Below are positions 1 through 64,000 of a stretch of 64,000 bases of DNA, piece by piece. Under the pieces are notes generated by a model. The model was not told where the DNA came from, searched no databases, and was given only the letters and a program-made list of their open reading frames with translations. Source of the DNA: Caldithrix abyssi (GTDB taxonomy: Bacteria; Calditrichota; Calditrichia; Calditrichales; Calditrichaceae); NCBI GenBank assembly GCA_011369465.1, contig DRQG01000034.1, positions 62,001-126,000 of the forward strand, written 5' to 3'. The translations under genes and the position numbers were made by a program. Each line of letters begins with the position of its first letter. Within the stretch, counting starts at the first letter, position 1.

Positions 1-2771
1 ACGAAAAGCTGATACGCAGATTATCACAAGCCACAGATCAAAGTCCTATTTCTGTAGTTATCACCGATTTAGAAGGTAACATCGAATATGTTAATCCCCG
101 TTTTGTCAAAACCACCGGTTATTCGTTCCGGGAGGTTAAAGGAAAGAATCCGCGGATTCTAAAAGCGGGAACCATGCCCAGGCAACATTATACAGAATTA
201 TGGAAGACAATAACCAAGGGCAAAACGTGGCGGGGACGTTTGCATAATCGCAAAAAAAACGGGGAGCTCTATTGGGAAGAAGCGATCATCGGTTCTATAA
301 AAGATGAAGTCGGACGAATAACCCATTATCTGGCCACCAAAGAAGATATAACTCAGCAAGTCGAGGCCGAGGAGCGCTTAAGAGAGAGTGAAAATTCGTT
401 CCGCAGCCTTTTTGAGAATGTACCTATCGGACTTTATCGTTCCACTCCGGATGGAAAAGTGACCGCAGCAAATCCTGCTCTGCTCCGGTTGATGAAATAC
501 GACTCGGTGGAAGATTTTTCTCAGATTGATCGGGCTTCTCATGGTTATAAAGAAAAAAAGCGCCGCAAACTTTTTCGCGAGCAGATCGAAAAATATGGCA
601 AAGTAGAAAATTTTATATCTACCTGGATTTGTAAAGACGGAACAGAGATCATAATCCGGGAAAATGCCACATTGATAAAGGACAAGCACGGCCAACCGCT
701 ATATTACGAAGGCAGTATTGAAGATATTACTAAAGCAAAGAAGGCCGAGTTAAAATTGATTGAGGCAAATGAACATGCCCAAAAACTGTTTGATGTAGTA
801 CCCAGCGCCATTTTTACTGTGGATGTCGAACGAAAAATAACCGCTGTAAACAAGAAGACTTGCGAGATTCTCGGTTACAGTCAGGAAGAATTATTGGGTA
901 AACCCTGTGAGATTTTTACTTTAGAACCCTGCGGCGATAATTGTGGCATATACGATGAAAGCATTCAGAAACCCGTTTTCGTCAAAGAGTGCAAAATAAA
1001 AACTAAAGACGGTAATGTACTCATTGTTTCCAAAAATGCAGATCTTCTCTATGACCCCAGCGGTGAAGTGATAGGCGGTGTCGAAAGTTTCGAAGATATC
1101 ACTGACAGAAAAAAAGCCGAAGAAGCGCTTCGGATCGCTAAAGAAGAAGCGGAAATTGCCAACATTCACCTTGAACAGGCTACACTCAAAGCCAACGAAA
1201 TGGCCTTACAGGCACAAATGGCTAATGCTGCCAAATCGGAATTCTTAGCCAACATGAGCCACGAAATACGCACGCCTATGAACGGTGTAATTGGTATGAC
1301 CGGTTTACTTCTGGAAACAGAACTGACCGCGGAACAGCGCGAATTTGTTGAAACCATCCGCACCAGCGGCGAGGCCTTACTCACTATTATTAACGATATT
1401 CTGGATTTTTCCAAGATCGAATCGGGTAAGATGGATTTGGAAATTCAGCCCTTCTCTTTGCGCGAATGTGTGGAGGACGCTTTTGAATTAATGGCCTCCA
1501 AATCGTCCGAGAAGGGGTTGGAACTGGCCTATGTGCTCGATCCACAGGTACCTGAGGCTATCATGGGAGATGTAACACGCCTACGCCAGATTATCGTTAA
1601 CCTGGTAGGGAACGCTATCAAGTTTACCGAAAAAGGTGAAATTGTACTTTCCGCCGAAAGCGAGAAACTCACTACCGGCCAATACAAAATCCACATGGCT
1701 GTGAAAGATACCGGAATTGGAATCCCCGAAGACCGCTTGAATAAACTGTTTAAATCATTCAGCCAGGTGGATGCTTCCACCACACGCAAATATGGCGGCA
1801 CCGGCCTGGGCCTTGCCATCAGCAAGCGCCTTTCGGAAATGATGGGCGGCACCATGTGGGTGGAAAGCGAATTGGGCAAGGGCTCCACTTTCCATTTTAC
1901 GATAGTGGCTGAACCGACAACTTTGCCGGAGAAAGAATACCTCACCAATCCGCTTCCCCTTCTGAAAGGGAAAAAAGTGCTCATTGTGGATGACAATGCT
2001 ACCAATCGAAAAGTGCTGGAGCTGCAAACGCAAAGCTGGTTTATGAAACCTGTTTTGGCGGCTTCGGGCAAAGAAGCCCTGGAATTGCTGGATAAGGATA
2101 GTTCTTTTGATATAGGGCTTCTGGATCTGCAGATGCCGGAGATGGACGGGATTATGCTGGCCTCGAAAATTCGCAAACAATTTCCCGCAGAAAAACTGCC
2201 CCTTATTATGCTCACCTCTTTAGGTAAGCGTAGAGAAGACAAAGACGCCATATCCAATTTTTTTCAGGCTTATCTGGTTAAACCGGTTAAAAAAGCCTCC
2301 TTGTACCGTGTATTGATAAGTACTCTGGAAAGAAGAAAATCAGAAGACCGGTTCCGTTCCAGAGAACTCTTGCTTACAAATAAGATAAGCGAACAAAATC
2401 CTCTGCGAATATTGTTGGCGGAAGATAACATCATCAATCAGAAAGTAGCGGATCGTATGCTGCAAAAGATGGGGTACCGTGCCGATATCGTCAGTAACGG
2501 CAGAGAGGCTGTGGAAGCAGTGAACCGCGCCCGATACGATGTGATACTAATGGATGTTCAAATGCCGGAAATGGACGGTTTTGAAGCGACAAAGCACATT
2601 CTTAAACATTATGAGAACGAGACCCCGCCGCATATTATTGCCATGACCGCTCATGCCATGCAAGGCGACAGGGAAAAATGCCTGGCTGCAGGAATGCACG
2701 ACTACATCAGTAAACCGATCAAAGTTCCGGAATTGGTTGAGGCGCTAAAAAAAGTAAAAGTAAAACCTTAA
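1..2771 (+). CDS. Hybrid sensor histidine kinase with PAS domains and two receivers (5' end outside window)
   Basis: The reading frame is open from base 3 and runs through the Met codon at 174, so the gene starts before the window. Counting residues from that Met: the tail of one PAS domain (most of it lies upstream, ending near residue 60), two more PAS domains (about 75-190 and 200-312), HisKA with the phospho-acceptor in [12 protein letters not shown] (His363), HATPase_c with N-box NLVGNAIKF (486-494) and DTGIGIP (512-518), then two receivers with phospho-acceptor Asp651 and Asp794. No transmembrane segment is visible in the part seen. By family knowledge this is a phosphorelay kinase passing phosphate from His to its own Asp residues; with no HPt or DNA-binding output here, the partner is unknown. 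It converges on porX with one base between the stop codons. Pairing with porX is not implied by position, because the two genes face each other. Confidence 0.95.
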
Positions 2772-2772
2772 G

Positions 2773-4332
2773 CTATCCGATTTTACTTTCCAGCTTGACG
2801 ATTGGTAAAATCATTTCCTCCAGAGAAACCCCGCCGTGTTGAAAACTATCCCTGTAATAGTTTAAGTATTTATTGTAATTGGTGGGGTACACAAAATAAT
2901 AATCTTCCTTGGCAATCAGATAGGTGGTGTTGATACCGCGCATGGGTAAATTCCATTCCCCGGGATTTTTGATGAAGATGGCGTTCTTCGCATCCGCTTT
3001 GAGGCTGCGTCCGTATTTGTACCGTAAATTGGTGGAAGTTTCGCGATCGCCGATGACCTTGGTACCGCGCAGCCCCCTTACGCTGCCATGATCGGAGGTG
3101 ATAAAAGTGCTGGCTCCCGATTTGGCAATCTGGCGTAAGACCTCCGTAATGGGCGAATGAGCAAACCAGGAACGGGTTAAAGACCGGAAGGCCGCTTCGT
3201 CGGGAACAATTTCCTTTAGTATGGGTAAATCGGACCGGCTATGCGCCAGAATATCGACAAAATTGATGACGATGGCCAGCATTTGACCGTCCAGATAATT
3301 GTTCATATTTTTTTCCAGATTGCGCATATCATTCCGGTTCATTATCTTCACATATTTAAGGTCATTTCCCAAATCGAGACTGCTGCGGCGCAATTGTAAA
3401 TCCAGCAATTCCTTTTCATAGCGATTCAACCCTTCGCCGTCTTCTTCCATTGTCCATAAATCGGGATACATTTTTTCGATTTCCACCGGGTATAAACCGC
3501 TGAACAAAGCGTTACGGGAGAACGGCGTCGCCGTGGGCAGGATGGAATAATAATACTCCTTATCCACGCGGAACCAATCGTAAAAAAACGGTTCCAGTGT
3601 AAACCACTGATCCATGCGCAAACAATCTATTACGATAAATACAACCTTTTCTTTTTGCTTTAACTTAGGAACGATATATTTTGAGACAATATCCACGGAA
3701 AGGGTCGGACGATTCTGCGGATTGGGCTCCTTTACCCAGTGAGGATAATTCCGTTCTATGTATTTACCGAATTCTACATTGATCTCTCTACGCTGATCAT
3801 ATAAAATCTGTCGATAATCCTGCTCATGCGTATTATCCAGGTCCATATCCATGCGGGCCATTTTTAATGCCAGATGAATCCATTCATCTCTGTCCAAATT
3901 ATCCGAGAGAGAGAGCGACAACTGCGCCAGTTCGCGGGCGTACTGTTCGCTGCGTTTTTCCGTTATGATTTCTTTACGGTCGAGCAGTTTTTTGCAGGCC
4001 ATAAGAATCTGGCTGGGATTTACCGGCTTGGTTAAATAGTCATCTATCCGTTTACCTATGGCCTCTTCCATCAGGCTTTCTTCTTCGTTTTTGGTAATCA
4101 TAATCACCGGTAACTGCGGTTTCAGATCTTTTATTTCGTTCAACGTTGTCAGGCCGTCTTTACCGGGCATGGTTTCATCCAGCAAAACAATATCATACTC
4201 ATTATTGCCTACCTGATAGACGGCATCATTACCATTGGTCACGGTATCTACCTGGTAGCCTTTTTCTTTCAGAAAAATAATATGCGCCTCAAGCATTTCA
4301 ATTTCATCATCCACCCACAGAATGCGTTGCAT
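2773..4332 (-). CDS. porX: PorX-type response regulator with PglZ domain, T9SS regulator
   Basis: The 519-residue protein has an N-terminal receiver (residues 1-120: DD at 8-9, phospho-acceptor Asp52 in LLDETMPGKDG, conserved Lys in TKPVNP), a helical linker with VNPSQIL leading into it, and a C-terminal PglZ domain of the alkaline-phosphatase superfamily (about 215-515). Metal-site motifs visible are FIVIDCLRMDQW, a Thr/Ser-rich TATPFSRNALF segment and SDHGSVRG. Length and architecture match PorX of Porphyromonas and Flavobacterium (about 520 residues), where it controls type IX secretion genes and has phosphodiesterase activity on nucleotides (family knowledge). The presence here of a cargo-type T9SS sorting domain at 41795-44404 fits this role. 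It stands alone on the minus strand. No porY kinase or T9SS structural gene lies in the window. The PglZ domain by itself does not indicate BREX defence; none of the other BREX genes is present. Confidence 0.9.
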   Translation of the reverse strand: MQRILWVDDEIEMLEAHIIFLKEKGYQVDTVTNGNDAVYQVGNNEYDIVLLDETMPGKDGLTTLNEIKDLKPQLPVIMITKNEEESLMEEAIGKRIDDYLTKPVNPSQILMACKKLLDRKEIITEKRSEQYARELAQLSLSLSDNLDRDEWIHLALKMARMDMDLDNTHEQDYRQILYDQRREINVEFGKYIERNYPHWVKEPNPQNRPTLSVDIVSKYIVPKLKQKEKVVFIVIDCLRMDQWFTLEPFFYDWFRVDKEYYYSILPTATPFSRNALFSGLYPVEIEKMYPDLWTMEEDGEGLNRYEKELLDLQLRRSSLDLGNDLKYVKIMNRNDMRNLEKNMNNYLDGQMLAIVINFVDILAHSRSDLPILKEIVPDEAAFRSLTRSWFAHSPITEVLRQIAKSGASTFITSDHGSVRGLRGTKVIGDRETSTNLRYKYGRSLKADAKNAIFIKNPGEWNLPMRGINTTYLIAKEDYYFVYPTNYNKYLNYYRDSFQHGGVSLEEMILPIVKLESKIG

Positions 4333-4440
4333 ATCCGATCGCTCCTTATCAACTGATTCAATCTTTTATTCAAGATAAAGATATTTAATTACGAAAGAAA
4401 AGAAAAATTGATCCCGAAACGCGAATACTTTTAATTGCGC

Positions 4441-6753
4441 TTACCGCAAATTGGCATAGAAGCGCACCTGATCGCTGTAACCGCTTTCGTCGATAATCTT
4501 CAGCTTATGCCAGCCTTTAGCGAGGGTAACGGCCAGCGTGTGTTTTTCCCGGCTGCTGCCCAGATAACGATTGTCCAGATACCAGAAAACGCGTTGATCG
4601 CGCTGCTGATGAGCTGCGCGCAAAGCGACCTGCTGCAGCCGCCCGTTAAAATCGCGAGGAATCCACAAGGCGGCGTTTTTTTGCGGATAGACAATTTTAA
4701 GCGGCGCGGCGTCGGCCAGAGCCGGACAGGAAGCGTGATGCGGAGGCACAACATCCACAATTCCGCCGTTCTGCCGTATATACTGATTCACATCCGGCGG
4801 ATATACCAGACGTACAACCGAATGGTGCCTGCTTTCATCCCAGCAAAGCGAGCAAACCTGTTCCTCCTCGTTGTTGCTTACAAAGATTCGTTTATGATAG
4901 GGACAAAGTTTTAACGGTTTTTGATGCAGGGGCGCTTCCGCCCACATTTTATCCGGACAATCCGGTCCGGCCTTGAAGCCGGTTTGCGCGCAAATTTCAA
5001 TACGTTTCAGACCCTCCTGCGGTTTGGCAAAAGAGGCTTTAGCCGGATTTTTAGGCAAGATACGGAACAAATCGAACAACAGCGGGCCGGCGGTGGCGCT
5101 GCCGCTCAGATTGGCGTTGCCCTGGCCGCTAAAATTGCCCGCCCAAACCGCCACCGTCCACTGCGGCGATACGCCCACAGCCCAAGCGTCGCGTTGGCCG
5201 TAACTGGTGCCCGTCTTCCAGCTCAACGGCCAGCCGTCGTTGTACTGTCGCCAATAATATTCGCTGCCCGGACGTTTTACTTCGTTTAAAATATTGAGCG
5301 TCAGATAAGCCGCTCCCGGCGAGATTAAACGGCGCGGCGGCGCTGTGGCGGTCTGTACATCTTTTAACACCGTAATCGGCACAAAACGGCCTCCTGCGGC
5401 CAAACCGCGGTACATCGTTGCCATATCCCATAATGTTACCTCCGCCCCGCCGATGATCAACGGCAGCCCGTAACCGTCCGCTTTACGGAACAGGGTATGT
5501 ATGCCGGCTTCTTCTAAAAAATAATAAAACGGCTGCAATCCGTAGGCATTAAGCAGGCGAACCGCCGGCACATTAAGCGAATAAATAAGCGCATCACGGG
5601 CCGAAATTACGCCGCGGTATTTACGGTCGGCATTGGAAGGAGAAAAAGCGCCGAAATAGCTGGGCACGTCGCGTATCTGGGTTTTGGGAAGGATAAGCCC
5701 TTCGTCCAAGGCCAGGGCATATAAAAATGGTTTTAAGATGGATCCCGAAGAGCGCGGGGCGCGTACGCCGTCCACCTGCCCGGCGTGTTTCCTATCAAAA
5801 AAATCTGGCGAGCCCACATAAGCACGCACTTTGCCGCCGTTGTTTTCCACGATTAAAACCGCGGCGTGGCGTATGCCGAGCGACTGCAACTGCCGGCTGT
5901 ATTCCCCAACCATTTGCTCTGCCGTTCTTTGCAGTTCCGCGTCAATGGTCGTCCGTATAACGGCCTGCTCCGGGTATTGAAGATGCAGCCTGCGTGTCAG
6001 ATGCGGCGCCAGCAGCCCTGTTGAATACCCTCTGCGCGGTACGGGTTCCAAAACAGCCAGACGGCAGCTTTCTTCGCTGAGTAGTCCCGCCTCCCGCAAC
6101 CGCTGCAGCAGACGGTCGCGCTTTTGTTTCAACCTGTCCGGATCGGTTGAGGGGGCGATAAGACCCGGAGCGTTGGGAAGCACGGCCAGCGTAGCCGCCT
6201 CGGCCCAGGAAAGCGCTTCCGGCATTTTACGAAAATAACGCAGCGACGCAGCCCGGTAACCCACAATATTGCCGCCGTAAGGCGCGTGGTTTAAATAGAG
6301 CTCCAAAATTTCATCTTTGGAATAGCGCAGCTCCATTTTTAAAGCCTGCAGGATTTCCAGCAGTTTATTGGCGTAGGTTCGGGCCTTGGGCTGCATCAGA
6401 CGGGCGGTTTGCATAGTAATGGTGCTGGCGCCGGAAACGACTTTACCGCCGGCGATATTTTGTTTTAAGGCCCGCAGCAAAGACACCGGATTGACGCCCG
6501 GATGAGAATAAAAATAACGGTCTTCAAAAAACAGTACGGCCTGCTTAAGCTTCCGGGGAATCGAATGGGAAGAATCGGGCGGAAGCTGCCACATTTGCTT
6601 TTTATTGAGGAAAATCCGCAGTATTTCCCCGCGGCGATCGAGCACCACCGCGCTGTAATCCTGTTCGAACAACGGATCAGGAAGAGGTATGATGATAAAC
6701 ATAAAGATTACAGCAAGAGCAGCGCTGAAAAGTATTTTTAATTTTTTGTTCAT
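4441..6753 (-). CDS. pbpC: Penicillin-binding protein 1C, bifunctional transglycosylase/transpeptidase
   Basis: The 770-residue protein has an N-terminal membrane anchor (residues 5-24), a GT51 glycosyltransferase domain (about 45-215) with catalytic Glu77 in FFEDRYFYSHPGVN, a transpeptidase domain (about 290-560) with SxxK at Ser338-Lys341, SxN at Ser392-Asn394 and KTG at 513-515, and a C-terminal BiPBP_C-like domain (about 680-765). A cysteine-rich stretch near 600-660 joins the last two. It polymerises and crosslinks peptidoglycan on the outer face of the inner membrane. In E. coli pbpC neighbours yfhM, the bacterial alpha-2-macroglobulin gene; here the macroglobulin gene lies upstream on the same strand, separated by one DUF3667 gene and a 393-bp gap, so the functional pairing is kept though one transcript is uncertain. 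All catalytic residues are present. Confidence 0.95.
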   Translation of the reverse strand: MNKKLKILFSAALAVIFMFIIIPLPDPLFEQDYSAVVLDRRGEILRIFLNKKQMWQLPPDSSHSIPRKLKQAVLFFEDRYFYSHPGVNPVSLLRALKQNIAGGKVVSGASTITMQTARLMQPKARTYANKLLEILQALKMELRYSKDEILELYLNHAPYGGNIVGYRAASLRYFRKMPEALSWAEAATLAVLPNAPGLIAPSTDPDRLKQKRDRLLQRLREAGLLSEESCRLAVLEPVPRRGYSTGLLAPHLTRRLHLQYPEQAVIRTTIDAELQRTAEQMVGEYSRQLQSLGIRHAAVLIVENNGGKVRAYVGSPDFFDRKHAGQVDGVRAPRSSGSILKPFLYALALDEGLILPKTQIRDVPSYFGAFSPSNADRKYRGVISARDALIYSLNVPAVRLLNAYGLQPFYYFLEEAGIHTLFRKADGYGLPLIIGGAEVTLWDMATMYRGLAAGGRFVPITVLKDVQTATAPPRRLISPGAAYLTLNILNEVKRPGSEYYWRQYNDGWPLSWKTGTSYGQRDAWAVGVSPQWTVAVWAGNFSGQGNANLSGSATAGPLLFDLFRILPKNPAKASFAKPQEGLKRIEICAQTGFKAGPDCPDKMWAEAPLHQKPLKLCPYHKRIFVSNNEEEQVCSLCWDESRHHSVVRLVYPPDVNQYIRQNGGIVDVVPPHHASCPALADAAPLKIVYPQKNAALWIPRDFNGRLQQVALRAAHQQRDQRVFWYLDNRYLGSSREKHTLAVTLAKGWHKLKIIDESGYSDQVRFYANLR

Positions 6754-6854
6754 TTACGGATTATCTAATAAATAATGGTTCGATCTTTATAGTGTCTGGT
6801 TAAACTATGGATAGATACCATAACTTAGATTCGGAACACTTTAAAAAACTGTTG

Positions 6855-6935
6855 ACCCTCCCCAGCCCCGACAAGTCGGGGCTTCCCCTCCCTAATGCGA
6901 TTAGGGAGGGGATTAGCCGAAGGCAAGGGGTGGGT
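6855..6935. repeat. Palindromic intergenic element with three nested or adjacent stems
   Basis: This lies in the 393-bp gap 6754-7146. The outer arms are ACCCTCCCC (6855-6863) and GGGGTGGGT (6927-6935), pairing with one mismatch. Inside are two perfect hairpins: AGCCCCGAC/GTCGGGGCT with a 2-base loop (6864-6883) and CCCCTCCCTAAT/ATTAGGGAGGGG with a 3-base loop (6885-6911). A three-way RNA or DNA fold is likely. It is G/C-rich against A/T-rich flanks, which suggests a mobile palindromic (REP or MITE-like) element rather than a regulator of one gene. The CCCCGAC/GTCGGGG core recurs at 58090-58105. The rest of the gap has no convincing gene; it must contain the pbpC promoter. Confidence 0.75.
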
Positions 6936-7146
6936 TAGTAATTTGGCCTAAAATGAAGTTGTATTCTAATCAGAATCCAACTTTCTTTGCTATAACAGAA
7001 TTTATGGTATAAGTCTCATTTTTAAACGGAAACTACTGGTCTGATCTTTAAAAACCCAAAAAAAGGTTAAAAATCCGGTATTTAACAACATAAGCTCCTT
7101 TTTAGAAGAACAATATTTCCCCGCCTGCCTGTTCCTGATATCTCCC

Positions 7147-8100
7147 CTAAATACTCGCCAATGCCAACAGACCGGACAGCAAAATAGCAAAAATGATCAG
7201 GAAAAAATAGACCATCCAGATCAGATTCAGCTTAACGATGGTCTTTACATAGGACTGCCTGTACACCCTCCGGAAAGCCAGCAATTGATAGACCATCAAC
7301 AGGATGATAACAACAAAAAAAACCGTGTTATCCGGAATAAAAACCGGTATCAACAGATACAGAAAAAATACAGCATGGATATGCAAGGCAAAAACAAAGT
7401 GATTGATATACAGAATCTTATGCCGGATATAAAACAATTTTAACAGCAGGGCAAAGAGCGGAAGCAGAAAGAACATGATTTTGGGAATCTGGTCGATCAT
7501 TGATTTCAAAAACATTTTAGGACCGGTTTTGCCTTCGCTGGCCAGTTTTTTAATTTTGTTATCCAGTATTTTTTCCAGCGTGGAATGACTCGACTTATCG
7601 CCGTCAATATTTATATAATGATCTTTGGGCTTGCCTCGCAGAAGGAACGCGCTGTCCAGTTCGGCTTTTAATGTTTCACGCTCTGTCCGGCTCAAATCCG
7701 GAAGGGTCGTACGTACCAGGTCGTCCAGTTTATTCAGTTGTTCTTCCGTATTCGTATAGGGATTGACGACCTGTATGGTCTCCATCTGACTTTTGATTGC
7801 CAGGGTGAAGAAAAAGAGAAAAGAGATGAACAGGTAGAGCCGAAAGGGAAAGATGTAACTTACCCGCCGTCCGGTGATATATTCGTTGGTCAGATACCCC
7901 GGTTTGAAAAGCAGCGGCACGAAACTGCGGAAAAAGCGGGAATCGAAGGTCAGATAATCCCCGACGGCGTCGTGCACAAACTGTTTTACCGGCACCTGTT
8001 TATCCGTGTTCAACTGCCCGCACCGGGGACAGTAGTTGGCGTCCCCGATGCGGGCGTTGCAGTTCAGGCAAAATTCCGATTTATTATGAGGCCTGGCCAT
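7147..8100 (-). CDS. DUF3667-family membrane protein with N-terminal zinc ribbon
   Basis: The 317-residue protein opens with a zinc-ribbon of two CxxC knuckles (Cys11/Cys14 and Cys24/Cys27), followed by an amphipathic segment containing the DUF3667-like stretch around SRFFRSFVPLLFKPGYL, a transmembrane helix near 83-104, a charged cytoplasmic or periplasmic region (about 105-200), and three or four further helices (about 205-315). The family has no known biochemical role; it is common in Bacteroidota. It starts 2 bases after the macroglobulin stop codon, so the two are almost certainly co-transcribed, which suggests an envelope-related function (inference). Confidence 0.8.
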   Translation of the reverse strand: MARPHNKSEFCLNCNARIGDANYCPRCGQLNTDKQVPVKQFVHDAVGDYLTFDSRFFRSFVPLLFKPGYLTNEYITGRRVSYIFPFRLYLFISFLFFFTLAIKSQMETIQVVNPYTNTEEQLNKLDDLVRTTLPDLSRTERETLKAELDSAFLLRGKPKDHYINIDGDKSSHSTLEKILDNKIKKLASEGKTGPKMFLKSMIDQIPKIMFFLLPLFALLLKLFYIRHKILYINHFVFALHIHAVFFLYLLIPVFIPDNTVFFVVIILLMVYQLLAFRRVYRQSYVKTIVKLNLIWMVYFFLIIFAILLSGLLALASI

Positions 8101-8102
8101 TT

Positions 8103-11100
8103 TTATCTCTCCGTTACATCCACGATCATACCCTGAACGCTGGCGCGGTAGCTGTTGTTGTACATGGCTTCCACCGCGGTGGCCGGCAGCTGGTAACGCC
8201 CTGCCGTAACCGCGTTCAGTTTGACTACAAAATCTTTCCGCTTCTCATAAGTGTTCAGATCAAAAAACCACATAATGCGGTCGTCGCGAATATCCACATA
8301 TTCCTCGCGTCCGGTGCGCCAGGCGCGCATCCAGCGGGGCAGGGTCTGGCCGCTCAGCCTGGTGTTTTCGATTTCCCAGCCGGCGGGAAGAATTTGTACC
8401 AGCGCCAGTTCTTCTATCCGTGCTCTGTAATTGGCCGGTTTTTGAACGCGAAAATGCCCCCAGAATGTTTGGCCCTGTTTAATAGAACGGGGATCGATCG
8501 TGTTGCCGTCTTCGTCCAGCCAATCCACTTTGAGGCTCAGGTTGTGGCTTTCAGATTTACCCGAAGACCGCGCCGGCACACCCGACCACTCCAGATCGAC
8601 AAAAGCGCGTTCCACATTGGAGCTTTCATCCAGCTCAATCCGCACCTCGCCGCCGAAGCCTTCTTTTATTTCCAACTGATAGGAAATTTCGCCGGTTTTA
8701 AACGGCACTTCCTTACCGTCGGGCAAAATAACCCGGCCGCTGATAACTTTTTCCGTTTTGCTTTCGCCTTCGGTCGCCTGCAGATATTTACCCAGCGCCA
8801 ACAGGGCGTAACCGGTGGTTTGGGTGGAATACCAGGTTTTGGTGCCCAAAGCGGTGGCCAGCTCGTCGGCCAGATCACGGGCTTTGTTCCATTGCTTGAA
8901 CAAAACCATTTGCTCCAGGATCATCGCTTTGTCGCGCAGGGTTGAACCGTATGTTCCGGCAAATTCCTGATATTCTTTGACGGTTTGCCCGCTTGTCCCG
9001 GCAATGCGTTCGGCCACGTCATCCACACCGGCCAGTTTGTAAGCGGCCGCCAGCAGCCAGCGTTCCACGTCGTTTAACTTCTCAAATTCATTTTCTTTTA
9101 ACACGTTCATCGCGCCGATGGGAGCGCTTCCGGCCAAAGCGGCCACATACATACGGTACACACGCATCATCCGGTTTTCCTCGGTTTCCCGGCTGCGTTT
9201 TTCCACGTAGGTCAGCCAGCGCTTCATTAGCTCCTGCGGTACGTTGTAACCCAGTTTTTGGGCCTCGACGAGGAAATGTCCGGCGTACAAGGTTCCCCAT
9301 TCGGAAACGACGTGCATGCCGGGCCAGTAGGCAAAACCGCCCTGCGGCAAGGCAAATTTTTGCAGACGGGCTATGGTTTCGTTGATATTTTTATCGATAT
9401 CGCGTTTGGCCGCCCGCGATTTGGGAATGAATTTTTGCAGAAAAAGCTGGGGGAAAGCCGAGGACACGGTTTGTTCGATACATCCGTAGGGATAGCGGAT
9501 GAGCCATAAAATACGCCGTGAAAACTGGAAATTGGGCCGTCGTTGAACCGACAGTACGGCCTGGTTTGTCCCGGCAATGCCGTCGGCGGGAATTGTGAAA
9601 CGCACCTGCTCACCCGGCGCCAGTGCCCGGCTTTCCGTTTTGCTTACGGGCGGGGACGAGGCCCGGACGGATAGTTCCGTATGATAACGGGCGCGATGCT
9701 CCGATGTCAGCGCTTCGATGTCCACTTTACCCACACCCACCGCTTTACCGGCCTGTACGCGGAAACGCACTTCTTTTCGGCCGCTTTTGTCAAAACGAAG
9801 GGTTTGCTGCGCGCCGTCAACAATCCGCAGCGGCCCCTGCACACGCAGATTAATCTGAACCTCACCCAATCCGTCCTCCATGGCAAATACGCTAACCGGC
9901 AAAACGAATTCATCCTGCGGGCCGATAACCCGCGGCAGGGTGGGCAAAACCATCAACGGTGTTTTGACCGCTGCCGTTTTTTCGGCGCGGCCGTATCGGC
10001 TTCCGTTGGCAGACACAGCCATCACCCGTACGGCGCCCACATAGTTGGGCATATCAAAGCTGAAGACGGCATGCCCGTTGGCGTCGGTGGCCACCGGGCC
10101 TTCAAACAGACAAACCGGTTTAAAACGCTGCGCTTCCGGCTGTTCGGGCCGCTTGGGGCTAACGGCTAATTCCTCCATCATCATTCCGCCGCCGATGGAA
10201 AAGGTGCGGAAAATATCGCCCTTATTGGCGCCGATCACCAGCGCGTACAAATCATCCGTGCCCACACCCAGCCGCTGTTTGCCGTAAAAATAACGCCAGG
10301 GATCGGGCGTTTTGAATCCGGTCAGGCTGAGCAACCCTTCATCCACTACAGCTACGGTTAACTGTGCCGGTCGGCCGTCGGCGGTTTGTACATCCACCCT
10401 AAACGGCTGTTCGGGCCGCAGCACCTCTTCCACCCCGATGATCAGTTCCTGTCGCGTAGTCGGGTCTTCCACAAGAATGGGCGTCACACCGTACATCCGT
10501 ATGGGCCGGTCGTTGCGCGTTTGGGCATGGGGCTGCAAAACCGAAACCGAGGCGTACACGTTGGGCAGCATCTCTTTTTTAAGTGGAACGGTAATTTCCA
10601 TCTCGCTGCCCTCAGCCGGAGAGGTTAGCCAGCGCGACTCCAGCACGCGGTTGCCCTTTTCCAGGGTAAACAGTACCCGCGATCCGGCCGGGGCGGGAAA
10701 GGTAATGCGCGCCGTTTCGCCGAGACGGTATTTTTTGCGGTCCGTACGCAGGGCCAGCAGTCCGGCTTCATCGCCGCCGGTGGGGCCTTCGCCCCATGGA
10801 TAAGCGCTGATAAACAGGGAAGCCGTGTGTCCTTTGTCGCCGTTATCCTGCACTTCCACCAGATACTCACCGCGTTCATCGGGCGTAAAAGAAAGCATAA
10901 CCGGCGTACTGCCCGAAACGAGCGTTCCTTTTTTGATCAATTCGGTACTGCGGGCCGATTTGAAGCGCAGACGGTACTGCTGTCGTGAATCGTACTCCCA
11001 CCACCAGTGGCTGCGGCTGCGATAGATGCGATAGGTCAGGCTGCGTCCCGGCGCGGGCTGACCTTCCGGATTGACCACAATGACCGGCAGATTGATTTCC

Positions 11101-13625
11101 TGCCCCGTTTGCGCATAACGGTAGGGAAAATTCGGCTGTTGCAGACCCACGTAAAACGAATAGGGGTGGATGAGGATCTGTCTGTGCTGCTTGCTGCTGC
11201 GCCCGCCTTTTTCCCAGACGCGCGCCGTTAAAATACCCCTGAGCGGACCGGGAGCGTTGCTGAATTTTGGGACGTCCCAGTTGATATCCGCCTTACCCTG
11301 CACATCCAGCTTACCATAAAGCAGGCTGTACTCCGTGGCGGAAAAAGCCGTGGTCTGACTGCCAAAAGTATAGCCCTTGAATTTGGCAAACAGCGCCGGG
11401 GCCGGGCCTACATACAGGGTAAGTTCCGCCTGCAAACCCGCGGCCGGAGCGCCGAACAAATAAGCGGCTTCCAACCCTATTTTTAAGCGACGATCTCCGG
11501 CCTGCAGTGTTTCCGGATTCGGATTGATATTTATTTTGAGGCGCTCCGCCACTACCGTTTCGATGCGCAGTTGATGGCTGAAGGTTTGCCCGCCGGCTTT
11601 GATCTCCACCCGGTACACGCCGGTAGGGTCCTGCGTTTCGCCCTGATATAAAAAGGTATAAAAGCCGTCTCTGGCCTGCCGGTTCACCCTGCGGTACACT
11701 TCCTGATTACGCGGATTTTTAATAACGGCCGTAACCGGGTGGTTATCGGGAAAACCACCCTGCTCATTGCGCACAATGACCGAAATGTGAACCGGATCGC
11801 CGGGCCGGTACACCCCGCGCTCGGTGTAGATGAAAGCCCGCAGACCATCCTGATTGGCCTCCATACCGTCCGTATCGAAGGTGGATAAATTCCAGGCCAT
11901 ATTGATCGGCTTGACCACGCTGCGCTGCCCGTCTTTTTCCGCCGTAACATAAAACACTTTGTCATCCACTCCCTCAAAGCGGGCTATGCCCTGCGCATCG
12001 GTGGTTTGGGCGTCAATAAGCTGGTTCTGATAGGTGCGCAGTTCCACCCGGGCACCGGCGACGGGCTCGGTGGTCAGCAGATTATTCACATATACGATAT
12101 GCTGTTTTCCGCCGGATTTATAGGTTATGCCCAAATCGCTGAGAATGAGCGGTTTGTACAAACGGCCGTGGGCGTAAATATAACCGTAAGAGGCCGGATC
12201 GTTGTAATACCAGTCGTCGGAACGGCGGCTGTAACGCAGGTTTTTATCCGAGGTGTCGTACAGCATATCTTCTTTTTTGAAACTCAGCTCCAGCAAATAC
12301 AATCCATGCTGATCCTGCGCTATCAGAGGGCTCAGGTCGATTTCGTGCTGCAGCCAGCGGTTGCGTTCCCGCCCGATTTCCAGGGCTTGTTTGGCCACTT
12401 CCACGCCTACCCGGTTAATGTTATAATGAAATCCTTCGCGCCGGTCGCGGTTGCCGTTGAGCCGTTCCATCTGCAAAAACTGTCCGAGATTGTTATCGAA
12501 CACTTTGATAACGCGCAGTTGGACGCGTTTTACGTTTACGGTCTGGAAAAGAATCTTTTTCTGATTATCCGACGGCAGATACACGCCGTCACCCGCGAAA
12601 CGAATTTCCGGCAGCATATCTTCGAAACGCACCGTTTCCTCAAAGGCCGATTTAAGCGCGATAGCCCAGCGGCTGCGGATACCGGGCAAAACGCGCAGCG
12701 TGTATTCCTTGCCGTGTTCAAAGCTGCCGCGGATCATAACGGCGTCGTTCAGCACATTCAGTTTAATATCCATATCCGGTTCAATACGGATAAATCCGGT
12801 GAGATCCTGATACGGCTGAAGCTGATCGGAGAAGATAATTTTGATCTGCGGCCGGCGGCTTTCGGAAACAACGACAACGTCCGTTACTTTAAAGGCCGAA
12901 ATAGCGGGCAAAGCCAGGGTGCGCCGATAGGGAGCGGACAATTCGAGCTGTTCGCCTTGCACCATCAAATCAAACTTCTGTTCTTTTTCCCCCCGCCGGA
13001 TCTGTTGCGATTCGAAGCGGAATTCTTTGCCGTCTTTTTCCGCCTGCCAGCCCAGCTTCAGCCTCTTTCCGGCCCGGCTTACCTGAACCGCCTCTTCCAC
13101 CAAAGCGGCGTCGGTGGGCGTGTTGAAGACGATGCGCCCCTTCAAACGCACCCACTCCGGTTTTTGCTCGTCCATAAGGTGGAAGTCCGCCTGCAAGTTG
13201 CGGATTTCCCGGCCGATCGTCATAACCGTAAAATGCAGCGGTTCGATTTTGCCCTCCAGATCGGGCAGCAGGGTTTGCAGGTCCAGCGTGCCCTCATATT
13301 TTTGTCGGTAGGCAAGCGGCCGATTGGGCCGGAAGACCAGCGTGACCGAATCCTGCCAGAAGGCCTGTCCGTCCACGGCGGGAGTAAAAGAAAAAACCGG
13401 CTTACTCAAGGCCTGATTAAACCGACTTTTACGAACCATCGCCTGCTGGAACCGCACACGGATCACATCATCGGGATTGATTAGTCCGCTGCTGACCGAT
13501 TTAACCAATCGGGCGGTTTCCATGGATACGGTTCCCTGCTCGCCGGTATCTTTTTTGGCGCAGGAAAATACGCTGAACAAAATGATCCCTAAAAGAATAA
13601 CGATTCTCGTAATAGATGATTTCAT
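8103..13625 (-). CDS. Bacterial alpha-2-macroglobulin lipoprotein with intact thioester
   Basis: This 1840-residue protein begins with a lipoprotein signal (residues 1-21, acceptor Cys22 in SVFSC), then many macroglobulin-type beta domains, an alpha-2-macroglobulin core (about residues 1080-1200, with ...FEGPVATDANGHAVFSF) and a thioester domain carrying CIEQ (Cys1382 to Gln1385) followed by the helical toroid and a C-terminal receptor-like domain. Known relatives (E. coli YfhM/ECAM, 1653 residues) trap foreign proteases covalently in the periplasm and are genetically linked to the repair enzyme PBP1C; the pbpC gene lies downstream on the same strand. It is longer than ECAM by nearly 190 residues. 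The upstream gap holds a palindromic repeat and must contain the promoter. Confidence 0.93.
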   Translation of the reverse strand: MKSSITRIVILLGIILFSVFSCAKKDTGEQGTVSMETARLVKSVSSGLINPDDVIRVRFQQAMVRKSRFNQALSKPVFSFTPAVDGQAFWQDSVTLVFRPNRPLAYRQKYEGTLDLQTLLPDLEGKIEPLHFTVMTIGREIRNLQADFHLMDEQKPEWVRLKGRIVFNTPTDAALVEEAVQVSRAGKRLKLGWQAEKDGKEFRFESQQIRRGEKEQKFDLMVQGEQLELSAPYRRTLALPAISAFKVTDVVVVSESRRPQIKIIFSDQLQPYQDLTGFIRIEPDMDIKLNVLNDAVMIRGSFEHGKEYTLRVLPGIRSRWAIALKSAFEETVRFEDMLPEIRFAGDGVYLPSDNQKKILFQTVNVKRVQLRVIKVFDNNLGQFLQMERLNGNRDRREGFHYNINRVGVEVAKQALEIGRERNRWLQHEIDLSPLIAQDQHGLYLLELSFKKEDMLYDTSDKNLRYSRRSDDWYYNDPASYGYIYAHGRLYKPLILSDLGITYKSGGKQHIVYVNNLLTTEPVAGARVELRTYQNQLIDAQTTDAQGIARFEGVDDKVFYVTAEKDGQRSVVKPINMAWNLSTFDTDGMEANQDGLRAFIYTERGVYRPGDPVHISVIVRNEQGGFPDNHPVTAVIKNPRNQEVYRRVNRQARDGFYTFLYQGETQDPTGVYRVEIKAGGQTFSHQLRIETVVAERLKININPNPETLQAGDRRLKIGLEAAYLFGAPAAGLQAELTLYVGPAPALFAKFKGYTFGSQTTAFSATEYSLLYGKLDVQGKADINWDVPKFSNAPGPLRGILTARVWEKGGRSSKQHRQILIHPYSFYVGLQQPNFPYRYAQTGQEINLPVIVVNPEGQPAPGRSLTYRIYRSRSHWWWEYDSRQQYRLRFKSARSTELIKKGTLVSGSTPVMLSFTPDERGEYLVEVQDNGDKGHTASLFISAYPWGEGPTGGDEAGLLALRTDRKKYRLGETARITFPAPAGSRVLFTLEKGNRVLESRWLTSPAEGSEMEITVPLKKEMLPNVYASVSVLQPHAQTRNDRPIRMYGVTPILVEDPTTRQELIIGVEEVLRPEQPFRVDVQTADGRPAQLTVAVVDEGLLSLTGFKTPDPWRYFYGKQRLGVGTDDLYALVIGANKGDIFRTFSIGGGMMMEELAVSPKRPEQPEAQRFKPVCLFEGPVATDANGHAVFSFDMPNYVGAVRVMAVSANGSRYGRAEKTAAVKTPLMVLPTLPRVIGPQDEFVLPVSVFAMEDGLGEVQINLRVQGPLRIVDGAQQTLRFDKSGRKEVRFRVQAGKAVGVGKVDIEALTSEHRARYHTELSVRASSPPVSKTESRALAPGEQVRFTIPADGIAGTNQAVLSVQRRPNFQFSRRILWLIRYPYGCIEQTVSSAFPQLFLQKFIPKSRAAKRDIDKNINETIARLQKFALPQGGFAYWPGMHVVSEWGTLYAGHFLVEAQKLGYNVPQELMKRWLTYVEKRSRETEENRMMRVYRMYVAALAGSAPIGAMNVLKENEFEKLNDVERWLLAAAYKLAGVDDVAERIAGTSGQTVKEYQEFAGTYGSTLRDKAMILEQMVLFKQWNKARDLADELATALGTKTWYSTQTTGYALLALGKYLQATEGESKTEKVISGRVILPDGKEVPFKTGEISYQLEIKEGFGGEVRIELDESSNVERAFVDLEWSGVPARSSGKSESHNLSLKVDWLDEDGNTIDPRSIKQGQTFWGHFRVQKPANYRARIEELALVQILPAGWEIENTRLSGQTLPRWMRAWRTGREEYVDIRDDRIMWFFDLNTYEKRKDFVVKLNAVTAGRYQLPATAVEAMYNNSYRASVQGMIVDVTER

Positions 13626-13823
13626 ACGTACCTCGGATTTATTTTAAAGAAGGATTTTCGTTTATGCGGGTTGTTCAGAGAATATAGTTAAAATTTAGGG
13701 ATATTTCTATTAATGCTGTGAGAAAAAAGAAAAACGAGCTGAAAATTATATATTTAGATCCATACCTGTCCCAAATGATCAGCAGCTAATTATATTACGA
13801 TATATAATAGTATAAAACGTAAA

Positions 13824-13926
13824 TTCCCCCCTTAAAAAAGGGGGTTAGGGGGTTGTAAAATCGTCTAATAGATTGTCTTTATGTTTTGCGCAAAACACCC
13901 CCTTAATCCCCCTTAATAGGGGGAAA
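13824..13926. repeat. Palindromic G/C-tract element, MITE-like
   Basis: In the 449-bp gap between the divergent macroglobulin and lepA genes (13626-14074) sits an inverted-repeat element of about 103 bp. The left half starts TTCCCCCC and contains CCCCCTT/AAGGGGG followed by GGTTAGGGGG; the right half mirrors this with ACACCCCC, CTTAATCCCCC and a final CTTAATAGGGGGAAA. In the centre is a perfect 14-base palindrome GTTTTGCGCAAAAC (13883-13896). The organisation (complementary ends, nested hairpins, no coding capacity) resembles non-autonomous mobile elements. Copies in the rest of the genome cannot be checked here. No gene was found in the remainder of this gap, which is A/T-rich and must carry both promoters. 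Confidence 0.7.
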
Positions 13927-14074
13927 CTCGTAAACACCGATGTTTTACGTAATTTTTTCTATCTATATAAGAAGGATGAGATTTAGACCCTTTTTGGTGC
14001 CGGTTTGCAAAGTTGCAATTTACGGATGCTTTGGTTAATTTAATTGGTTCTATTTTAAACTAAAGAAAACGTTT

Positions 14075-15880
14075 ATGTATCAGGAATATATACGCAATTT
14101 TTGCATCATCGCCCATATCGATCACGGTAAATCCACCCTGGCCGACCGCTTGCTGGAATACACCCACACCGTTTCCGAGCGCGATTTGAAGGAACAGGTG
14201 CTGGATGATATGGATTTGGAACGGGAACGCGGCATTACCATCAAGTCGCATGCTATCCGTATGGAATACAAAGCCCGGGATAAGCAAAACTACATTCTCA
14301 ATCTGATCGATACGCCCGGACACGTGGACTTCAGTTACGAGGTTTCACGCAGTCTGGCCGCCTGCGAGGGAGCGCTTCTGGTGGTGGACGCCGCGCAGGG
14401 TATCGAAGCGCAGACCATCAGCAATTTGTATCTGGCCATCGAAAACGACCTGCATATTATTCCGGTTATCAACAAGATCGATCTGCCCAGCGCGCAGGTG
14501 GACGTGGTTAAACATCAGATCATCGAGCTGATCGGCTGCGCTGAGGAAGAAATCTTACAGGTCAGCGCCAAAACGGGCGTCGGCATTGAGGATGTGCTGG
14601 AGGGTATTGTTCGTGAAATCCCGCCGCCCAAAGGCGATCCCGACGGCAAACTGCAAGCCCTCATTTTTGATTCCGTGTTCGACAGCTACCGCGGCGCCGT
14701 AACCTATATTCGGGTTTTTAACGGTGTGCTGAAAAAGAACGAGCCGATCCTTTTTTTCAGCACCGGCCGCACTTACAACAGCGATGAAATCGGCATATTG
14801 AAACTGACCAAGGAACCGGTTAACGAACTGCGCGCAGGCGAGGTGGGGTATCTGATATCCGGAGCCAAAAACGTACAGGACACCAAAGTGGGCGACACGG
14901 TAACCCATGCCAAAAAGCCCGCCGAGGAACCGCTGCCCGGCTATCAGGAAGTGAAGCCGATGGTTTTTTCCGGCCTCTATCCGGTTTCTTCCGACGATTT
15001 CGAAGACCTGCGCGACGCCCTCAACAAGCTGGCCCTCAACGATTCCGCTTTGCGTTTTGAACCGGAAACGTCCAAGGCGCTCGGCTTCGGCTTCCGCTGC
15101 GGTTTTCTGGGGCTTCTGCACATGGAAATCGTACAAGAACGCCTGGAGCGGGAGTACGATTTAACCATCATCAACACCGTGCCCAATGTGGTTTACCGCG
15201 TTCATCTGACCAACGGTGATGTGCTGGACATCGACAATCCCACCCAGCTACCGGACGCCGGTAAAATTGATTTTATCGAGGAACCCTATATTTCCGCGCA
15301 AATTATCACTCCCCCGGAATACATCGGCAACATTATGAAACTCAGCCAGGAAAAACGGGCCGTGTTTAAAACAACCAGCTATATCGATCCCAGCCGTGCC
15401 GATATGCAGTTTCTGTTTCCCCTGGCCGAGGTTATTTTTGATTTTTACGATAAGTTGAAATCGCATACCCGCGGATACGCTTCGTTTGACTATGAGTTCG
15501 AAGGATACCACGAAAGCAAGCTGGTTAAGCTGGATATTCTGATCAACGGCGAGCCGCTGGACGCCCTTTCCACCATCGTTCACACGGAAAAAGCCTACGA
15601 AATGGGGCAGCGTCTGTGCCGTCATTTAAAAGAACTGATTCCCCGTCAAATGTTTGAAGTAATCATTCAGGCGGCCATCGGCAGTAAAATTATTTCCCGG
15701 CAAACGGTAAAACCGTTGCGCAAAAATGTAACGGCCAAATGTTACGGCGGCGACATCACCCGTAAACGCAAGTTGTTGGAGAAACAAAAAGAGGGCAAAA
15801 AGCGTATGAAGCAGGTGGGCCGCGTGGAAATCCCACAGGAAGCCTTTTTAGCGGTGCTTTCGATGGATAAGGAAAAATAG
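14075..15880 (+). CDS. lepA: Elongation factor 4 (LepA), ribosome-associated GTPase
   Basis: The 601-residue protein matches LepA throughout: P-loop AHIDHGKS (13-20), switch I ERGITI (51-56), DTPGHVD (79-85), NKID (133-136), then domains II, III and V and the LepA-specific C-terminal domain ending with the Lys/Arg-rich [19 protein letters not shown] segment. Length is the family norm (about 600). EF4 binds ribosomes and affects translocation and assembly under stress (family knowledge). It begins the run lepA-lepB-hemW, an order also seen in other bacteria. There is no Shine-Dalgarno sequence in front of its ATG; the upstream bases are A/T-rich. Confidence 0.97.
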
Positions 15881-15993
15881 ACTTTTCCGGGCAGACCGGG
15901 CAAGATAAATGAAAAATTATCGGCTTGTTTGTTTGCGCAGAATATGATTTTAAACTCGCGTTATGTTATATCCAATTCCAGGAAAGGGACATT

Positions 15994-16710
15994 TTGGAAA
16001 CTCCCAAAGTAGAAAAGAAAAAACCATTTAAATTTTTAACCGAAGGATTGTTCGGCGCCTTAATCGCTGCGCTGATTATTCGCCAGTTTCTGGTGCAGGC
16101 ATACACGATTCCAACCGCTTCGATGGAAAAAACTTTGCTTATCGGCGATTTTTTGCTGGTCAATAAATTTAACTACGGTATGCGCACGCCGGATTGGATT
16201 GGCATCCCCTACACAAACATCGGCTTTGATGTGCCGTGGTTTCGGTTCCCGGCCTTAAAAGAGGTAAAACCCTACGATGTGGTGATTTTCCGCTATCCCA
16301 AAGACCCGATGGTCGATTACATCAAACGCTGCATTGCCGTGGGCGGGCAAAAGGTGGAAATCATCGATAAGGAAGTTTTTGTGGACGGCAAGCCTTTTCC
16401 GAAACCGCCCAAAATGCAATATGTTGATCCCAATATTTACAAGCGCAATCAGGGGCGGTTTATTTTCCCCACATTTATGAATCTGGGCAGCAGGGATAAC
16501 TACGGCCCGATTACCATACCGGAAAACAAATATTGGGTAATGGGCGATAACCGCGATAACAGCGCCGATAGCCGGGTGTGGGGTTTTGTGCCGCACGAAA
16601 ATATTGTCGGACAGGCTTTGATTATCTATTTCTCCTGGGATTCGCATCCGCCGTTGAGTCAGTTTTTCAAAAAGATTCGTTTCGGCCGCATCGGTTGGGT
16701 GATACGGTAG
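15994..16710 (+). CDS. lepB: Signal peptidase I
   Basis: I place the start at the TTG at 15994 because AGGAAAGGG lies just before it (15980-15988); a TTG at 15925 in the same frame would add 23 residues with no ribosome site. The 238-residue product has one N-terminal membrane helix (about 17-35), catalytic Ser43 in PTASMEKTL, general-base Lys111 in YIKRCIAVGG, and the later signature GDNRDNSADSR. It cleaves signal peptides of exported proteins at the outer face of the inner membrane. It follows lepA by 113 bases and precedes hemW by 43, consistent with one transcript. Confidence 0.95.
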   Translation: METPKVEKKKPFKFLTEGLFGALIAALIIRQFLVQAYTIPTASMEKTLLIGDFLLVNKFNYGMRTPDWIGIPYTNIGFDVPWFRFPALKEVKPYDVVIFRYPKDPMVDYIKRCIAVGGQKVEIIDKEVFVDGKPFPKPPKMQYVDPNIYKRNQGRFIFPTFMNLGSRDNYGPITIPENKYWVMGDNRDNSADSRVWGFVPHENIVGQALIIYFSWDSHPPLSQFFKKIRFGRIGWVIR

Positions 16711-16753
16711 CGCGTAGATTCGGCGGGAACGGCAGAAAGCAAGTGAATATTTT

Positions 16754-17911
16754 ATGAATACAAACCGCTCACAAAAGCCGGGTATCTATATCCACATTCC
16801 CTTTTGCCGGCATAAATGCGGCTACTGCGACTTTTATTCCATTACCGCTTTATCGGAGCAGGAACCCTTTGTGGAAGCCCTCTGCCGGGAAATCGATGTG
16901 TACGCAAAACGCTTTGTTTCCGAAGCGGCTTTTGATACCATTTATCTGGGCGGCGGCACTCCTTCCCTGCTCAGCGAAACTCAACTGGAACGTATATTCG
17001 AACACCTGCGCCGGGGATTCTCTTTTGCCGATGACTGCGAAATAACCATTGAAGTAAACCCGGGTACGATCGGTTTTGATACGTTGCAATTCTATAAAAA
17101 GCTGGGCATTAACCGTTTAAGCATCGGCGTGCAGAGTTTCCACAAGGATGAATTGCAGATACTGGAACGGATTCATTCCGCAGCAGAAGCCCGCGAGGTT
17201 TTTTCCGCCGCCCGGCATGCCGGTTTTGATAACATTGGCATCGACTTAATTTACGCCCTGCCGGGGCAAACTGTGGAAGATTGGCGGTATACTTTGCAGG
17301 AAGCCATCGCTTTGCGGCCGGAACATATCTCGGCCTATAATCTGACCTTCGAAGAAGGAACGCCTTTTTACAACCGATTAAAAGAGGGCAAATTGTCGCG
17401 CCAGACGGAAGAGGCCGAAAAAGTCTTTTTCCTGGAAACGGAAACATTTTTAAACGCCGCGGGTTATCATCATTACGAGGTTTCCAATTTTGCCCGTAAT
17501 TCCGCTGTGATTTCGCGCCACAATTATAAATACTGGACGCACGCGCCTTATCTGGGTTTTGGCCCCTCGGCCCATTCGTACTGGGAAGATCAACGCTGGG
17601 CCAATGTCCGCTCGGTTACGCGGTACATAGATCTGCTTGGGCAGGGAGAGCGTCCGGTGGCCTTCCGCGAGCGGTTAAGCGAGGATGTGCGTCAATTCGA
17701 AGACGTATTTCTGCGCCTGCGTACCTACGAAGGCATCGAACTGGAGCGATTTGAGCGGGAATACCGGCGGCCCTTCATTACCATCTACAAAGAACAGGCC
17801 CGTCGTCTGCTGAATGAGGGTTTGGCCGAAATCATACACGACCGTTTTCGTTTAACGTCCAAAGGGATGATGGTGTGCGATGCGATATTACCGCAATTTA
17901 TTACATATTAG
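16754..17911 (+). CDS. hemW: HemW-type radical SAM heme chaperone
   Basis: The 385-residue radical SAM protein has the cluster motif CxxxCxxC at Cys18, Cys22 and Cys25 within IPFCRHKCGYCDFYS, the SAM-binding GGGTPS, and the HemW_C domain at the C-terminus. HemW proteins were long annotated as oxygen-independent coproporphyrinogen oxidases (HemN-like) but lack that activity and instead bind heme and deliver it to target proteins (family knowledge). HemN normally carries one extra Cys after the motif (CxxxCxxCxC); here the residue two after Cys25 is Tyr-side context FYS, which favours HemW. The 3' end overlaps the next gene by 32 bases. Confidence 0.9.
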   Translation: MNTNRSQKPGIYIHIPFCRHKCGYCDFYSITALSEQEPFVEALCREIDVYAKRFVSEAAFDTIYLGGGTPSLLSETQLERIFEHLRRGFSFADDCEITIEVNPGTIGFDTLQFYKKLGINRLSIGVQSFHKDELQILERIHSAAEAREVFSAARHAGFDNIGIDLIYALPGQTVEDWRYTLQEAIALRPEHISAYNLTFEEGTPFYNRLKEGKLSRQTEEAEKVFFLETETFLNAAGYHHYEVSNFARNSAVISRHNYKYWTHAPYLGFGPSAHSYWEDQRWANVRSVTRYIDLLGQGERPVAFRERLSEDVRQFEDVFLRLRTYEGIELERFEREYRRPFITIYKEQARRLLNEGLAEIIHDRFRLTSKGMMVCDAILPQFITY

Positions 17912-19700
17912 TATAGTTTCCGCTTTTCTGCTGTTCCCATTGGGTGAATCGCCGGCGCAAACAGCGGTGAATCAACAGCTCAATCTGGCCAAAATGCTGG
18001 AAACCAGCGGCAATTACGAAGCTGCTTTGCAGTTTTATCTGCAATCCTATCGCAAGGGCGATATCAGCTATCAAACCATCAGCGGAATCAAAAAATGCTA
18101 TGTGGCCCTGGGGCAATTCGAACAGCTCATTGCCTTTTGGGAAGAATTTCTGCGTCGTCATCCCCAGCAAATCTATTATAAAGTGGATTTAGGCAGCGCG
18201 TATTACTGGAACAATCAAAAAGAAAAAGCTTTTGCGCTGTGGAAAGATGTATTGCGTCAAAACAAACAAAATCCTGTAGTTTACCGTCGCGTTGCCTCGG
18301 CAATGATCAACTTCCGGTTGTACGATGAGGCCATCGAGGTGTACAGACAGGCCATGCGCTCCATAAAAAAACAGGAAATGCTGTACCGCGATATCGCCCA
18401 ATTATACAAAGCGCAGCTCAGCTACCGCCAGGCTGCCGATAACTTTGTTCGGTATTATCTGTTTCATCCCAAACAGATGTCCTATGTGCGGTCACAGTTA
18501 GTCAGTATGGCGCGGGACAGTTTGGCCACCCGTGAAATTATTCGTTCTTTGCAAACTTTTCTGGATGACTATCCGGACGATTACGCTTTAAACGAAATGC
18601 TGGGCGATATGTACATCCGGGCCAAAAATTTTGACCGGGCTTTTGCCATTTATGAAAAACTGCTCAAAAAGAAAGAGAAACAAAATTACCTGCAGCGTTT
18701 TGCCCGGGAAGCGGAGGCTAACGGCGCTTTTTCATACGCGGCCAAAGCCTATCGCCTGCTCATAGCGACCGGCGACAACTCGTATCAGCGCCAGAATTGG
18801 TCCGTTCTTTTGGCGCGGAATCTGTACCGCCTTAGCAAAAAAGTTTCCGACGAGCAGGCGAGAGCCTATCTACAGGAAGCCGTGGACCTGCTGACCGGAT
18901 TGGAAGACGGAAAAACCGGCCGAACGGTTGCCCGTAAAGCGCTGGAATTACACGCCCGCATACTCAGGGAGAGTTACCGGGACTACAACGGCGCCATTAC
19001 ACTGTATAAAAAAATTCTGCGGGATAGCGGCAAACCCTATCAGAGCGAGAACGACCGCATCCGTTTGCTTTTAGCGGAAATTTACATTCAACAAAACGAT
19101 TTGGACGCCGCCCGGCAAACCTATAAGAAAATTAAGGATAAAAATCACAGCCGTACGGCCCGCTATCGTCTGGCCGAGCTTTGTTACTATGAGGCCGATT
19201 TCGATTGTGCGAAAAAAGCGTTTAATGAATTATTGATGCGCCTTGCTCCTAAAGACACGCTTACCAACAACGTGCTGGATCGGGTGGTTTTTCTGGAACT
19301 GTTTGCCGGCGATTCGCTGGCGCTGGTTCAATTCAGTCGGGCGGAACTGCTGCAACGGCAAAAGAAGCCGGCCAGGGCCGCCGCGCTGTTTGCCCAACTG
19401 GCCGGGCAAAAAAATACCCTGCAGCAAAAAGCCGGTTTGCGGGCGGCCCGTTTGTATATGCGCCTGAACCGTCTGGACGAGGCGGAAAAAGTGCTCTCTT
19501 CTTTGCTTAGGGCCGGGCTTGCGGAAGAGGAGCAGGATGAAATTCATTTTCTACTGGCCCGGGTTAAAGAAAAAGAACAGGACATTAAAGCGGCGCTGGA
19601 TCACTACCGCACCGTTTTTGTACATTATCCGGCCAGCCTCTACAGCGAAGAAGCCCGTGAACGGGCGCGGGAGTTAAGTCGTAAAATCAATATGAATTGA
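17880..19700 (+). CDS. Secreted tetratricopeptide-repeat protein
   Basis: The 606-residue protein has a signal peptide (about residues 1-26, ending GESPAQ) and then helical TPR repeats over nearly its whole length; clear units include AKMLETSGNYEAALQFY, ALGQFEQLIAFWEEFLRR and MLGDMYIRAKNFDRAFAIY. TPR arrays act as protein-binding scaffolds; the client is unknown. The start overlaps the end of hemW by 32 bases, an unusually long overlap, but this start gives a proper signal peptide, and a later start would remove it. Translational coupling to hemW is likely. Confidence 0.85.
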   Translation: MRYYRNLLHISIVSAFLLFPLGESPAQTAVNQQLNLAKMLETSGNYEAALQFYLQSYRKGDISYQTISGIKKCYVALGQFEQLIAFWEEFLRRHPQQIYYKVDLGSAYYWNNQKEKAFALWKDVLRQNKQNPVVYRRVASAMINFRLYDEAIEVYRQAMRSIKKQEMLYRDIAQLYKAQLSYRQAADNFVRYYLFHPKQMSYVRSQLVSMARDSLATREIIRSLQTFLDDYPDDYALNEMLGDMYIRAKNFDRAFAIYEKLLKKKEKQNYLQRFAREAEANGAFSYAAKAYRLLIATGDNSYQRQNWSVLLARNLYRLSKKVSDEQARAYLQEAVDLLTGLEDGKTGRTVARKALELHARILRESYRDYNGAITLYKKILRDSGKPYQSENDRIRLLLAEIYIQQNDLDAARQTYKKIKDKNHSRTARYRLAELCYYEADFDCAKKAFNELLMRLAPKDTLTNNVLDRVVFLELFAGDSLALVQFSRAELLQRQKKPARAAALFAQLAGQKNTLQQKAGLRAARLYMRLNRLDEAEKVLSSLLRAGLAEEEQDEIHFLLARVKEKEQDIKAALDHYRTVFVHYPASLYSEEARERARELSRKINMN

Positions 19701-19751
19701 ACCATCCGACGCAGAGATAAAAACTTGTAACCCAATAACTTTTTACGGACT

Positions 19752-21008
19752 ATGCTTTTAAAACGAATCGCAATACTTCTGTTCATCGCTCAAACGGCTT
19801 TTGCCCAGTATCTGCTTATTCCGATGGATCTGAGCCAGAGCGACCACCTGAAGGCCTATGGCATCGCCTACTGGGTGCTCAAAAAAAATATCAATGTGGA
19901 ATGGCTGCTCAACTATCGTGGCGGGTCGTTTCTGTTTACGGACAGCGAGCTGTTCCGTAACGAGTGCCAGCTCAGAGGCGTGCGCTACGAGCCGGTTACC
20001 TCCGTGCAGGTAAACCGGATTTACGCCGAAATTGAGAACAACAATATGGAAAAGGTGCTTCTGGAAAAAGCGCCGACCATTGCCGTGTATTCCCCGCCCA
20101 ATTTTCAACCCTGGGACGACGCCGTAACTCTGGCACTTACTTATGCCGAAATTGAATACGACAATATCTACGACCGCGAAGTGCTTGGTGGCGCGTTGGA
20201 AAAATACGACTGGCTGCATCTGCATCACGAAGATTTTACGGGACAGTACGGCAAGTTCTGGGGGTCATTCCGCAACCAGCCCTGGTATATCAAGCAGCAG
20301 ATGGAAGCGGAAAAACTGGCTCGCGAATTGGGTTATAGCAAAGTAAGTAAAGAAAAAGGCGCCGTGACCCGGGAGATACGCACCTTTGTGGAAAAAGGCG
20401 GATTTTTGTTTGCCATGTGCTCGGCCACGGATGCGCTGGACATTGCTCTGGCCGCCGAAAATACGGATATTTGCGCTTCCGTGTTTGACGGCGATCCGGT
20501 TGATCCCAATTATCAGTCCAAACTCGATTTCAGTAAAACGCTGGCCTTTCAGAATTTCCATCTGATTACCGATCCTTCGGTGTACGAATTTTCCGATATC
20601 GACACGCCGCCCAGCAACCTGCCCCGGGTACGCGACCCGGAAACCGATTATTTTACCTTGTTTGAATTCTCGGCCAAATATGATCCCGTGCCAACGATGC
20701 TCACTCAAAACCATGTAAACGTGGTAAAGGGATTTATGGGACAAACCACCATGTTTCGCGAAGAGACCATCAAACCGTCGGTTATCATTATGGGAAAGAT
20801 TGAAGGAACCGACGAAGTTAAGTATATTCACGGTAACCGCGGCGACGGAACCTTTACGTTTTACGGCGGCCACGATCCCGAAGATTACACGCACCGGGTA
20901 GGCGACCCGCCCACGGAGCTGGAGTTGCATAAAAACTCACCCGGCTATCGTTTAATACTGAATAACATTCTGTTTCCGGCGGCGCGAAAGAAAAAACTTA
21001 AAACCTGA
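19752..21008 (+). CDS. Conserved exported protein of unknown function
   Basis: The 418-residue protein has an N-terminal signal peptide (about 1-18, ending TAFAQ) and a single conserved body beginning LLIPMDLSQSDHLKAYG. I recall relatives in Bacteroidota and Calditrichota carrying the automatic label asparagine synthetase B. That label is not supported here: there is no N-terminal nucleophile Cys and no ATP-pyrophosphatase SGGxDS loop. Motifs such as DWLHLHHEDFTGQYGKF, GGFLFAMCSATD and YGGHDPEDYTH suggest a glutamine-amidotransferase-like or DUF4159-like fold acting in the periplasm (inference). It sits between the TPR protein and YjbQ in the same direction and may be a partner of the TPR scaffold. 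Confidence 0.75.
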   Translation: MLLKRIAILLFIAQTAFAQYLLIPMDLSQSDHLKAYGIAYWVLKKNINVEWLLNYRGGSFLFTDSELFRNECQLRGVRYEPVTSVQVNRIYAEIENNNMEKVLLEKAPTIAVYSPPNFQPWDDAVTLALTYAEIEYDNIYDREVLGGALEKYDWLHLHHEDFTGQYGKFWGSFRNQPWYIKQQMEAEKLARELGYSKVSKEKGAVTREIRTFVEKGGFLFAMCSATDALDIALAAENTDICASVFDGDPVDPNYQSKLDFSKTLAFQNFHLITDPSVYEFSDIDTPPSNLPRVRDPETDYFTLFEFSAKYDPVPTMLTQNHVNVVKGFMGQTTMFREETIKPSVIIMGKIEGTDEVKYIHGNRGDGTFTFYGGHDPEDYTHRVGDPPTELELHKNSPGYRLILNNILFPAARKKKLKT

Positions 21009-21018
21009 GAGGATGCTT

Positions 21019-21420
21019 GTGATCAAATTTACCGTAAAAACCAGCAACCGTACGGAAATGATCAATATTACATCGCAGGTGCAGGAATTGCTGCGGGATT
21101 GCCAGTTTACGCACGGCGTTGTTACCGTCTTTGTACCCCATACCACAGCGGCCGTAACCATCAATGAAAACGCAGACCCCGATGTACGCCGCGATATGTT
21201 GATGGAAATAAATAAAATTGTTCCTTTCGAAGACGGCTATCATCATTATGAAGGAAACTCCGCCGCCCACATCAAAGCTTCGCTGATGGGTAATTCGGAA
21301 CAAATCATCGTTCATAACGGGCAGCTTCAACTGGGAACCTGGCAGGGAATCTATTTTTGTGAATTTGACGGTCCGCGCACACGTAAAGTGTGGGTTCAAT
21401 GCCTGGGCGTAATCAAATAA
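21019..21420 (+). CDS. YjbQ / UPF0047 family protein
   Basis: The protein of about 133 residues is a compact single-domain member of the YjbQ (UPF0047) family: HGVVTVFVPHTTAAVTINEN, the DxRRDM segment, HHYEGNSAAHIKASLMG and the C-terminal LGTWQGIYFCEFDGPR motif are all present. Some members rescue thiamine-phosphate synthase mutants, but the normal reaction is unsettled. I favour the GTG at 21019, because GAGAGG (21007-21012) is spaced correctly for it; the ATG at 21013 directly abuts that site. It starts 10 bases after the previous stop, so the two genes are probably one transcript. Confidence 0.9.
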   Translation: MIKFTVKTSNRTEMINITSQVQELLRDCQFTHGVVTVFVPHTTAAVTINENADPDVRRDMLMEINKIVPFEDGYHHYEGNSAAHIKASLMGNSEQIIVHNGQLQLGTWQGIYFCEFDGPRTRKVWVQCLGVIK

Positions 21421-21484
21421 TAGTTGCTCAAAATCTATGTTTAACTTATATTTAGAGACTTATAATCATTAAACGGGGCATAGA

Positions 21485-22831
21485 ATGGAAGAAGAGATTC
21501 TTGATCTTTTTATAAAACGCATCGAGCAAAAAGTTATTACCGATGAAAAAATGACGGTCATCCCTCTGGCCTACCTGATGACGCTGGATATTCCGGATTC
21601 CATCAAACATTTTTTTGACCAGGAAGTGGAACTGTGGTTGAGGGAAGAAGAAGAGAAATTTACCAGTAACGAACGTTTTGATTACGACATGCCCGAAGTG
21701 CGCATGCTCATCGATCAAATTTTTGACCGTCTCAAACAGAACGCCACTTTCAGCCGGTCAAAATTTCACCAGTTGCTGGAACGGGCGGTTAAACTGGAAA
21801 TGAATTATCTCATCGAGCCGCACCGGACGCTTACCCAGTTTTTGTTTAAAGACAGCAACCACATTTCCACCATGGAAGTGTACGACACCTTAAAATATTT
21901 CTTCCGATATGAATATTACAAAAACGCCATTTCGGATTATTTTAACCTGAAATATCTGCGGGAAATTTCGCAGGATCAGTTTGTTGATTTGATTAATCAA
22001 ATTGATGAAAAGGCCTTTGCCGAAAACCGCCTGGAGACGACGCTAAAAACCGTTAAAACCATTATGGATTTTCTGAGTGAGGTGCTGGAGAAAGAAGTCA
22101 ACACCCTCAAAGTAAGTATGCTTTATGCCGCTTTTAGAGATCGAAATCTGGATGAATACACTCAGCTCATCAAACGGGTTATGGATGAGACCGATAAAAA
22201 AGAACTGAGTTTTGAGGAAATCGAAAAAATGCTACGCGACGGCATTATTCCCGGCATTGAAGAAACAGTAAAAGAACCCACACAGATTATCGGTTTTGAT
22301 AAAATCGAAAATATTGAGGAAAGCAAGCCCGAAGTGGCCCTGGATGATATTGAACTGACGGAAAGCGCCATTGCCGAAGAAGAAGTGGAAGAAGCGGAAG
22401 AGGAATTCGAAGAAGAATTTGAGGAGGAAGCAGAGGAAGAGGTTGAAATTCCCGTGGAGGAAGAAGCACCCGAAGAAGAAGAAGTCCATGTTTCTGCTAA
22501 AGTGGCGGACGATCTGGCGGATCATGTGGCCCGGCAGATTTCCTCCGATTCGCCTCTTCAGGATTTGCATGAAATGATTAAAGGTCGTGTGCGGCGTAAG
22601 GCTATAAAAAAACTGTTTAAGAAAAACGAAGCGGAGTTCGTTGCCTTTATCGATAGTCTGAACAAGTTGGGCACCTGGAAAGAAGCCTCACGGGTAATTG
22701 ACGATGAATTTTACGAACGGGGTATCAACCCGTATTCCAAAGAAGCTATTGCACTAAGCGATATAATTTACCTGCGTTTCTTTCCCAAAGACAAATATGT
22801 GGGCGTGGATGAGGGCATCGATAAATTTTAA
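21485..22831 (+). CDS. Acidic protein of unknown function with Glu-rich linker
   Basis: I do not recognise this 448-residue protein. It is helical and charged, without signal peptide or membrane segments, so cytoplasmic. Residues 1-270 form one helical domain; residues about 285-345 are a low-complexity stretch built almost only of Glu, Val, Ala and Pro; residues about 345-448 form a second domain with VRRKAIKKLFKKNEAEFVAFIDSL. The C-terminal helical segment suggests a partner-binding or DNA-proximal role, but nothing in it is diagnostic. It ends the lepA-to-here run and is followed by a strong terminator. Base composition matches its neighbours, so no sign of transfer. Confidence 0.8.
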   Translation: MEEEILDLFIKRIEQKVITDEKMTVIPLAYLMTLDIPDSIKHFFDQEVELWLREEEEKFTSNERFDYDMPEVRMLIDQIFDRLKQNATFSRSKFHQLLERAVKLEMNYLIEPHRTLTQFLFKDSNHISTMEVYDTLKYFFRYEYYKNAISDYFNLKYLREISQDQFVDLINQIDEKAFAENRLETTLKTVKTIMDFLSEVLEKEVNTLKVSMLYAAFRDRNLDEYTQLIKRVMDETDKKELSFEEIEKMLRDGIIPGIEETVKEPTQIIGFDKIENIEESKPEVALDDIELTESAIAEEEVEEAEEEFEEEFEEEAEEEVEIPVEEEAPEEEEVHVSAKVADDLADHVARQISSDSPLQDLHEMIKGRVRRKAIKKLFKKNEAEFVAFIDSLNKLGTWKEASRVIDDEFYERGINPYSKEAIALSDIIYLRFFPKDKYVGVDEGIDKF

Positions 22832-22874
22832 AATGAATGCAACGGAATTTGTTTTAAGACTGGCGTAACAAAAT

Positions 22875-22908
22875 AAAAAGGAGAGATGGAGTCTGTCTCT
22901 CCTTTTTT
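22875..22908 (+). terminator. Rho-independent terminator
   Basis: A perfect 12-base stem AAAAAGGAGAGA / TCTCTCCTTTTT (22875-22886 and 22896-22907) with a 9-base loop ends in a run of six T residues (22903-22908). It closes the plus-strand run that ends with the acidic protein and isolates the DUF2520 gene that follows. Confidence 0.9.
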
Positions 22909-22951
22909 ATTTTAATGCGGAAGTCTTCACTAAAAACTCTATGATCATATT

Positions 22952-23821
22952 ATGAAAGCCGGAAAGAAAAACATTCTCATCATCGGTCCGGGCAAGGTGG
23001 GCACATCACTCTTTCGGGCTTTGCAGGAAAACGGAACTTACCACATATATTTAGCCGGTAAGCACTCTTTATCCTCGCCGCTATCGACACATATCAAAGC
23101 GGAAGACTATATCGATCTGTCCGGCGAAACCACGCACCTGCAAGCCGATTTGCTCATTCTCGCCGTACCCGATAACCGCATTACCGAAGCGGCGCAAAAT
23201 GCATTAAAATTCAGTCATTCGGAAACAATTGCCGTTCACACATCCGGAGCGTTTGATTCTTCCCGCCTGGAAGAATTTAAGAAACAAGATCTGCCTGTCG
23301 CAGCCTGGCATCCACTGCAAACGTTTACTCAGTCATTCTTGCCAAAACAGCACTGGCAAGGCATTACAACAACATTCGAAGGTTCCTCGAAAGCGCTCCC
23401 GGCTATAAAGAAGTTGTGCGTTCATTTGGGTTGTGAGGTGCTGCCGCTGAGCAAAGAGCAAAAAGCCGCTTTGCATCTGGCCGCTGTGATTACGGCCAAT
23501 TTCATTCCCGCTTTATTTTCGGCAGGCAGCGCTCTTTTACAAAAACAGGGCATCACCTGGGAACAGGCCCAAAAACTGCTGATTCCCTTGATGCGCCAAT
23601 CATTAAACAATATCGCCGGGAATCCTCCGGGCAGCGCTTTGTCCGGTCCGTTGCAACGCGGTGATTTGGAAACATTGCAAAAACATCTTGCCTTTTTGAA
23701 AGAAAACGAGCCTCCGCAACTGGCAGAGCTGTATCGATTAATGTCGCTCCTGCTGGCGGAAGAAGATAAGTTTGACGTTAAAAACAGAGAACGGACAAGG
23801 GAATGGCTGAGCAACGCATAA
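22952..23821 (+). CDS. Rossmann-fold and DUF2520 domain protein
   Basis: The 289-residue protein has an N-terminal NAD(P)-binding Rossmann domain (glycine motif GPGKVG at 12-17, then LLILAVPDNRI) and a helical C-terminal DUF2520 domain (about 150-275). The layout is that of pyrroline-5-carboxylate-reductase-like or F420-type reductases, but the substrate is unknown; relatives are usually annotated only as DUF2520 proteins. WHPLQTF (about 119-125) is the conserved motif between the two domains. The 3' end overlaps the PHP phosphatase gene by 19 bases, so the two are translated together. Confidence 0.85.
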   Translation: MKAGKKNILIIGPGKVGTSLFRALQENGTYHIYLAGKHSLSSPLSTHIKAEDYIDLSGETTHLQADLLILAVPDNRITEAAQNALKFSHSETIAVHTSGAFDSSRLEEFKKQDLPVAAWHPLQTFTQSFLPKQHWQGITTTFEGSSKALPAIKKLCVHLGCEVLPLSKEQKAALHLAAVITANFIPALFSAGSALLQKQGITWEQAQKLLIPLMRQSLNNIAGNPPGSALSGPLQRGDLETLQKHLAFLKENEPPQLAELYRLMSLLLAEEDKFDVKNRERTREWLSNA

Positions 23822-24579
23822 CAAGGGATTATCATATACATACCAAATTATGCAAACACGCTAAGGGTGAGATGTTCGAATACGTGGAAACCGCTATAGA
23901 AAAGGGCTTAACGGAAATCGCCTTTACCGATCACATTCCTTTGCCGGATGGGTTTGACGCCGCGCACCGAATGGCGGAAAGCGATCTTGAAAAATATGTA
24001 AAATCCATCGAGGATTTACGCCGGCAGTATCCGCAAATTAAAATACGTTGCGGTATCGAAGCCGATTTTTACGATGGTTTCGAAGACTATCTGCAGAAAA
24101 CCTTCGCCCGTTATGCGTTTGAGATCATTATTATGTCCGTCCATTATGTAAAGGGCTGGCCGAAAAACAACTGGGCCTTCAGTTTTTATTTTCCCGACTG
24201 CTCTTTAACGGCTGTGTACTCGGATTATTTACAGGCGGTGCGGCGCGGCGTGGAAACCGGTCTGTTCAATGTACTTGGCCATTTGGACCTGATCAAGCGT
24301 CCCGAACAGTCCCTGCTGGAACAAAACCGATCCGAAGTGGAAGAAATACTGGAAAGCTGCGCCCGGTTCAATATGGCGGTGGAATTAAACACTTCCGGAT
24401 TGCGGAAGGAGATCGGACAGGTGTACCCCGATTTATCCTTTATGCCCTTAGTTAAAGAAGCCGGTTTGCCGATCTGCTTCGGTTCCGATGCACATGAACC
24501 CTGGCAGGTGGGGTATCGATTTGAAGATACCGACAATGCTTTAAAAGCGTTTCCAAATTTAACAATCAAAACTTTTTAA
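23803..24579 (+). CDS. PHP-domain phosphatase, histidinol-phosphatase (HisJ/HisK) type
   Basis: The 258-residue protein is a PHP-superfamily metallophosphoesterase: HxH at His11/His13 in DYHIHTKLC, FTDHIPLP, the metal-binding GIEADFY, MSVHYVKGW, LGHLDLI and the C-terminal GSDAHEP. It has the size of histidinol-phosphatase HisJ/HisK. Histidinol-phosphate is the expected substrate by family, but no other his gene is in the window, so a different sugar or amino-acid phosphate cannot be excluded. The gene overlaps its upstream neighbour by 19 bases. Confidence 0.85.
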   Translation: MAEQRITRDYHIHTKLCKHAKGEMFEYVETAIEKGLTEIAFTDHIPLPDGFDAAHRMAESDLEKYVKSIEDLRRQYPQIKIRCGIEADFYDGFEDYLQKTFARYAFEIIIMSVHYVKGWPKNNWAFSFYFPDCSLTAVYSDYLQAVRRGVETGLFNVLGHLDLIKRPEQSLLEQNRSEVEEILESCARFNMAVELNTSGLRKEIGQVYPDLSFMPLVKEAGLPICFGSDAHEPWQVGYRFEDTDNALKAFPNLTIKTF

Positions 24580-24632
24580 TTTGAATGTGTGAAAGCTATA
24601 TTCATTTCTTTTTTACAAATTGAGAGGAGACA

Positions 24633-25037
24633 ATGAACCGAATAAACAGTAACATCCCCGAAATACTGAAATCGTACCGTCGTGTGGCGGTGGTTGGTAT
24701 TTCCGATAAACCCCACCGGCCCAGCCATTATGTATCGGAATATCTCCTGCAGGCCGGTTTTACGATCTATCCCGTCAATCCGCGGTATGAGGAAGTGCTC
24801 GGTTTAAAATGCTATCCCAATTTGCAGGCTATTCCAGAGCCTGTAGAGATTGTGGATATATTTCGCCGGCCGGACACGGTGATGCCGGTGGTGGAAGAGG
24901 CCATACAAATCGGCGCTAAAGTGGTATGGATGCAGCAGGGCGTGGTCAACCACGAAGCGGCCCGGAAGGCTCTGGATGCCGGCTTAATGGTGGTGATGGA
25001 TCGTTGTTTGAAGGTGGAACACGCGTTGCATTTTTAA
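24633..25037 (+). CDS. CoA-binding domain protein (YccU family)
   Basis: The 134-residue protein is a stand-alone CoA-binding Rossmann domain: VAVVGISDKPHRPSHYV, YPVNPRYEEVLG, VDIFRRPDTV and KVVWMQQGVVN are characteristic of YccU-type proteins. Substrate and partner are unknown; members bind CoA or similar nucleotides. A good ribosome site (GAGAGGAGA) precedes the ATG. Its stop codon overlaps that of the opposing HD gene by 4 bases. Confidence 0.9.
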   Translation: MNRINSNIPEILKSYRRVAVVGISDKPHRPSHYVSEYLLQAGFTIYPVNPRYEEVLGLKCYPNLQAIPEPVEIVDIFRRPDTVMPVVEEAIQIGAKVVWMQQGVVNHEAARKALDAGLMVVMDRCLKVEHALHF

Positions 25038-25585
25038 GGATTTAAACCGAGTTTATCCGCTGCGCCGCTCATGGCTTTGATAACAAATTCCACATGTTCG
25101 GCGAAATCCACGCCCAGTTCTTCGGCGCCTCTGCGAATTTCTTCGCGGTTCACTTTGGCGGCAAAACTTTTATCTTTCATTTTCTTCTTAACGGATTTTA
25201 CTTTAACGTCGCTGAGCGCTTTGGTGGGTCGTACCAGGGTAACGGCGGTTATGAAGCCGCTCAATTCATCAACGGCATAAAGTACTTTGGCCATCAACGT
25301 CTCACGGGGTACGCCTGAAAAATCGGCATGACCTAAAATAGCGGTACGGATTTCTTCCGAGACCCCTTTTTCTTTTAAAATTTCGGAACCTTTCATGGGA
25401 TGTTCATCCGGGAACATTTCGTAATCGAAATCATGCAAAAGGCCGACTGCACCCCACAGTTCCTCATCCTCGCCGTATTTTTGAGCATAGGCCCGCATGG
25501 CGGCTTCCACTGCGTAGGCGTGTTTAAGCAAGCTTTCGCTTTTTGTAAATTCGGTTAAGATAGCATGGGCTTCTTCTCGCGTCAT
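25034..25585 (-). CDS. HD-domain hydrolase
   Basis: The protein of 183 residues starts at the ATG at 25585, which has AAGGAGGAGAG just upstream; a longer reading with 13 extra residues would overlap the SDR gene end and has no site. The HD pair lies in LLHDFDYEMFPDEHP, followed by HPMKG and HADFSGVPRET, a pattern seen in metal-dependent HD phosphohydrolases of the single-domain kind (often called HDIG or YqeK-like). The Lys-rich C-terminal part and the cytoplasmic character are normal. It starts 13 bases after the SDR stop codon and probably shares its transcript. Confidence 0.85.
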   Translation of the reverse strand: MTREEAHAILTEFTKSESLLKHAYAVEAAMRAYAQKYGEDEELWGAVGLLHDFDYEMFPDEHPMKGSEILKEKGVSEEIRTAILGHADFSGVPRETLMAKVLYAVDELSGFITAVTLVRPTKALSDVKVKSVKKKMKDKSFAAKVNREEIRRGAEELGVDFAEHVEFVIKAMSGAADKLGLNP

Positions 25586-25598
25586 GGTTCTCTCCTCC

Positions 25599-26354
25599 TT
25601 ATCCGCATAAAACACTACCTGCATTTACATTTAATATTTCTCCCGTAATGGCTCTGGCCATAGGAGAGGAAAGAAATATAATCGGCGCGGCAATATCTTC
25701 CGCTTCGGGTATAAAACCCAGCGGCATCAGCGCAGCGATGTTGTCTTCTTCGGTTTCCAGAGTTTTAGCCGACATATCGGTACGCACCCAGCCCGGCGCC
25801 ACGCAATTAACCCGGATACCGTCCGGACCGAGTTCGGCAGCCAGGGATTTCGTAAAGCTGATAATACCGCCCTTTGTAGCGGCATAATGTGAATGAAACG
25901 CTTCGCCGCGCTGACCCGCAGTTGATGAAATGTTGACAATAATACCGGATATATTTTGTTCTTTCCAGTGTTTTACGATAACATGACAAAAATAATAAAC
26001 ACTGTCCAGATTGGTTTGCATGGTTTTGCGCCAGGCGTCAACCGGCATCTCTTCAATTTTTCCATATTCCCAGATACCTGCGTTATTAACCAGAATATCC
26101 ACCTGCCCGAACTGATCGATTACTTTTTTGGTGAATTGCAGTACTTCCTGATAGTCGCTCACATCGCATTCGGAAAAAAAGAGTTTGCCTTCGTATCGTT
26201 CGCACTGCTCGCTTAACTCTCTGGCCGCCCGATAGTTTTTATTATAGTTATAGGCCACGTTTGCGCCCAGCTGCATAAACATCTTTACGGTAGCTGCTCC
26301 AATGCCGCGGCTGCCTCCGGTTACAATCACATTTTTTCCTTTAAAATCTAACAT
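25599..26354 (-). CDS. Short-chain dehydrogenase/reductase (FabG-like)
   Basis: The 251-residue protein is a classical SDR: cofactor motif TGGSRGIG (12-19), DVSDYQE, NNAG (about 90-93), catalytic Ser in VNISSTAG, catalytic Tyr-Lys in HYAATKGG, and the SDR C-terminal motif GEILNVNAG. It resembles 3-oxoacyl-ACP reductase, but the substrate is not given by sequence. A strong ribosome site AAAAGGAGA lies 8 bases before the ATG. The gene is divergent from the FKBP gene; the 180-bp gap between them holds both promoters, including a TATAAT at 26475-26480 facing the FKBP gene. Confidence 0.88.
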   Translation of the reverse strand: MLDFKGKNVIVTGGSRGIGAATVKMFMQLGANVAYNYNKNYRAARELSEQCERYEGKLFFSECDVSDYQEVLQFTKKVIDQFGQVDILVNNAGIWEYGKIEEMPVDAWRKTMQTNLDSVYYFCHVIVKHWKEQNISGIIVNISSTAGQRGEAFHSHYAATKGGIISFTKSLAAELGPDGIRVNCVAPGWVRTDMSAKTLETEEDNIAALMPLGFIPEAEDIAAPIIFLSSPMARAITGEILNVNAGSVLCG

Positions 26355-26534
26355 TCAATCAATCTCCTTTTATAAGTTGCAGCCTTTTAAACGCTTTTTT
26401 CTTATTTTTATTTTTGAACATTGCTTAATAAGAAAAAAATCGTTAGAATGCCAATATTTTTTGAAATTTACGGATATAATTTTTTTGTACCCCCGTAAAA
26501 TTAATTGTAGTTCAATTCTTATAAGGAGCCACTT

Positions 26535-27008
26535 ATGCAAAAGCTTTTGTTGATCATTATCATCACTATATCCTTTTTAGCCTGTCAAAAAGAAGAAAAA
26601 GCACAAAATCAGCAGGCACCCCAAAAAGAATCCGCCCGTTTGCAGGAAATCACCATTCCACAAGATGTGATTACCAACGAATCGGGTTTGCAATATATCG
26701 TCGTTGAAGAGGGTAACGGCGCTCAGGCGGAAAAAGGTCAGGAAGTCTCCGTACATTACGCGGGTTTTTTGATGAGCGGAAAAAAATTTGACAGTTCCTA
26801 CGACCGTAACGAGCCGATTGTCTTTCACGTGGGTATGGGTGAAATGATTCCCGGATTTGACGAAGGCGTAGCTGCCATGAAGTTGGGTGAAAAGCGCCGT
26901 TTATTTATTCCCGCCGGTTTGGCTTACGGTGAAGCCGGAATACCCGGTGTTATACCGCCGAATGCCACCCTGGTGTTTGACGTAGAACTGGTATCTATTA
27001 AGGAATAA
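26535..27008 (+). CDS. FKBP-type peptidyl-prolyl isomerase lipoprotein
   Basis: The 157-residue protein has a lipoprotein signal with acceptor Cys17 (SFLAC), a short Gln/Glu/Lys-rich linker and one FKBP domain (about 48-157) with the expected KKFDSSYDRNEP, FHVGMGEMIPGFDEGVAAMKLGEKRRL and PAGLAYGEAGIPGVIPPNATLVFDVEL motifs. It catalyses cis-trans isomerisation at Xaa-Pro bonds; as a lipoprotein it would help fold envelope or exported proteins in the periplasm. The ribosome site ATAAGGAG sits 7 bases before the ATG. The J-domain/receiver gene follows 58 bases later. Confidence 0.95.
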   Translation: MQKLLLIIIITISFLACQKEEKAQNQQAPQKESARLQEITIPQDVITNESGLQYIVVEEGNGAQAEKGQEVSVHYAGFLMSGKKFDSSYDRNEPIVFHVGMGEMIPGFDEGVAAMKLGEKRRLFIPAGLAYGEAGIPGVIPPNATLVFDVELVSIKE

Positions 27009-27066
27009 GCTTTAGATTATTTCGGTTTGGCCGATAAAATGGCAAGGTAATTCAGGAGATTGAGCT

Positions 27067-27747
27067 TTGAAAATCGGCGAAACTTTAGAGAAGGAACTCA
27101 TTCATTTAGGCCTTCTGGATAAAACACGGGAAATTTATCTGGAATTGGGACTGGATGCAGCCATATCCTATATCAAATCCAGTTACCATCTCTTGAGTAA
27201 AGTATATCATCCCGATGTAAACCCCAGAAATGCACACAAAGCCAAACAAGTGCAGCAGCGGCTTAATCATGTAAGCCAGCTTATGAAGCAAGTGCGGGAA
27301 TCCGAATTTGAGCAGATTCTGCGTAAAGGTCTGCCCAAAAAACAACATAAAAAAACCCGTATTCTCATTGTGGAGGACGAGTTCGGTTTGCAGGAAACCC
27401 TCCGGGACGTCTTTTTAATGGAAGGTTATGATGTTCGCGTTGCCGTTGACGGTGACGAGGGATTGCAGGTTTTTCAAAAATTCAATCCGGATTTGATTTT
27501 TACCGACGTAGTGATGCCCAAATTAAATGGTCTGGATATGATCAAAGAAATCCGTAAAACGGATCCGACCATAAAGGTTATTTACGTAAGCGGTTTTTGG
27601 GGCATCAAGCGTTTAAAACGCCAATTGGACGAAGAAATGCTGCGCTATCAGTACAGATACCTGACCAAACCTTTTAAAATAAGCGCAATGCTGGAGATGG
27701 TGGCGGACTATCTGGACGACCGGATGGGAATAGACATTACCGTTTAA
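27067..27747 (+). CDS. J-domain-like / receiver fusion protein
   Basis: The start is the TTG at 27067, preceded by AGGAG at 27054-27058. The 226-residue protein joins an N-terminal J-domain-like segment (about residues 25-80), with the diagnostic HPD tripeptide at His48-Pro49-Asp50 in YHLLSKVYHPDVNP, to a CheY-type receiver (about 97-220) with Glu103-Asp104, phospho-acceptor Asp147 in DLIFTDVVMPKLNG and the KPF motif. J domains stimulate Hsp70 ATPase. A receiver attached to one would let a two-component signal govern chaperone recruitment (inference). Only helices II and III with the HPD loop are obvious; helices I and IV are weak. The neighbouring FKBP lipoprotein is also a folding factor, a consistent context. 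Confidence 0.85.
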   Translation: MKIGETLEKELIHLGLLDKTREIYLELGLDAAISYIKSSYHLLSKVYHPDVNPRNAHKAKQVQQRLNHVSQLMKQVRESEFEQILRKGLPKKQHKKTRILIVEDEFGLQETLRDVFLMEGYDVRVAVDGDEGLQVFQKFNPDLIFTDVVMPKLNGLDMIKEIRKTDPTIKVIYVSGFWGIKRLKRQLDEEMLRYQYRYLTKPFKISAMLEMVADYLDDRMGIDITV

Positions 27748-27756
27748 ATATCACAT

Positions 27757-27791
27757 AAAAAAGATGGGCCGTCTTGTTCGGACAGCCCATC
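27757..27791 (-). terminator. Rho-independent terminator for the M16 protease gene
   Basis: On the minus strand the stem GATGGGC/GCCCATC (27763-27769 with 27785-27791), extended inward past one mismatch by GTC/GAC, is followed by a run of six U residues encoded by 27757-27762. It lies 39 bases past the M16 stop codon. On the plus strand there is no T-run after it, so it serves mainly the minus transcript. Confidence 0.75.
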
Positions 27792-27829
27792 ACCCTATTA
27801 CCGCCGCTCTACCGAAAAATTTTCCTCTT

Positions 27830-30688
27830 CTACTTTTTAACCTGTTCGGGTACAAGATACACCCGCACATAGCGGTCTTCATTAAAATACGTATTTGCGG
27901 CTTTCTGTATTTCCTGTAGATTGCGCGCTTTGTAACGATCCGGAATCTGAAGTATTTTCTGCGGATTTAAATGATGGAAATAGTAGAACTCCAACTGGTT
28001 CAGCCACCAGCGATTCTCTTTCTGATTGGTTTCAAAACTGCGCAGCCCTATTTCTCTCACTTTTTGCAGATAGCTCTGGTATTTTTCGCTGTTCGCAAAT
28101 TTCTGCAGGCTGTCTATCTGACTGTAAACTTCCCTGGTCAGTTCATCCACACGATCGGGGCTGCATCCGAAAGAGATGGTAATGACGTACCGTTCTTCCG
28201 GATAATGCGGGAAACTGCTGTTGGAACGGACAAAATAGGTGCCGCTTTTGTCTTCGCGTAACCGTTCGCGCAATTTAATACGCAGCATATCCGCCATCGT
28301 CCCGACAATGGCCCGGTTTTTCAGATTCCATTCGAACGGCCCAAAATACTTTATGGTAACCAGGCTTTTCGGTTCCACACCTTTAACCACTTTTTTATCG
28401 ATTTTTCCTTTGGGAAGCGGATAGATATCGTTGGCCCAGCTTTCGTTGCGTCCGGTGGCCGGCAGCGAAGCCAGATAGGTTTCGGCCAGCGGTTTTAGTT
28501 GTTCCGCTGTAACATTACCGACAAATAGAAAGAGAAATTCGCCGGCGTCGGCAAAACGATCTTTGAAAATGGAAAAAGATTTGTCCAGATTCATTTGCTG
28601 GATCATTTCCAGATCGAACGGCTTAAAGCGTGGATGGTGGCTGGTCATAACCACCTCGAGCGTATCACGAAAAGCCGCTTCCGGATTTAAACTTTTGTTT
28701 TGATAAAACCCTTCCATCTTGCTTTTATAAGAAGCGAAAGCATCGGGGTCTTTACGGGGCGCCGTAAAATACAAATAGACCTGTTGAAATAGCAGATCCA
28801 GATCATCCGGTGAAGCGATTCCGCTGAATCCTTCGGAGTAGCGGCTGATATATGGCCGTACCCGGGCTATTTTACCGCTAAGCAGCTTTTGTAGTTGGAT
28901 ACGGCTAAAGGCGCCCAATCCGCCTTCCGCCACCACGCTTGCAGCTGTTTTAGCCGCTACAAGATCCGCATCGGCAACATGGGAATACCCCCCTGGACTG
29001 GTAGCGGAAAAAAGCACCTCATCGTTTTTGAAGTCGGTAGTTTTAATCAGCACCCGGGCGCCGTTGCTCAGCAGCCATTCCGTTGTACCCAGCTGTTCGT
29101 CTTTCTTTTCTTCCACAATTTTTCCGGCTGCGGGAGGGTGTTCGATAAGCGGCTTGTTCACGGCGTCATCTACATAAGCCGTAACTTCGGCTGCCTGAAC
29201 TTTATCCATTACCTGTTGTAAATCCTGCGGGGTTGGAACGGTAACGCCCTCTTTCTCCGGTGAGTTCACAACAAACACCCGGTTGGAATCGGTAATCCAT
29301 TCTTTGCCCAGCCGGTTCACTTCCTCAAGGTGGATGCCGGGCAGGAACTGTTTGTACAAGGCGTATTCATATTCGATTCCGGGAATGGGTTCATCCTGCA
29401 GAAAATTGCGGATGTATTCCGAAGCATAGCGACGGGATTCGGTTTTATTGCGTTCTTCATAGGCTTTTTTCATATTGCGTAAAACCGACTTTTTTACCCG
29501 CTCCAGCTCTGCCGGGGTAAAACCATATTGTTGGACCCGTTTGGCCTCGGTGAGCAAGGCTTCCAGCCCGGGAAGAATGCCGTTATCCTTTACCATAGCC
29601 GTTAAGCCGTACATACTGGAAGTGCGCACCATTCTGGTTTTGAAAGAATACCCGTAAATAAACGGCGGGTCTTTCTTTTGAGACAATTCATAAAAACGCT
29701 GGTTAAGCATCCCGTGGAAAAGACTTTCCACAATTTGCTTACGGTATTGTTTTACCGTGCTGTCTGTTTCTACAGGCAGTTTGTAATACAAGGAAACGGT
29801 GGAACGGGTTGCTTCCGGATCCGAAGCAATGGCATACAGCGTTTCTTTATGACCGGGAACGGGATAGAGTTTTCGTTCACGTTCTTTCTGCGGATTGGCC
29901 ATCCGGGCAAAATGTTTGGTAATCAAGCCCTTAACATATTTGATATCAAAATCCCCAACGGCGATGACCGCCATTAAATCGGGCCGGTACCAATCGTGGT
30001 AAAAGCGCCGCGGCACATCGTGAGAAAAGTTTTCCAGTATTTCCACTTTTCCGATCGGCAGCCGTTCGGCATAGCGGGAGTTTTTAAATATAATGGGTAG
30101 CTGTTTGTTTAACATCCGCATATCGGCGCCGCGGCCCAGACGCCATTCTTCAATGACTACGCCGCGTTCCTTGTCGATCTCCTCATCTTCAAATGAAACT
30201 CCGTGAGCCCAATCTTCCAGAACCAAAAATCCTTTTTCCAACAAAGCGCTGCTGTCGGTAGGAACCTGCAGCATGTAAACGGTCTCGTCAAAACTGGTAT
30301 AGGCGTTGATGTCGGGGCCGAAACGCATCCCGATACTTTCCAGAAAATTGACCAGCTCCTGTTTATGAAAATGTTCGCTTCCGTTAAAACACATGTGTTC
30401 CACAAAATGGGCCACCCCCTGCTGGTCATCATCTTCCAGAATTGAACCGGCGTTTACCACCAGCCTGAGCTCGGCCCGGTTTTCCGGACGACTGTTTTTT
30501 CGGATATAGTAACGAATGCCGTTATCCAACGTACCGGTTATGATAGACGGGTCCACCGGTAATTTATCCTGCAAACCAATTTTCGTTTCTTGCAGCGGAT
30601 TCGCTTTTTTCATTGTCTCCTGGCTGGCGCCGGAGCAGGCAACGAGATAAGGAATGACCAAAAGAAAAAGCAGAGCTGATCTTAGCAT
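27830..30688 (-). CDS. M16 (pitrilysin) zinc metalloprotease, lipoprotein
   Basis: The 952-residue protein has a lipoprotein signal (acceptor Cys18 in LVAC), then two M16 halves. The N-terminal half holds the inverted zinc motif HxxEH at His94-Glu97-His98 in GVAHFVEHMCFNG and the downstream metal-ligand Glu region ERGVVIEEWR; the C-terminal half (about 500-952) is the inactive partner half that completes the chamber. Two-domain periplasmic M16 proteins of this size degrade small peptides or process secreted ones (family knowledge). It is a single gene with its own terminator. The 283-bp gap upstream is A/T-rich with a small hairpin (30866-30884) and no gene. Confidence 0.92.
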   Translation of the reverse strand: MLRSALLFLLVIPYLVACSGASQETMKKANPLQETKIGLQDKLPVDPSIITGTLDNGIRYYIRKNSRPENRAELRLVVNAGSILEDDDQQGVAHFVEHMCFNGSEHFHKQELVNFLESIGMRFGPDINAYTSFDETVYMLQVPTDSSALLEKGFLVLEDWAHGVSFEDEEIDKERGVVIEEWRLGRGADMRMLNKQLPIIFKNSRYAERLPIGKVEILENFSHDVPRRFYHDWYRPDLMAVIAVGDFDIKYVKGLITKHFARMANPQKERERKLYPVPGHKETLYAIASDPEATRSTVSLYYKLPVETDSTVKQYRKQIVESLFHGMLNQRFYELSQKKDPPFIYGYSFKTRMVRTSSMYGLTAMVKDNGILPGLEALLTEAKRVQQYGFTPAELERVKKSVLRNMKKAYEERNKTESRRYASEYIRNFLQDEPIPGIEYEYALYKQFLPGIHLEEVNRLGKEWITDSNRVFVVNSPEKEGVTVPTPQDLQQVMDKVQAAEVTAYVDDAVNKPLIEHPPAAGKIVEEKKDEQLGTTEWLLSNGARVLIKTTDFKNDEVLFSATSPGGYSHVADADLVAAKTAASVVAEGGLGAFSRIQLQKLLSGKIARVRPYISRYSEGFSGIASPDDLDLLFQQVYLYFTAPRKDPDAFASYKSKMEGFYQNKSLNPEAAFRDTLEVVMTSHHPRFKPFDLEMIQQMNLDKSFSIFKDRFADAGEFLFLFVGNVTAEQLKPLAETYLASLPATGRNESWANDIYPLPKGKIDKKVVKGVEPKSLVTIKYFGPFEWNLKNRAIVGTMADMLRIKLRERLREDKSGTYFVRSNSSFPHYPEERYVITISFGCSPDRVDELTREVYSQIDSLQKFANSEKYQSYLQKVREIGLRSFETNQKENRWWLNQLEFYYFHHLNPQKILQIPDRYKARNLQEIQKAANTYFNEDRYVRVYLVPEQVKK

Positions 30689-30971
30689 GATAGTCCCCTG
30701 TTTAATAATTGAATGGTTTTTTAAAGCTGAATGATACTAACGGAATTTTATCAAAACACAGAAAAAAAGCATTAATTGGATGTTTTTAACAATCATTTCA
30801 ACTAAAGAATATAAATCTAATATAATAAAGCAAAAGAAAAAAGAAAATGAAATTTACACATAATCCCGTTTTAGTTAAAAACGGAACCGCCTTTAACCAT
30901 TCTAACTTGTTTTGGAATCAGAAAATTGTAAATTATTTTCTTATGGATCATTTTATATTTGAAACCAGGTT

Positions 30972-31274
30972 ATGAAAAAGTCATTGGTTTTTTTTATTCT
31001 TATCCTTTCTCTTTCGTTGAGTCTGATAACCGTTTATCTGGTTGGTTTAAATTCAGCCGTTAATAAACCGCTAACCGAGTTAAGCCAAATAAGCCGCCGT
31101 TACGGACTGACCGGCCTGTGTTTGAGCACGGAGTCCAGACATACCCGTCATCTGCTATTTTCCGGAGAAATAGCCGCTTTTCAGGATATTCCCGGGTGGC
31201 TCGATCATTTTCCTTCTTCCACCTTTATTTTTCCACCGCAAAGATTTTTTACCAAACAGGAAACGGATCGATGA
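30972..31274 (+). CDS. Small membrane-anchored exported protein of unknown function
   Basis: The 100-residue protein has one N-terminal hydrophobic segment (about 4-28) that anchors or exports it, and a soluble part with the pattern LCLSTESRHTRHL and a WLDHFPSSTFIFPP end. I do not recognise a named family. Its stop overlaps the ATG of the permease (ATGA), so it belongs to the same operon as the ABC transporter; a periplasmic substrate-presenting or accessory subunit is plausible (inference). Confidence 0.65.
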   Translation: MKKSLVFFILILSLSLSLITVYLVGLNSAVNKPLTELSQISRRYGLTGLCLSTESRHTRHLLFSGEIAAFQDIPGWLDHFPSSTFIFPPQRFFTKQETDR

Positions 31275-32437
31275 GACGGAGCGGGTACATCATCGAATAT
31301 GCTTTGAGCAGTCTGCTGCGCCGCTGGAAAAAGAATGTGGCGCTGCTGATTATTTACAGCGCCGTAGTGGCCTTTTTTGCTTCCGTGCTGTTTTTCACAT
31401 CCGCCCTGCGCGAGCAGAGCCGGCTGGTACTCGATCCCTTGCCGGAACTGTGGATACAAAAGCTTTCCGGCGGGCGTCTGGCGCCTGTTGCCAACGCGCT
31501 GGCCGATTCGCTGCGTCATATCCGCGGCGTGCGTAAAGTGGAACCGCGGGTCTGGGGGTATTATTATGATTCTCCTACCGGCGCCGTTTTTACCCTCATC
31601 GGTTCCGATTCCCTTTTCACGGATCTGCCCCTGCAACTTGCGGAAGGAGCCGGTCGATTGGACAACAACGGCGCTCTGTGCGGCCGGGGCTTTCTGCTGA
31701 GCCATGGACTCATCCCGGGCGATCAGATCAATTTGCTGGATAATAAGGGAAAAATGCACAGCTTTGTTATCCGCGGCGCATTTACTTCCGAAAGCGATCT
31801 GCTCACCTACGATCTCATCATATTGGCTCCAAAGCAGGCCCGCCGTATTCTCGATTTGCACGAAACCGAAGCAACGGACATCGCTGTGGCGGTTTATAAT
31901 CCAGACGAAGCGGAAAACATCGCCACTAAAATCAGCCGCCGCTTTCCGGGTATTCGGGTGATCAGCAAAAGCCAACTGCGGATTACCTACGAGGCCTTGT
32001 TCGGCTGGCGGGGCGGTATTTTCATTTTCGGCGCGCTTATTTCTTTGCTGGCTTTTCTTATTCTGGCCTGGGACCGCGCTTCCGGTTTGAGTAAACAAGA
32101 CCAGCAGGAATTGGGCATCCTGAAGGGAATCGGCTGGGACATTGGCGATGTGCTGGCCTTAAAATTCTGGGAAGGCATTATTATTGCGTTAACCGCCACG
32201 CTGAGCGGTATGCTTTTGGCCGTAATGCATATTTTTTTGTTTAATGCCGTTCTGATAAAACCTTTTTTTATCGGTTGGTCGATACTGTTTCCGCCCTACA
32301 AAATACCCCTTTACATTTCCATAGGTGATTTGTTATTGGTTCTGGTTATCTCTGTTGTGCCCTATCTGGCCGCTACGCTTTTGCCGGCCTGGAAAGGCGC
32401 AGTAACAGATCCGGCGGAGGTGATGCAGAATGGCTAA
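31271..32437 (+). CDS. FtsX/MacB-type ABC transporter permease
   Basis: I take the ATG at 31271, which overlaps the preceding stop (ATGA). An in-frame Met at 31118 would lie inside the preceding gene. The 388-residue protein has an N-terminal helix (about 20-44), a large periplasmic domain (about 45-240) and three C-terminal helices (about 255-380) with the FtsX-type segment GILKGIGWDIGDVLALKFWEG. This is the MacB/LolC layout, used for lipoprotein release, mechanotransmission or peptide export rather than import. It overlaps the ATPase gene by 8 bases. Confidence 0.88.
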   Translation: MRRSGYIIEYALSSLLRRWKKNVALLIIYSAVVAFFASVLFFTSALREQSRLVLDPLPELWIQKLSGGRLAPVANALADSLRHIRGVRKVEPRVWGYYYDSPTGAVFTLIGSDSLFTDLPLQLAEGAGRLDNNGALCGRGFLLSHGLIPGDQINLLDNKGKMHSFVIRGAFTSESDLLTYDLIILAPKQARRILDLHETEATDIAVAVYNPDEAENIATKISRRFPGIRVISKSQLRITYEALFGWRGGIFIFGALISLLAFLILAWDRASGLSKQDQQELGILKGIGWDIGDVLALKFWEGIIIALTATLSGMLLAVMHIFLFNAVLIKPFFIGWSILFPPYKIPLYISIGDLLLVLVISVVPYLAATLLPAWKGAVTDPAEVMQNG

Positions 32438-33128
32438 CGAAAATATTATCCGGACAGACAGGTTATGCAAAATTTTTAATCCGGGCGCCCATAACGAGGT
32501 AGAGGCTGTTCTTGATGTGGATTTGGCGCTGCCGCAAGCGTCCGCCACGCTGATTAAAGGGCCTTCCGGTTCGGGAAAAACCACTCTGCTCACCATGCTG
32601 GGTTGTCTGGCCAAACCGACTTCCGGTCAATATACCTGCCTTGGCGAAGCGGTTTCGCACTGGCCCGAAAAATTTTTAACCCGGTTTCGTCGCCGGCACA
32701 TCGGCATTGTTTTTCAGAATTTCAATCTGATCAGCGGGCTGTCTGTGTTTGAAAATATCGCTCTTCCGCTTTACCCGGACGGGCTGCCCTTTGCCACGGT
32801 AAAAGAACGGGTAGAACAGCTCGCCCGCGATTTAAAGATGGATCATCGCTTATATTTTAAGGTGGATACCCTGTCCGGAGGCGAAATGCAGCGGGTGGCC
32901 ATTGCCCGGGCCCTGGTTAATCAGCCGCAAATCCTGATTGCCGATGAACCGACCGCACATATCGACAGTACATTGGCTAAGGAAATTTTAGAATTATTTC
33001 ATTCCTTAAACAAAAAAGGGCTAACGCTCTTAATCGCCTCGCATGATCCCCTGCTGGAAACCCACCCGATGATCGATCGGACCTATTGCATGCGGGACGG
33101 CCGTCTGAGGGAGCATCATGCTGAATGA
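32430..33128 (+). CDS. LolD/MacB-type ABC transporter ATP-binding protein
   Basis: The 232-residue ATPase has Walker A GPSGSGKTT (about 44-52), Q-loop FQNFNLISGLSVFENIALP, signature LSGGEMQRVAIARAL, Walker B ILIADEPTAHID and the switch His in ASHDP. It belongs to the LolD/MacB/FtsE group that partners FtsX-type permeases. It overlaps the permease by 8 bases and the following membrane gene by 11, indicating tight translational coupling. Confidence 0.93.
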   Translation: MANENIIRTDRLCKIFNPGAHNEVEAVLDVDLALPQASATLIKGPSGSGKTTLLTMLGCLAKPTSGQYTCLGEAVSHWPEKFLTRFRRRHIGIVFQNFNLISGLSVFENIALPLYPDGLPFATVKERVEQLARDLKMDHRLYFKVDTLSGGEMQRVAIARALVNQPQILIADEPTAHIDSTLAKEILELFHSLNKKGLTLLIASHDPLLETHPMIDRTYCMRDGRLREHHAE

Positions 33129-34101
33129 CGCCTGGATCATCGTTGTTTTAATCGGCCAGATAAGCGCTCTGCTTCTGCTGGCGCTGACCCTTTATTTTGC
33201 AACACCCATTCTCCGTTACTGGAATCCGGCCTCCGGGAGCGCCCTGCAATTAGAGCTGGAGCGCAAAACATTTTTCGTGTCCAGCGCTGTGGAATATATT
33301 TTAGCCTTTCAAGCCGTAATTTTTGTCCTTTTCCTGATCATAGTAAACCACTATTTGCCGCGGCTCATTAACGGGGCCATGTGCGCTTCCGGTATATTAA
33401 GTTTGAATGAATACGGCTATCCCGCGCTTTACGGTAAAATAGCCGCGCTGGCTGCCTATCTGATTTTTATTTTCCTGAACCGGCTGGATTTAGCCGAACC
33501 GGCTTATCCGCTTACGCCGACAAAGTATTTTTTATTGCCCTTCCTTTTTTGGGCCGCCCTGGCCGATACTGTGCTGACCGTTCGATTTTTCAGCCTTATT
33601 AATCCGGACGTCATCGCCACCTGTTGCAGCATCAGCTTTTCCGCAGCAAAAATTTCTGTTTTAAGTGAATCACCCGTAACGGTATCTATTAGCGCTTTAT
33701 TAATCGCATATTATATTTTACTGGTCATCTACGGCTATTGGGGATTAAAGAAAAAAATTGCGGGTCTTTTATTATTTTTGGAATTCTTGTTGTTACCTGT
33801 CAGTGTTTTTATCTTAAAATATCATTTTGTAAAATATATTTATGCCCTGCCATCGCACAATTGCCTGTTTGACTTGTTTTTTGGTCGCTATTATTATATC
33901 GGGTATCTGTTATTCGGTCTGCTTTTTATTTCGGCAATGGCAGTAATTGGGCTGTTCTTGTTAAATCGTTTGAAAAAACGGTTTACGAAAGATTTGAAAA
34001 ACATCCAACAGAATTTACGGGTCGCCGCTATGGGCGGCAATCTTTTATTTGCGATTATTATCCATCTGTATTGGTTTTATTGGAAATGGATTATTTTATA
34101 A
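33118..34101 (+). CDS. Polytopic membrane protein of unknown function in ABC operon
   Basis: The 327-residue protein is almost entirely transmembrane (eight or nine helices by eye) and matches no family I can name. It contains a short motif INGAMCASGILSLNEYG (Cys89) between helices and a Cys169-Cys170 pair in VIATCCSIS, which could bind a metal or take part in thiol exchange (inference). Overlap of 11 bases with the ATPase gene ties it to the transporter. It ends the operon; no clear terminator follows. Confidence 0.75.
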   Translation: MLNDAWIIVVLIGQISALLLLALTLYFATPILRYWNPASGSALQLELERKTFFVSSAVEYILAFQAVIFVLFLIIVNHYLPRLINGAMCASGILSLNEYGYPALYGKIAALAAYLIFIFLNRLDLAEPAYPLTPTKYFLLPFLFWAALADTVLTVRFFSLINPDVIATCCSISFSAAKISVLSESPVTVSISALLIAYYILLVIYGYWGLKKKIAGLLLFLEFLLLPVSVFILKYHFVKYIYALPSHNCLFDLFFGRYYYIGYLLFGLLFISAMAVIGLFLLNRLKKRFTKDLKNIQQNLRVAAMGGNLLFAIIIHLYWFYWKWIIL

Positions 34102-34131
34102 TCAATATAAAATAGGGTCTTATTGTTATGG

Positions 34132-34407
34132 CTACGATATATAAACCCGTAAAGTTCGACCTAAAGCTTCGACATAATTTTTTAATGTGGAAAGGCGTAT
34201 ATCTTCTGAATGATTTTCAATTCTTGATATGGCAGATTTTTTAGTCTTTAATCTCCTGGCTAATTCTTCCTGGGTTATTCCGGCTTCTTTTCTGGCCTGA
34301 CGAAGAAGTACACCGATTTTGAAACTTTCATAACCCTTTTCGAATTCTTCTGCAAATTCGGGGTTATTCTTTTTTCTTTTCTGAATATATTTATCTAAAT
34401 CATCCAT
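34132..34407 (-). CDS. HigA-like XRE antitoxin
   Basis: The 91-residue protein has a helix-turn-helix of the XRE/Cro type (about 35-88): [21 protein letters not shown] then [11 protein letters not shown]. It follows the toxin gene with a TAATG overlap at 34407-34409, the toxin-first order typical of HigBA. HigA-type antitoxins neutralise the toxin and repress the shared promoter. It is intact although its toxin partner is not. A palindrome upstream (34762-34781) is the likely operator. Confidence 0.85.
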
Positions 34408-34754
34408 TATCCTCTCCTTTTAAAATAAGCTCTCTTACGCCTTTCGGCTAATTCTATTTCATCTCTCGGAACCTTTTGGGTTTTCTTGGCAAAACCATTT
34501 GTCAAAACAATAATTTTGCTACCAAAATTAAACCCGAGAAGCCTAAAAATATTATTTCCAAACCGGATACGTATTTCCCAAATATCGTCTGTATTTTTTA
34601 ATTTCTTATAATATTCCTTCGGAACATGCTCAATTTCTTTTATTAATCTCAATACCCAACCAACTTTTTCGAATTATTTGTCAGATAGAGTATCTAAAAA
34701 ATCTTCAATCGGACAAGTGCCACTTTTTGTTTTGTAAAATTCAATTTCTCGCAC
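34407..34754 (-). pseudogene. HigB/RelE-like toxin gene with an in-frame nonsense codon
   Basis: Read from a GTG at 34754 the frame gives a full-length toxin of the phage Gp49-like HigB family (115 codons), with the N-terminal pattern REIEFYKTKSG..PIEDFLD that the family shows, except that codon 27 is TAA (34674-34676) where relatives as I recall have Gln (CAA). After the stop the frame continues cleanly with WVLRLIKEIEHVPKEYY, DDIWEIRIRFGNNIFRLLGF and the C-terminal GFAKKTQKVPRDEIELAE. A single C-to-T change would explain it. A TTG at 34652 could restart translation and yield 81 residues lacking the first helix. The catalytic-side C-terminal part is intact, so a residual or readthrough product is possible. 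Confidence 0.8.
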
Positions 34755-34761
34755 AACAACA

Positions 34762-34788
34762 AGTTAACAAATATGTAAACTATGTCAA
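34762..34788 (-). promoter_or_regulatory. Toxin-antitoxin promoter with palindromic operator
   Basis: On the minus strand a perfect TTGACA (34783-34788) is followed by a 20-base imperfect palindrome (34762-34781), eight of ten base pairs matching, with arms AGTT.ACA and TGT.AACT. It overlaps the space between the -35 box and a weak -10 (TAACTT or nearby) just upstream of the toxin GTG. Position, symmetry and distance are those expected of an XRE antitoxin autoregulatory operator (inference). Confidence 0.6.
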
Positions 34789-35188
34789 TAAAAAAATGTT
34801 TCAGAGGATGATATGTAAAACAATGAAAGGCCTCTAACTTCGATTTATACGCGCTGTAACCGTGGTTTATCAACATTTGAAAGCGTAGATAATATATAAT
34901 TACTCATAGATTTATCAAAAGAATCATAAAATAGAGGGTAATTCAAGAAAATATCTTTATTTCAATTAAAAATATGAGAAAACATATAATATAGATAGAA
35001 TAATTTGAATATTATTACGATTTTTAGTATATATTAGTGCATTACTCATTCATAATAACCGCTTGCGTAAAATAAGTCGATTTATAAATAGATTCGGTTT
35101 CATTTACTGTTTTAACCCGTGTTTTGTTTATTCAGAGAACGGTTAAATAAATTTCAAACGAGATCATCACTGCAATTGTAAGAATACT
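34789..35188. other. A/T-rich intergenic stretch
   Basis: About 400 bases without a supportable gene. Base composition is markedly A/T-richer than the flanks. I see short inverted repeats (for example AATAAT...ATTATT around 35010) but nothing that I can call a terminator or riboswitch. It must carry the promoter of the TonB receptor gene, for which no convincing -35/-10 pair or iron box could be recognised. Confidence 0.5.
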
Positions 35189-37966
35189 ATGCCTGCATTC
35201 TCCCGACAACTTTTCTGGGGACTATTGTTTGCCGGTTTGGTTCACGGGCAAACGGGACAAATAACGGGAATTGTAAAAGACGCAGTAACTCAGAAACCCA
35301 TTTCCGCAGCCATTGTAAAAATCGAAAAGACGGAACAGTCTTCTCAAAGCGATGAAGATGGCGGCTTTTTCCTGGGCAATCTACCTCCCGATAAATATTA
35401 TCTTATCTGCATGGCCAAAGGGTATTATTCGTTGGTTATTCCGGATGTAAATGTACAGGCGGATAAAACCGTATTCCTTACGATTGAAATGTATGTGGGT
35501 AATGAAAACGAATATCTCTTTCTGGATATCGGCGGTATCAAAGTAACCGCCGAACGCGACCTGCTTCCTCAGGAATCCGAAACGGTGCACAGCATTTCCA
35601 AGGGTGAAATCGAACACATGCAGGCCAACAGCCTGAGCGACGTACTGGAGATGATTCCGGGCAACGAACGGACAAATAATCTCGGACTGCAGGGTAAACA
35701 AAACATCACTCTGCGCTCCTTCAACAACGATCAGGATGATCGCGGAGCGCTTTTTGGCACCCGGGTTATTGTGGATGATGTACCGCTTTCCAACAATATT
35801 AATTTACAAACCGGCGTTGGCGTGGGCTACGGAAGCAGCGTAATCAATTCAGCTCAGGGTCAGTACGATTTACGGGAAATTGCCGCAGAGAACCTGGAAA
35901 AGGTGGAAGTGCTCAGCGGGGGCGCGTCGGCTGAGTACGGCGATTACACGCAGGGCGTTATACTGGTTAAAACACGCAGCCGCGGCGTTCCCACCCGCTT
36001 AAAATTGAAAAACAACCCCGACACCCGCGAAGCCAATCTGATGGGCAGCTTTCAGGCTATACACACCGATTTTGTATATAATCTGAATTATGGTTATTCC
36101 GAACGGGATATCCGCGTTAAAGGCGATGAATACCACCGCATTTCCGGCAGTTTAAAAAGCAGTAATCGTTTTGCGGATAATACGCTTCGCTTTGATCAAA
36201 GCCTGCGTTTCGTTCGTAAAATCGAAGAAGACAACGACGCCAGCGATCCTTCGGGCGTAAAGGCCTACAACCGGGATCAGCATTGGACTTATTCGCACAT
36301 AGTAGAATGGAAGCCGCAAAAAGACAACCGGTTATATATGCGGAACTACCTGGATTATCAGCGCCGCAACAGCTGGCGGCATCAACTGGAAACCGCCGAC
36401 CTGGCCTATCTCACCGACCGTTATGAACCCGGCACCCGGGAGGCCATCATATCTGAACCCGTTTACGAATCGGATGTTCGTACCATCGGCGATGAGTGGG
36501 GCTTTGGTTCCAAACTCAAATATGACGCCCGACTTTTTACGGGCAAATTCCTGCACCGGCTTCTGGCCGGAATCGAATTTATATCCGAATGGAATAGCGG
36601 ACCGGGCAAATCGTTTGACCTGCTGCGTCCGCCTTACGGCAGGCAGGGTGAGCGCCCGCGCAGTTTTAATCAGATTCCCGGTTATACCAATTTATCGCTT
36701 TTTCTGGAAGACCGCATCAGCGGTGAGCTGGTGTTCCCGTTTACGCTTAACCTGGGGTTACGGTTAGACAGTTACAATCCCACCGGGTTAAACATAAAAG
36801 CTCTGGGCGGTAGCGGCGATCTGTTTAAAGCCGAGCAAGGGACGTTTGCCAACCCGCGTATTGGTTTGCAAATAAAACTACGGCCGGAAACACAGCTACG
36901 CTTATCCTTTAGCAAAGCGTCCAAACGGCCGGGACTTTCACAGGTGTATCCCGCACCTTTTTATCTGGATACCTACGATCATACCATCCGCAGTATAACA
37001 GATAGCAGCGGTACGCGCGATACAACCATAACTCTGGTAACCACGCAGGTGTTCGATCGGTCGGCGCCCGATTTAAAAGGTTATCAGTCCGTAAAATACG
37101 AAGCAGCCATAGACCAGAAACTTGGCCCGACAGGCTTAAGCCTGCTGGCCTATTATCAAAAAAGCGCCGGCATTCCTCACGATGTGAAGGTTCCCTTTAC
37201 CTATCACCGCTATTACTGGCCCAACTGGCCGGATGAACAGGACAAACAGGCCCTTGACACCATTAACACCATTGATCTTAAATATAAGATTCTGCAGAAT
37301 CTCGGTTGGACGGAAGATCGCGGCGTGGAGTTTACCCTGCGCACGCATCGTCTGCCCGGGTTAAATATGATATTCCGGATAAACGCGGCCTTTAACTTTC
37401 GTAAATACGGCTTTGACCGGTATCCGGACTATCGTCCATCCAAAATCATAAGCGCCGGAGATACGCTGGGCGACGGCAGTATTGCCGTAAAAGATATGCA
37501 GGTGGTTCCCTATTATACCTTCCCGCAAAGATGGCGGCAAAAAATGGTGATCAACTATTTTGTGGATTACATCGCCAAACCTTTGGGTATCTGGGTGCGT
37601 TTTAAAGCCCAGCAGGTTTTATTTGAACAATATTTGCAAGCGATCGACCCCAAACTTTCCGCCGACGGCTATTATTATGAGGGCAAACTGTATCCCATTA
37701 CACCGGAGACCTCGGCCCGGCTGGGGCTGAATCGTTCTTACAGCGATCTGGCCACCACGGTGGATAAAACGAAAAATTTCCCCAAATGGCTGTTCGGTAT
37801 TACGGTTAGTAAATCCTTGTGGCGGCAGGCCGAAATTTCCTTTTTTGTAGAAAACATTTTTAACGACCGGGCTTATTATCTGAACCGATACGGTTCTTAT
37901 GCTACACGAAACCCGGAGATATTCTGGGGCGTGGCTTTCAGCGCTATTTTGGATCATATATTTTAA
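35189..37966 (+). CDS. TonB-dependent outer-membrane receptor with regulatory-like N-domain
   Basis: The 925-residue protein has a signal peptide (about 1-20), a carboxypeptidase-regulatory-like beta domain (about 22-105; ITGIVKDAVTQKPISAAIVKI), a plug domain (about 120-260; SLSDVLEMIPGNE, LSGGASAEYGDYTQGVILVKT) and a large beta barrel to a C-terminal aromatic residue. It imports a ligand through the outer membrane using the proton-motive force passed by TonB. The N-domain is like those of SusC-type receptors, but no SusD neighbour is present. It heads the 14-kb block 35189-49419 and is followed within one or two bases by the first DUF4876 gene. The ligand is not given by sequence; no weak Shine-Dalgarno site was seen. 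Confidence 0.92.
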   Translation: MPAFSRQLFWGLLFAGLVHGQTGQITGIVKDAVTQKPISAAIVKIEKTEQSSQSDEDGGFFLGNLPPDKYYLICMAKGYYSLVIPDVNVQADKTVFLTIEMYVGNENEYLFLDIGGIKVTAERDLLPQESETVHSISKGEIEHMQANSLSDVLEMIPGNERTNNLGLQGKQNITLRSFNNDQDDRGALFGTRVIVDDVPLSNNINLQTGVGVGYGSSVINSAQGQYDLREIAAENLEKVEVLSGGASAEYGDYTQGVILVKTRSRGVPTRLKLKNNPDTREANLMGSFQAIHTDFVYNLNYGYSERDIRVKGDEYHRISGSLKSSNRFADNTLRFDQSLRFVRKIEEDNDASDPSGVKAYNRDQHWTYSHIVEWKPQKDNRLYMRNYLDYQRRNSWRHQLETADLAYLTDRYEPGTREAIISEPVYESDVRTIGDEWGFGSKLKYDARLFTGKFLHRLLAGIEFISEWNSGPGKSFDLLRPPYGRQGERPRSFNQIPGYTNLSLFLEDRISGELVFPFTLNLGLRLDSYNPTGLNIKALGGSGDLFKAEQGTFANPRIGLQIKLRPETQLRLSFSKASKRPGLSQVYPAPFYLDTYDHTIRSITDSSGTRDTTITLVTTQVFDRSAPDLKGYQSVKYEAAIDQKLGPTGLSLLAYYQKSAGIPHDVKVPFTYHRYYWPNWPDEQDKQALDTINTIDLKYKILQNLGWTEDRGVEFTLRTHRLPGLNMIFRINAAFNFRKYGFDRYPDYRPSKIISAGDTLGDGSIAVKDMQVVPYYTFPQRWRQKMVINYFVDYIAKPLGIWVRFKAQQVLFEQYLQAIDPKLSADGYYYEGKLYPITPETSARLGLNRSYSDLATTVDKTKNFPKWLFGITVSKSLWRQAEISFFVENIFNDRAYYLNRYGSYATRNPEIFWGVAFSAILDHIF

Positions 37967-37967
37967 T

Positions 37968-39101
37968 ATGTGGACGCCGATGAGATATTCTGTCAGTATT
38001 ATTGTTTCTATTTCTCTTTTCTCCTGTATGCAGGAAATTCCATCCTCGGTGGATGGCCGATTAACCTATACGGCTTTTATTTTTTTACAAGATACAACAA
38101 CGGAGGGAATTTCCGCGCACCCGATTGCCGGTGCGACTGTAACCCTCACTTCCGCTAACTATAGCGGTACAGACGGTCATCCCGAAAGCTTCACCCAAAC
38201 AACGGATTCTGCTGGTCTGGCCGTATTCGAAGCGCTTGCTGTAGATCGTTATTTTGTTTATGTAGATAAAAAAATCACCACAAACGCCAGGACAATTCAA
38301 ATTAGCAGCGGCAAAACCGTGGATTTACCCTCTGCGTCTACCGGTATTGACTCCATAGAGGTACAAATGACGGAGCTATCGAATATTGTTATCAATGAAA
38401 TCTATTATTGCGGGCCGGTAAATCGCGATAACTATGTTTACGATCAATATGTGGAACTTTATAACAGATCCGATACAACGGTGTATCTGGACGGGATGTT
38501 TTTGTGTCACGTAATTCAAATACCGCATCCCGATATGGAGCGAATTACATTTGTACAAACGAAAAACATTTTTAAATTTCCCGGTGAACCGAAATCCGGT
38601 ACATCTTATCCAATTAAACCCGGAGAATTTATCGTTATTGCCCAGGATGCGATAGATCATACACTGTATGTGGAAAAATCCATTAACCTTTCGGAGGCGG
38701 ATTGGGAATTTTTTAACCCGTATTCAGGAGATTTGGACAATCCGGCCCCCAATGTGTTTAATATTCTTCCGGAAAAGGCAAGCGATTTTTTAATAGGATT
38801 GAATTCCAATGGTATTATCTTGTCGGATGGTTCCGAATGGTCATGGGGAGAAATAAGCGCGTCCGGTATTCAGTATATACATATTCCCATAAAGACAATC
38901 TTAGACGGCGTTGAGTGCCGATCAAATCCGGATACACCGAAGTCGCTTACCAGGCGCATCGATGCCGGATCTGCCGGCAGGGGAATCAGAAAATACAGCG
39001 GGTATTCTGTGGAACGCCGCCTGGCCGGGATGGATACCAATAACAGCAGTGTCGATTTTATCAATCTGCCCCATCCTACACCGGGCTATCAAAACAATTG
39101 A
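37968..39101 (+). CDS. DUF4876-family lipoprotein (copy 1)
   Basis: The start is ATG 37968 directly after the receptor stop, or ATG 37980; both lack a ribosome site. The 377-residue protein has a lipoprotein signal ending LFSC, an N-terminal domain with a TTTE/ATVTL-rich beta pattern, and a DUF4876 domain with the lamin-tail-like core VINEIYYCGP...YVELYNRSD and the closing DTNNSSVDFINLPHPTPGYQ. It is closely similar over its whole length to the next gene, a tandem duplicate. As a lipoprotein next to a TonB receptor it is expected to be a surface or periplasmic partner (inference). Confidence 0.85.
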   Translation: MWTPMRYSVSIIVSISLFSCMQEIPSSVDGRLTYTAFIFLQDTTTEGISAHPIAGATVTLTSANYSGTDGHPESFTQTTDSAGLAVFEALAVDRYFVYVDKKITTNARTIQISSGKTVDLPSASTGIDSIEVQMTELSNIVINEIYYCGPVNRDNYVYDQYVELYNRSDTTVYLDGMFLCHVIQIPHPDMERITFVQTKNIFKFPGEPKSGTSYPIKPGEFIVIAQDAIDHTLYVEKSINLSEADWEFFNPYSGDLDNPAPNVFNILPEKASDFLIGLNSNGIILSDGSEWSWGEISASGIQYIHIPIKTILDGVECRSNPDTPKSLTRRIDAGSAGRGIRKYSGYSVERRLAGMDTNNSSVDFINLPHPTPGYQNN

Positions 39102-39155
39102 TTGGCAGAAGATGTATATGATACTTTATTTAATAAAATACAGAGGCAGTTTAAA

Positions 39156-40289
39156 ATGAGATTCGAGATAACTTTAACCATTGCTTTGTCTGCTGCCTTA
39201 CTGCTTTCCTGCGGACGCGAAACCCCAGTTCATCTGGATGGGACGCTGCGCTACCAAATGTCTGTTTATTATACCGACACTACAGGTACGATCAGTCCGG
39301 CAATTATTCCCGTGCAAAATGCGGAAGTTACGTTGACGGCGGTTTCCTACAGCGGCGCGGATGGCAATCCTTTAACCTATACGCAGTTTACCGACTCCAG
39401 CGGACTGGCTGTCTTTGATCAACTTGCCGTGGGCCGGTACAATGTATATGTTTCCAAAGAAATCAAAACCAACACCAAAACAATTCTGATAACCGGCAGT
39501 AAAACGCTTGTTTTGCCCGATTCTATCCAGGGGGTGGATTCGCTTCGGGCAACGCCCATCGAAAAATCCAATCTGGTTATAAACGAAATTTATTTCTGCG
39601 GCCCCGAAAACCGGAATTACTACTTTTACGACCAGTTTGTAGAGCTGTATAACAATTCGGATATCACGGTGTATCTGGACGGAATGTACTTATGCCGCGC
39701 CGCGCAGACCCATCCCACCGACCTTCACGAAAGAGACTATGTCCAAACGCTTAATCTCTTCCGCTTTCCGGGCGAGGCCTTAACCGGCAGAGAATATCCG
39801 GTGGCCCCGGGCCAGTTTGTGGTCATTGCTCAGGACGCCGTAGATCATTCCCAATACATAGCAACCGCTGTCGATCTTTCCGGTGCCGATTGGGAATTTT
39901 ATAATCCTTACGGTGGTGATATCGATTTTCCGGCACCCAATGTGGAAAATTTTCTTCCGGAAAAAACCAACGATTTTATGATTAACTTAACGCACAATGC
40001 GGTTATCCTGTCCGACGGCAGCGACTGGTATTGGGGCGAAATCAATGAAAACGACTATCAATACATCCATATTCCTATTAGCACCATAATCGACGGCGTG
40101 GAATACAGTTCCAACCCGGAAAAACAAAAAGAACTCAACCGCCGCGTGGATGCGGGATTTGCCGGCGTAAATATTCCCAAATACAGCGGGATGTCCACGC
40201 AACGCCGCGAACCGGGGTTTGATACTAACAACAGCAGTATCGATTTTGTTAATCTGGATCATCCGACACCGGGATACCAAAACGAATGA
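39156..40289 (+). CDS. DUF4876-family lipoprotein (copy 2)
   Basis: The start is ATG 39156, preceded by AGAGG at 39142-39146; an upstream in-frame extension has no site. The 377-residue product has a lipoprotein signal (ALLLSC), the same beta-rich N-domain and the same DUF4876 core as copy 1 (VINEIYFCGP, YLDGMYLC, WEFYNPYGGD, HPTPGYQ). The copies are clearly paralogous and have diverged mainly in surface segments. The stop overlaps the start of the barrel gene (ATGA). Confidence 0.85.
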   Translation: MRFEITLTIALSAALLLSCGRETPVHLDGTLRYQMSVYYTDTTGTISPAIIPVQNAEVTLTAVSYSGADGNPLTYTQFTDSSGLAVFDQLAVGRYNVYVSKEIKTNTKTILITGSKTLVLPDSIQGVDSLRATPIEKSNLVINEIYFCGPENRNYYFYDQFVELYNNSDITVYLDGMYLCRAAQTHPTDLHERDYVQTLNLFRFPGEALTGREYPVAPGQFVVIAQDAVDHSQYIATAVDLSGADWEFYNPYGGDIDFPAPNVENFLPEKTNDFMINLTHNAVILSDGSDWYWGEINENDYQYIHIPISTIIDGVEYSSNPEKQKELNRRVDAGFAGVNIPKYSGMSTQRREPGFDTNNSSIDFVNLDHPTPGYQNE

Positions 40290-41749
40290 AGTTTATTAAC
40301 ATACATAAAATCTTAATTTTTGTTTTTTGCGCTGCGGCATCGTTACCCGCTTCGGACAATCGTCCCTTAGCCATGGGCGGCATGCGGGTAAGCCTGCCCG
40401 ATGTGTATCATCAGTTTAATCTCTGGCAATCGGCAGCCAATCCCGCCGGTTTGCTGGATAGCGACTCACTGAACTGGATGTTTTATTCCGGCGATCATTT
40501 GAGACGAACCAATGAAATACGGCGCCGCTGGGACGCCAGAGAGCTGCGTTTTACCGATTTGGTTTTTTCCGGTCAAAAGCGCCTGGACAACCGTCAAATG
40601 TTTTACGGCTATTTTCGCTATGGTTGGGAGAACCGCATTGATGCCCGTTATTCGATCGATCGCCATCCCTACGATTTGGATCCCTTTGTTTTAACCGACT
40701 CCACCGAAGGTAACATCGGTTTTTATGGGCCGGAAATTTACGCTGCTTATACGTACCGGCTCAGCAGGAGCGTATCGATCGGCAGTGCACTGCGCTATAC
40801 CATTCAACAGGGGCTCAAAACCATTTTTACCCGCCCGGAGATCATCCATCGCCGCATCTCGGCAGATATTGGGCTAAGCCTGAAGTTGAATGACCTGTTT
40901 ACCGCGGGATTAACATTTACCTATTTTAATAAACAGGATCTGACCAAATTGGTTACCCAGCCCGATAAGCTTGATCCGATCACTTATCGCTACCGTGGAG
41001 AGTACACCTTTAAACAAGTGATTGGCAAGGGCGACCGGGTGGCCGATTATGACGGGTATGCGATCAGTCCTCAAATAGCCTGGAACAATGGGCTTTGGGA
41101 AGGTGTTTTCAGCGCCGGTTATTTTTATCGCTGGCATGAGCTTTACGACGATCCCGTTCGGCGTATTTATGACGGTTTCTATCAGGAACAGCGCTATTAT
41201 GCCCGCCTGCAAAATCGATACTATTTTGATGCGCTCCAAAAATCGCTGCTGGCATTGGATATCCATTACGATTATATCGAAAACTGGGCTAAAGAACCCA
41301 AAGCGGGATATATGATTTACAACGCCTTTTACCGCAAATACGGTATCATTGTCGGTTTTTCCCATCGTTTCGAAACCCCTTCGCTTACCATTGCAGCGGA
41401 AGGGCAATTTGAGCGAAATATCCCGGATCGGCGCGATCATTTGGCGCACGTGTACCGCTACGGCCCTGTTGTTCAAAACGAGTTGCGGACGGGACTGGAA
41501 TACACGGTTAAAAACATCTTTCGATTGAGGGCCGGTATTTACTATATCTGGTACAGAGAAGATCCTGTCTGGCAGTATTTTGGCGATTTGAACGGGCCGG
41601 GCTTCACCGCCGGAATGGGGTATTATGCGGAAATACGGCAAATAGATTTTTATATAAAATACGGGCGATTGAATTCCGTAAACACAACACAACAAAATGG
41701 TGTTAACTCATCATTTGATTTTATATTAAATTGGAGGCAGTTTTTCTAA
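40286..41749 (+). CDS. DUF6850-family outer-membrane beta-barrel protein
   Basis: The 487-residue protein has a signal peptide (about 1-20) and alternating short beta strands ending in a C-terminal Phe, the outer-membrane barrel signature. It matches the DUF6850 family, which I recall lying beside DUF4876 genes and TonB receptors in Bacteroidota. Early conserved segment: PLAMGGMRVSLPDVYHQFNLW. The gene overlaps the DUF4876 stop by four bases. A porin or a receptor-associated barrel is plausible; the substrate is unknown. Confidence 0.8.
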   Translation: MKFINIHKILIFVFCAAASLPASDNRPLAMGGMRVSLPDVYHQFNLWQSAANPAGLLDSDSLNWMFYSGDHLRRTNEIRRRWDARELRFTDLVFSGQKRLDNRQMFYGYFRYGWENRIDARYSIDRHPYDLDPFVLTDSTEGNIGFYGPEIYAAYTYRLSRSVSIGSALRYTIQQGLKTIFTRPEIIHRRISADIGLSLKLNDLFTAGLTFTYFNKQDLTKLVTQPDKLDPITYRYRGEYTFKQVIGKGDRVADYDGYAISPQIAWNNGLWEGVFSAGYFYRWHELYDDPVRRIYDGFYQEQRYYARLQNRYYFDALQKSLLALDIHYDYIENWAKEPKAGYMIYNAFYRKYGIIVGFSHRFETPSLTIAAEGQFERNIPDRRDHLAHVYRYGPVVQNELRTGLEYTVKNIFRLRAGIYYIWYREDPVWQYFGDLNGPGFTAGMGYYAEIRQIDFYIKYGRLNSVNTTQQNGVNSSFDFILNWRQFF

Positions 41750-41794
41750 ACAATATATTTTAGTAAACCCAACAACCAATAAAAGGAGGTGCGT

Positions 41795-44404
41795 ATGAAA
41801 CGTGTAGTGACACCCTTGATGATTTTGATCTTTTCCGCGCTTTTATTTGCGCAGGAATGGGAAATTGTAAAAATGGGAAATATGGAATTTTACCCAAACG
41901 ACGGTTATGCATTTAATATGGATACGGCGATGTATGTGGGTCAGGATGGCGCGGTATTGATAACAACGGATGGCGGGCAGGAGGGGATGCTCGTACGCGA
42001 GCCCGACGGGAACAGTTGGACAGCAGTGGATTTTGCCAATGAATTGGTCGGTTACGCCTGTGCCGGTGCCGGTTTCATTTACAAAACGACGGACGGCGGT
42101 TACACCTGGACTCAGGTTGGCGACACAGCCAATATCACCACAGATTTAAAGGGGATTGCCGTGGTAAGCGAAGACACCGTTTATGTGGCCGGAAGAAGTT
42201 CCACCCTGTTAAAAACCGTGGACGGCGGCGCAACATGGGAAGCATCCACATTCGACTTTGGAAAAGACCTGGACGGCGGTATTGATTTTTGCAATGCCAA
42301 TGTCGGTGTGGTCGCTTCGGACAGTAAAGGCGGTTACACCTGGTACACCCACGACGGCGGGGTTACCTGGACTTCGTCCATTGTTACTTTTCCCACGGGA
42401 ACCGGGTCGCAAAAAATATTTGACGTAAGCGCCACGGGCGACTCTACCTTTGTTTTAGCCGGGTACGGATATACGGTTTTCATTTCCACCGACGGCGGGC
42501 AGAACTGGCAGGTATCCGGAGACTACGTTTCCGATTACGTATATAACTACAAGGCTTTTACCGTAGATGAGAACACCTTTTTTGTCGGCGGGCAAAACGG
42601 ACATCTGGTAAAAACCACCGACGGCGGGGCAACCTGGACGAATATCGACATCCCCACCGGTCAAAAGATTCAATTCATGCATTTTGTTGACGCCGATAAC
42701 GGGTTTGTATTTGCTCAATACGGACAATGGTTTAAAACTTTCGATGGCGGCCAAAGCTGGACCCCTCTACTGGAATGGCCGAATGTTACTTTTAAAGGAA
42801 TGGGTTTTTCCGAACCGGATCATATTTTTGCCACCGGCTGGGCCGGCGAATACACCATGACCAGCGACGGTTATAACTGGACATACCCGGACAATAAAAA
42901 AACCGGTTCCACCGAAAAAATATATGCCGTAGAGTTTATTTCCCCAACGGTTGGCTTTTTGGGCGGCACCGAAGGACTGCTGCTTAAAACAACCGACGGC
43001 GGTGAAACCTGGGCTGAAGTGAGTAACCCGATGTATGACGATCAAAAATCGATTTACGTGGTTAAACAAATCGGACAAAAACTTTATGCCGGTGGTAGAT
43101 CCGGATATGTAATGGTTTCGGATGATAACGGAGATACCTGGTCGTTGATACCCAATTCGAGCACCAGCAGCGTGTATGATTTCTGGCAGGCCTCAGACAC
43201 GCTGCTTGTGGCGGTCGGCAGCTCCGGTAAAATCTTTTATTCCACATCCGCTATCGACTCGTTTTATGTGTTCAAAGATCATGGTTCTATGACATGGCGG
43301 GAGATCGACGCCACGGCCGGCCATGTTGTGCTGGTCGGTTCAAAGGGATATGTGTATCATACCACCCCGGATAAACCCGACTCGCTACAGGAAGTCTTTA
43401 AAGAACCGGCCGGTAAAGACCTGTACGGTCTTGCCGCCGTTGACGATACGACTTTTTATATTGGAGGACGCGACGGCGTTTTGTATGTGTCCACCGACGG
43501 AGGCTTAACCTGGGCGGCAGAAACACTTCCTGAGGATGCTCAGGGTCAGACGATTGAACGTGTTATTTTTGACGGCGCCAGTTTATGGCTAACCGGCAAC
43601 GACGGAAATATTCTGAAAAAATCACTCACGCCTGCAGGTCCCATCAGCGGTTTGTTTATAAACGAATTTATGGCCAGCAACGATAACGCCTACGCCGATG
43701 AAAACGGTGAGTTTGATGATTGGATCGAGTTTTACAACAATACCGACCAGCCAATCGATATGGGCGGTTTATTAATAAACGATGACCTGAACGAACCATT
43801 CAGCAGTTGGTACATGATTCCCGACACCGCTCCGGACAGCACTACCGTCCAGCCCGGCGGCTTTATTCTCTTCTGGGCGGATAAACAATCGGAACAAGGC
43901 GTTTTGCATCTGGAAATTAAACTGAGCAGCAGCGGCGAACAAATCGGTCTTGCCCAAATTGTAGGAATGGATACGGTTATGCTGGATTCCATCACCTTCG
44001 GAGCTCAGGAATCGGATACCTCCATGGGCCGGCGTACGGACGGCGCCGATGAATGGGTTAAGTTTTTCCCATCTTCTCCACTGGATAATAACGAGAATGG
44101 TACCATTGTAAGCATTCGTTACGAACCGGGTGTTGTAGTTCATGAGTACGCCCTGGAACAGAACTATCCCAATCCGTTTAACCCGGTTACCACCATCAAA
44201 TTTTCGATCAAAAAGAGCGGGCCGGTTGAACTGGAAGTATTTAACGCAGCCGGTCAAAAGGTGGCTACACTCTTAAACCGGACGATGAAAGCCGGGCGTG
44301 TGGAGGTAAAATGGGATGCGGGCAACATGGCCAGCGGACTGTACTTTTACCGCTTAAAGAGCGGCAACTTTACAGCAGTTAAAAAAATGTTACTGGTTAA
44401 ATAG
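41795..44404 (+). CDS. Secreted beta-propeller, lamin-tail domain and T9SS sorting domain
   Basis: Start at ATG 41795, which has AAAGGAGG 5 bases upstream. The 869-residue protein has a signal peptide (about 1-19), about ten propeller blades of the YCF48/BNR type with a repeated KTTDGGATWT pattern (about 20-610), a lamin-tail domain (about 615-760; INEFMASNDN, WIEFYNNTDQP) and a type A T9SS C-terminal sorting domain (about 783-869) with NYPNPFNPVTTIKFSI and ASGLYFYRLKSG. The last directs export and surface attachment by the type IX system, whose regulator porX lies at 2773-4332. Position in the TonB/DUF4876 block suggests it is a surface component. A strong terminator follows. Confidence 0.9.
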   Translation: MKRVVTPLMILIFSALLFAQEWEIVKMGNMEFYPNDGYAFNMDTAMYVGQDGAVLITTDGGQEGMLVREPDGNSWTAVDFANELVGYACAGAGFIYKTTDGGYTWTQVGDTANITTDLKGIAVVSEDTVYVAGRSSTLLKTVDGGATWEASTFDFGKDLDGGIDFCNANVGVVASDSKGGYTWYTHDGGVTWTSSIVTFPTGTGSQKIFDVSATGDSTFVLAGYGYTVFISTDGGQNWQVSGDYVSDYVYNYKAFTVDENTFFVGGQNGHLVKTTDGGATWTNIDIPTGQKIQFMHFVDADNGFVFAQYGQWFKTFDGGQSWTPLLEWPNVTFKGMGFSEPDHIFATGWAGEYTMTSDGYNWTYPDNKKTGSTEKIYAVEFISPTVGFLGGTEGLLLKTTDGGETWAEVSNPMYDDQKSIYVVKQIGQKLYAGGRSGYVMVSDDNGDTWSLIPNSSTSSVYDFWQASDTLLVAVGSSGKIFYSTSAIDSFYVFKDHGSMTWREIDATAGHVVLVGSKGYVYHTTPDKPDSLQEVFKEPAGKDLYGLAAVDDTTFYIGGRDGVLYVSTDGGLTWAAETLPEDAQGQTIERVIFDGASLWLTGNDGNILKKSLTPAGPISGLFINEFMASNDNAYADENGEFDDWIEFYNNTDQPIDMGGLLINDDLNEPFSSWYMIPDTAPDSTTVQPGGFILFWADKQSEQGVLHLEIKLSSSGEQIGLAQIVGMDTVMLDSITFGAQESDTSMGRRTDGADEWVKFFPSSPLDNNENGTIVSIRYEPGVVVHEYALEQNYPNPFNPVTTIKFSIKKSGPVELEVFNAAGQKVATLLNRTMKAGRVEVKWDAGNMASGLYFYRLKSGNFTAVKKMLLVK

Positions 44405-44416
44405 TAGCGGCTTCCG

Positions 44417-44460
44417 GAAGCCCCGGAAGAAAAAATTATTGTCCGGGGCTTCTATTTTTT
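44417..44460 (+). terminator. Rho-independent terminator
   Basis: A perfect 11-base stem GAAGCCCCGGA / TCCGGGGCTTC (44417-44427 and 44442-44452) closed by a 14-base loop, followed by TATTTTTT. It ends the transcript of the TonB-to-propeller genes and separates them from the ABC genes, which must have their own promoter in 44461-44653 unless read-through occurs. Confidence 0.88.
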
Positions 44461-44653
44461 CCTAATTAACCCGGTCTTTTTTTCAATGGAGCTCTACGGT
44501 ATTTTGGGTAATTTTGCACAAATAACCACGCATTTTCATCGTCCGGATGAAATCTTCGGTTATCAACAACTGTACGCCCCCTTTATTTTTACCCGTTTGG
44601 ATGAAGAATACCAACGGAACGGATAAGCGGATTCATCAAAAAGGAAAGCAGGC

Positions 44654-45544
44654 ATGGATTCTGTTGTCGAATGTAAAAATCTGACTCATTACTATGGTAA
44701 AAAACTCGTTTACGAAAATATGAGTTTCAACATCCGTCAGGGTCGTGTTTTCGGATTATTGGGAAAAAACGGCACCGGCAAAACAACAACCATAAATATT
44801 CTCAACGGTTATTTGAGGCCGGCATCCGGCCAGTGCCTTATTTTTGGAGAGGATTCGCAGCACATTACTCCGGATACCAAACGGCGCATTGGTTTCCTGA
44901 TGGAAGGCCATATCCAATACAGTTTTATGAATATTCACCAGATAGAAAAATTCTATTCCGTTTTTTATCCGCGCTGGAAAAAAGAGATTTATTACGAGTT
45001 GATGGATAAGCTTGAGGTGGAGCCCAATCAAAAAATCAGTACCATGTCCTGCGGACAGCGCTCTCAGGTGGCTTTGGGGCTTATTCTGGCCCAGGACCCG
45101 GACTTGATGATTTTAGATGATTATTCCATGGGCCTGGATGCAGGATACCGGCGCTTGTTTTTGGATTATCTTAGCGAATATGTGCGTGCCGAAAACAAAA
45201 CCATTTTTATCACCTCCCATATAATTCAGGACCTGGAAGACTTTGTGGAAGACATCGTCATTTTGGATTATAAAGGCGTGCTGCTTAAAAGTACGGTGGA
45301 AGAATTTAAAAAAACGTTTAAACAATATCGCTTTACGGTGGATAACCCCAAAAACTTACATCTTGAAAAAGATGAAGTAATCAGCAATGTGGAAATAATT
45401 AAAAACCATGTTACTCTGTATTCATTTAGAGATCAAAGCGAAGTGCAGAATTATTTACAAATGAAGAAAATCGATTTCCATGATTTTAAACCCGTCCCGA
45501 TGTCCCTTGAGGATGCCTTTATCGGACTTACCGGAAAGTATTAG
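44654..45544 (+). CDS. ABC-2 type transporter ATP-binding protein with variant Walker B
   Basis: The 296-residue ATPase has Walker A GKNGTGKTT (37-45), signature MSCGQRSQVALG (in place of LSGGQ) and Walker B LMILDDYSMGLD, where the catalytic Glu after the Asp is itself Asp (Asp155-Asp156) and the usual EPT is DYS. The switch region is ITSHIIQDLED. It is like the YtrB/YxlF class of ABC-2 ATPases but with these variant residues, which I recall in the DUF4857-associated subgroup. The downstream permease starts 9 bases after its stop, so it forms an operon. Confidence 0.9.
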   Translation: MDSVVECKNLTHYYGKKLVYENMSFNIRQGRVFGLLGKNGTGKTTTINILNGYLRPASGQCLIFGEDSQHITPDTKRRIGFLMEGHIQYSFMNIHQIEKFYSVFYPRWKKEIYYELMDKLEVEPNQKISTMSCGQRSQVALGLILAQDPDLMILDDYSMGLDAGYRRLFLDYLSEYVRAENKTIFITSHIIQDLEDFVEDIVILDYKGVLLKSTVEEFKKTFKQYRFTVDNPKNLHLEKDEVISNVEIIKNHVTLYSFRDQSEVQNYLQMKKIDFHDFKPVPMSLEDAFIGLTGKY

Positions 45545-45552
45545 GAGAACTC

Positions 45553-46221
45553 ATGTATCTGGCAATTTTTTATAAGGAATGGATAAAACTTCGCTCCGCC
45601 TCCCTGGTGCTTTTGATTATCAGTGTGCTGTTTATTGTTCAGATCTGGCTTACCGCTTCCTACAATATGCGGATCAACGGCGGAGAGATATACTGGTATT
45701 ATGTAATTTACAGGAACGATCTTTTTTATAATTCTTTGTTTTTTTTACCCTTGATTATTGGCGCTGTAGTTGTGACGGTACAATTCACTCCCGAAATGTC
45801 CGCCGATCGTCTAAAATTGACCCTTCACCTTCCGGCCAGTGACACCTTTATCCTTCTCTCTACGGTCTCGGTTGGAACAATATTTATTTGTATCTTATAT
45901 TTTGTCATTTTAGCCGGATTGTTTCTGGTGATCATGATGTATTTTCCTATTCAAATTTTTATAAGCGCCTTATTGACCATACTGCCAAAATTACTGGCCG
46001 GACTGGCGCTTTACTGGGCCGGGGCAATGATTTTCATCGAAAGCAATTGGGTGAAGCGCATACTCTTAACCGTTGCTTCCCTGATTTTCATTCAAGCCCT
46101 GTATATTAGTAATTTCATAGAGGCCTATACCCGAATGCTGCCGGGTATTTTCGTAATCAGTTTGGTTTTTAGCATCTCTGTTTTAATTTCCGGCCACCGT
46201 TACAGAAGAGGAGCCCGTTAA
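45553..46221 (+). CDS. ABC-2 type transporter permease
   Basis: The 222-residue protein has six transmembrane helices by eye and short loops, the size of an ABC-2 half-permease. It has GGAGAAC just before its ATG. It follows the ATPase by 9 bases and overlaps the DUF4857 gene by one base (TAATG). Transported substrate unknown; ABC-2 proteins usually export. Confidence 0.88.
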   Translation: MYLAIFYKEWIKLRSASLVLLIISVLFIVQIWLTASYNMRINGGEIYWYYVIYRNDLFYNSLFFLPLIIGAVVVTVQFTPEMSADRLKLTLHLPASDTFILLSTVSVGTIFICILYFVILAGLFLVIMMYFPIQIFISALLTILPKLLAGLALYWAGAMIFIESNWVKRILLTVASLIFIQALYISNFIEAYTRMLPGIFVISLVFSISVLISGHRYRRGAR

Positions 46222-47450
46222 TGCTTCAGAGAATAAGTCGTTTGGGAATGATTTTGTTAGTCATTTTTCTCAGTTCCGTTTTTCTTCCTAAGATATACTG
46301 GCTCATTTTTGGTACACGTATCATTCCGTCACGGGTCTATTACAGCCCCGTTACAAATGATTTTATGATAGGTAAAATGGGCAATAAAAAATTTTATTGG
46401 GAAGATCAGTACGGAAAACGCTATACACGCCAGGAGGGCGATTCGCTTTTGCCCTTGCAAAACTATCGCGTTTTAGCCGCCAAAGGCAAGCTTCCGGACT
46501 CGTTGCGCGGAATAAAGCTGGATATTGAAGAAATTCGACGAAATAATATAAATTTGCGTGTGAAACCGTATTATCTGGACAGCCCGTCCATCCCCCTCTA
46601 TCCTCTCTTTGAATCGAAACCACCGCGGTTTAAACTGGAGATCCCTGAATATTATTTCAGGATTAAGGAGGGGATCGAATTCATATCGGCCACCACTAAC
46701 CAGGTAAATGATTCTCTTTCTGCTATTTATAACATGGCTCTAAAAGAAGCCGGTTTTCGGTTTCCGGCCCGTAAGGTTTTCGGCAACCCCACAACACGCA
46801 AGCCTTTTGATGAAGGCTATTTTATTATTGACAACGCCAATCAGATTTTTCATCTTAAACGCATCCATGACCGGCCTTTTTGCGCCAACCTTCATCTGCC
46901 AGCATCGGTAATTCCGGAGTGGATCATAGTAAAAGAAATGAGCCTAAAAGAATTTTACGGCCTGCTCATCACCCGTGATAACCGACTTTATTTTATTTTG
47001 TATGATCATTACAAGCTTCAACCTTTACCGGTGCCAAACTTTGATCCATTGAATGATGTATTGGAATTTAACGGAAATCTATTTTTCCGCACTTTCAATG
47101 TGATCTCCGGAACGGAAAATCATTCCTTTGTTACTAACAGAGCCTACGCTTTGATAGACACTCTGCGAATCAGCTGGACCGGGCAGGCAGATACACCTGC
47201 CGGTAAGGCGGCGGCCTATATATTTCCTTTCTCGCTGCGGTTTGCCGATAGTTCTTCCATGTATATGGATTTCTATTTTACCGAATATAATGTTAAAAGT
47301 CTTATTGCCTGTTTATTCTTTTTTATTTTAACGCTTACTATGATGCGAAGAAAATTTAATCGAGTAAAGCCTATTTCCGTTTTAGCACTCGTTTTTGGCA
47401 TGTATGGATTCATTGCTTTAACCATGTTTAATTTAGGACAAGATGAATAG
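46221..47450 (+). CDS. DUF4857-family membrane-anchored protein
   Basis: The 409-residue protein has an N-terminal membrane helix (about 9-28), a long extracytoplasmic domain and two C-terminal helices (about 360-405). Conserved features include LPLQNYRVLAAKGKLPDSLRG and FPARKVFGNPTTRKPFDEGYFIID, characteristic of DUF4857, a family I recall beside ABC-2 transporters in Bacteroidota. The function is unknown. Start codon overlaps the permease stop (TAATG), so it is a subunit or accessory of that transporter. Confidence 0.8.
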   Translation: MLQRISRLGMILLVIFLSSVFLPKIYWLIFGTRIIPSRVYYSPVTNDFMIGKMGNKKFYWEDQYGKRYTRQEGDSLLPLQNYRVLAAKGKLPDSLRGIKLDIEEIRRNNINLRVKPYYLDSPSIPLYPLFESKPPRFKLEIPEYYFRIKEGIEFISATTNQVNDSLSAIYNMALKEAGFRFPARKVFGNPTTRKPFDEGYFIIDNANQIFHLKRIHDRPFCANLHLPASVIPEWIIVKEMSLKEFYGLLITRDNRLYFILYDHYKLQPLPVPNFDPLNDVLEFNGNLFFRTFNVISGTENHSFVTNRAYALIDTLRISWTGQADTPAGKAAAYIFPFSLRFADSSSMYMDFYFTEYNVKSLIACLFFFILTLTMMRRKFNRVKPISVLALVFGMYGFIALTMFNLGQDE

Positions 47451-47493
47451 ACCCAAGAAATGAATCTCACCAAATATTTATCGGAGACTACGC

Positions 47494-49419
47494 ATGGCTG
47501 CTAAAAAGAAAAACTACTACCGTATCATTCTTCAAACTTCCGTTTTTTTGCTGCTGGCATATATGATTACCCGCCTTTTTGTTGATGGCACCTATTTTGC
47601 CGATTTTGAAGCCTATTGTCCCTTTGGAGGTATGCTGGCCCTTACAAGTTTTTTGGAAAACAATTCCCTGGCTTGCAGCATGACCGAAAACCAAATTTTT
47701 ATGGGCATCGCTTTGGCGCTTGGGGTGGTTGCTGTTGGCAAGCTGTTTTGCAGCTTTATTTGCCCCATAGGCACTTTTACCGAATGGTTAGGTAAAATAG
47801 GCGACCGTTTTAAAGTGCGCTATACCCTTAAAGGACTGACTGACCGAAGTTTGCGTATCCTGAAATACGGTTTATTGTTTATTACCATTTATTATACGGT
47901 GGGCAGCAGCGAATTATTCTGCAAAGAGTACGACCCGTATTATGCCGCTTTTACAGGTTTTGGCCATGATGTTGTTTTTTGGATGGCAATAATAACGCTT
48001 TCGATAACCATGCTCGGATCCATTTTTATACGACAATTCTGGTGTAAATATCTTTGCCCGCTGGGAGCGGTTACCAATATTTTCGCCTTTATCCCCATGT
48101 TTGCCGGGGTGCTGATTATTTATCTTATTTTATTGAAAACAGGCCTGGAAATAAGTTGGGTTTGGCCGCTGGCAGCTGTTTCCGTTTTTGGTTTTCTGCT
48201 GGAAACAACCCGCCTGCGTACCTGGCTTTTCCCGCCTTTTAAAATTACCCGCAGCGTACACAGCTGTACAGATTGTAAACTGTGTGACAAACAATGCCCT
48301 ATGGGTATTCAGATTTCGTCCTACGAAGTGGTAGATCACATCGACTGCCATCTTTGCGGTGATTGTCTGTATGCCTGTCCTGTCAACGAGACAATTCAGA
48401 TCAATAAAAAGGAAAGGCGTTGGCTGCCGGCCACGGCCACTCTGTCTTTAGTGGTTTTGGGCCTGCTTCTGGCCTTGAATATTGAGTTGCCCACCATTAA
48501 TCTGCGCTGGGGCAACGATATGCAAATGCAGACGGCCGGCATCTTCAGTAAATCCGGTTTAAAAAATGTAAAATGTTACGGCAGCGCCATCTCGTTTGCC
48601 AGCAAAATGAAACGTGTTCCCGGTGTTCTGGGGGTGGAAGCCTATGTGAAGTCGCATACGGTAAAAATTTTCTATGATCCGGATCGCATAGACGAGAGAG
48701 GACTTAAACGTGCTATATTTACCCCCAGCCGCACGCTGCTAAAATCACCGCCTCCGCGAGCGCAAATCAGCGCCATTCGCCTGAAAATAGATCATCTGTT
48801 CGATACGTACGATACGTACTACCTCACCCAGCTTTTAAAACAAAGTAACGGTATCTGGGGATTCCAGACACAGTACGGAGAGCCGGTGGAAGCGATAATT
48901 TATTATGATCCGGCTAAATTATCGACCGACCGCATAAAGGCGATTATTCAGAGTCCTGAAGTTACTTATAAAACAAGGAATGGAAGCGTAACACAGGAAC
49001 TGGATTTCTCTGTAGCTGAAATGGATGACACCATGCATCCGGTTGAACGTGACGATTTTATCCGAAAAATGTTTTCTCCGTTTAACCTGCCGTTTAATGA
49101 CTATAAAAAATATACTGCGGAACAGCTGGAAGTATATCAGGTACCGTTTAAACAGGCCATGAACCCGCGCTATCGCCGGGAGTTTCAATTTCTGGCTGCG
49201 CATCTTTCGCTGGATAGCTCAATCGTGCGTTTTGAAACAACCTATACCGACCAACCTTACGCGCGAATTTATTATGTGAAGAGCCGTATAACAGAAGATC
49301 AAATTTGGCAAATGCTAAAGCAGGACACTCTGCATTTTATGTATCGGGGCGGTAAGATGGGAAGTAAAAAGAATGTGTTTCATTTTAACGAAAAAGGAAT
49401 GGTTTTAAGTAGGAAATAA
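47494..49419 (+). CDS. NapH/NosR-like membrane polyferredoxin with degenerate HMA-like repeats
   Basis: The 641-residue protein has about six membrane helices (1-240) containing CxxxCP motifs (Cys86/Cys90 and Cys184/Cys188), then two [4Fe-4S] ferredoxin motifs (Cys258, 261, 264, 268 and Cys285, 288, 291, 295), another helix (about 310-330) and a C-terminal extracytoplasmic part. That part contains three HMA-like modules by pattern (about 345-416, 425-490, 565-620; for example PGVLGVEAYVKSHTVKIFYDP) that lack the CxxC metal site; only the first keeps one Cys (Cys361). By family it moves electrons across the membrane; the metal-chaperone-like fold with lost ligands suggests protein binding or a structural role. 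It follows DUF4857 by 43 bases. Confidence 0.88.
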   Translation: MAAKKKNYYRIILQTSVFLLLAYMITRLFVDGTYFADFEAYCPFGGMLALTSFLENNSLACSMTENQIFMGIALALGVVAVGKLFCSFICPIGTFTEWLGKIGDRFKVRYTLKGLTDRSLRILKYGLLFITIYYTVGSSELFCKEYDPYYAAFTGFGHDVVFWMAIITLSITMLGSIFIRQFWCKYLCPLGAVTNIFAFIPMFAGVLIIYLILLKTGLEISWVWPLAAVSVFGFLLETTRLRTWLFPPFKITRSVHSCTDCKLCDKQCPMGIQISSYEVVDHIDCHLCGDCLYACPVNETIQINKKERRWLPATATLSLVVLGLLLALNIELPTINLRWGNDMQMQTAGIFSKSGLKNVKCYGSAISFASKMKRVPGVLGVEAYVKSHTVKIFYDPDRIDERGLKRAIFTPSRTLLKSPPPRAQISAIRLKIDHLFDTYDTYYLTQLLKQSNGIWGFQTQYGEPVEAIIYYDPAKLSTDRIKAIIQSPEVTYKTRNGSVTQELDFSVAEMDDTMHPVERDDFIRKMFSPFNLPFNDYKKYTAEQLEVYQVPFKQAMNPRYRREFQFLAAHLSLDSSIVRFETTYTDQPYARIYYVKSRITEDQIWQMLKQDTLHFMYRGGKMGSKKNVFHFNEKGMVLSRK

Positions 49420-49445
49420 ATTCACGGAATAAATATTTCTTCGAT

Positions 49446-49733
49446 TTATATTAATAGAATAAGGCTTATAATTATTTCGCCGGTAATACCCAATATAAAA
49501 AACATTATCCAACCGATGATACGTTGGCGTTTTATTTTAAAGACAGCCAAAGGAGCAGTCAACAGCCCCCAAAAAAAGCCCCAAAAAAAGCCTTTGAGCA
49601 ACTCAATCAACCAAATTTTGCTGAAAGGCGGGGCATCGATTACAAAGCTCATCAGAATGCCGCCTAAAAAAGTAGCAAAAAATAAGGCCAAACCGACAAA
49701 AAGAATTTGTAAAAGTGTATTTGTTGGTTTCAT
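49446..49733 (-). CDS. Small hydrophobic membrane protein
   Basis: The start is ATG 49733; a TTG at 49784 would add 17 residues with no ribosome site. The 95-residue product has three hydrophobic segments with small charged loops and the Gly/Trp/Phe-rich LKGFFWGFFWGLLTAP stretch. I do not recognise it. It faces away from the polyferredoxin gene and is probably a separate transcript. Real coding is likely because the hydrophobicity is regular, but no homology evidence is available here. Confidence 0.5.
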   Translation of the reverse strand: MKPTNTLLQILFVGLALFFATFLGGILMSFVIDAPPFSKIWLIELLKGFFWGFFWGLLTAPLAVFKIKRQRIIGWIMFFILGITGEIIISLILLI

Positions 49734-49908
49734 ATGTTTTTCACTTTTTGAATCAAAAATGGTAGTTTTTTTATATAACTCCAAGGTGACTAAATAAAAC
49801 AGCCTGGTTTGGAAAGCACCAATGTTTTTTGTTATATTTCAGTATCGATATAATGACCCGTTTTTTTAGTTAAAAAACGAATAAACCGAATAATCAGCGG
49901 GATAACCC

Positions 49909-51096
49909 ATGAAATTGTTCTCTTTTTTTATATACTTCTTAATCAGTATCGGCTTTGCCCATGGCCAATCTTTGCCATCAGCCACTCCCCAAGAAATGGG
50001 GATGAATGCCGATAAACTGGCACAGGTGGATCAGGTAATTGAGGAGGCGATCGACAATAAAGATATCCCCGGAGCCGTGCTTTTAATAACCCGCCATAAC
50101 CGCACAGTGTATCGGAAAGCATACGGATATAGTCAACTATTTCCTCAGAAAAGAAAAATGGAAGTTACAGATGTATTTGATCTGGCTTCCATTACCAAAC
50201 CTGTTGCAACCGCCACCTCTCTGATGATTTTACTGGAACAAGGAAAAATTCGTTTACTGGACAAAGTAAACCACTATATTCCCTCATTTGCGCCCTGGAT
50301 CGACAAATCTACGAAAGAAAAATCCGATATCCGTATTATTCATCTTCTTACGCACACTTCGGGATTACCGCCATACGCGCCGGTAGATTCATTGAAAAAG
50401 CGGTATGGAAGCCCGGCTCCCGATTCGCTCATTCATTATATCGCCACGGTAGAACGCCATCATGCACCGGGTACCTATTTTAAATATAGCTGTTTAAACT
50501 TTATTACACTCCAGCACATAATTGAAAAATTAAGCGGACAAACTTTACAGGAATTTAGCCACCAAAATATTTTTAAACCGCTGGGTATGACGCATACTAC
50601 TTACCGGCCTTCTTCCGCATCTTCCTGCGTACCCACGGAGCTGCTGGAAGACGGAACACTTTTGCAAGGCACGGTTCACGATCCGTTAGCGCGGGTAATG
50701 ATGGGTTGTATTTCCGGAAATGCCGGTCTTTATTCTACCGCAGATGACCTGGCTATCTTTGCGGCAATGATGTTAAACAATGGACAGTTTAACAACCGAC
50801 GTATTTTAAGTGCCGCTTCCGTACGGACGATGACAACTTTACCATCAGGTTACGAAAAATTCGGACGCGGACTCGGATGGGATTTAAACTCGGCCTATAG
50901 TTCCAATCAGGGTGATTTATTCGGTCCCCAAACCTATGGGCATACCGGCTACACCGGCACTTCATTGGTCATCGATCCCCAAACCCGTACCGTGGTTATT
51001 TTGCTGACCAACCGCGTCCATCCGCATGACAACGGCAGCGTGGTACGTTTACGCAGCCTGGTTGCCAATGTGGTTGCCGCATCAATCCAGGATTGA
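49909..51096 (+). CDS. Serine hydrolase of the beta-lactamase/esterase family
   Basis: The 395-residue protein has a signal peptide (about 1-19) and a class C beta-lactamase-like domain: SxxK at Ser94-Lys97 in LASITKPVA, HTGYTGTS (third motif) and the HTSGLPPYAP stretch. The second motif is Tyr193-Ser194-Cys195 (FKYSCLNF) where many relatives have YxN, so an Asn is missing. Such enzymes are esterases, D,D-peptidases or lactonases; the substrate is not determined. It acts in the periplasm and is transcribed alone. Confidence 0.88.
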   Translation: MKLFSFFIYFLISIGFAHGQSLPSATPQEMGMNADKLAQVDQVIEEAIDNKDIPGAVLLITRHNRTVYRKAYGYSQLFPQKRKMEVTDVFDLASITKPVATATSLMILLEQGKIRLLDKVNHYIPSFAPWIDKSTKEKSDIRIIHLLTHTSGLPPYAPVDSLKKRYGSPAPDSLIHYIATVERHHAPGTYFKYSCLNFITLQHIIEKLSGQTLQEFSHQNIFKPLGMTHTTYRPSSASSCVPTELLEDGTLLQGTVHDPLARVMMGCISGNAGLYSTADDLAIFAAMMLNNGQFNNRRILSAASVRTMTTLPSGYEKFGRGLGWDLNSAYSSNQGDLFGPQTYGHTGYTGTSLVIDPQTRTVVILLTNRVHPHDNGSVVRLRSLVANVVAASIQD

Positions 51097-51254
51097 CAAG
51101 AAACCATCCTTTAAATAAAGATCAGTTCTTTTTCGTCGAAAATATTTTTTAGTTGTCTAACAAAATTTTTTAAGGATGTTCCTCAGTAGATTGGCAAACT
51201 GGGAATAAAATAACTGGCATCCTGAGAGATAATTATTTAGCTATTCTATCAAAT

Positions 51255-54200
51255 ATGTCAAAAAGACTTATCTTTTTACTTCAAATTGTTGTTTATTGTT
51301 TATTCTTCCTTCATACGGTAAGCAGTAAAGAAACAAGCATCCGTTTTGACCATCTCTCCACAGAAGACGGTCTTTCTTCATCAACCGTGTTTTCCATTGT
51401 TCAGGATCAGCAGGGATTTTTATGGTTTGGCACCATGCATGGATTGCATAAATACGATGGTTACCATATTGAAGTCTTTAAAAATGATCCGAATGATTCC
51501 AGCAGCGTTTCCAACAACAACTCCGGCAACCTCTTCGTGGATAGTAAAGGATTTCTCTGGATAGGCACATGGGGCGATGGATTGGATAAATTTGATCCCG
51601 TAAGCGGCAAAAAAATAAAACAGTATTTTCATGGAGCGCAAGATACCAATACGATCAGTGGAAATCGAGTCCAGTCCCTTTTTGAGGACAGCCAGGGGTA
51701 TTTATGGTTCGGTACTTATAAGGACGGGTTGAATCGTTTTAATCCGCAAAGCGGAAAATTTATTCATTTTAAGCATCAGGCCGGTGATCCCTCTTCGCTT
51801 AGCAATAACAGGATCTGGTCAATTAATGAAGATCAGCATGGCCGTATCTGGTTGGCAACCTCCAACGGGGTTAATGTTTATACACCGGGAAGCGACGGGT
51901 TTAAACAGTTTTTCCACCAACCCAATAATCCGGAATCGCTTAGCAGTAACTGGAGTCGGGTTGTGTACATCGATATGTATGGCGGAATATGGATAGGCAC
52001 ACAGAATGGCCTGAACAGGTACCATCCGGATACCGACACCTTCACGCGCTATCTTTACAAGCCCGATGCCAAAAACCAATATGGATGGTTTACCATAAAT
52101 TCTGTTTTAAGAAGCAAAACCTGCGGTGACTCGATCCTTTGGGTAGGCACCACGAGGGGATTTATTCGTCTTAATGTGAAAACAGGAAATTTTATTCGTT
52201 ACCAATATAACAAAATCGATCCCAACAGCCTTAGCGCAAATGATGTTCGTGATTTATACGAAGATAAATCCGGTATTATCTGGATAGCAACACGCGGTGG
52301 CGGTGTAAATAAATTTTATCCCACCCCCCAAAGTTTTAACCACTATGCACCCGATGTAAATAATCCGAACAGTCTGAGCAGCAGCCGGGTATGGGCTATT
52401 CAACCCGATTATGCTAAAAGGGGGGAAGAAATTGTCTGGATAGGAACCGATTACGGGCTGAATCGTTGGGATAAAACCACAAATACATTTAAACATTATT
52501 TCAACAATCCGAATGATCCTCACAGTATAAGTAACAATGAAATTTGGAGTATTTATAGGGATGAGCAGGGCACTATCTGGCTGGGCAGCCGATCTGGGTT
52601 AGACAGATACAATCGCAAAAGCGATTCCTTTACCCGTTTTGATCTGCGTAGCAAAGATGCCAGTAAACATTTAGGCGGAATATCTTCCATAAACAAGGTC
52701 AAAAGCCGGCCCGGATATTTATGGCTCACAGATTATAGCCGGGGACTATTTGTTTTTAACCCGGAAACGAATGAATTAAAACAATACCTGAACGATCCGA
52801 AAGATTCTTCCAGTATAAGCCATTCCGAAGTCTGGTGTGTTTACGAAGACGGCCATGGTAACGTTTGGATAGGCACCGGCGACGGATTAAACCTGATGGA
52901 TATACCCACCGGAACGTTTAAACGCATACCGGCTATGAGTGCAGGACAGCAGAACCACTTCCGCGTATATGCCATACATGAGGATAAAAACCATTATTTA
53001 TGGTTAGCAACTGATAACGGACTCTGGCGTTTTCATATAAAAACAAAACAATTTTTACAGTTCAGCGAAAAAGACGGTCTGCCCGATCAGCGTATTGTTG
53101 GTATTCTGGAGGACAGCGCTCATAATTTATGGCTGAGTACCAATAAAGGACTCTGTCGGTTTAACCCTGAAACATTTCAGTCTAAAATATATGGCACGCA
53201 GCATGGTCTGCAGAGCAACGAATTTTTGCCTGGCGCATATCGTAAATCGCCCAAAGGAGAATTTTTCTTTGGGGGAGTAAACGGGTTTAATATTTTCTTC
53301 CCGGATAAGCTATCGGAAAACAGGCATCCGCCTGAGGTCTTTATCACGGATCTGAAAATATTTAACCAATCTGTCAGGCCTTCCAAAAATAAAAACGGAA
53401 TTCTAAGAAAACCCCTTTCGGTTACCCGATTCCTGGAGCTTCCTTCCCGATACAATGTATTCTCGCTTGAATTTGTAGCGCTTGACTTCGTGGCTCCTAA
53501 GTATAACCGGTATGCCTATATGCTGGAAGGATTTGATCCGGATTGGATTTATACAGATGCTACACGGCGGTACGTTACCTATACAAATCTTGATCCGGGA
53601 GAATACACATTCAGGGTAAAGGCCAGCAATAGTGATCAAATCTGGAATGAAGCAGGCGCAGTATTAGGTATTGTTATAACGCCGCCCTTCTGGAAGACCT
53701 GGTGGTTTCGGATAACGGGTATTTTGTTTGCTGTGCTTGTCGGCTATGTTCTTTATTCAACACGGATAAAATACATTAAGAATCAAAAAGCTCTGCTCAA
53801 AGATTTGGTTGAAAAACGTACCAGCGCCCTTCAAAGTGAAATTCAGGAACATAAAAAAACCGAAAAGCAATTGCAGGAAGCTATTCAGGTTGCCTCAGAA
53901 GCCAATATGTTAAAAAGTCAATTTTTGGCCAATATGAGTCATGAAATCCGCACGCCTATGAACGGGGTCATCGGTATGATCCATCTTTTAAAGGAGTCGG
54001 GACTAAATCAGGAACAGAAGGAGTATGTATCTCTTCTAAACAGAAGTGCTAATTTTCTAATGGAAATTATCAATGACATTCTGGATTTCTCTAAAATAGA
54101 AGCCGGGGGAATGGAGCTGGAAAATATTGATTTTAAACTGGGTGAGACCATAGAAAATATTTGTGAACTGGCGGCCATAAAGGCTTCCGAAAAAAAATTA

Positions 54201-55433
54201 CAATTTTATTGCCTCATAAAAAATGATATCCCCGATCTTCTTAAGGGTGATCCTCTACGCTTAAGACAAATATTGCTTAATTTGATATCCAACGCGATTA
54301 AATTTACGGAGAAAGGCGGTATATCCATTGAAGTGGCCAAAATTAAAGAAAACGATCAACGGGTTAAGCTGGCTTTTTCCGTCCATGATACGGGTATTGG
54401 CATACCGCCCGATGCCATAGGTAAGTTATTCCGATCCTTCTCCCAGGTAGATGGCTCCACTACACGTAAGTACGGCGGTACCGGTTTGGGCCTGGCCATA
54501 TCCAAAGAATTGGTAGATCTTATGGGCGGCACGATAAAGGTTAAAAGCGATGTCGGGAAAGGATCTACATTTTGGATTATTCTGGAATTCGATAAACAGA
54601 CTGAGATAGTGACTCCTTCATCCAGGCCAGATTTATCCGGGAAGCGGGCTTTGATCGCAAATCCTTATTCCGGAAATTTGGCCGTTCTGGAAGAATATCT
54701 GAATGATTTTAAGTGCCGGGTGCTCTCCACCCAGAGTTTGGCAGAAATGATGCTTTTTTTGGAGAAAGAGGAAGCGTTTGATTTTGTTTTTACCGATATC
54801 GAATTGCCCGGATTCAATGAAGCCATCCTGACTTCTCTTTCAAAATATAGCCTTAATAAACTTATTCTAACCGCACCTGTGGGTACGATCAATCCTTACC
54901 AGGAGTTTGTAAATAAGGGAGCCTGTTCAAGTTTAACCCGACCGATAAAACGAACCGCCTTAAAACAAATTTTAAATAATCAATATGCAGAAAAATCCGG
55001 AAATGATTTGGCAAACAAGGCAACGGTTCGTACAGATGAACCCGAACAAGAATACTCGATCTTACTGGCCGAAGACAATTTAATTAATCAAAAATTGATC
55101 ATCCGTTTGGTTGAAAAAATGGGCTATAAAATTCATGCCGTAGTAAATGGTAAGCTGGCGATCGAAGCGTTAAAAGAAGAATCGTACGATTTGGTTTTAA
55201 TGGATTTACAAATGCCGGAGATGGATGGCATCAAAGCCGCCCAATATATCCGACAGAAAGATTCCGGTGTTATTAATCCGCAAATACCCATTGTAGCCCT
55301 TACGGCAAATATTCGTAAAGAAGACCGGGAAGCCTGCTTTGCTGCCGGAATGAATGATTTTTTAACCAAACCAATCAAAATAGAAGAACTGAAAAATACC
55401 CTGCGCAAACATCTCTCATCCAACCCGAAATAA
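51255..55433 (+). CDS. Giant hybrid histidine kinase with periplasmic two-component propeller
   Basis: The 1392-residue protein has a signal peptide (about 1-24), a large periplasmic region of Reg_prop propeller repeats (about 25-700; recurrent GLNRY/WIGT/LWFGT), a Y_Y_Y domain (about 740-810), one membrane helix (about 815-840), a coiled coil, HisKA with His896 in [12 protein letters not shown], HATPase_c ([17 protein letters not shown]), a first receiver lacking its acidic pair (IANPYSG) and a second with phospho-acceptor Asp1317 in [11 protein letters not shown]. Unlike typical Bacteroidota HTCS regulators there is no AraC-type DNA-binding domain, so its output must lie in another protein. 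The propeller probably senses a polysaccharide or similar ligand (family knowledge). A single gene on the plus strand. Confidence 0.92.
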   Translation: MSKRLIFLLQIVVYCLFFLHTVSSKETSIRFDHLSTEDGLSSSTVFSIVQDQQGFLWFGTMHGLHKYDGYHIEVFKNDPNDSSSVSNNNSGNLFVDSKGFLWIGTWGDGLDKFDPVSGKKIKQYFHGAQDTNTISGNRVQSLFEDSQGYLWFGTYKDGLNRFNPQSGKFIHFKHQAGDPSSLSNNRIWSINEDQHGRIWLATSNGVNVYTPGSDGFKQFFHQPNNPESLSSNWSRVVYIDMYGGIWIGTQNGLNRYHPDTDTFTRYLYKPDAKNQYGWFTINSVLRSKTCGDSILWVGTTRGFIRLNVKTGNFIRYQYNKIDPNSLSANDVRDLYEDKSGIIWIATRGGGVNKFYPTPQSFNHYAPDVNNPNSLSSSRVWAIQPDYAKRGEEIVWIGTDYGLNRWDKTTNTFKHYFNNPNDPHSISNNEIWSIYRDEQGTIWLGSRSGLDRYNRKSDSFTRFDLRSKDASKHLGGISSINKVKSRPGYLWLTDYSRGLFVFNPETNELKQYLNDPKDSSSISHSEVWCVYEDGHGNVWIGTGDGLNLMDIPTGTFKRIPAMSAGQQNHFRVYAIHEDKNHYLWLATDNGLWRFHIKTKQFLQFSEKDGLPDQRIVGILEDSAHNLWLSTNKGLCRFNPETFQSKIYGTQHGLQSNEFLPGAYRKSPKGEFFFGGVNGFNIFFPDKLSENRHPPEVFITDLKIFNQSVRPSKNKNGILRKPLSVTRFLELPSRYNVFSLEFVALDFVAPKYNRYAYMLEGFDPDWIYTDATRRYVTYTNLDPGEYTFRVKASNSDQIWNEAGAVLGIVITPPFWKTWWFRITGILFAVLVGYVLYSTRIKYIKNQKALLKDLVEKRTSALQSEIQEHKKTEKQLQEAIQVASEANMLKSQFLANMSHEIRTPMNGVIGMIHLLKESGLNQEQKEYVSLLNRSANFLMEIINDILDFSKIEAGGMELENIDFKLGETIENICELAAIKASEKKLQFYCLIKNDIPDLLKGDPLRLRQILLNLISNAIKFTEKGGISIEVAKIKENDQRVKLAFSVHDTGIGIPPDAIGKLFRSFSQVDGSTTRKYGGTGLGLAISKELVDLMGGTIKVKSDVGKGSTFWIILEFDKQTEIVTPSSRPDLSGKRALIANPYSGNLAVLEEYLNDFKCRVLSTQSLAEMMLFLEKEEAFDFVFTDIELPGFNEAILTSLSKYSLNKLILTAPVGTINPYQEFVNKGACSSLTRPIKRTALKQILNNQYAEKSGNDLANKATVRTDEPEQEYSILLAEDNLINQKLIIRLVEKMGYKIHAVVNGKLAIEALKEESYDLVLMDLQMPEMDGIKAAQYIRQKDSGVINPQIPIVALTANIRKEDREACFAAGMNDFLTKPIKIEELKNTLRKHLSSNPK

Positions 55434-55550
55434 GCCTTTATCCCCTTTAAAATTAATAGCTTTTGTACTTAATAATTTTTATATTCCAATCGTTCGTTTA
55501 CATTCACATTTCAGAATTTATTTTGATAATCAACAAGTAGGAGAACCGAA

Positions 55551-55904
55551 ATGATCCGTTTGTACGGCGTTCCTTCCTGAGGCCAGATTCGCAAAAGCAG
55601 GTCGCTTTTTGAAGAAAAAGGAATTGAATACGAATTCGTCAACGTAAAAAAAACACCCGTTTCTATGGAGCAACTACGGGAAATTGCCGGTCAATTGGGA
55701 GTATGGTCCATAACCAACAGCAAAGGCCCCACTTTTCGTAAATTAGGGCTTAAAGGCAAAGATTTAAGCGACGACGAATTACTGGAGTGGCTGCACAAGG
55801 AACAAGGGATGATCAAACGCCCTTTAATTGAAAAAGACGGCACATATTGGGTAGGCGAAAAGGGATTTGATGAAGAGGCCATTCTTAATTTCATAAATAA
55901 CTAA
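55551..55904 (+). CDS. Selenocysteine-containing ArsC/Spx-like protein (TGA decoded as Sec)
   Basis: From ATG 55551 (ribosome site AGGAG about 8 bases upstream) the frame runs 117 residues with one in-frame TGA (55578-55580, residue 10). Read as Sec it gives MIRLYGVPSUGQIRKSRS, where U falls on the catalytic Cys of ArsC (as in CGTSRN of E. coli ArsC). The rest is a normal thioredoxin-fold ArsC/Spx domain: FEEKGIEYEFVNVKKTP, GQLGVWSITNS, GPTFRKLGLKGKDLS, MIKRPLIEKDG and WVGEKGFDEE. A SECIS-like hairpin follows the TGA. Arsenate reductase or redox regulator function is likely; the mechanism is inferred. Automatic annotation would reject the N-terminus or start at 55665. sel genes are not in the window. 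Confidence 0.82.
55588..55613 (+). promoter_or_regulatory. Bacterial SECIS-like hairpin after TGA
   Basis: The mRNA hairpin pairs UUCG (55588-55591) and AAAAGC (55593-55598) with GCUUUU (55604-55609) and UGAA (55610-55613), with one G-U pair and a bulged C at 55592, and closes on the loop AGGUC (55599-55603). The loop begins 18 bases after the TGA. In E. coli fdhF the loop AGGUCU begins 17 bases after UGA and its G-U pair is bound by SelB (established knowledge). The bulged U of fdhF is not reproduced; here the bulge is a C lower in the stem. Confidence 0.75.
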
Positions 55905-55945
55905 ACTTCTTAAATACATACTTACCATCCCTGACCGAGGTTAAC

Positions 55946-57223
55946 ATGGCACAATTAACCGCTGTTATTCTGGGTGGCGGAAGGGGAACACGGCTCGATC
56001 CTCTGACCCGTATGCGCGCTAAACCGGCCGTTCCCATCGGCGGTAAATTCCGTTTGATTGATATTCCCATGAGTAATTGTCTGCACTCCGGAGTGCGAAA
56101 CATTTTTATTTTGACCCAGTTTAATACCGAGTCACTCCACCGGCATATTTACAATACCTACCGTTTCGATCAGTTCAGCAAGGGGTTTGTGCGTATTCTG
56201 GCTGCCCAACAAACCAGCGATAACCAGGATTGGTATCAGGGTACGGCTGATGCGGTGCGTAAAAACCTGCGTTTCCTCAAATCCGCCGATGAACATATTA
56301 TCATTCTTTCGGGCGATCATTTATACCGAATGGATTACCGCAAATTTTTTCAACACCACCTGGATACCAATGCGGATATTACCATTGCCGTTAAACCGAT
56401 AAACCGGCAGGAAGCCTCCGAGTTCGGTATCCTTAAAGTGAACGGTGACTTTAGGATCACAGACTTTGTGGAAAAACCAAAAGAAGATGACATTCTGGAC
56501 GCCTATCAAACCGAACCAACCCTCTTCGAAAAATTTGAAATTGAAACGCATGGGAGAACACACCTGGCTTCCATGGGCATTTATATTTTCCGCAAAGAAG
56601 CTCTGTTTGATGTGCTGTCCGATAATACAAAAGAAGATTTCGGCAAAGAGGTCATTCCCGATAATCTGAAAAACAAAAATGTGTACGCCTATTTTTTTGA
56701 CGGGTATTGGGAAGATATCGGAACAATGAGGGCCTTTTTTGAAGCCCATTTCGAACTTACCCAGCCCGTGCCGCGCTTTAATTTTTATGACGAAGATTAT
56801 CCCTTTTATACACACGCACGCTTTTTACCGGCATCCAAAATTTACAACTGCCAGATTAATCAGTCGCTTATTGCAGAAGGTTCCATTTTACTGGGTTCCA
56901 TCATAGAGCATTCCGTAGTGGGCATTCGCGCATTCATCGATGAAGGAACCTACGTCCAGCGTTCTGTTATTATGGGTAATTCGTATTATGAGACCATCAA
57001 AGACCGCAATCGCAATAAAAACGAGCATGTGCCCAACCTGGGTATAGGCAATAATTGCATTATCCGTAACGCCATTATCGATATGGATTGTAAAATTGGC
57101 AACAATGTACAATTGATCAACAAGGATAACTTGCAAGACGCCGATACCGATCTGTATTCCATTCATGACGGTATCATCATTATACCAAAAGGGACGGTCA
57201 TACCGCCTTATACAATTATTTAA
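55946..57223 (+). CDS. glgC: Glucose-1-phosphate adenylyltransferase
   Basis: The 425-residue protein is a full-length ADP-glucose pyrophosphorylase: the N-terminal nucleotide-binding GGGRGTRLDPLT (about 10-21), the RAKPAVPIGGKFRLIDIPMSNC segment (split over residues 24-45), the catalytic region LSGDHLYRMDYR, the substrate motif FVEKPKE and the C-terminal left-handed beta helix. It makes ADP-glucose for glycogen and is usually allosterically controlled. It is followed by the M14 gene whose GTG is 26 bases past its stop; no other glg gene is in view. Confidence 0.96.
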   Translation: MAQLTAVILGGGRGTRLDPLTRMRAKPAVPIGGKFRLIDIPMSNCLHSGVRNIFILTQFNTESLHRHIYNTYRFDQFSKGFVRILAAQQTSDNQDWYQGTADAVRKNLRFLKSADEHIIILSGDHLYRMDYRKFFQHHLDTNADITIAVKPINRQEASEFGILKVNGDFRITDFVEKPKEDDILDAYQTEPTLFEKFEIETHGRTHLASMGIYIFRKEALFDVLSDNTKEDFGKEVIPDNLKNKNVYAYFFDGYWEDIGTMRAFFEAHFELTQPVPRFNFYDEDYPFYTHARFLPASKIYNCQINQSLIAEGSILLGSIIEHSVVGIRAFIDEGTYVQRSVIMGNSYYETIKDRNRNKNEHVPNLGIGNNCIIRNAIIDMDCKIGNNVQLINKDNLQDADTDLYSIHDGIIIIPKGTVIPPYTII

Positions 57224-57248
57224 CATTCTTCAGAAAGGGAATAGAAAG

Positions 57249-58046
57249 GTGCATTTCAATTTTAAAGGCTATTTGATCCTTATTGCCCTTATATTGCTTA
57301 TCCTGGTTTATGAAATACTTATTCCCTACATTCGGCATACCCGGCTGCACTGGGATACAAAAGAATTATATGGCCAGCTTTCCGGCAGTGTTTTACCCTG
57401 GCAGGTAATCGGCAAGTCCACCGAAGGCCGCGATATTTATGCACTGGAATTGCAATCCGGGCAGGACACGACAACCACCGTCATCTTCGGCGCTTTCCAT
57501 GGTGATGAACAGACCGGATTCCATCTGGTTGTACAGCTGGCCGAAACCCTGTATGCCAAACCGAAGCTCATTCATTCGCGGGTGGTGCTTATTCCGGTTT
57601 TGAATCCGGACGGACTGCTCAAACGGAAACGCACCAACGCCAATGATGTGGATATCAACCGAAACTTCCCTACCGATAACTGGACGCCGGTTTACGAGAA
57701 GGCCCGTTATCACCCCGGCCCCTCTCCCGGGTCCGAGGTGGAAACCCAGTTGGCTATGAAGATAATAGACCGCTACCATCCGGCTAAAATCATTTCCATT
57801 CACGATGATCTGATGATGAATAACTACAACGGCCCGGCCAAAGAGCTGGCCGAAGAAATGGCTAAATACAACGGATATCCGGTTACCAGCGATGTGGGCT
57901 ATCCGACGCCGGGTTCATTCGGTAATTTTGCCGGAGAAGAGCTGGGTATCCCTCTCATCACGCTTGAATTGCCCGATACAAATCCTGAAGACGCCTGGGA
58001 AGAAAACGGCCAGGCGCTGATCGCCGCTATAAATTTTAAGAGGTAG
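57249..58046 (+). CDS. M14-family zinc carboxypeptidase/amidase (MpaA-like), membrane-anchored
   Basis: I take the GTG at 57249 (AAAGGG at 57233-57238); an upstream ATG at 57165 would lie inside glgC. The 265-residue product has one N-terminal anchor helix (about 7-24) and an M14 domain with zinc ligands His84 and Glu87 in AFHGDEQTG and His185 in SIHDDLM, NR pair Asn137-Arg138 in DVDINRNFP and catalytic Glu240 in TLELPD. It resembles murein tripeptide amidase MpaA, which cleaves gamma-Glu-mDAP bonds in cell-wall peptides; in this case it would face the periplasm. It is encoded just after glgC, perhaps by read-through. Confidence 0.85.
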   Translation: MHFNFKGYLILIALILLILVYEILIPYIRHTRLHWDTKELYGQLSGSVLPWQVIGKSTEGRDIYALELQSGQDTTTTVIFGAFHGDEQTGFHLVVQLAETLYAKPKLIHSRVVLIPVLNPDGLLKRKRTNANDVDINRNFPTDNWTPVYEKARYHPGPSPGSEVETQLAMKIIDRYHPAKIISIHDDLMMNNYNGPAKELAEEMAKYNGYPVTSDVGYPTPGSFGNFAGEELGIPLITLELPDTNPEDAWEENGQALIAAINFKR

Positions 58047-58077
58047 GCACACTTCCGGGATTCAGAGGCTGTAAACT

Positions 58078-58365
58078 GTCATCCTTCGACCCCGACAGGT
58101 CGGGGCTCAGGATGACAAATGAGCGTCATAGTGAGCAGTCCCGTTGCAGGCGGGACATGTCGAACCACGACGCGGATTCTGACGATACTTCACAGAAAGT
58201 TGTGTCATCCTTCGACATAGATCAGGACAATAGCTTAGCGTCATAGTGAGCCCGCCCGCCTCAGGCGGGCAAGTCGAACTATGACGCGGCAGTACATCAA
58301 ATCCATAACAGGTATACTATCATCCTTCGACGGGGCTCATGATGACTGTCGACAAGCTCAGGATA
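58078..58365. repeat. Cluster of alternating palindromic intergenic repeats
   Basis: The 344-bp gap between the M14 and decarboxylase genes consists almost wholly of repeats. Type A units begin GTCATCCTTCGA and end CTCAGGATGAC, with 8-bp arms: full at 58078-58116 (inner CCCCGAC/GTCGGGG), degenerate at 58204-58228 and partial at 58320-58364. Type B units begin GCGTCATAGTGAGC and end with GACGC: 58123-58173 (imperfect arms, inner GTCCCG/CGGGAC) and 58238-58287 (perfect 10-bp arms GCGTCATAGT/ACTATGACGC, inner GCCCGCC/GGCGGGC). They alternate A-B-A-B-A. Such CATCCTTCGA families recur in many FCB genomes as I recall. They look like mobile palindromes that keep inserting near one another; no gene is present. 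Confidence 0.85.
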
Positions 58366-58369
58366 CGGT

Positions 58370-58397
58370 TTGGTAAGAGAAGGGCTTCTCTTACCAA
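58370..58397 (-). terminator. Perfect 12-bp hairpin over the decarboxylase stop codon
   Basis: TTGGTAAGAGAA (58370-58381) and TTCTCTTACCAA (58386-58397) pair perfectly with a 4-base loop. On the minus strand the hairpin begins in the last codon (Trp) of the decarboxylase and includes its TAA stop. No U-run follows, so a Rho-independent role is uncertain; it may protect the 3' end or be part of the neighbouring repeat cluster. Confidence 0.5.
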
Positions 58398-59818
58398 CGC
58401 ATCGTTTTCGCCGTTTCCTGAATACGCTGCCAGGCTTTTTGCACATGTTCCCGGCTTAAATAGGTCTGGCCGAGCACCATGCGCAGAATATACTGTCCCC
58501 TCACCTTGGTATGCGTTAAATAGATTTTCCCGCTGGCATTCAGTTTTTGGTTGAGCTGCTGATTTAAGGCATTTAATGTTTCCCCTTCTTCCATCCCCTG
58601 TGGCCTGTACCGGAAACAGACTAAATTGACCGTGAGCGGGGCCATTATTTCAAATTCGGGATGCGCTTCTATTTGCTCTTTCAGCCCTTGTGCCAGTGAG
58701 AGATGAAAACGCAGTTTTTCACGAATGCCTTCCACACCGAAATTACGGATCACGAACCACAGTTTAAGCGCCCGGAATCGCCTTCCCAAAGCGATCCCCC
58801 AATCCCGGTAATCGTTTACCTTACCCTGCGACTGGGTTTTTAAGTATTCCGGAAGGATTTCAAAGGTCCGGATAAGCTGGCCTTTGTCCTTTACAAAATA
58901 AGCGGAACAATCAAAATTGGTGAACATCCACTTATGGGGATTAAACACAAAGCTGTCCACCATTTCCGCGCCTTCCATCATCCAGCGGTATTCGGGCAAA
59001 ACCAGAGCCGTACCGGCGTGCGCCGCATCCACGTGCAGCCACAGATCGTATTTGCGGCATATTTCGGCCATTTCCTTTACCGGGTCAATGGCTGTGGTGC
59101 CGGTGGTGCCCAGCGTGGCAATGGCGCAGAGGGGTCGTTTACCCTCCGCCAGATCCTTTTCGATAGCCTGTTGCAAAGCGTGCGGTTTCAGTCGTAGCGC
59201 ATCATCCACATCCACCTTCACCAGATTCGCCCTGCCGATACCGGCAATCTTTACCGCCTTGTCAATGGAAGAATGGGTTTCGGTAGAACAATAGACGCGG
59301 AAGTTTTCATAATTACCAAAGCCTTTTTCGTTAACCTGAAAATTGGAATATTTTTCCCGGGCCGAAAGGATGGCGATCAGCGTGGCCGCCGAAGCAGTAT
59401 CATGTATGACCCCATGCCAGTCTGCGGGCAGCCCCATCATCTGCTTGAGCCATTCCATCATCAGCTCTTCCAGTTCGGCAGCTGCAGGCGAGGTTTCCCA
59501 GATCATACATTGTGCGCCCAGAGTGGCGGTCAGCATTTCCGCCAGTACGGAGGGGTAGCTGGCATTAGCGTTAAAATACGCGAAAAAATTGGGGCTTTGC
59601 CAGTGCGTGATGCCCGGCAAAATAATCGACCGGAAATCACGCATAATATCCCCTGTCTCTTCGCCCTGTTGCGGGGGCTGCTGTGGCAATTTACGCATTA
59701 CCTCACCGGGCTTCACTTGCGATTTGACGGGATAGGTTTCAATGTTTTCCAGATAATCGGCCATCCAGTCCACAAACTCGTGGGCGGTTTGGCGAAACTC
59801 TTCGATATTCATAGCCAT
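58391..59818 (-). CDS. PLP-dependent group II decarboxylase (aromatic amino acid type)
   Basis: The 475-residue protein is a group II PLP decarboxylase: His182 in ETHSSIDKA stacks on the cofactor, Asp264 in HVDAAHAG contacts the pyridine nitrogen, and Lys296 in FNPHKWMF forms the Schiff base. The length and the HWQSPNFFAYF N-terminal segment match aromatic-L-amino-acid/tryptophan/tyrosine decarboxylases. Substrate (Trp, Tyr, Phe or DOPA) is not fixed by sequence. It starts by a TAATG overlap with the MscS stop; an ATG two codons later is an alternative. Confidence 0.9.
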   Translation of the reverse strand: MAMNIEEFRQTAHEFVDWMADYLENIETYPVKSQVKPGEVMRKLPQQPPQQGEETGDIMRDFRSIILPGITHWQSPNFFAYFNANASYPSVLAEMLTATLGAQCMIWETSPAAAELEELMMEWLKQMMGLPADWHGVIHDTASAATLIAILSAREKYSNFQVNEKGFGNYENFRVYCSTETHSSIDKAVKIAGIGRANLVKVDVDDALRLKPHALQQAIEKDLAEGKRPLCAIATLGTTGTTAIDPVKEMAEICRKYDLWLHVDAAHAGTALVLPEYRWMMEGAEMVDSFVFNPHKWMFTNFDCSAYFVKDKGQLIRTFEILPEYLKTQSQGKVNDYRDWGIALGRRFRALKLWFVIRNFGVEGIREKLRFHLSLAQGLKEQIEAHPEFEIMAPLTVNLVCFRYRPQGMEEGETLNALNQQLNQKLNASGKIYLTHTKVRGQYILRMVLGQTYLSREHVQKAWQRIQETAKTMRW

Positions 59819-61041
59819 TATGCTTCTCCCCTAATTCTTCTAAAATCATTTCCGGTGGGGTTTTGGAAAATGCGTAAATCGAATTGGTGAATTACCGCCA
59901 GCAAATGATCAAAAATATCAGCCTGAATGGCCTCGTAATTTTTCCAGCGGATATCGTTGGTAAACAAATAGATTTCTATGGGCAGGCCGTTGGGCCCCGG
60001 CGCCAGATGCCGCACCATCATGGTCAGATTTTTGTTTACTTTGGGATGGTTTTGAATATAGGCCTCGGCGTAGGCGCGAAAGGTCCCCAGGTTGGTCATG
60101 CGCCGGCCATTGACCACATCACTGGTATCGGCCTCGATGGAACGGTTGTATTTTTCGATTTCGGCCTTTTTTTGGCGCACATAGTCGCGGATTAAATAGA
60201 TTCTCTCAAAGCGGCGGATCATTTCTTCATCACAAAATTTAACGCTGTTTTGATCGATATACACAGCCCGTTTAATACGCCGTCCGCCCGCCTGCGTCAT
60301 CCCGCGCCAGTTTTTATAGGCATCCTGCGTGAAGCGGTAGGTAGGAATAACGGTGATTGTTTTATCCCAGTTTTGCACTTTTACCGTATGCAGAGCAATT
60401 TCAATCACATCCCCGTCGGCGCCGTATTGAGGCATCTCTATCCAGTCGCCCACATGCAGCAAATCATAAGCGCTAATTTGGATTCCGGCCACAAAAGACA
60501 ATATGGTATCCTTGAACACCAGCAGAATTACCGCGGTAAGCGCACCGATTCCGCTGAAAATAACCCAGGGGGACTGTCCGGTCAACACGCCAATGGCATA
60601 AATGGTCCCAAAAATGTACATTATAATGGCCAGTACCTGAATATAACCTTTGATGGGGCGTTCACGGGAAGCCGGCAAAGTTTCGTAGTAACTGTTTATC
60701 GCGTACATAAAAGCCACGGCACTGCGCAAAAGGATAAACACCAGCAGGATATGCCCCACCGTTGTAATGATTTCTTCCACGTCGGGGAAAAGGCTTGCCG
60801 CATTGATGAAGATAATCAACGGCACAAGGTAAACGAGGTATCGCAGGGCTTTGCTTTCGGTAAGATAATCATCCAGTTTTGTTTTACTTTTGGCGGCAAT
60901 TTTTTTAACAGGGATCAATACAATATGGTGGGTAATTTTATAAGCCAGCCAGGATACCAACAAAATAACCGCAAACAAAGCTATCTCACCTATAAGGGGA
61001 TAGGTATTAAACCACTGACGGATGGGTTCCAAAAATTCCAT
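59818..61041 (-). CDS. MscS-family mechanosensitive channel
   Basis: The 407-residue protein has about five membrane helices (1-165) and the MscS beta domain with the conserved pore-lining and beta-barrel stretch VKDTILSFVAGIQISAYDLLHVGDWIEMP. It resembles YbdG/YnaI-type larger MscS proteins. It opens under membrane tension to release solutes. The stop is overlapped by the decarboxylase start (TAATG), so translation is coupled, possibly linking amine production or osmotic status to transport (inference). Confidence 0.92.
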   Translation of the reverse strand: MEFLEPIRQWFNTYPLIGEIALFAVILLVSWLAYKITHHIVLIPVKKIAAKSKTKLDDYLTESKALRYLVYLVPLIIFINAASLFPDVEEIITTVGHILLVFILLRSAVAFMYAINSYYETLPASRERPIKGYIQVLAIIMYIFGTIYAIGVLTGQSPWVIFSGIGALTAVILLVFKDTILSFVAGIQISAYDLLHVGDWIEMPQYGADGDVIEIALHTVKVQNWDKTITVIPTYRFTQDAYKNWRGMTQAGGRRIKRAVYIDQNSVKFCDEEMIRRFERIYLIRDYVRQKKAEIEKYNRSIEADTSDVVNGRRMTNLGTFRAYAEAYIQNHPKVNKNLTMMVRHLAPGPNGLPIEIYLFTNDIRWKNYEAIQADIFDHLLAVIHQFDLRIFQNPTGNDFRRIRGEA

Positions 61042-61065
61042 TACCTCTTCCTCATCAGGTTTTCT

Positions 61066-61761
61066 TTAGTGTGCAAATCCATTTTCGGGCAAAAGCAGAT
61101 TATGGCGAATATGACCGTTTTCCAGATAGAACTCATCCACAGGGCCCAACGGTTGCAGCTGATGCTCGGAATGATAAATCAGAGCGCTGCCAAAGGGAAG
61201 CCCGATGGCCCGTGTCGGTTGACCGCTTTTGGCAAGCGTTCGTTTTAATTCCTGCCAGTCGCTTTTCTCCTGATGGGCGTCAATGCAAAAGGGCACCAGC
61301 CGCAGCGTATCGTAAAGTTCGATATGTTCGTTGTTCGTCGCCATACGTCCGCACAAACCCAATTGGATGGCCCCGGCAGAAACACCGATCAAAATACCGC
61401 CTTTTACATAGCGTTCCCGCAGTATATCCACTACACCGCTTTCTTTCATCCACAACCATCCTTTACGGGTATCACCGCCGGAAAGTACAATAATTTGCGC
61501 CTTTTCCAGAAAGTTTTTATCCTCCGTAGAAAACGACTTTTGAATCATACGGCACTCTTCGACGGCATACGTTTCCATAGCCGAGGTAAAAATTTGATAA
61601 TAGGCGGGGTTGTTATCATTGGAAACCCCGATATAGGCTGCCCGCAAAGCGGCACCGTCAAATAAGGGAAGCGTTTTGTCTAATAAATGCTCTCCGTGGT
61701 ATGTTCTAAAAAGCGGTTGACTGTCCGCCAGAAGAAAAATCGGTTTTAAAGGTGCACCCAT
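61066..61761 (-). CDS. Peptidase S51 family (cyanophycinase/dipeptidase E-like)
   Basis: The 231-residue protein has the S51 fold: Ser128 in GVSAGA, His163 in DAHQEKSDW, the SGGDT loop (about 94-98) and an acidic residue region near the C-terminus. Members are dipeptidase E (Asp-dipeptides) or cyanophycinase; the size and absence of cyanophycin genes favour a peptidase. It is cytoplasmic. The gene lies 24 bases upstream of the channel gene on the same strand. Confidence 0.85.
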   Translation of the reverse strand: MGAPLKPIFLLADSQPLFRTYHGEHLLDKTLPLFDGAALRAAYIGVSNDNNPAYYQIFTSAMETYAVEECRMIQKSFSTEDKNFLEKAQIIVLSGGDTRKGWLWMKESGVVDILRERYVKGGILIGVSAGAIQLGLCGRMATNNEHIELYDTLRLVPFCIDAHQEKSDWQELKRTLAKSGQPTRAIGLPFGSALIYHSEHQLQPLGPVDEFYLENGHIRHNLLLPENGFAH

Positions 61762-61820
61762 GTGTCTCGCAGTAAATGTTTTGGACCCGGTAATTCAATA
61801 TTCCATTTGCCCGCTTTCCT

Positions 61821-62435
61821 TCATTCCAGAAACTGCGGGATGGTGTTCAGATTGGGGCTGAGCCCCTGATCCGCATTAAGTTTTTTAAGCTCTTCCTGTT
61901 TCTTTTCAAATTGATTGTTCAGATAGCGTATATTTCGTACGAAATAATCAATTTGCGCCTGATTGTTGGCGTTTATGGTACTGTTACGGGCCAGCCTCCG
62001 GGTAAAGGCCATCGCCTGCCCCATGAGCTTTTTTTGCTCGGTAAGAAGATTTATAATGGCTTTTTTTTCATCCAGTTGCTGCTCATAACTCTGTTTAAGG
62101 GAATTGGTACTGGATTGATCCTGCTTTATTTGAGCCTGCAATTGACTGATCCGGTCGTTCAGTTCCCCTCGTTCATTTTGAAACTGTAATTGAGCATAGC
62201 CGTATATCCCTATCGCACCGAAGATGGCTCCGATTATGAAAAAAATAACGGGCAATACGATATGGCGGTGTTCTTTATACCAGAGTTTGCGCAATGCCGC
62301 TTTGCTGACATGGCTGGATTCACCACCGCTGAGGTAAAGATTCTCGAGCAGCGAAATATCCAGGTTTTTTTTGCAGTGCGGACAAACGCTTGTTTCTTTT
62401 GTAATCGGATTGGAACAATACGGACAATATTCCAT
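61821..62435 (-). CDS. Zinc-ribbon, single-helix membrane protein with coiled coil
   Basis: The 204-residue protein has an N-terminal zinc ribbon (Cys4, Cys7, Cys18, Cys21 in CPYC and CPHC), a transmembrane helix (about 58-80), a coiled coil (about 83-140) and a C-terminal tail. The ribbon faces the cytoplasm and the coiled coil the periplasm. I do not recognise a named family. Function unknown; a structural or regulatory membrane protein is likely. Confidence 0.75.
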   Translation of the reverse strand: MEYCPYCSNPITKETSVCPHCKKNLDISLLENLYLSGGESSHVSKAALRKLWYKEHRHIVLPVIFFIIGAIFGAIGIYGYAQLQFQNERGELNDRISQLQAQIKQDQSSTNSLKQSYEQQLDEKKAIINLLTEQKKLMGQAMAFTRRLARNSTINANNQAQIDYFVRNIRYLNNQFEKKQEELKKLNADQGLSPNLNTIPQFLE

Positions 62436-62513
62436 AAAAGGCCCTTCAAACTTGAGTTGGTAAAAATATAATTTAGTCGAAAAGGATCATAAATTCCATA
62501 GGAATTTAGTCCT

Positions 62514-64000
62514 TTACTCCGGTCGTTTCACCCGTATCGGATCCGCAGGCTGCGGAAGGATATTTACTTCCTTCTCCTTTAATAGTTCCAGCGCTATTTG
62601 TACGGCTTTTTCCAATTGGGGATCATGCCCTTCGATAACCGATTTGGGGTCTTGTTCAACTTCCACATCCGGCGCAACGCCTTTATTTTCCACATCCCAT
62701 TGTCCCTGTAAATTATAAAAACCGCCACGGGGGGCTGTGATAGAGCCGCCGTCTATAAGAGCGGGCACATCCCAGATGCCCACCAGGCCGCCCCAGGTGC
62801 GTTTACCCACCAGCGGGCCGATTTTCCGTTGCCTGAACATATAGGGCATCATATCGCCTCCGGAGCCGGCCATCTCATTGATAATCATTACTTTGGGGCC
62901 GTAAAGAGCGGCGTTGGGCGCCCGGAAGGGCTTGCGTTCGCCGATGGGGTTATTGAAATATCCGGCCAGCTTTCGTGACATCAGATCGATAATGTAATCG
63001 GCGATGTAGCCGCCCGTATTGAACCGCTCATCGATGACCGCTCCTTTCTTATCCATCTGAGCGAAATAGTAGCGGTTAAAACTCTTGTAGCCGCCCACCG
63101 ATGTGTTGGGCAGCCAGACATAAGCCAGTTTGCCGCCGGACATCCGATCCACCTTGCGGCGGTTTTCTTCCACCCAATGGCGGCGGCGTAAAGCCGTTTC
63201 ATCCCGGACGGGTACGACCGTAACTTCCCTTGCGCCTTTAAGCGTAGGTTTGCTGTTGACGGTTATCCGTGTCTGCCTACCCGCCGTCTGATCGAACAGG
63301 CTGTATAGATTCATCGTATCGGTCAATTCTGTTCCGTTAACGGCCAGCAGGTAATCGCCTTCCCGCACATCAATACCGGGGCTGCTCAACGGGGCGCGCA
63401 GTTCCGGATTCCAGTTTTCGCCCGTGTATATTTTTTTGATGCGGAAGCGCCCGTCGGCGATTTCAAAATCTGCGCCTAACAGGCCCACCGGCACTCTCTT
63501 CACATCGGGGTAATCACCGCCGCGCACAAAAGAATGCCCCACAGAGGTTTCCCCGCTGAATATATCCAGCACATAGGTCAGATCGTCGCGGTGCCGTACA
63601 TAATCCACCCAGGGTGCATAAGTTTTATAGGCCCAATCCAAATCCAGCCCGTGTACGTTATCCACATAAAAATAATCCCGCTGGTAACGCCAGGCTTCGC
63701 GGAATATTTGTTTCCATTCGGCCGGCGGATTTAATTTCATCTGCATCTCCGCGGTTTTTATTGTGCCCTCGCCGGGTTTCACTTCGCCGTTGGCGCCGGC
63801 AATGGCCCATTGCTTATCCTTTGTGGCATAAAGCAATTTTTCCCCATCAAAGGAAACCGTATAATCTGTTACCCCGTCCGCCACTTTTTTGGCTTCGCGA
63901 TCTTTCAACACATAACGATTCAGACGTAGGCCCTGTTGGTTGGGTACATTTTCCAGATAAAACAGCGTGCCTTCTTTGCCCGCTTCCAAATTACTGTAAT
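62514..64000 (-). CDS. Tricorn-like S41 serine protease (5' end outside window)
   Basis: The frame has no stop between 63989 and the window edge, so the true start lies beyond it. The visible C-terminal part carries the tricorn core helical domain (YVDNVHGLDLDWAYKTYAPWV), a PDZ domain (about codons around 63400-63270; GIDVREGDYLLAVNGTEL) and the S41 protease domain with catalytic Ser in NEMAGSGGDMM (Ser codon 62862-62864) and the RTWGGLVG segment. Full tricorn homologues are about 1000 or more residues with N-terminal beta-propellers, which would be outside this window. It degrades peptides; a periplasmic or cytoplasmic location cannot be told without the N-terminus. Confidence 0.9.
   Translation of the reverse strand, partial: YSNLEAGKEGTLFYLENVPNQQGLRLNRYVLKDREAKKVADGVTDYTVSFDGEKLLYATKDKQWAIAGANGEVKPGEGTIKTAEMQMKLNPPAEWKQIFREAWRYQRDYFYVDNVHGLDLDWAYKTYAPWVDYVRHRDDLTYVLDIFSGETSVGHSFVRGGDYPDVKRVPVGLLGADFEIADGRFRIKKIYTGENWNPELRAPLSSPGIDVREGDYLLAVNGTELTDTMNLYSLFDQTAGRQTRITVNSKPTLKGAREVTVVPVRDETALRRRHWVEENRRKVDRMSGGKLAYVWLPNTSVGGYKSFNRYYFAQMDKKGAVIDERFNTGGYIADYIIDLMSRKLAGYFNNPIGERKPFRAPNAALYGPKVMIINEMAGSGGDMMPYMFRQRKIGPLVGKRTWGGLVGIWDVPALIDGGSITAPRGGFYNLQGQWDVENKGVAPDVEVEQDPKSVIEGHDPQLEKAVQIALELLKEKEVNILPQPADPIRVKRPE

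Follow-up and report, generated by a model that had tools for sequence, protein, structure and literature searches.

Identification of a UGA-interrupted reading frame

The window (the whole 64,000-nt stretch of DNA analyzed here) contains, at positions 55551–55904 of the forward strand, a gene for a putative YffB/ArsC-like selenoprotein of 117 aa (MIRLYGVPS-U-GQIRK...), assigned from its reading frame, its profile scores and an AlphaFold model of its product. The frame reads MIRLYGVPS*GQIRKSRSLFEEKGIEYEF...NFINN, with a single TGA at codon 10 (55578–55580, forward strand) and a terminal TAA at 55902–55904, the first stop codon to follow that TGA. When codon 10 is read as Sec, the protein contains one Sec and zero Cys and carries the motif UxxI. 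The sequence itself shows a ribosome binding site, AGGAG (about 55539–55543, forward strand), 7 nt ahead of the ATG at 55551. A preliminary description of this DNA had noted an ATG with a good ribosome site and a TGA at codon 10 as the sole interruption of the frame, located where ArsC-like proteins carry their catalytic Cys; the sequence and the alignment of homologues bear this out, with codon 10 falling on the column of the catalytic Cys in the ArsC/Spx/YffB family. Its warning that a standard annotation would lose the N terminus and the active site was also accurate, as ORF calling with translation table 11 yields just a 79-aa frame from the ATG at 55665, from which 38 residues and the active site are missing. 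The TGA is followed by a hairpin resembling a bacterial SECIS element (55593–55609, forward strand; loop at 55599–55603), and the gene itself, after a gap of 41 nt, by glgC, encoding glucose-1-phosphate adenylyltransferase (55946–57223, forward strand; 607 bits to NF002772, over the cut-off), which on the basis of its adjacency is a probable operon partner. Upstream, a large protein that appears by eye to be a hybrid histidine kinase is encoded at 51255–55433 (forward strand), between a serine-hydrolase gene and the selenoprotein gene; this gene is missing at the equivalent place in relatives with the same upstream gene.

Codon 10 in homologues

A search of relatives combined with a search of the whole class yielded 19 close homologues from the order. 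Four of these, from the genome carrying the window (G000) and from genomes G003, G006 and G011, which together represent three genera, have TGA as codon 10; the remaining 15 have TGT or TGC, and none of the 19 has an unrelated residue at this position. The sequence is conserved on both sides of the UGA and the UGA is aligned with the Cys of the homologues, which is the pattern by which a selenoprotein gene is recognized. The 21-row alignment contains 10 invariant columns, including R90-P91 and column 10 (occupied by Cys or by Sec, the latter written as Cys). The sister family f2, in whose six genomes no tRNA-Sec was detectable, has a Cys codon at position 10 throughout.

The history of the Cys and Sec forms within this set appears to involve either two gains of Sec or one gain followed by losses, as the tree of this short protein is compatible with both. 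The best tree implies two changes: it groups the window protein with three Cys proteins, those of G008, G009 and G010 (76/76), and a 3-residue insert near residues 102–105 is common to the same four proteins. Forcing the Sec proteins into a single clade costs 1.69 log units, with a p-AU of 0.17 for this short protein tree. A further search of contigs recovered only distant Cys relatives, mostly from Bacteroidota.

A conserved hairpin downstream of the UGA codon

The hairpin AAAAGC-AGGUC-GCUUUU consists of a 6-bp stem and a 5-nt loop that begins 18 nt after the UGA. The published bSECIS model calls for an upper stem of 4–16 bp and a loop of 3–9 nt located 16–37 nt from the UGA, with a G in the first two loop positions in the pattern N-G-[G or U] (PMC13188914), and the window hairpin agrees with it in stem, loop, position of the G and spacing. 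The three other TGA genes form the hairpin AAAACC-CGUGC-GGUUUU at the same position without alignment gaps. Both loop types have G as the second base followed by G or U and lie 16–37 nt from the UGA. Counted from the loop, the second pair differs between the two types: the window gene has G-C, and G003, G006 and G011 have C-G, a compensatory difference indicating that this pair has been maintained through changes on both sides. The preliminary description had reported the AGGUC loop 18 bases past the TGA; the sequence agrees, and the hairpin is kept in exactly those genes that bear the TGA. When compared in the same register, all six pairs and the G at loop position 2 are found in 4/4 TGA homologues and in 0/15 Cys homologues, the latter forming 2–5 pairs and never six (n = 15), and this register is unique among about 250 in giving 6/6 pairs in every one of the four TGA genes. 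A Mann-Whitney test of pairing in TGA versus Cys genes gives p = 0.0012, a value that overstates the difference because three of the four Sec genes belong to one clade, leaving effectively two lineages.

The window hairpin taken singly has a modest energy and is not significant against shuffled sequences. The preliminary description had proposed an RNAfold check on positions 55578–55620, but this turned out to be uninformative by itself: folding of these 43 nt gives z = +0.05, with a different structure as the MFE (−6.9 kcal/mol). When the 36 nt that follow the UGA are folded, the hairpin emerges as the MFE structure at −6.5 kcal/mol, with a stem-pair probability of 0.91. Both energies are to be set against the bSECIS model value of ≤ −7.5 kcal/mol, for which no prescribed folding length was found; in G006, the selD gene with its TGA likewise reaches just −6.2 kcal/mol. 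With synonymous recoding of the window gene, 4.2% of draws had a stem of the same length, and single Sec genes treated in this way gave p = 0.02–0.22. Judged from these sequences, the hairpin is above chance level on comparative evidence and weak if one sequence is considered.

Selenocysteine machinery

The preliminary description had suggested looking for selA, selB, selC and selD elsewhere in the genome. All four are present in G000 (4.31 Mb in 161 contigs, 98.5% complete) with scores over their cut-offs: selA (507 bits, contig C55), selB (346 bits, contig C131), selD (369 bits, contig C153) and tRNA-Sec with anticodon TCA (70.9 bits, contig C69). The G000 selD gene contains an in-frame UGA at its usual Sec site (CAG-U-ASK) and a hairpin with a GGU loop, independently pointing to the decoding of UGA as Sec in this genome, and a TGA-containing selD was found in all 13 genomes of the family that were searched. 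Of the other genomes with a TGA gene, G011 (72% complete) yielded no tRNA-Sec and G003 (89% complete) no selB. Genome by genome, selD (loci L091 and L121–L123) and the YffB-like gene (55599–55603 in the window) were observed to agree in their SECIS loops, the selD loop having GG in G000 (AGGUU) and GU in G003, G006 and G011 (AGUUA). This agreement may reflect the loop preference of SelB, and counts as a single event since the latter three genomes form one clade.

Decoding of the UGA codon

Several explanations of the TGA other than Sec were considered. A nonsense change in an ordinary Cys gene, whether it marks a pseudogene or a sequencing or assembly error, has in its favor that G000 is a draft of 161 contigs and that one base separates TGA from TGC or TGT. 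Four genomes from three genera share the TGA at this codon, which cannot be explained by a read error in a single assembly, and the frame downstream is intact, with the other three TGA proteins 59–62% identical to that of the window; together with a stem whose pairing is preserved by compensatory change, these observations make a defective or misread gene most improbable. It is just as hard to credit that translation really ends at the UGA and that the 79-aa frame obtained by ORF calling is the real product, as such a protein would have neither the active site nor the initial beta-alpha-beta unit of a fold that starts at residue 2, codons 1–38 are conserved across the family, and a ribosome binding site precedes the ATG at 55551. 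Readthrough of UGA without a SECIS element occurs in some organisms, and the codon could in principle be suppressed as another amino acid such as Trp or Cys. Against this stand the complete Sec system of G000, whose selD has a UGA of its own, the restriction of the SECIS-like hairpin to the TGA genes and the fact that Cys is the only alternative residue at this position, so that suppression by another amino acid is also very improbable. All three explanations were rejected on the basis of the TGA in four genomes, the conserved N terminus, and the Sec system with its hairpin.

The gene at 55551–55904 thus very probably encodes a selenoprotein with its own SECIS element. The proposal of a Sec enzyme in the preliminary description gains support, at the level of sequence, from the Sec machinery, from codon 10 of the homologues and from a SECIS conserved with a compensatory pair. 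By this reading, SelB carrying Sec-tRNA-Sec would bind the hairpin 18 nt past the UGA via its G-[G/U] loop, Sec would be inserted at codon 10, and translation would run on to the TAA at 55902 to give the 117-residue protein.

Family, fold and likely function

The preliminary description had placed the protein in the ArsC/Spx family. Membership in the ArsC superfamily holds, with scores of 51.4 bits to PF03960 (cut-off 24) and 81.1 bits to TIGR01617 (arsC_related; cut-off 75.05); within it the protein is YffB-like, and neither a classical arsenate reductase nor an Spx protein. Its AlphaFold model is a confident thioredoxin fold (pLDDT 95.3) running from residue 2, for which the best PDB match is YffB (1rw1, TM 0.87); 1rw1 and its relatives are nearest by both sequence and fold. 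YffB of Brucella possesses one Cys in the motif GX3CX3K and one of the three arginines that make up the ArsC triad, and binds glutathione (PMC3169414). Like the YffB proteins of P. aeruginosa (1rw1) and B. melitensis (2kok), the window protein has a single redox residue and one arginine, its GX3UX3R motif and R90 corresponding to GX3CX3[K/R] in YffB with Sec in place of Cys. It is not a strict member of that group, as it scores 54.1 bits to NF008107 (PRK10853, ArsC family reductase; cut-off 121) even though its sequence and fold are closest to those of YffB. With Spx/MgsR (TIGR01617) it shares the fold and a score over the cut-off, but it does not have the CXXC redox switch (UxxI instead) and falls well below the cut-offs of Spx-specific models (46.2 versus 123 bits for Spx).

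Because the protein contains no Cys, Sec is its sole redox residue, and this single redox residue, together with GX3UX3R and R90 as found in YffB, favors a thiol reductase over arsenate reduction or Spx-type regulation. By analogy with YffB, it is probably a one-selenol thiol reductase of the glutathione type, with an external thiol as its resolving partner. Its selenol would most likely attack a disulfide or other oxidized substrate, after which such a thiol, of low molecular weight, or else thioredoxin/glutaredoxin could regenerate it, as proposed for single-Cys YffB. A classical ArsC arsenate reductase would accord with the PF03960 score over the cut-off and with the ArsC structures that also match the fold at a TM of about 0.8. 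This function appears unlikely given a score of just 49.8 bits to the TIGR00014 arsenate reductase model (cut-off 106) and an active site in which R90, invariant in the alignment, is the only arginine of the triad to be kept, the Arg60 position being apparently Asn; in addition, no arsenic genes were found among the neighbors scanned.

Genomic neighborhood

Of the 15 loci examined, 12, spanning both families (f1 and f2), have glgC directly downstream in the same orientation, and no terminator-like site was found in the 41-nt gap in the window. On the contigs examined, this adjacency is absent in G006, G010 and G011. As two of these (G006 and G011) are among the four genomes with a Sec gene, the connection to glgC is weakened, and a role in glycogen metabolism, for example in redox control of GlgC, is suggested by adjacency as a rather doubtful possibility. 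Less likely again is a broader scheme in which the UxxI and UxxV proteins would form an unlisted one-selenol YffB-like class that arose by at least two gains in one family, each through a separate SECIS in codons 15–20, and that is coupled to glgC as a selenoenzyme setting the redox state of glycogen synthesis. A conserved protein of ~560 aa (L107:1823–3520, reverse strand) with no Pfam or NCBIfam match has homologs in 10 of the 15 loci; in most of the f1 and f2 genomes examined it adjoins glgC or the YffB-like gene.

Relation to known ArsC-type selenoproteins

As the preliminary description had stated, ArsC-like selenoproteins have already been reported from marine metagenomes. They are of UxxS (Sargasso Sea, GOS) and UxxC (GOS) forms. 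The UxxS protein was reported in 2005 (PMC1088965) and a second ArsC-type selenoprotein, UxxC, in 2008 (PMC2398784); the GOS "Arsenate reductase 2" (cd03032) is likewise UxxC. The window protein shares with the UxxS Sec arsenate reductase (COG1393/TIGR00014; GOS "ArsC 1") the ArsC fold, the placement of Sec on the catalytic Cys and a bacterial SECIS that immediately follows the UGA (PMC1088965, PMC2398784). It differs in its UxxI motif, its score far below the TIGR00014 cut-off and its one triad arginine. Both it and the NF041106 ArsC family (seleno)protein (ArsC_rel_Se_1, UxxC) are small and ArsC/Spx-like with an N-terminal Sec, but the window protein scores 25.8 bits to this model (cut-off 85) and is without the resolving Cys at +3. 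A 2026 review of selenoproteins gives the ArsC type as UxxS/TIGR00014 and UxxC/NF041106 only. Since UxxI is not listed there and the protein falls below the cut-offs of both models, its sequence marks it as an unlisted UxxI subtype of the known ArsC-type selenoproteins and not a new kind. A literature search combining Calditrichota with selenocysteine found no text.

The ArsC-fold selenoproteins hereby gain an unlisted Sec motif, UxxI, without a second redox residue, in a gene of a sort that standard ORF calling truncates. Sec orthologs with the hairpin and Cys orthologs without it, occurring in sister genera, provide a clean natural comparison, useful for the study of how a coding sequence acquires a SECIS and of the role of Sec in a YffB enzyme.

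Further TGA-containing relatives were observed in the course of this work. One from a distant genome outside the order (L148:1501–1833, genome G246), a second case of a one-selenol protein, has the motif UxxV, a TGA and a hairpin with a GGUC loop, and scores 79.7 bits to TIGR01617, over the cut-off. Two others, L048 (G070) and L149 (G196), are UxxC relatives with TGA on the catalytic column; L048 is below the TIGR01617 cut-off, and NF041106 is absent from its matches.
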